Source: Verrucomicrobia bacterium TMED44 (GTDB taxonomy: Bacteria > Verrucomicrobiota > Verrucomicrobiia > Opitutales > Seribacteraceae). Taken from it: DNA of 16,667 nt. This document shows, in pieces, positions 1 to 16,667 of this stretch. The notes beneath the pieces are model-generated. The model saw only the letters and a program-made list of their open reading frames with translations, was not told the DNA's origin and did no database searches. The DNA is taken from contig NHCX01000131.1 of assembly GCA_002168015.1 (NCBI GenBank), positions 2,574 through 19,240 on the forward strand, in the 5' to 3' direction. Within the stretch, counting starts at the first letter, position 1; each line of letters begins with the position of its first letter. The position numbers and the translations under genes are program-made.

Positions 1-1577
1 GTAGCAATTGCCTGGTATCTGGTATTCTCTTTAAATCCTTCTCCACGGAAATCGATTTTAGAAAATTTATTATTGTAGTACTTCCCGTTTTGAATTTCTG
101 ATGGTATGGAAACTTCCAAGGATTCTGTACCATCTGCTCCACTAGTATAAAAGAGAACAGTGAATGATTTTTTGGTGCGATTATATGAAGAGATTTTGTA
201 TTGGACCTTACCCCTAGGGCTATTATGTTTCGTGATAATATCATTACCTGTTTCTCCAGCTATGGCGTGGCGTATCACCTCGTCCGAACCGGCAGTAATC
301 TGTGAGAACCAGCGCCAAATATAATAGTGTAAATGATTAGGGTCACCTGGGTTAATGTAATTTTTCTCAGTAAATCTTAAGCCATTTTCTGGGACTTCAA
401 ATGGTTTAAGTTTATCTTCCGGACCATGGATTCCTAATTTTCGAGTAATCACATCTGGACCACCGTCATTAGATGGGGTGACCCAATCAGGTTTTAACTT
501 TTTGACCTGTCCGCTGTAATCAACTCTTTTAGTTAGTCCCATTGACCAGCGACTGGAATTGTCACACCAAGGCATATTCATAGTATTTAATCCACGTTGT
601 AGTGATTCTCCAAATATGGTGATGGTTTTATCGAAGGCGTCACGCTCATCTTTTTTTCCATCTGCATTAACATCTCGGTTGTTTGCCGACCCATCCCATA
701 CGATCCACGATTCAGAAGATAGAATTGTTTTAGAAAGATAGTTCGCCTTATCCAATTTTGATCGGGCAAGATCGTATTGTGTCCAGCAATTTGGAATAAT
801 TTTGCCGTCCATCATACCATATCCGTTGGCATGGTCGGAGATATTTAAATTCAGTGCATCTACCTGATTCATCATCTCTTGATTTGCTATTAGTTGGTCG
901 TAGTAGTCATTTACAGCTACAGCACCCACTCCTTTAAGACCCTCTCGAGCATCACACGGTTGGCATGGAGATGTTCCTGAGGTTGAAATAATTACATGTT
1001 CTTCTGGCTTTTCGTTGTAGACTTTACGAATTGCTTTAGCCCCATTGGTGAAAATTTCATCTACAATGAATTTCATGTCAGCTCCTTTCATCATACCCTG
1101 AAGATTGACCTCATGGTATAGTTGATAGGCACCAACGCGTCCTTTAAAATGATTTGCCATTCGGGTGACGAACTTTGGATACTCCCCCCCCCTTGGTTTC
1201 CATGCACCACCTTTACCGTTTTCTGATGCCCACGACGGACAATGCCACATGACAAGTTCTGCTTGAAGACCTCGTTCTGCACAAAGATTGACTGCATGAT
1301 CGATAGCTTGCAGGTAGCCCGACATGTTATTTTGGTAGTCTGTATTCTTAGGATTTGGTTCAGCTGCATTCCAACTAACCCAAAACTGTGCGTAACTGCT
1401 ATGCTTTTTTATTAAGGGACGGTTTGCATCATAGATTTCGCAATTCTTTAATCCGAACGGCTGCCACCTTACTCCGAGATGCATGTGGTCAGTTGTCCAT
1501 GTGTATGAGGGTTTTACCTCTGCGTGTATGGATAGACCAATTAGGATGGAGCTTACGATTATTGGGAGTTTAAACAT
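1..1577 (-). CDS. Secreted glycoside-hydrolase-like (clan GH-A-type) protein, 3' end cut by window
   Basis: Reading down from 1577, the frame stays open for 525 codons to the window edge, so the C-terminus is missing. ATG at 1577 is firm because an in-frame TAA lies two codons upstream. Residues 1-19 form a signal peptide (hydrophobic core PIIVSSILIGL, then HAE), so the protein is exported. The body reads like a (beta/alpha)8 glycosidase: aromatic-rich strands such as YAQFWVSWNAAEP (62-74) and ELVMWHCPSW (107-116), a candidate acid/base Glu156 in YHEVN, and a candidate nucleophile Glu289 in LSSESW. The section after about residue 450 looks like a beta-sandwich. Odd points are a G9 run in the coding strand (1184-1192) and a DxNxDGxxD calcium-type loop at 302-310. 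I cannot name the GH family or substrate. The catalytic assignment is inferred from position and motif only. Confidence 0.75.
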   Translation of the reverse strand, partial: MFKLPIIVSSILIGLSIHAEVKPSYTWTTDHMHLGVRWQPFGLKNCEIYDANRPLIKKHSSYAQFWVSWNAAEPNPKNTDYQNNMSGYLQAIDHAVNLCAERGLQAELVMWHCPSWASENGKGGAWKPRGGEYPKFVTRMANHFKGRVGAYQLYHEVNLQGMMKGADMKFIVDEIFTNGAKAIRKVYNEKPEEHVIISTSGTSPCQPCDAREGLKGVGAVAVNDYYDQLIANQEMMNQVDALNLNISDHANGYGMMDGKIIPNCWTQYDLARSKLDKANYLSKTILSSESWIVWDGSANNRDVNADGKKDERDAFDKTITIFGESLQRGLNTMNMPWCDNSSRWSMGLTKRVDYSGQVKKLKPDWVTPSNDGGPDVITRKLGIHGPEDKLKPFEVPENGLRFTEKNYINPGDPNHLHYYIWRWFSQITAGSDEVIRHAIAGETGNDIITKHNSPRGKVQYKISSYNRTKKSFTVLFYTSGADGTESLEVSIPSEIQNGKYYNNKFSKIDFRGEGFKENTRYQAIA

Positions 1578-1615
1578 AGATTATGTATTTGTGAATGATT
1601 GGAAGAAGATTTGAG

Positions 1616-1639
1616 TGTCACGCCGGACGAGTCGTGACA
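1616..1639. repeat. Inverted repeat between the propeller-like gene and the GH-like gene
   Basis: TGTCACG (1616-1622) and CGTGACA (1633-1639) form a perfect 7-bp stem with a 10-base loop. It lies ten bases past the stop of the upstream gene and 39 bases before the start of the downstream one. There is no T-run after the stem on the minus strand, so it is a poor intrinsic terminator. It could be an operator for a dimeric regulator or an mRNA-end stem. Confidence 0.45.
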
Positions 1640-1648
1640 GAACTAAAA

Positions 1649-2770
1649 TCAGGAGGATAGGATTCTTATGACTTCAGAAGAAGAGAGATGATGCCCCACA
1701 AGTGGTTGAGATTCGTTTTCCTGCGATTGTTGCCAAGTTGCAAAGAGAGAGCCATCCTCTAGGGAAGTCGCTGAAGTATAGCGACTGCACCCAGTTCCTT
1801 TGGGGGAAATAAATGAAGGGAAATTCACTGAAATCTTATGAAGTTCAGGGAATGCATGGTCCCAGCCCCAAGCAAGCCCTCCAAGTTCCTCACAAGAATA
1901 ACCGCGAGGTCTTTTAGCTGCTTTAGGATTTTGGTCAAGAGGTCGGAGGCACTCTGCTCCGTCATAGAAGTATAAAGATAGTTTTGGCAAATCTGCAAAA
2001 GGCCCAACTTGGGGAACTTTCAGCCTTTCAGTTATTCTTGAACAGGCTACATCCCAACTGTTCCCCCTACTAAGAATATTTTCTGAAATCAATTGAAAAC
2101 TTTCGGAACCATTTTTTCGAGAAAGAAGACCCGTATTTGAACTGGACCATGAAAAGGGATGGTGACAGTATAAAATGATTGTTTCTCCATGTTCACCGTG
2201 TAAAGCCACAGGGTCTTTGTAATGGAGAGTGGATCCTTTTTCACTTCGAGCGACTGTTCTCATTTGAGAGAGGTCAAATGAATTCATTCCGTCATTTGAC
2301 TTCAGTAAATCAATGGACCAAACTCCAGTTCCAGGTTTTTGAAAGTTAATGAGAGACTTTGGGTATGGCATTTTCTTTTCTGTTGAAATAAAAAAGTCGT
2401 ACTCATTTTCGTTAGAAAGTTTTGGTAACAGGGAGACGCCTTCGATGGAAACGACTTCCTCGCTGTGTGAAAGATCTTTCTTTGATAAAGATAGGATTTT
2501 CTCAAATTTAGCATGAGGGGAATCAGCCGCAAAAACTGCACACTCTAATCCCCTTGTACCTTCTCCAGTGCCTGTACGGGCGTCTCCTTGGTTACGGAAT
2601 CGTCCACTTATAAGAATTTGGCCAGTAGGATTTAAGCATATGTTACCCCCACCAAACCAATAGCCTGATGATTGACCCAGCGGATCTATGATGAGTCTTG
2701 CAGAATGTTGGTCAAGCAGTCGTTGACAAAGTTCAGTGAGTCGAGTCTCAAGATCTTCTGGCAAGTTCAT
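1649..2770 (-). CDS. Beta-propeller, glycosidase-like protein of unknown function, coupled to cysN
   Basis: This 373-residue protein has no signal peptide and is probably cytoplasmic. I do not recognise a named family. Its layout resembles five-bladed propellers of the GH43/GH32/sialidase type. WFGGGN (38-43) is followed by ICLNPTGQILISGRFR and then the acidic IEG (109-111). KDPVAL (185-190) recalls the 'DPxV' start of a GH43 blade, and SRYTSATSLEDGSLFATW (329-346) closes the fold. Asp and Glu residues at these points could be catalytic, but I cannot assign them. The ATG shares one base with the cysN stop (TAATG at 2772-2768), so translation is coupled and the gene belongs to the PAPS operon. 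A role on a sulfated or soon-to-be-sulfated glycan is a guess from this context. Confidence 0.7.
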   Translation of the reverse strand: MNLPEDLETRLTELCQRLLDQHSARLIIDPLGQSSGYWFGGGNICLNPTGQILISGRFRNQGDARTGTGEGTRGLECAVFAADSPHAKFEKILSLSKKDLSHSEEVVSIEGVSLLPKLSNENEYDFFISTEKKMPYPKSLINFQKPGTGVWSIDLLKSNDGMNSFDLSQMRTVARSEKGSTLHYKDPVALHGEHGETIILYCHHPFSWSSSNTGLLSRKNGSESFQLISENILSRGNSWDVACSRITERLKVPQVGPFADLPKLSLYFYDGAECLRPLDQNPKAAKRPRGYSCEELGGLAWGWDHAFPELHKISVNFPSFISPKGTGCSRYTSATSLEDGSLFATWQQSQENESQPLVGHHLSSSEVIRILSS

Positions 2771-4044
2771 TATCTGAGCATTCCAGATGCGAGTGTTTGA
2801 TGGGTAAAGGGATCTATTATAATGAAGCTTCCAGTGTTTCGATTTCTGCGGTAAGCGTCAAAAAAAAGTGGTTCAGATGTCCGGAATTTTATTCTTCCAA
2901 TATCGTTCATTCCAAACTCCAGATCATCTTCATTTTTACGAAGAGAATTCACATCCACTTTATAAGTGATTTCAGAGATCATTGCTTGTGCTGATTTGGT
3001 TGTATGTTTGATTAAATATTTACCTCCCTGGACTAATTTTTTGGAAGCCGAAAACCAACAAATTCTAGCATCCAAGTCTTGCGAGATCTTTGGTTGATTG
3101 TTGGGCTTTACCAGCATATCTCCTCGACTGATATCGATTTCATCTTCGAGTAATATTGTAACAGACTGAGGTGAGAACGCTTCATCTATTTCCTTATCCC
3201 CTAATAAAATTTTGGAAATTTTAGAATTAAAACCTGAAGGAAGAGCCAAGATTTCATCTCCTACTTTAAACACTCCTCCGGCAACCCGGCCGGCAAAGCC
3301 ACGGAAATCATGGTGTTTGTCGGAATGAGGACGGATAACCCATTGAACGGGAAAGCGGGAATCTACATGATTAGCATCTGAGCCTACATATACATTCTCT
3401 AAATGGTAAAGGAGTGGGGGGCCTTTGTACCAAGTCATATTTTCTGATCGATCGACTACATTATCACCTTTGAGCGCACTAATTGGAATAAAAGTCAGTT
3501 CCGAGACATTTTCTAGACGGCTGGCAAAGTCGCTATATTGACGAAGAACTTTTTCATAAGCGTCTTCTCTGTATTCAACCAGGTCCATCTTGTTGATACA
3601 AACAGCAATATGCTTAATCCCTAAGAGGTCGGCAATAAAACTGTGTCTTCTCGTTTGCTCCACAACTCCATTCCGTGCATCGACAAGAATGAGTGCCAGG
3701 TTTGCAGTCGAAGCTCCCGTGACCATATTACGTGTGTATTGAATATGTCCTGGTGTATCTGCGATAATGAACTTTCTTTTAGGAGTTGCGAAATACCGAT
3801 ATGCGACATCGATGGTAATGCCCTGCTCCCTTTCAGCACGAAGTCCATCCGTAAGCAGGGCTAGGTTTACATTTTCGTCTCCACGGTTACGACTACTTTC
3901 TTCAATGGCTTCAAGTTGATCTTCGAAGATTGATTTAGTGTCATGAAACAATCTTCCAATTAATGTGCTTTTCCCGTCGTCCACGCTACCTGCAGTGGTA
4001 AAGCGGAGCATGTCCATATCGAGATAATCTTTTTCTGTGCTCAT
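2770..4044 (-). CDS. cysN: Sulfate adenylyltransferase subunit 1 (GTPase)
   Basis: CysN is the GTPase partner of CysD. GTP hydrolysis drives formation of adenosine 5'-phosphosulfate (APS) from ATP and sulfate in the cytoplasm. The translation-factor GTPase motifs are clear: P-loop GSVDDGKST (19-27), the switch I region EREQGITIDVAYRYF (71-85), DTPGH (96-100) and NKMD (151-154). EF-Tu-like beta-barrel domains follow, for example FPVQWVIRPH and FRGFAGRVAGG. At 424 residues it is a stand-alone CysN with no fused APS kinase, which agrees with a separate cysC two genes upstream. It starts nine bases after the cysD stop and ends in a one-base overlap with the next gene. The family assignment is secure. 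Confidence 0.97.
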   Translation of the reverse strand: MSTEKDYLDMDMLRFTTAGSVDDGKSTLIGRLFHDTKSIFEDQLEAIEESSRNRGDENVNLALLTDGLRAEREQGITIDVAYRYFATPKRKFIIADTPGHIQYTRNMVTGASTANLALILVDARNGVVEQTRRHSFIADLLGIKHIAVCINKMDLVEYREDAYEKVLRQYSDFASRLENVSELTFIPISALKGDNVVDRSENMTWYKGPPLLYHLENVYVGSDANHVDSRFPVQWVIRPHSDKHHDFRGFAGRVAGGVFKVGDEILALPSGFNSKISKILLGDKEIDEAFSPQSVTILLEDEIDISRGDMLVKPNNQPKISQDLDARICWFSASKKLVQGGKYLIKHTTKSAQAMISEITYKVDVNSLRKNEDDLEFGMNDIGRIKFRTSEPLFFDAYRRNRNTGSFIIIDPFTHQTLASGMLR

Positions 4045-4053
4045 AGGTCTGGT

Positions 4054-4959
4054 TTAGAAATATCCTTGTTTCTTACGATCCTCCATTGCGGCTTCGGATC
4101 TCTTATCATCTGCCCGGGAGCCTCTTTCGGTTACCCTAGAAGCTGCAACTTCAGTTATTACATCATCCAAGTTCTTGGCATTGGAAAGAATGGCACCTGT
4201 GCATGTGGCATCGCCGATAGTTCTAAAGCGTACTGTTTGCTTTTGGACACGCTCATTTTCCCTAGGTTCAACAAATTTAGTGACCGCGAGAAGTGTTCCA
4301 TCTCTTTCTATCACCTCTCGTTCATGAGCAAAATAAAGATTAGGCAGTTCGATGTTTTCTATTTTAGCGTACTGCCAAATATCCATTTCCGTCCAATTAC
4401 TAAGTGGGAAAACTCGAAAATTTTCGCCTTGTCCCTTTCCACCGTTAAAAAGATTCCACAATTCAGGCCGTTGGTTTTTAGGGTCCCATTGTCCGAAGGC
4501 GTCACGATGTGAAAAGAACCTTTCTTTTGCCCTAGCCTTTTCCTCATCCCTACGGCCACCTCCTAAGCAGGCGTCAAAATTATGGCTATCAATAGTCTCT
4601 AGTAAAGTAACCGATTGGAGTGCGTTCCGACTAGCGTTTTGACCTGTTTCTTCGGTAGCAGTTCCCTTATCTATTGAATCTTGAACCAGACCGACTATGA
4701 GGTTAACCCCATAATCTCTGACGAACTTGTCTCGGTATTGGATCGTTTCTTGAAAATTATGTCCCGTATCCACATGCACAAATGGAAAAGGTATCTTGGC
4801 TGGGGCAAATGCTTTATTGGCAAGGTAGGCCATAATGATTGAATCCTTCCCGCCTGAAAAAAGAAGTCCCGGCCTTTCAAATTGAGCAGCTGTCTCTCGA
4901 AGAACATATATAGCTTCTGACTCGAGTTGTTGTAAATGATTTAGGTTATAGTTTCGCAT
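4054..4959 (-). CDS. cysD: Sulfate adenylyltransferase subunit 2
   Basis: CysD is the catalytic ATP-pyrophosphatase-type subunit that adenylates sulfate to APS with CysN. The PP-loop SGGKDS is at residues 35-40. The family signature GGRRDEEKARAKERFFS (134-150) and FPLSNWTEMDIWQY (184-197) are intact. At 301 residues it has the normal family length, and the C-terminal tail is basic and acidic (RGSRADDKRSEAAMEDRKKQGYF type) as usual. The ATG follows the cysC stop directly (TAG then ATG, no gap), and cysN begins nine bases after its stop, so all three are one transcript. No Shine-Dalgarno is visible, and translational coupling probably sets expression. The assignment is secure. Confidence 0.97.
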   Translation of the reverse strand: MRNYNLNHLQQLESEAIYVLRETAAQFERPGLLFSGGKDSIIMAYLANKAFAPAKIPFPFVHVDTGHNFQETIQYRDKFVRDYGVNLIVGLVQDSIDKGTATEETGQNASRNALQSVTLLETIDSHNFDACLGGGRRDEEKARAKERFFSHRDAFGQWDPKNQRPELWNLFNGGKGQGENFRVFPLSNWTEMDIWQYAKIENIELPNLYFAHEREVIERDGTLLAVTKFVEPRENERVQKQTVRFRTIGDATCTGAILSNAKNLDDVITEVAASRVTERGSRADDKRSEAAMEDRKKQGYF

Positions 4960-5568
4960 CTAAGAATTTAAGCTGGTTGTTTGCTTTAGTACAGCCTGGC
5001 AAAGTTTTGATGTAGATTCCTGAAGTTTTTCATTCTCTGTATCCAGCACCATCCATGGACTGTCTGGTTCCTCAAAGATTGAATCCTTGCCCGTGAACGA
5101 TTTAATCTTCCCGTTCTGGGAATCTGCATAGAGTCCTTTGACATCCCTTTCTTGGCATTTTTCAAAAGAAGACTTGATGAATATTTCAAAAAAATCTTTT
5201 TCCCCAATTATTTTACGGGCAAAGTTTCTCATTTCTATGGTTGGGGAAATCAGGGAAACAATTACAGCATATCCGGTTCGGGCCATCAGTTTTGCAATTT
5301 CACTAACTCGCCGAACATTTTCTTTTCTGTCCTCAATCGAAAACCCCAAATCCTTACAAATTCCATCCCGCAAATCATCCCCGTCTAAAACAATAGAGTT
5401 AATTTTGTTTTCGAATAGAAATTTCTCCAGTGAAATGGCAAGAGTACTCTTTCCTGAACCTGAAAGGCCGCATAACCAATAAACTGCTCCGGTGTAACCA
5501 AGTGAGGATTCTCTTTCACTCCTTGGAAGTAATCTATGGCTAACTGGGAAGATGTTTTGATTGGGCAT
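4960..5568 (-). CDS. cysC: Adenylyl-sulfate (APS) kinase
   Basis: CysC phosphorylates APS at the 3' position to give PAPS, the universal sulfuryl donor. Walker A is GLSGSGKST (34-42). The APS-kinase signature follows as LDGDDLRDGICKDLGF (61-76) and DRKENVRRVSEIAKLM (80-95). SLISP (105-109) holds the conserved Ser of the family, and RDVKGLY (141-147) with FTGKDSIFEEP complete the lid. The length of 202 residues is normal for a stand-alone kinase. It is the first gene of cysC-cysD-cysN plus the propeller-like gene. Only 108 bases separate it from yceI, and most of these are taken by two hairpins, so its promoter is not obvious. Either a promoter lies inside the hairpin zone or the operon depends on read-through. 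Confidence 0.96.
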   Translation of the reverse strand: MPNQNIFPVSHRLLPRSERESSLGYTGAVYWLCGLSGSGKSTLAISLEKFLFENKINSIVLDGDDLRDGICKDLGFSIEDRKENVRRVSEIAKLMARTGYAVIVSLISPTIEMRNFARKIIGEKDFFEIFIKSSFEKCQERDVKGLYADSQNGKIKSFTGKDSIFEEPDSPWMVLDTENEKLQESTSKLCQAVLKQTTSLNS

Positions 5569-5595
5569 TTAGAGATTGTAAAATGAGCGTTAAAC

Positions 5596-5627
5596 CAAAA
5601 AGCGAGAACGTAAAAACGTTCCCGCTT
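5596..5627 (-). terminator. Intrinsic terminator after the yceI-like gene
   Basis: On the minus strand AAGCG.GAACGT pairs with ACGTTC.CGCTT across one mismatch (plus-strand arms 5600-5611 and 5616-5627, loop of four). The stem is followed at once by TTTTTGG. Stem plus T-tract is the classical rho-independent form, placed 50 bases after the yceI stop and 31 bases before the cysC start. Confidence 0.75.
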
Positions 5628-5633
5628 AATGGG

Positions 5634-5657
5634 GTGGGAGAATGGGGGTTCTCCCAT
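5634..5657. repeat. Second hairpin in the yceI-cysC gap
   Basis: TGGGAGAA (5635-5642) pairs perfectly with TTCTCCCA (5649-5656) around a six-base TGGGGG loop, and a G-T wobble extends the base. It precedes the terminator hairpin in transcription order and has no T-run of its own. It may stabilise the yceI mRNA end or form part of a read-through control for the cys operon. Confidence 0.55.
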
Positions 5658-5676
5658 GGGGTAAAGATTTAAAATA

Positions 5677-6285
5677 TTATAATGGGCTAGCCCCTGCAAC
5701 ATTTAAAGATATATCGATTTGATTCGCAACTTTTTCTAGTTTTTCACCAGTCTGTATATTGAAATCGTCTCTTTTTACAGAAAATTTTGATCTTAATACC
5801 AAGAGGTCGCCTTTGACGCGGTTTCTTTTTTCAAGCATATCCTTAAGGTATGTAATTTTGACGGGTATTTTCATGTCGAGAGTAACATTACATATATTCA
5901 TTTTTCCCTGAGCGTCAGCTAAGTAATGGATACCCTCTTTTTTCAGGTTATGAAGTTTGTTTAAGGTAAAGCTTATGGTGGGGTATTTTTTAACATCAAG
6001 CCAGTCTTTGCCTAGCATATGTTCTTTAAGAACAGGGTTTCCCACATGTAGACTAGACGCATTTAAAATAATTTTACCTTTTGTATCTTCTGGTTTTTCC
6101 GGATCAAATGTAACCAGACCAGATATGCCATCACCAGAACCATTAATTGACTCGAGTGGTGCATCCATTTGAAAAATGATATTATTTACATTTTTCTGAT
6201 CTTTAAAATCATAAGATCTTTCTTTACCGGAAAGGGTAGAGACTGACACTGTGAGTATTATGATGGTGAAAATAGGTATGTTCAT
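5677..6285 (-). CDS. Secreted YceI-domain (lipocalin-like, polyisoprenoid-binding) protein
   Basis: This 202-residue protein has an N-terminal signal peptide (IPIFTIIILTVSVSTL, then SGKE), so it is exported. The YceI pattern is clear. GLVTFDPEKPEDTKGKI corresponds to the 'G.v.FD...' strand, and GKDWLDVKKYPTISFTL (about 92-108) is the signature 'LDv.kYPti.F' segment. KMNICNVTLDMKIPVKITY matches the 'G.Lti.G.t..v.lpv' strand. The family forms a lipocalin-like barrel, and some members bind long isoprenoid or acyl chains. The ligand here cannot be read from sequence. The gene is flanked by its own terminator downstream and a 102-base gap upstream, so it looks monocistronic. Its place beside a lipid-synthesis cluster is suggestive but may be chance. 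Confidence 0.85.
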   Translation of the reverse strand: MNIPIFTIIILTVSVSTLSGKERSYDFKDQKNVNNIIFQMDAPLESINGSGDGISGLVTFDPEKPEDTKGKIILNASSLHVGNPVLKEHMLGKDWLDVKKYPTISFTLNKLHNLKKEGIHYLADAQGKMNICNVTLDMKIPVKITYLKDMLEKRNRVKGDLLVLRSKFSVKRDDFNIQTGEKLEKVANQIDISLNVAGASPL

Positions 6286-6387
6286 GTTGTGAATTTTCTA
6301 AAATTGAAGAAAAGGAAACCCTGTACTGCAAGCAAAAACAGAATCTAATTTATATTTAATTTTAAGTGACGATGAGGTTCAGGACAT

Positions 6388-7398
6388 TTATGACCTTGGA
6401 TGTGCTGATTTGTGGGTTTGTTTAAGTTTTGCTACTGAAAGATGGGTGTAGATCTGAGTGGTAGAAAGACTCGAATGTCCCAAGAGGTCTTGGACCGCCC
6501 GAAGATCCGCTCCACGATCGAGCAAATGAGTCGCAAAAGAATGCCTTAACTTATGCGGTGATAAATCTTCCGGTAGGTTCGCTTGTCGAAGTCTCTTTTT
6601 TAAGATTAATTGAATAGACCTTGTGGTTAGGCGTTTTCCAGACTGACCAATGATGATCGCAGCATGATGAGATGAATCTATGGAGTGTAGATCTCTAAAG
6701 TCGATAATATCTTGCAGTACCTTGTTTCCAATTGGAGTAATCCTTTCCTTTCCGCCTTTTCCTCTGACTCGCAAGGTTGCATGATTGAAATCAACATTTT
6801 CGTAATTTAAACTGACAAGTTCGCTCACCCGTAGACCTCCTGCGTACAAAATTTTGATAATCAGAAGATCTCTTGTGTTTAAGAAATCAGCGATTTTGCT
6901 ATCTTTACTTTTGGTTGACGGGGTTTGAAGTAAGGACTCAGCTTGCTTCTCTGAAAGAAACTTGGGTAGGTTTTTATTGAGTTTTGGTAATGTTAGATTT
7001 GCAAACGGGTTTGATTTACACGCACCTCTTTTCATGGCAAAATGAAACAATCCTTTTAGGGCGGAAAAATGATTACGAAGGGTCGTTCTAGCCAATTTAT
7101 GCTGTGCCTCAATTAAATAAGACCTCGCATCTACCCTATTAATTTCATGGATAGTCTGTATTTTAGAAGATTGGGACAACCATTTGAAAAAGGTTGAAAT
7201 CGAATGAGAGTAATTTCGGGATGTGTAGGAGGAAAGTCTTCTTTCCTTTGATATATACAGGAGGTACTTTTCTGCAATATCAGGTAGTCCTGAATTTTCA
7301 GGTATACCCTTCGATTCGTCTCTATTTATTTCAGTCTCTCCCATGTCTCGACGACCATTTCGTAAATGAAGAAGAGGAAGATTACCAAAAACACCCAT
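6388..7398 (-). CDS. xerC: Tyrosine site-specific recombinase, XerC/XerD type
   Basis: This is a DNA strand-exchange enzyme, probably for chromosome dimer resolution. An N-terminal SAM-like core-binding domain (about 38-135, with SSYTSRNYSHSISTFFKWL) precedes the catalytic domain. All catalytic residues are present: Arg190 in AGGLRVSELVSL, Lys214 in RGKGGKER, His282 and Arg285 in PHKLRHSFATHLL, His308 in LLGHSSLSTTQ and nucleophile Tyr317 in IYTHL. The start is uncertain. The ATG at 7398 gives 336 residues, but Met19 (7344) gives a more usual length of about 318 and shortens the overlap with the upstream small gene to 19 bases. I favour Met19. The symbol could equally be xerD. No attachment-site repeats, phage genes or transposase genes are nearby, so a housekeeping role is likelier than an integrase. 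Confidence 0.9.
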   Translation of the reverse strand: MGVFGNLPLLHLRNGRRDMGETEINRDESKGIPENSGLPDIAEKYLLYISKERRLSSYTSRNYSHSISTFFKWLSQSSKIQTIHEINRVDARSYLIEAQHKLARTTLRNHFSALKGLFHFAMKRGACKSNPFANLTLPKLNKNLPKFLSEKQAESLLQTPSTKSKDSKIADFLNTRDLLIIKILYAGGLRVSELVSLNYENVDFNHATLRVRGKGGKERITPIGNKVLQDIIDFRDLHSIDSSHHAAIIIGQSGKRLTTRSIQLILKKRLRQANLPEDLSPHKLRHSFATHLLDRGADLRAVQDLLGHSSLSTTQIYTHLSVAKLKQTHKSAHPRS

Positions 7399-7565
7399 AC
7401 TGCGATAGTAAGGTAAAATCCAAAACTTGTTTCCGCTCTTTTGGGAGTTTCTTTTTTGTAGGCACGAGAGGTATTATCATAGGGTTGTATAGAAACAAGG
7501 TTTCCCCCTCTTTCCTCACGGCTGGATAATTTTTTTTTATTTCCCACTATCGTATGATCAACCAT
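7326..7565 (-). CDS. Small single-pass membrane protein, unknown function
   Basis: This 79-residue protein has a basic, polar N-terminal half (KKKLSSREERGG, KKETPKRAE) and one strong transmembrane helix at about 48-69 (FYLTIAVWVFLVIFLFFIY). The tail is short and acidic or aromatic. The basic side would stay in the cytoplasm, so N-in/C-out is likely. I do not recognise a family. It starts 32 bases after oleB and its end overlaps the start of the recombinase gene, so it is in the same transcript. TATAAT at 7573-7568 lies just two bases before the ATG, too close for a normal promoter of this start. The helix and the coupling argue that the gene is real. Confidence 0.6.
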   Translation of the reverse strand: MVDHTIVGNKKKLSSREERGGNLVSIQPYDNTSRAYKKETPKRAETSFGFYLTIAVWVFLVIFLFFIYEMVVETWERLK

Positions 7566-7597
7566 TGATTATACTAATTGCAAGCACTAGTACTATT

Positions 7598-8479
7598 TTA
7601 AGTTGTAAGGAATGAAGTGATGGTTCGCTCGCAATATTCAAATTCATCCTCCAAAAGATAATGTCCTGCATTGTTAATCTCATGAACAGTTAGGTTTGGT
7701 AAACGCTTTTTCCATTCCCGTAGAAAACCTCCGTGAAAACAAAAATCTTTCATGCCCCAACACGCCATGGTTGGTATATGATTAAGTTTTGATATGCACT
7801 GATCGGTTTTCAGGAGATAAGATAAGGATGGATGATTGTTTTCAAGGGGAATATCTTTAACAAATCTCCAAACAGCGATCCGGTCCCTCCAATTTTGATA
7901 GGGAAATAAAAAGCCTGATTTAATTGTTTTGGATAATTTTTTATTGGTAGCCATCCAGGTTGCAGGTCCTGCAAAGCCATTTAGGTAACGAACAAAAAAT
8001 TCTCCTATGATAGGTAACCGGCAAAAACGGATGCGCTTGGGCACATCCTTTGAACTAAAAGCAGCAGTATTAAGGAGAACCAACTTATTGATTTTCTTAA
8101 AATTATTCCGAAAAGCGGATAACCCAATCGCTCCACCCCAGTCATGAACTACAAGGTTGAATTTTTCGATTTGCAGGTCTTTTAGGAGATCAACGAGATT
8201 TTCGCTATGCCCGCGGAGGTCATATGTAAAATTACTCAAATCGGGTTTGTCTGATAATCCACAACCTAAATGATCTGGTGCAATGCATCTGAACTCCTCG
8301 GAAAGAGAAAGAATTAATTTTCGATAGAAAAATGACCAAGTTGGGTTCCCATGAAGGAAAATTGTGGGCAAGGAAGTTTTATTACCTTCATCAATATAGT
8401 TAATCTTAAACCCATCTTTTTGAGTGAAGAAGTTTTGAGTGAAAGGATATTCGTGTGAAATCTCCGGGGTAAGCTGCAT
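7598..8479 (-). CDS. oleB: OleB-like alpha/beta hydrolase (haloalkane dehalogenase-type fold)
   Basis: OleB in known ole systems decarboxylates a cis-beta-lactone to a long-chain cis-olefin. This 293-residue protein has the fold's oxyanion motif HGNPTW (43-48) and nucleophile Asp113 in VVHDWGGAIG. Acid Asp245 lies in WGMKDFCF and His273 in NNAGHYLLED. The aspartate nucleophile is shared by haloalkane dehalogenases, epoxide hydrolases and OleB, so sequence alone does not settle the reaction. The neighbour does: its ATG overlaps the oleA-like stop (TAATG at 8479). There is no OleC (lactone-forming ligase) or OleD beside it, so its substrate is open. Family fold is certain; the OleB role is probable. 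Confidence 0.82.
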   Translation of the reverse strand: MQLTPEISHEYPFTQNFFTQKDGFKINYIDEGNKTSLPTIFLHGNPTWSFFYRKLILSLSEEFRCIAPDHLGCGLSDKPDLSNFTYDLRGHSENLVDLLKDLQIEKFNLVVHDWGGAIGLSAFRNNFKKINKLVLLNTAAFSSKDVPKRIRFCRLPIIGEFFVRYLNGFAGPATWMATNKKLSKTIKSGFLFPYQNWRDRIAVWRFVKDIPLENNHPSLSYLLKTDQCISKLNHIPTMACWGMKDFCFHGGFLREWKKRLPNLTVHEINNAGHYLLEDEFEYCERTITSFLTT

Positions 8480-9510
8480 TAGTTATTGAGTGCCAACATT
8501 AAACTGGATAATCCACTACCTATGCCAAGTAATGCAGATTTTTGCGTAAGTAATGCCGGGTTTTGCTCACAGGCTAAGGTGTAAGTAATTGGTAGAGAGA
8601 CTGACCCACAATTCCCTAACGATTGAAATGTGGTAAAGCTTTTTGATGGATCATAGGAAAGGGCTTTTTCAATTTCCTGCTGGTGTGCTTTCCCAACTTG
8701 ATGAGTAACGATAAGGTTTGGTTTTTCAGCACTCCAATGAGTGACTTCTAGAAATTTATTCCATGCCTTTTTAGCAACGGAGATTCCTGCATGAAGAAGT
8801 TCCTCTGAATCAGTTTGCATAACCATACCACCTACTGACTGATCACCTTCACACAGGTGATTGTGACTGGTATCTGTGGAACTTGCAAATTGAGCTAAGC
8901 GAGGTTTTTCTGAAGAGGATGAATCGTCGCATGTTATTGACCAAGCAACAGCTCCTGCTCCAATAGTGAGATTTGCAAAATAAGGCTTGATCGATTTGCG
9001 GTCCATATTAGCTCCGTTAAGAATGTCAATCGTCTGATCCACAAGAGGCTTGCCATTTTCACCTGCAACAATGATTGCTCGTTTGATTGCTCCTTGTTCA
9101 ATCATGCTACCGGCCAAAATCAGTGCATTGAGGAAGCCCAGACAGGCATTTGAAACATCAAGGATTTGGGTATTGTCACCTAACCCCATTAATTTGTGCA
9201 CATAAGATGCGGTAGCTGGTTCAAGTCGGTCGCGGCAAACAGCAGAGTGTATGAGTAAATCGACTTCTTGAGGATTGATTGTTCCATCCTGCAATAGTTT
9301 CTTACCCGCTTCGGCGGAAGCTTCTGATGCACGGTATCCATTTCCCCAGAATCTTCTTTCCTTTATTCCAGTCATCAATTCGAGACGACCAACTTGTAAA
9401 TTTACTTTCTGATAAAGGGGTTCCAACTGGGTCTCTAGTTCTTCAGAGCTGACAATTTGTGGCGGGAGTGCGTATGCCATCTTCTCAATTACTACCTTTG
9501 AGAAACTCAT
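8479..9510 (-). CDS. oleA: OleA-like thiolase, head-to-head acyl condensing enzyme
   Basis: OleA joins two fatty acyl-CoA molecules by non-decarboxylative Claisen condensation to a 2-alkyl-3-ketoacid. This 343-residue thiolase-fold protein has nucleophile Cys123 in DVSNACLGF, His270 in VTHQVGKAH and Asn300 in LGNCGSVSLP. CRDRLEPATASYVH (92-105) carries Glu97, which matches the glutamate that OleA uses as a base and that FabH lacks. The C-terminal GIGSGLSSLML is typical of the group. These features separate it from ordinary FabH. It overlaps the FabI-like gene by four bases upstream (ATGA, 9510-9507) and the oleB-like gene by one base downstream. Chain lengths and whether CoA or ACP thioesters are used cannot be read here. 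Confidence 0.85.
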   Translation of the reverse strand: MSFSKVVIEKMAYALPPQIVSSEELETQLEPLYQKVNLQVGRLELMTGIKERRFWGNGYRASEASAEAGKKLLQDGTINPQEVDLLIHSAVCRDRLEPATASYVHKLMGLGDNTQILDVSNACLGFLNALILAGSMIEQGAIKRAIIVAGENGKPLVDQTIDILNGANMDRKSIKPYFANLTIGAGAVAWSITCDDSSSSEKPRLAQFASSTDTSHNHLCEGDQSVGGMVMQTDSEELLHAGISVAKKAWNKFLEVTHWSAEKPNLIVTHQVGKAHQQEIEKALSYDPSKSFTTFQSLGNCGSVSLPITYTLACEQNPALLTQKSALLGIGSGLSSLMLALNN

Positions 9511-10319
9511 GGGTTTATTTTCATAGCTGATTCCACCACTTCTTTATCAAAATAATTGAGGCCCATTCCTGCGTCTACTACAATTCCCTGTCCATTTATG
9601 CCTGAAGAGCAGGAACTTAATAAAAATACTGCGGTGTTAGCAACCTCTTGGGTAGCCAATGCTTTCTTTCGAAATGTCAATTTCTCTGCGTAAAGATAAT
9701 TAACTAGATATCCCGGAATTCCAGCTGAAGCAGAAGTTTTAAGGGGACCTGCATTGACTGAATTAAAACGAACCGCACTAAAGGCCGAAAAAGATTTTGA
9801 TAAGTAGCGTACATTTGCTTCCAGCGAAGCTTTTACTGGTGCCATGTAGCCATAATTTTCAGCAGTGACTTCAGTTGAGGATATTCCAACAGTGACAACT
9901 GAAGCATCATTCGCCAAGGCGTTCTTAGAAACCTTGGAGAGTTGAACTAAAGAAAAGGATGATATTTGGGTGGCTTGAAGGAAATCTTTTAATTTAGTCT
10001 CGTGAAATGGCACCATACCATCCGAATAATCTGCAAATGCAACAGAATGTAAGATTCCATTAATACTTCCTTGACCCATTTCATTCATGAAGAGTTCAAG
10101 GTTATTTAAATCTTCTTCTTTTTCGAAATCGCAAATTATAATTTTTGCTTGGGGGAGGAGCTTAGAAAGTTCTTCAGATCTTTTTTTGGAGCGTACAGAA
10201 TAGATTATATGAGCCCCTTGCTCTTCAAGAGTTTTAGCCACATGCCAGGCCACGCTTTTTCGGTTAGCAAAACCGGTAATCAAAAATGTTTTGCCGCTGA
10301 CTGCCAAGAAATCATTCAT
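9507..10319 (-). CDS. FabI-like enoyl-ACP reductase (SDR family)
   Basis: FabI reduces trans-2-enoyl-ACP with NAD(P)H in the last step of fatty-acid elongation. The protein (270 residues) has the FabI form of the nucleotide motif, ITGFANRKSVAW (14-25), and LHSVAFA (90-96). Its active site is Tyr156-x6-Lys163, the FabI spacing and not the YxxxK of ordinary SDRs. NAGPLKTSASAGIPGY (189-204) matches the FabI 'GpiKT.a..gi.gf' segment. It starts in a TGATG overlap with the FabZ-like gene and ends in an ATGA overlap with oleA. This makes it dedicated to the cluster instead of, or besides, general fatty-acid synthesis. It sits where an OleD reductase might be expected, but OleD belongs to a different, longer SDR type. 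Confidence 0.85.
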   Translation of the reverse strand: MNDFLAVSGKTFLITGFANRKSVAWHVAKTLEEQGAHIIYSVRSKKRSEELSKLLPQAKIIICDFEKEEDLNNLELFMNEMGQGSINGILHSVAFADYSDGMVPFHETKLKDFLQATQISSFSLVQLSKVSKNALANDASVVTVGISSTEVTAENYGYMAPVKASLEANVRYLSKSFSAFSAVRFNSVNAGPLKTSASAGIPGYLVNYLYAEKLTFRKKALATQEVANTAVFLLSSCSSGINGQGIVVDAGMGLNYFDKEVVESAMKINP

Positions 10320-10762
10320 CAGGAACTTTGCTCACTTCTAACAAGAGCAAGTGCAAATGAAACCGTAGTGACAACCTTCCCCTTGAGGCGAATTTCACCT
10401 CGAAGGTTGTAAAATTGTCCAATTTGATCCTGAAGGAAAACTTTAATTTGAATGAGATCGCCTGGTTTAATCATCCTTTTAAACCGTGCATCCCTGATTC
10501 GGGAGAGCACGGGAGTTACGCTACTTGAATTCAGCTCATCTTGTCCAATTTTTTCAGAAAGAAAAATTGCCCCTGTCTGAAAAACAGCTTCACAGGATAA
10601 AACTCCGGGAAAAATCGGATTATTGGGGTAATGCCCTTTGAAAATGTCGAAGTCTTCGCGGACGGAAAGTTCGCAAGTAGCATCTTCTGCATTTATTTCA
10701 ATAATCCGGTCTACGAATAAAAAAGGCGGGCGATGAGGTATTCTTCGATGTATATCTTCCAT
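10319..10762 (-). CDS. FabZ-like 3-hydroxyacyl-ACP dehydratase (hot-dog fold)
   Basis: FabZ removes water from 3-hydroxyacyl-ACP to give trans-2-enoyl-ACP. The 147-residue protein opens with the typical HRPPFLFVDRI (10-20) and has the active-site segment FKGHYPNNPIFPGVLSCEA (41-59). Catalytic His44 and Glu58 are both present. A central helix AVFQTGAIFLSE follows. Length is normal. The stop overlaps the FabI-like start by one base, so dehydratase and reductase are made together and would act in sequence on one substrate. A gap of 84 bases separates it from the FAD oxidoreductase gene upstream, with no clear promoter or terminator in the gap. FabA-like isomerase activity cannot be excluded from sequence. 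Confidence 0.88.
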   Translation of the reverse strand: MEDIHRRIPHRPPFLFVDRIIEINAEDATCELSVREDFDIFKGHYPNNPIFPGVLSCEAVFQTGAIFLSEKIGQDELNSSSVTPVLSRIRDARFKRMIKPGDLIQIKVFLQDQIGQFYNLRGEIRLKGKVVTTVSFALALVRSEQSS

Positions 10763-10846
10763 TAAAAGAGAAAATTAAAACTTAAAATGATCTGATGTTT
10801 TGATGGAATTCGGATGAAGAACGCAGATGTAATGCTAGAACAAGCA

Positions 10847-12277
10847 CTATTTTCTACGAAGAAACCTGTCAATTTTATTGGCAGTTATCACACCGTAATT
10901 AATCGTCCCAAGCCAACCTGACATGATGATGCCAACGGATCCAGCATGATATAGTCCAGGTGCATGATCAGGAAGCTGAGAAGATACATCAAGACCTTCA
11001 AACTTAGTTCCAAATGAAGCACCTGATGCATGATGAGTGTAGTGTTTTATTGTTCGTGGGGTGGCTGCCTCCAAATGCTCTATTTTCGAACGTATGTCTG
11101 GTACGATTTTCTCTAAAGCTACAACAGATTCTTCGCAGAGTCTTGCTTTTTCGCTGGCATACTTTTCATCAGATAAATTTTGCCAGTCTTGCCATTTTGC
11201 ATTGATAGAAGCAACTATGCTAAAGCGTGGTTCTTTGCGATCGGGGCGTGTATCTGGGTAATAAACGGAAAAGGTGCGACTCGTTGTATTTAGACTGGTA
11301 AGTTCATCTGTTGAGAAAGAAGGAGATTCCGAAGTAAATATGAGATCACCTATGTCTGGAATGCTTATCCCTTTTTTTAAACCGATATAAACTTGGCAAG
11401 AAGTAGAATTTAGCCTGACAGACTTGGCTTGTTTCGCAAATTTTTTTGGCAACTTTGCAAGCCCGAACAGTTTTTCAATAGTGTTCTTCAGGTTTGCATT
11501 TGATAAGACTGCTCCGCACTTAATAGTTTTCCCATTTACAATAACGCCCTCTACTTGGTGGCAATCTCCTACCTGATTTGTCGTAACTGCTTCCACTAGA
11601 CATTGCCTTCTCAAATCTGCCCCATTCGATCTAAGCTCTTTGACCATTTTTTTGATCAAAGAATCCGTTCCGTCTTTAAAGGTGTAAATCCCCTTTTTCA
11701 TGAAATTAGAAAAAACAATCCCATAGGCGATAGCTGGATCTAACAATGAAGAACCGTTTGCATACGAAATTGGTTCAAGCAATAGTCTTTTAATTTCATT
11801 GCGACCTGGAAAGAATTCTTCCAGTAGATCCCCAATGGATCTTTTGTCATTGGCGAAGTAATCCATGCTCGACAGGTGTTCATAAAACTCTTCAATCTTG
11901 CTTTTGGCTATATTGAATGTCTCTTGAAGTATCTTAGTGAAATCAGAGCGATCAAAAGTAGTTTCTAAATTATATTGGGGATTGATGAACCGGATATTTT
12001 TCAACTGGACAATGGAATCGGCGATTTCTTTGGTCCAATACCTCCTGCAGGACTTAATCATTCCAACAGGAAATCCATGTAAAGAAATATCGAAGATGTG
12101 CCCCCCTGCTCTTTTGAACCATGTAGCTAATCCACCAAATTGGTAGTGGTGCTCAAGTAAGAGTACAGAGTGTCCTTGCTTAGCAAGGCAGTTTGCCCCC
12201 GTAAGTCCACCCAGACCACTTCCAATTACTACCACATCGTAATAGTCCTTGGTATCCGCTAAAGAATCTCTTGTCAC
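10847..12277 (-). CDS. CrtI/RetSat-like FAD-dependent oxidoreductase
   Basis: This 476-residue flavoprotein belongs to the phytoene desaturase / retinol saturase / amine-oxidase-like superfamily. The N-terminal dinucleotide motif [17 protein letters not shown] (15-31) and acidic [11 protein letters not shown] (39-49) bind FAD. The C-terminal [14 protein letters not shown] is the second flavin-contact motif of the CrtI group. Members desaturate, saturate or isomerise long polyene or acyl chains. The substrate here is unknown, and an acyl chain is likelier than a carotenoid because no phytoene synthase is present. The start is GTG at 12277; an in-frame TAG lies four codons upstream, so no earlier start is possible. 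It lies 45 bases after the LRR gene and 84 before the FabZ-like gene and is probably in the same operon. Confidence 0.82.
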
Positions 12278-12322
12278 ACCTGCATACTATCCCGCTACTC
12301 CAAATTGGACAAGAATTATACT

Positions 12323-13261
12323 CTACAGTTCTAGATCTTTTTGATGCTTTAAAAAGAAATCTTCCATATTTTGATTTTCTTCATCTGCTGGACCCCGTAA
12401 GGTAGGAATCTGTAGTTCCTTTAGGAATTGATACTGTTTTTTTGATAATAATTCGGGAGATAGGGACAGAGACTGTAATGGGAGGGTTGAAAGTATGCTT
12501 AAATCATTTATCTCTAAACCGATTATGTTAAGGTTTTTGATTGGTAGGTAAGCTAGGCATTCAATGCTTGATACCTTGGAACCAGGCAAGATTACGGATT
12601 CAATTGGACAATCTGATAATGGTGTTAAGTCTTGTATTTGAGTGCCACGGATCTCCAGCTTTTTTAGTTTTTTTGCAAAGCAAATTGGCTCTAAGTCAGA
12701 TATAGAAGTGCCTGACATATTGATTTCTTCGATCGGCATATTTTGTAAAGGGGATAAGTCACTCACCCTTGTTTTTAAAATATCTAGATGCGTAATCTGT
12801 TTGCCATACAGAGGGCCTAGGTTCTCAACCTCCGTATGCGGGATAATCAATCTTTTAAGGGGTAAGGATGCGCAAAACCCTAAATCATTTAATTTTGCAC
12901 CAGATAATTCTAAGATTTCAAGTGGTAGATTTTCTAAACTCTTGAAATCAACCGCTTTTGAATCTCTGACGGCCACTCTATTTAAACTAAATCCTTCCAA
13001 TTGAGTAAAAGGAATTGTACTATTTCTGGGTAGGCAAATAGAGATGACTTTTTGTTTATCTAATAACGAGAAGTCAATGCTTTGAACTTTTGAAAAATTA
13101 TACTCAATAAATGGTAACTCACACAATGTACGAAGATGGTCTTGCGGGCATTCCAATAAGAATACTCCCAACCCGCCAGGAAGAAGGTATGTATTCCCTT
13201 TAATTCCTTTTTTTGCTAAAGCGAGATCGCATGCACATTTGATATCGTTAAAAATATTCAA
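12323..13261 (-). CDS. Leucine-rich repeat protein, 21-residue repeats
   Basis: This 312-residue protein has no signal peptide or membrane helix. About eight tandem units of 21 residues run from about 112 to 270. Their consensus is LPL+.L.I.GT.I.DL.PL... (examples: MPIEEINMSGTSISDLEPI at 176-193 and KKLKKLEIRGTQIQDLTPL at 197-215). Such repeats form a curved solenoid for binding other proteins and are common in PVC bacteria, often fused to Ser/Thr kinases. Here no kinase domain is present. The N-terminal 110 residues are more divergent and hold several cysteines. The start at 13261 is TTG, as no in-frame ATG or GTG lies nearby, so the true start is uncertain. It is the first gene of the run leading to the OleAB cluster. 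Confidence 0.75.
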   Translation of the reverse strand: MNIFNDIKCACDLALAKKGIKGNTYLLPGGLGVFLLECPQDHLRTLCELPFIEYNFSKVQSIDFSLLDKQKVISICLPRNSTIPFTQLEGFSLNRVAVRDSKAVDFKSLENLPLEILELSGAKLNDLGFCASLPLKRLIIPHTEVENLGPLYGKQITHLDILKTRVSDLSPLQNMPIEEINMSGTSISDLEPICFAKKLKKLEIRGTQIQDLTPLSDCPIESVILPGSKVSSIECLAYLPIKNLNIIGLEINDLSILSTLPLQSLSLSPELLSKKQYQFLKELQIPTLRGPADEENQNMEDFFLKHQKDLEL

Positions 13262-13389
13262 TGAGTGAATCTTTATTCCATTTTTGTATTAATGCATCCG
13301 TTATTAAGCAAATATGTAAGGACACGCAATCATCCAACTTGAAAAATGATTACAATAGCAAAAACTATATTTTTTAGGGATTAGAGGTA
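13262..13389. other. Divergent intergenic region
   Basis: These 128 AT-rich bases separate the LRR gene (minus) and the small membrane-protein gene (plus), so they should hold promoters for both directions. I found only weak candidates (for example TTGGAT-17-TATTTG on the minus strand) and no convincing hairpin, operator or RNA gene. AGAGG at 13383-13387 lies two bases before the plus-strand ATG, closer than an ideal ribosome binding site. Confidence 0.4.
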
Positions 13390-13602
13390 ATGGAACCTTG
13401 GCAATATGCAATGGGTTGGATCCTAGTGTTCATCAATACTTTATGCCTACTACGGCTGGGTATATTGCCCATGATTTTTTTTGCCAAGAACTACCAATTA
13501 TATGGTAAAATATTTTGGGTATCCTGCTTTATTGGTTTAGTGTTTTTGGCTAGTGAGATCATGTTAATCAGAATGCTCCTCCATCTAGGAATCCAGCAAT
13601 GA
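13390..13602 (+). CDS. Small two-helix membrane protein, the only plus-strand gene
   Basis: This 70-residue protein has two hydrophobic helices: about 8-31 (GWILVFINTLCLLRLGILPMIFF, split by one Arg) and about 41-62 (FWVSCFIGLVFLASEIMLI). A short polar loop KNYQLYGK lies between them. It therefore looks like an integral membrane hairpin with a short C-terminus. I do not recognise a family. AGAGG precedes the ATG by two bases; a second in-frame ATG at 13411 would trim seven residues. It is transcribed away from the LRR gene and converges on the DUF1080 gene 52 bases later. The helix pattern supports a real gene, but its small size leaves some doubt. Confidence 0.55.
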   Translation: MEPWQYAMGWILVFINTLCLLRLGILPMIFFAKNYQLYGKIFWVSCFIGLVFLASEIMLIRMLLHLGIQQ

Positions 13603-13627
13603 ATTTTTTCAAGTATTTAATGCAGGG

Positions 13628-13654
13628 AGACCTTTTTTCGTCAGAAACCGGTCT
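13628..13654. terminator. Possible shared hairpin between convergent genes
   Basis: AGACC (13628-13632) pairs with GGTCT (13650-13654), and inside it TTTC (13636-13639) pairs with GAAA (13644-13647). The imperfect hairpin abuts the stop of the DUF1080 gene and lies 25 bases past the small plus-strand gene. There is no good T-run after the stem on either strand, so the call is weak. Confidence 0.3.
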
Positions 13655-14962
13655 TTAATGGAGGTCTTTTATGCGAATATTACGAAATGAGACGGGATCG
13701 TTGTGACCAGCAAAACCAAAGTGTCCTTCCTTTAATGTAAGACCCGGATGTGACTTATTCGCCATAAATTTCGTAACTTTTGATAGATCTGCGTCGAGGA
13801 TGATTTCGTCGTTAAGAAAAACCGTTATCATAGTTCCACGAACGATTACTTCTTGATCATTCCATTCACCAACTTTTTTAAGATGACCTGTTTTCGCAGG
13901 CGAAATCCCGTATGCGGACCCATGAAACTGCCTCGGGTCAAGCTTCGCATACCTAGGATGTGTGTTGTCTAAAACCTGCAGTTCACACATTCCATGATAG
14001 GCTGCATTCCCTTTACCGGGATAACGGATAGCCAACCCATTATTGCCTCCAGTGGGTAATTTGAATTCTAGTTTAACCGAAAAATCCTTAAAAGTCCGAT
14101 CAGTAAAAATAGTTCCACCTTTACCTTTAAGGCATCTGATCGCTCCATCTTTGACTTCGTAATTAGCAATCGGTCCTTTCCACCCGTCAAAGTTTTCCCC
14201 ATTAAAAATCGACACATAGCCAGTTTCATCATCAACTTCACAGCAACTGGAGAGAAGTTCTTTAATGTAAATATTTCTCCATCTTATTTCGCCTCCATGT
14301 GTCTGTAACTGTATGGGTCCCTCAGCTATGAGCGGTTTCCTTTTCTCGAGAGGGGACTTTCGGTCCCAGTAATTGATCAGCGGGGCTTCATCCACGACTA
14401 ATTGATCATTTAGTATAATCGTTACTAAATTACCTTTCATTGTAATCCGGAACCTATTCCATTGTCCAAATGGTTTATCAGCATGCACGAGTGGATCTCT
14501 ACCTGGGGCTCCTGCCGGTCCATTATTCCATAAACCGCCAGATCCTTTATCTGCTCCCAATTTCCACTTGCCTCCTTCTTTGGTCGTATCCCAGATTTGA
14601 ATTTGAGGGATTCCCCGAAGATATATACCACTATCTGCACCAGCTACGGTTTTATATTCGAGAAGTAGTTCAAAATCTCCATAATTTTTCTCTGTCGTTA
14701 AAAATAGTCCTTTTCCATCATTTACTAAAACTCCGTTATCAACAGACCAGTGCTTGTGGATATCTTGCTGGCTTTCCTCCCACTTTTTCTTGAATTCAGT
14801 TACTGATAAATTCATCCATTTTTCTGGGTTCTCAGTCTTAGCTCCCCACCAGCCATCTAAGTTTTTTCCGTTAAAGAGAGGGGTGAAGCCTTTTGGGGCT
14901 TTTCCATCTAGATAAAATGTAATTGAGAGAATGCCAACGAGGATAGAGCAAAATAATTTCAT
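13655..14962 (-). CDS. Secreted protein with two DUF1080 (3-keto-disaccharide hydrolase-type) domains
   Basis: This 435-residue exported protein has a signal peptide at 1-20 (LFCSILVGILSITFYL). Two concanavalin-like DUF1080 domains follow. Each opens with the hallmark 'lFNGkdLdGW': GFTPLFNGKNLDGWWG at 25-40 and GYVSIFNGENFDGWKG at 248-263. Each has the 'dfel..efk....nSGi..R' strand (GDFELLLEYKTVAGADSGIY; FKDFSVKLEFKLPTGGNNGL) and ends in 'i.fRNI.IKdL' (IRWRNIYIKEL at 226-236; VSFRNIRIKDLH). Domain one also has GPAGAPGRDPLVHADKPFG (148-166). Some DUF1080 proteins cleave 3-keto-glycosides, and many are carbohydrate-binding or uncharacterised. The two domains are only loosely alike, so one may bind and the other cleave. 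The gene stands alone between a 63-base gap and a convergent neighbour. Confidence 0.88.
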   Translation of the reverse strand: MKLFCSILVGILSITFYLDGKAPKGFTPLFNGKNLDGWWGAKTENPEKWMNLSVTEFKKKWEESQQDIHKHWSVDNGVLVNDGKGLFLTTEKNYGDFELLLEYKTVAGADSGIYLRGIPQIQIWDTTKEGGKWKLGADKGSGGLWNNGPAGAPGRDPLVHADKPFGQWNRFRITMKGNLVTIILNDQLVVDEAPLINYWDRKSPLEKRKPLIAEGPIQLQTHGGEIRWRNIYIKELLSSCCEVDDETGYVSIFNGENFDGWKGPIANYEVKDGAIRCLKGKGGTIFTDRTFKDFSVKLEFKLPTGGNNGLAIRYPGKGNAAYHGMCELQVLDNTHPRYAKLDPRQFHGSAYGISPAKTGHLKKVGEWNDQEVIVRGTMITVFLNDEIILDADLSKVTKFMANKSHPGLTLKEGHFGFAGHNDPVSFRNIRIKDLH

Positions 14963-15025
14963 AATTATCAGTAAGTTATTCGATGGTTATTCAATCAAGA
15001 GGAAAAGAGTATTTCATCTATCTTT

Positions 15026-16057
15026 TTAAACGAGGAATATGAAGTCAGCCCCTATTTCCTTTTTCTTTTCGAGCAGGAATTCTGATATTTGTTCCTTCGC
15101 TCCCCTTTTACCAGTTAAGACAATTATAAATTCATTTATTGCAGGAGTAATCTCATCGGTTGAAGAAATTGGAACCCCATCGAATTCATTCCCTATCTTC
15201 CGTGGGTCAATTTCAAAATATCTATGAATCTGGATCTTATTTTCTAAAAGATATTTGATTTGCCTCCGGGCAATCCGCCCTGTTCCCCAAACGGCAAGTT
15301 TTCTTTTACCAAGTTTTTGCTTTTTCAACCATAAGCAAAAATATTTGGCTTTAACTTTTTGAAATGCTTCTTGTGAATAGTTGGTTCCTTGTCTTGATAA
15401 ACGATTTTCCGTATCATACCAGTCAAGGAGGCATATTTTGAGCTTTTCCATTTTTACGCCTTTGGATAACCACCTCAGCCACAGTTCATAGTCTTCTGGG
15501 AAATCCCCCTTTCTGTACATTCCATTCATTGCTAGTAAGCTTTTACGAAATGCAACTGAGGGATGGGCAAGGGGGCATTCTTCAAATTGGTGGAGTTCTA
15601 TTTCATCTGACCTTTGGATGGCATTACTCCAGTCAACATACAGAGAATAGCCTTTTCCGAAGAAATTAGATTTTTTTTCAGTTTTGTAACAGACTAGACT
15701 AGCAATAAGTCCAGTTTTTGGATTTGCCTCTAAATATTTTATCTGGGCATGAACTCTATGGGGATACATTCTGTCATCCGAATCCATGCGAACAATGATT
15801 TCACTTTTTGATTTTGAAATACCATAATTAAGTGCATCTACAATTCCCTCTCCCTTTGTTTGCAATAAAAGAATCCGGGTGTCAGATTTACTGTATTGCT
15901 CGATAATTTTTTCTGAACCGTCCGATGAATGATCATTGACTGCAATAAGCTCCCATTCTTTGCAGTCTTGATTGACGATTGATTGAAGGCATCGATCCAA
16001 GGTTCGGATTGAATTACGAAAAGGTAAAACTATCGAAGCAACGGGTTGGGTTGCCAT
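15026..16057 (-). CDS. Family 2 glycosyltransferase with C-terminal Rossmann-like domain
   Basis: The N-terminal 220 residues are a GT-A fold, family 2 transferase. ASIVLPFRNSIRTLDRCLQS (7-26) and AVNDHSSDGSE (39-49) bind the nucleotide-sugar, MDSDD (91-95) is the metal-binding DxD motif, and FPEDYELWLRW (186-196) carries the acceptor-side ED(Y) acid. From about 250 a second domain begins. KLAVWGTGRIARRQI (253-267) has a GxG turn, then IQIHRYFEIDPRKIGNEFDGVPI, which resembles the N-terminal nucleotide-binding part of sugar-modifying proteins such as NeuD. There is no membrane helix, so it acts at the cytoplasmic face. It starts nine bases after trmL. Donor and acceptor are unknown; cell-surface glycan synthesis is the likely role. 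Confidence 0.88.
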   Translation of the reverse strand: MATQPVASIVLPFRNSIRTLDRCLQSIVNQDCKEWELIAVNDHSSDGSEKIIEQYSKSDTRILLLQTKGEGIVDALNYGISKSKSEIIVRMDSDDRMYPHRVHAQIKYLEANPKTGLIASLVCYKTEKKSNFFGKGYSLYVDWSNAIQRSDEIELHQFEECPLAHPSVAFRKSLLAMNGMYRKGDFPEDYELWLRWLSKGVKMEKLKICLLDWYDTENRLSRQGTNYSQEAFQKVKAKYFCLWLKKQKLGKRKLAVWGTGRIARRQIKYLLENKIQIHRYFEIDPRKIGNEFDGVPISSTDEITPAINEFIIVLTGKRGAKEQISEFLLEKKKEIGADFIFLV

Positions 16058-16066
16058 ATACTCTAA

Positions 16067-16519
16067 TCAAGTAGTTTGAGTCTGACGGAGAGCTTCGTAG
16101 CAGGCAATTCCTGCTGAAACCGCTAAGTTTAAAGACCTTAATCCATTTTGGAATTTTGGAATTTTTATTCTTTCTTTTACCCACTGATGAACGAAGTCGG
16201 GTGCTCCATGACCTTCATTTCCAAATAGAAGTCCGTCTCCGCCTTTAAACTCTGTATCCCAAATACTCTTTTCCGCATGAGTAGATAGAAGATAGATCCG
16301 TGTTGGACGAATTGGGCATTGGATAAAACTTTCCCAATCCTTATGTTCTATCACATCCAAATCTTTCCAGTAGTCCATTCCTGCTCTCCGTAGATTTCTA
16401 TCGTTGATTTCAAAACCAAGTGGGTGAATCAAGTGGAGGCGACAATTAGTGTAAGCACAGAGCCTTCCTATATTTCCGGTATTTTGAGGTATTTCCGGTT
16501 GATAAAGGATGATATCCAT
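16067..16519 (-). CDS. trmL: tRNA (cytidine/uridine-34-2'-O)-methyltransferase, TrmL type
   Basis: TrmL methylates the 2'-OH of the wobble nucleotide of tRNA-Leu with S-adenosylmethionine. It is a SPOUT (knotted) enzyme. The 150-residue length is normal. Family motifs run in order: YQPEIPQNTGNIGRLC (6-21), RNLRRAGMDYW (41-51), LLFGNEGHGAP (97-107) and the knot segment IPKFQNGLRSLNLAVSAGIA (120-139). The proline, glycine and asparagine residues of the SAM pocket are kept. LNLAVSAGIA differs slightly from the common MNLSNAVSVV form but keeps the pattern. Its ATG overlaps the smpB stop by one base (TAATG), and the glycosyltransferase follows after nine bases. Confidence 0.93.
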   Translation of the reverse strand: MDIILYQPEIPQNTGNIGRLCAYTNCRLHLIHPLGFEINDRNLRRAGMDYWKDLDVIEHKDWESFIQCPIRPTRIYLLSTHAEKSIWDTEFKGGDGLLFGNEGHGAPDFVHQWVKERIKIPKFQNGLRSLNLAVSAGIACYEALRQTQTT

Positions 16520-16667
16520 TAACTACGAATTGAATTTTTCAAAGCTTGCTCAGCTTCTCGATTAGCTACCTTTTTCTTGAGGTCCTGCCTTTTATCACGT
16601 TGGTTTTTGCCTGTGCCAACTGCAAGCTCACATTTAATAAGAGCATCCTTGAAGTAAAGGCGCAAGG
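16519..16667 (-). CDS. smpB: SsrA-binding protein SmpB, C-terminal part only
   Basis: Only the last 48 residues lie in the window; the 5' part is beyond its right edge. They read LRLYFKDALIKCELAVGTGK, then NQRDKRQDLKKKVANREAEQ and a short tail. This matches the SmpB end: the last barrel strand 'vKvElalakGK', the conserved 'DKR' and the basic helical tail that enters the ribosomal decoding centre during trans-translation with tmRNA. The TAA overlaps the trmL ATG. No frameshift is seen in the visible part. Confidence 0.9.
   Translation of the reverse strand, partial: LRLYFKDALIKCELAVGTGKNQRDKRQDLKKKVANREAEQALKNSIRS

Follow-up and report, generated by a model that had tools for sequence, protein, structure and literature searches.

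The five genes described here probably make up one locus of an ole pathway that, in the order Opitutales, is both split and extended with a dedicated type II fatty-acid module and flavoproteins. They lie in the window (the whole stretch of 16,667 nucleotides that was analysed) from the genome of Verrucomicrobia bacterium TMED44, all on the minus strand and at the positions given in a preliminary description of the sequence, and they form a single operon-like run of genuine genes: FAD1 (10847..12277; 476 aa, GTG start), encoding a CrtI/CrtISO-like flavoprotein; a gene for a FabZ-like 3-hydroxyacyl-ACP dehydratase (10319..10762; 147 aa); a gene for a FabI-like enoyl-ACP reductase (9507..10319; 270 aa); oleA (8479..9510; 343 aa), encoding the head-to-head acyl condensing thiolase; and the presumed oleB (7598..8479; 293 aa), encoding a beta-lactone decarboxylase of the alpha/beta-hydrolase fold. 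The ORF coordinates give overlaps of 1 base between FabZ and FabI (10319), 4 bases between FabI and OleA (9507-9510) and 1 base between OleA and OleB (8479), in agreement with the 1 to 4 bases first described, and the CrtI-like oxidoreductase noted just upstream is separated from FabZ by a gap of 84 bases. The link between the module and the ole genes is well supported at the level of the genes, whereas the product can be proposed only by inference.

Four of the proteins (FAD1, FabZ, FabI and OleB) score above the general family thresholds of Pfam and below every NCBIfam cut-off. OleA matches NCBIfam NF006720 with 386.6 bits (cut-off 285), and its top solved relatives are 3row, 3s21 and 3fk5 (183-184 bits), which we take to be Xanthomonas OleA. 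Residues E97, C123, H270 and N300 align with the catalytic residues of the Xanthomonas enzyme, presumably E117, C143, H285 and N315 (the catalytic Glu, Cys, His and Asn). The presumed OleB matches PF00561 (91.4 bits) and haloalkane dehalogenase models (at most 137.3 bits, below their cut-offs), with no OleB model among its NCBIfam matches; it is named mainly from its place after oleA, and by family it is haloalkane-dehalogenase-like. It adjoins OleA in 43 of the 50 order genomes with OleA in which the region was examined. The FabZ-like protein matches PF07977 and reaches 99.4 bits against TIGR01750 (cut-off 155.15); H44 and E58, which we take for functional residues of the family, are kept and are invariant across 7 aligned relatives. 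The FabI-like protein matches PF13561 (165.9 bits) and FabI models (at most 175.6 bits, below their cut-offs), and its Tyr-x6-Lys motif (Y156, K163) is invariant in 9 aligned sequences. FAD1 matches PF01593 with 49.9 bits.

As worked out for these enzyme families in other systems, OleA condenses a pair of activated acyl chains in head-to-head fashion; the product is reduced by OleD, converted into a beta-lactone by OleC and finally decarboxylated to an internal alkene by OleB. The preliminary description of the set as lacking OleC and OleD is correct for the window and for its whole 19,240-base contig, in which neither gene was found, but not for the genome: the search that it proposed located both on another contig (G000:C73), oleC at 14464-16119 and the probable oleD at 13457-14467, both on the minus strand and overlapping by 4 bases. 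OleC matches NF006754 with 484.0 bits (cut-off 478), genus-type OleC models ranking second and third (392.2 bits against a cut-off of 900, and 361.3 against 850). The top matches of OleD are two OleD models (315.6 and 297.0 bits, both with cut-offs of 580), followed by HpnA at 116.3 bits. In the class sample, 50 of the 52 genomes from the order had OleC. Thus, no bypass of OleD and OleC needs to be invoked, and this is most probably the usual head-to-head OleABCD pathway, with its genes distributed over separate loci.

The order of all five genes, sought in relatives, was found in 25 of the 50 order genomes with OleA in which the region was examined, and 47 of the 80 named FAD1 loci have it as well. 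FabI and OleA are adjacent in 42 of those 50 genomes, and FAD1 lies within the examined OleA region in 29; in some genomes it is encoded apart from oleAB, and no other gene of the set was detected at 16 of the 80 named FAD1 loci. FAD1, FabZ and FabI are thus conserved beside oleAB in relatives, contrary to what would have spoken against a functional association. FAD1 was found in 51 of 52 Opitutales genomes and in none of 234 other genomes of the class. In two loci FAD1 follows an efflux operon. A second CrtI-like flavoprotein, FAD2, is usually encoded with a FabF-type synthase (KS) and an ACP. KS-ACP-FAD2 is contiguous in 14 of 20 FAD2 regions examined, which were selected from 42 genomes with a FAD2 match; two further regions (L257, L258) have extra ORFs between ACP and FAD2, one (L264) has KS-FAD2 with no ACP detected, and three (L262, L266, L269) are arranged otherwise. 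KS-ACP-FAD2 directly precedes FAD1 in 12 of the 80 named FAD1 loci, with the other four genes also there. FAD2 had no match in the window's own genome, which is 82.5% complete.

Co-occurrence was examined in a second set of 52 order genomes, partly overlapping the class sample. OleA, OleC, FAD1, FabI and FAD2 are all present in 38 of these, all absent from 7 and mixed in 7; OleA and OleC are both present in 41 and both absent from 7. Fisher tests of the ten pairs among the five genes, blind to kinship, gave p values of 1.2e-8 to 2.9e-5 across the 52 genomes, whereas the general enoyl reductase FabV, used as a control in the same kinship-blind test, showed no significant tracking (p of 0.058 to 0.48), FAD1 against FabV coming close to 0.05. 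In the class sample, genome G103 is without OleA and genome G145 without OleC. FabV is encoded in 49 of 52 order genomes, and another FabZ above the cut-off in 48 of 52, including a second one elsewhere in the window's genome (G000:C64); the FabI and FabZ of the run are therefore extra. FabI was found in 42 of 52 order genomes, and of the 10 without it, 9 have FabV.

From the content, order, conservation and co-occurrence of the genes we infer an order of reactions in which the run's genes quite likely serve the ole pathway. FabZ and FabI, with the FabF-type synthase and ACP encoded beside FAD2 in relatives, would make up a separate type II elongation system, with a shared FabG presumably serving as ketoreductase. 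FAD1, a proposed acyl-chain desaturase, isomerase or reductase, and FAD2 may desaturate, isomerise or reduce the acyl chain, and OleA would thereby receive a special, probably unsaturated chain. The chance that this chain is polyunsaturated appears to be somewhat less than even. The earlier proposal of an elongated chain undergoing dehydration and enoyl reduction is retained in this scheme, but not as a modification of the OleA product: the FabZ and FabI of the run more probably work on the acyl chain ahead of the OleA step.

A considerable alternative, though its probability is well short of even, is an ordinary split OleABCD pathway in which the Fab enzymes and flavoproteins tailor or lengthen a chain that is not polyunsaturated, or raise acyl supply, to yield a mono- to trienic C28-C31 alkene. 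The genome appears to have a complete oleABCD set, KS, ACP, FabZ and FabI are elongation enzymes, FabI removes double bonds, and monoalkenes, dienes and trienes are described beside nonaenes in Gram-negative producers in the portions of PMC7158056 drawn upon; however, FAD1 and FAD2, both conserved, have no obvious function in simple chain elongation. It is unlikely that the module instead makes a separate lipid, for example a polyene or an unsaturated fatty acid for the membrane, and is linked to ole through common regulation or acyl pools without feeding it. The FAD1 genes located away from oleAB, including those behind the efflux operon, would fit a separate lipid, but joint loss with oleA and oleC and the operon position with oleAB would not.

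FAD1 and FAD2 could also be carotenoid enzymes placed here incidentally, and FAD1 does share its fold and best family matches with CrtI, CrtISO and CrtD. The best NCBIfam matches of both flavoproteins are carotenoid isomerase and desaturase models, and the folds nearest to that predicted for FAD1 (4rep, a gamma-carotene desaturase, and 3ka7, by structure comparison) include carotenoid desaturases. However, the scores of FAD1 are far below the cut-offs (101.6 bits against 586.9 for TIGR02730, 95.6 against 549.7 for TIGR02733 and 70.2 against 238.1 for TIGR02734), its neighbours are fatty-acid and ole genes, both flavoproteins co-occur with oleA and oleC, and comparable anammox flavoproteins made no lycopene according to the available part of PMC4790861, all of which makes a carotenoid role very unlikely. 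Still less credence is due to FabZ and FabI being general fatty-acid genes that stand beside oleAB by chance: they belong to ordinary FASII families, but the genomes are otherwise supplied with FabV and FabZ, and FabI is missing mostly where FabV is kept. Departure of the OleA product from the pathway without OleD and OleC, as suggested when only the window was in view, is scarcely credible given the oleC and oleD found on another contig and the joint presence and absence of OleA and OleC.

The extended, split ole pathway preferred here resembles the OleABCD systems of Xanthomonas, Shewanella and Micrococcus in having an OleA above its family cut-off, an adjoining alpha/beta-hydrolase, and oleC and a probable oleD in the genome. 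It differs in that oleAB and oleCD are on separate contigs, FAD1, FabZ and FabI are within the oleAB run, and FAD2, KS and ACP are associated in relatives. We tentatively suggest, as a conjecture less likely to be right than wrong, that polyunsaturated head-to-head hydrocarbons of the C31:8 and C31:9 kind are formed in Opitutales with no PUFA synthase involved: discrete KS, ACP, FabZ and FabI would build the polyene chain together with the two CrtI-like flavoproteins, acting on acyl-ACP as desaturases or isomerases, and OleABCD would join two such chains. A 2010 survey of ole genes is said to have tested Verrucomicrobia and often to have found C31:9. If the suggestion is correct, the trait would extend across the order and would explain genetically how C31 polyenes can arise in organisms that lack Pfa; the genes that track oleA and oleC without the PfaD marker are named candidates for such a route, which is testable in the cultured members of Opitutales, and proteins usually annotated as phytoene dehydrogenase would gain a role in fatty-acid chemistry.

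According to the parts of PMC3098273 and PMC4882568 consulted, Shewanella oneidensis requires pfa gene products to make its olefin, and pfa and ole genes are in tandem in Geobacter bemidjiensis, where a link was speculated. The Opitutales locus is like this Pfa-Ole route to hentriacontanonaene (C31:9) in that its ole genes are accompanied by a lipid synthase of their own, but unlike it in that separate type II proteins, with CrtI-like flavoproteins, take the place of megasynthases. PfaD (TIGR02814, E up to 1e-5), a PUFA synthase marker, was found in 0 of 52 order genomes, the window's own included, while the control of the same search was positive in 3 of 14 named genomes. Excerpts of PMC2649909 report C31:8 and C31:9 hydrocarbons in Desulfotalea psychrophila, in the genome of which a polyketide PUFA route was looked for and not found, and propose a FASII route with phytoene-desaturase-like enzymes. 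The clusters of D. psychrophila and of Kuenenia (candidates for ladderane synthesis) likewise combine FabF-type synthases, FabZ and CrtI-like flavoproteins, the flavoproteins being likened by description, with no polyketide PUFA route found (PMC2649909 and PMC4790861, in the portions consulted). In Opitutales, a CrtI-like flavoprotein accompanies FabF, FabZ and ACP genes in Opitutaceae-type loci, the window itself having only FAD1 and FabZ. By those same accounts, the Kuenenia and Desulfotalea clusters differ in including radical SAM enzymes and in having FabI outside; no radical SAM protein was among the family-scanned proteins, a part of all neighbours, of the window and its relatives' neighbourhoods. 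When a comparable anammox cluster was expressed in E. coli, no polyunsaturated product was obtained, although its proteins were undetected in the individual operon strains (PMC4790861, in part); we count this against the module reading. A further counterpoint is that enzymes with the CrtI fold include desaturases, isomerases and saturases. The literature, as far as its accessible text extends, yielded no report of oleAB in Opitutales flanked by FabZ, FabI or CrtI-like genes. A verrucomicrobial genome from another order has a KS-KS-FabA-FabA megasynthase in the same position, directly upstream of oleA-oleB, which speaks for the module reading.

OleC and a probable OleD are encoded elsewhere in the same draft genome (2.35 Mb, 132 contigs, 82.5% complete), of which contig C92 carries the window. 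A search with NF006754 gave one match above the cut-off, on contig C73, where ORFs for an OleC-like ligase and an OleD-like reductase overlap by 4 bases. The next matches of OleC were two olefin beta-lactone synthetase models and the best matches of OleD were two OleD models, all below their cut-offs. The OleC on C73 shares 50-51% identity with its nearest counterparts, which belong to three genomes of the same genus, and 45% with the closest of the others, which argues against a stray contig. Thus, the absence of OleC and OleD, from which the preliminary description had derived a different route from the OleA product, was a limit of the window.

The five-gene run lies on the minus strand (ORF calls) and consists of the CrtI-like flavoprotein FAD1 (10847-12277), FabZ (10319-10762), FabI (9507-10319), OleA (8479-9510) and the presumed OleB (7598-8479). 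As had been described, the last four genes overlap, by 1, 4 and 1 bases, and the flavoprotein is just upstream, 84 bases from FabZ. Only OleA exceeds an NCBIfam cut-off; the other four proteins are above Pfam family scores and below every NCBIfam cut-off. Alignments showed retention of the Tyr-x6-Lys of FabI, the His and Glu of FabZ and the four catalytic residues of OleA. The predicted fold of FAD1 resembles CrtI and other flavin amine oxidases. The CrtI-type fold serves desaturation, isomerisation and saturation alike, and the FAD1 prediction would be compatible with any of these, favouring no direction.

In a sample of 286 genomes of the class (52 of the order Opitutales, including the window's own, and 234 others), OleA was found in 50 Opitutales and 2 other genomes (E up to 1e-20), OleC in 50 and 7 (E up to 1e-40), and FAD1 in 51 and none (E up to 1e-20, with scoring limited to five candidates in each genome). 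One Opitutales genome (G281) lacks all three, another (G103) OleA and a third (G145) OleC. Gene order was examined in 54 fetched regions (49 OleA regions of Opitutales relatives, two contigs of the window's genome, two from outside the order and one weak match). Among the 50 Opitutales genomes with OleA, again including the window's own, OleA neighbours OleB in 43 and FabI in 42, while FabZ-FabI adjoin in 39 and FAD1-FabZ in 27. The FabZ-FabI-OleA-OleB run is present in 36 and the complete five-gene order in 25; in 29 genomes the region retrieved includes FAD1. All these counts may have been lowered by contig ends and ORF starts. When named GTDB contigs were scanned with the FAD1 alignment, at least 578 stretches were confirmed, and 47 of the best 80 have the five-gene order. 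Close FAD1 relatives bearing a name are titled Opitutales or Opitutae bacterium, and titles among these best 80 are Opitutales-type, verrucomicrobial or unspecific, except for one MAG titled Akkermansia muciniphila (L205). Its FAD1 is of Opitutales type (62% identity to that of the window), and its title is probably wrong.

At Opitutaceae-type loci, FAD1 is preceded by genes for a FabF-type synthase (KS), an ACP and another CrtI-like flavoprotein, here named FAD2; KS-FAD2 is ahead of the complete run in 12 of the best 80 of at least 578 named loci. Elsewhere FAD2 is apart from FAD1 and mostly still adjoins KS and ACP. FAD2 was matched in 42 genomes, although the matches in G122 and G169 have only 34% identity and may be paralogues. 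In 20 regions fetched from among these 42, KS-ACP-FAD2 is contiguous in 14, has extra ORFs in two, lacks a detected ACP in one and is otherwise arranged in three. FAD2 is present in all three same-genus genomes, and no match was found in the window's own genome, 82.5% complete. A sigma-54-type response regulator was noted near the block at loci L069 (17053-18408, minus) and L252 (5355-6917, minus), the two different families concerned being those of L069 and of the window's genus; the sigma-54 promoter motif was not enriched. At two loci where FAD1 is away from oleAB, it is preceded by an efflux operon on the plus strand (L171, 3198-11458, encoding an outer-membrane efflux protein, a membrane-fusion protein and an AcrB-type pump; L169, 3504-11458, with related ORFs), possibly for export of the product.

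A second sample of 52 Opitutales genomes, which spans 28 families and shares 16 genomes with the class sample, contained OleA in 43, FAD1 in 44, OleC in 43, FabI in 42, FAD2 in 42 and the general enoyl reductase FabV, the control gene, in 49 (searched with PF07055, which matched none of 14 control genomes). OleA, OleC, FAD1, FabI and FAD2 are all present in 38 genomes, all absent from seven and mixed in seven: the window's own, without FAD2; G298, 64% complete; G304, G307, G315 and G316, genomes of 0.8-1.1 Mb; and G300, without OleA and with a FabI match of only 72 residues, perhaps at a contig end. The seven absences fall in families f8 (three), f63, f65, f66 and f80, and a single loss is insufficient to explain them, because f63 and f66 also hold gene-bearing genomes. 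Fisher tests, which are not tree-aware, gave p values of 1.2e-8 to 2.9e-5 for the ten pairs of the five genes, versus 0.058 to 0.48 for each with FabV; with family and pattern counted once, the ranges, likewise not tree-aware, were 7.7e-6 to 4.1e-3 and 0.088 to 1. The lowest FabV values are those with FAD1, because small genomes lack both.

Another FabZ is above the cut-off in 48 of these 52 genomes, mostly in long frames whose sequences suggest an LpxC fusion. With FabV in 49, FabZ and FabI of the run therefore look extra. Judged by sequence, KS, ACP, FabZ and FabI would cover the elongation cycle, ketoreduction excepted. Together with the flavoproteins they probably make a special acyl chain, two of which OleABCD would join; such a set feeding OleABCD is the simplest arrangement. 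By analogy, the product might be a polyene hydrocarbon made without a PUFA synthase, a tentative and rather doubtful reading. The PUFA-synthase marker PfaD was found in none of the 52 genomes. Desulfotalea psychrophila produces C31:8 and C31:9, its FASII clusters include CrtI-like flavoproteins and no polyketide PUFA route was found in it (PMC2649909), which favours the analogy, whereas two anammox CrtI-like flavoproteins formed no lycopene and E. coli expressing anammox clusters made no polyunsaturated product, the proteins being undetected in the individual operon strains (PMC4790861), which counts against it. Two further papers (PMC3098273, PMC4882568) state that olefin requires Pfa products in Shewanella oneidensis and speculate on a Pfa-Ole link in Geobacter bemidjiensis. 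Of the two OleA-bearing verrucomicrobial genomes from outside the order, one (L085, on G244:C173) has a gene for a 2292-aa KS-KS-FabA-FabA protein (9965-16843, minus), with PfaA matches below the cut-off, nine bases upstream of oleA-oleB; there, unlike in Opitutales, a PUFA-synthase-like gene occupies the place of FabZ and FabI.

Opitutae or Verrucomicrobia ole genes are already in print in three papers (PMC5673642, PMC7064751, PMC7158056), the first of which suggests carbon storage, and a literature search that did not cover the 2010 ole-gene survey found no publication on FabZ-FabI-flavoprotein partners. The run of the window is therefore an extended and split version of the known Ole type.

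Elsewhere in the window, a 373-aa ORF (1649-2770, minus) that overlaps sulfate-activation-like genes by 1 base had no match in Pfam and NCBIfam scans. A XerC-type recombinase gene starts 199 bases past OleB. Upstream, a leucine-rich-repeat-like ORF (12323-13261, minus) ends 45 bases before FAD1; among the best 80 of at least 578 named loci, it was detected ahead of FAD1 only in close relatives.
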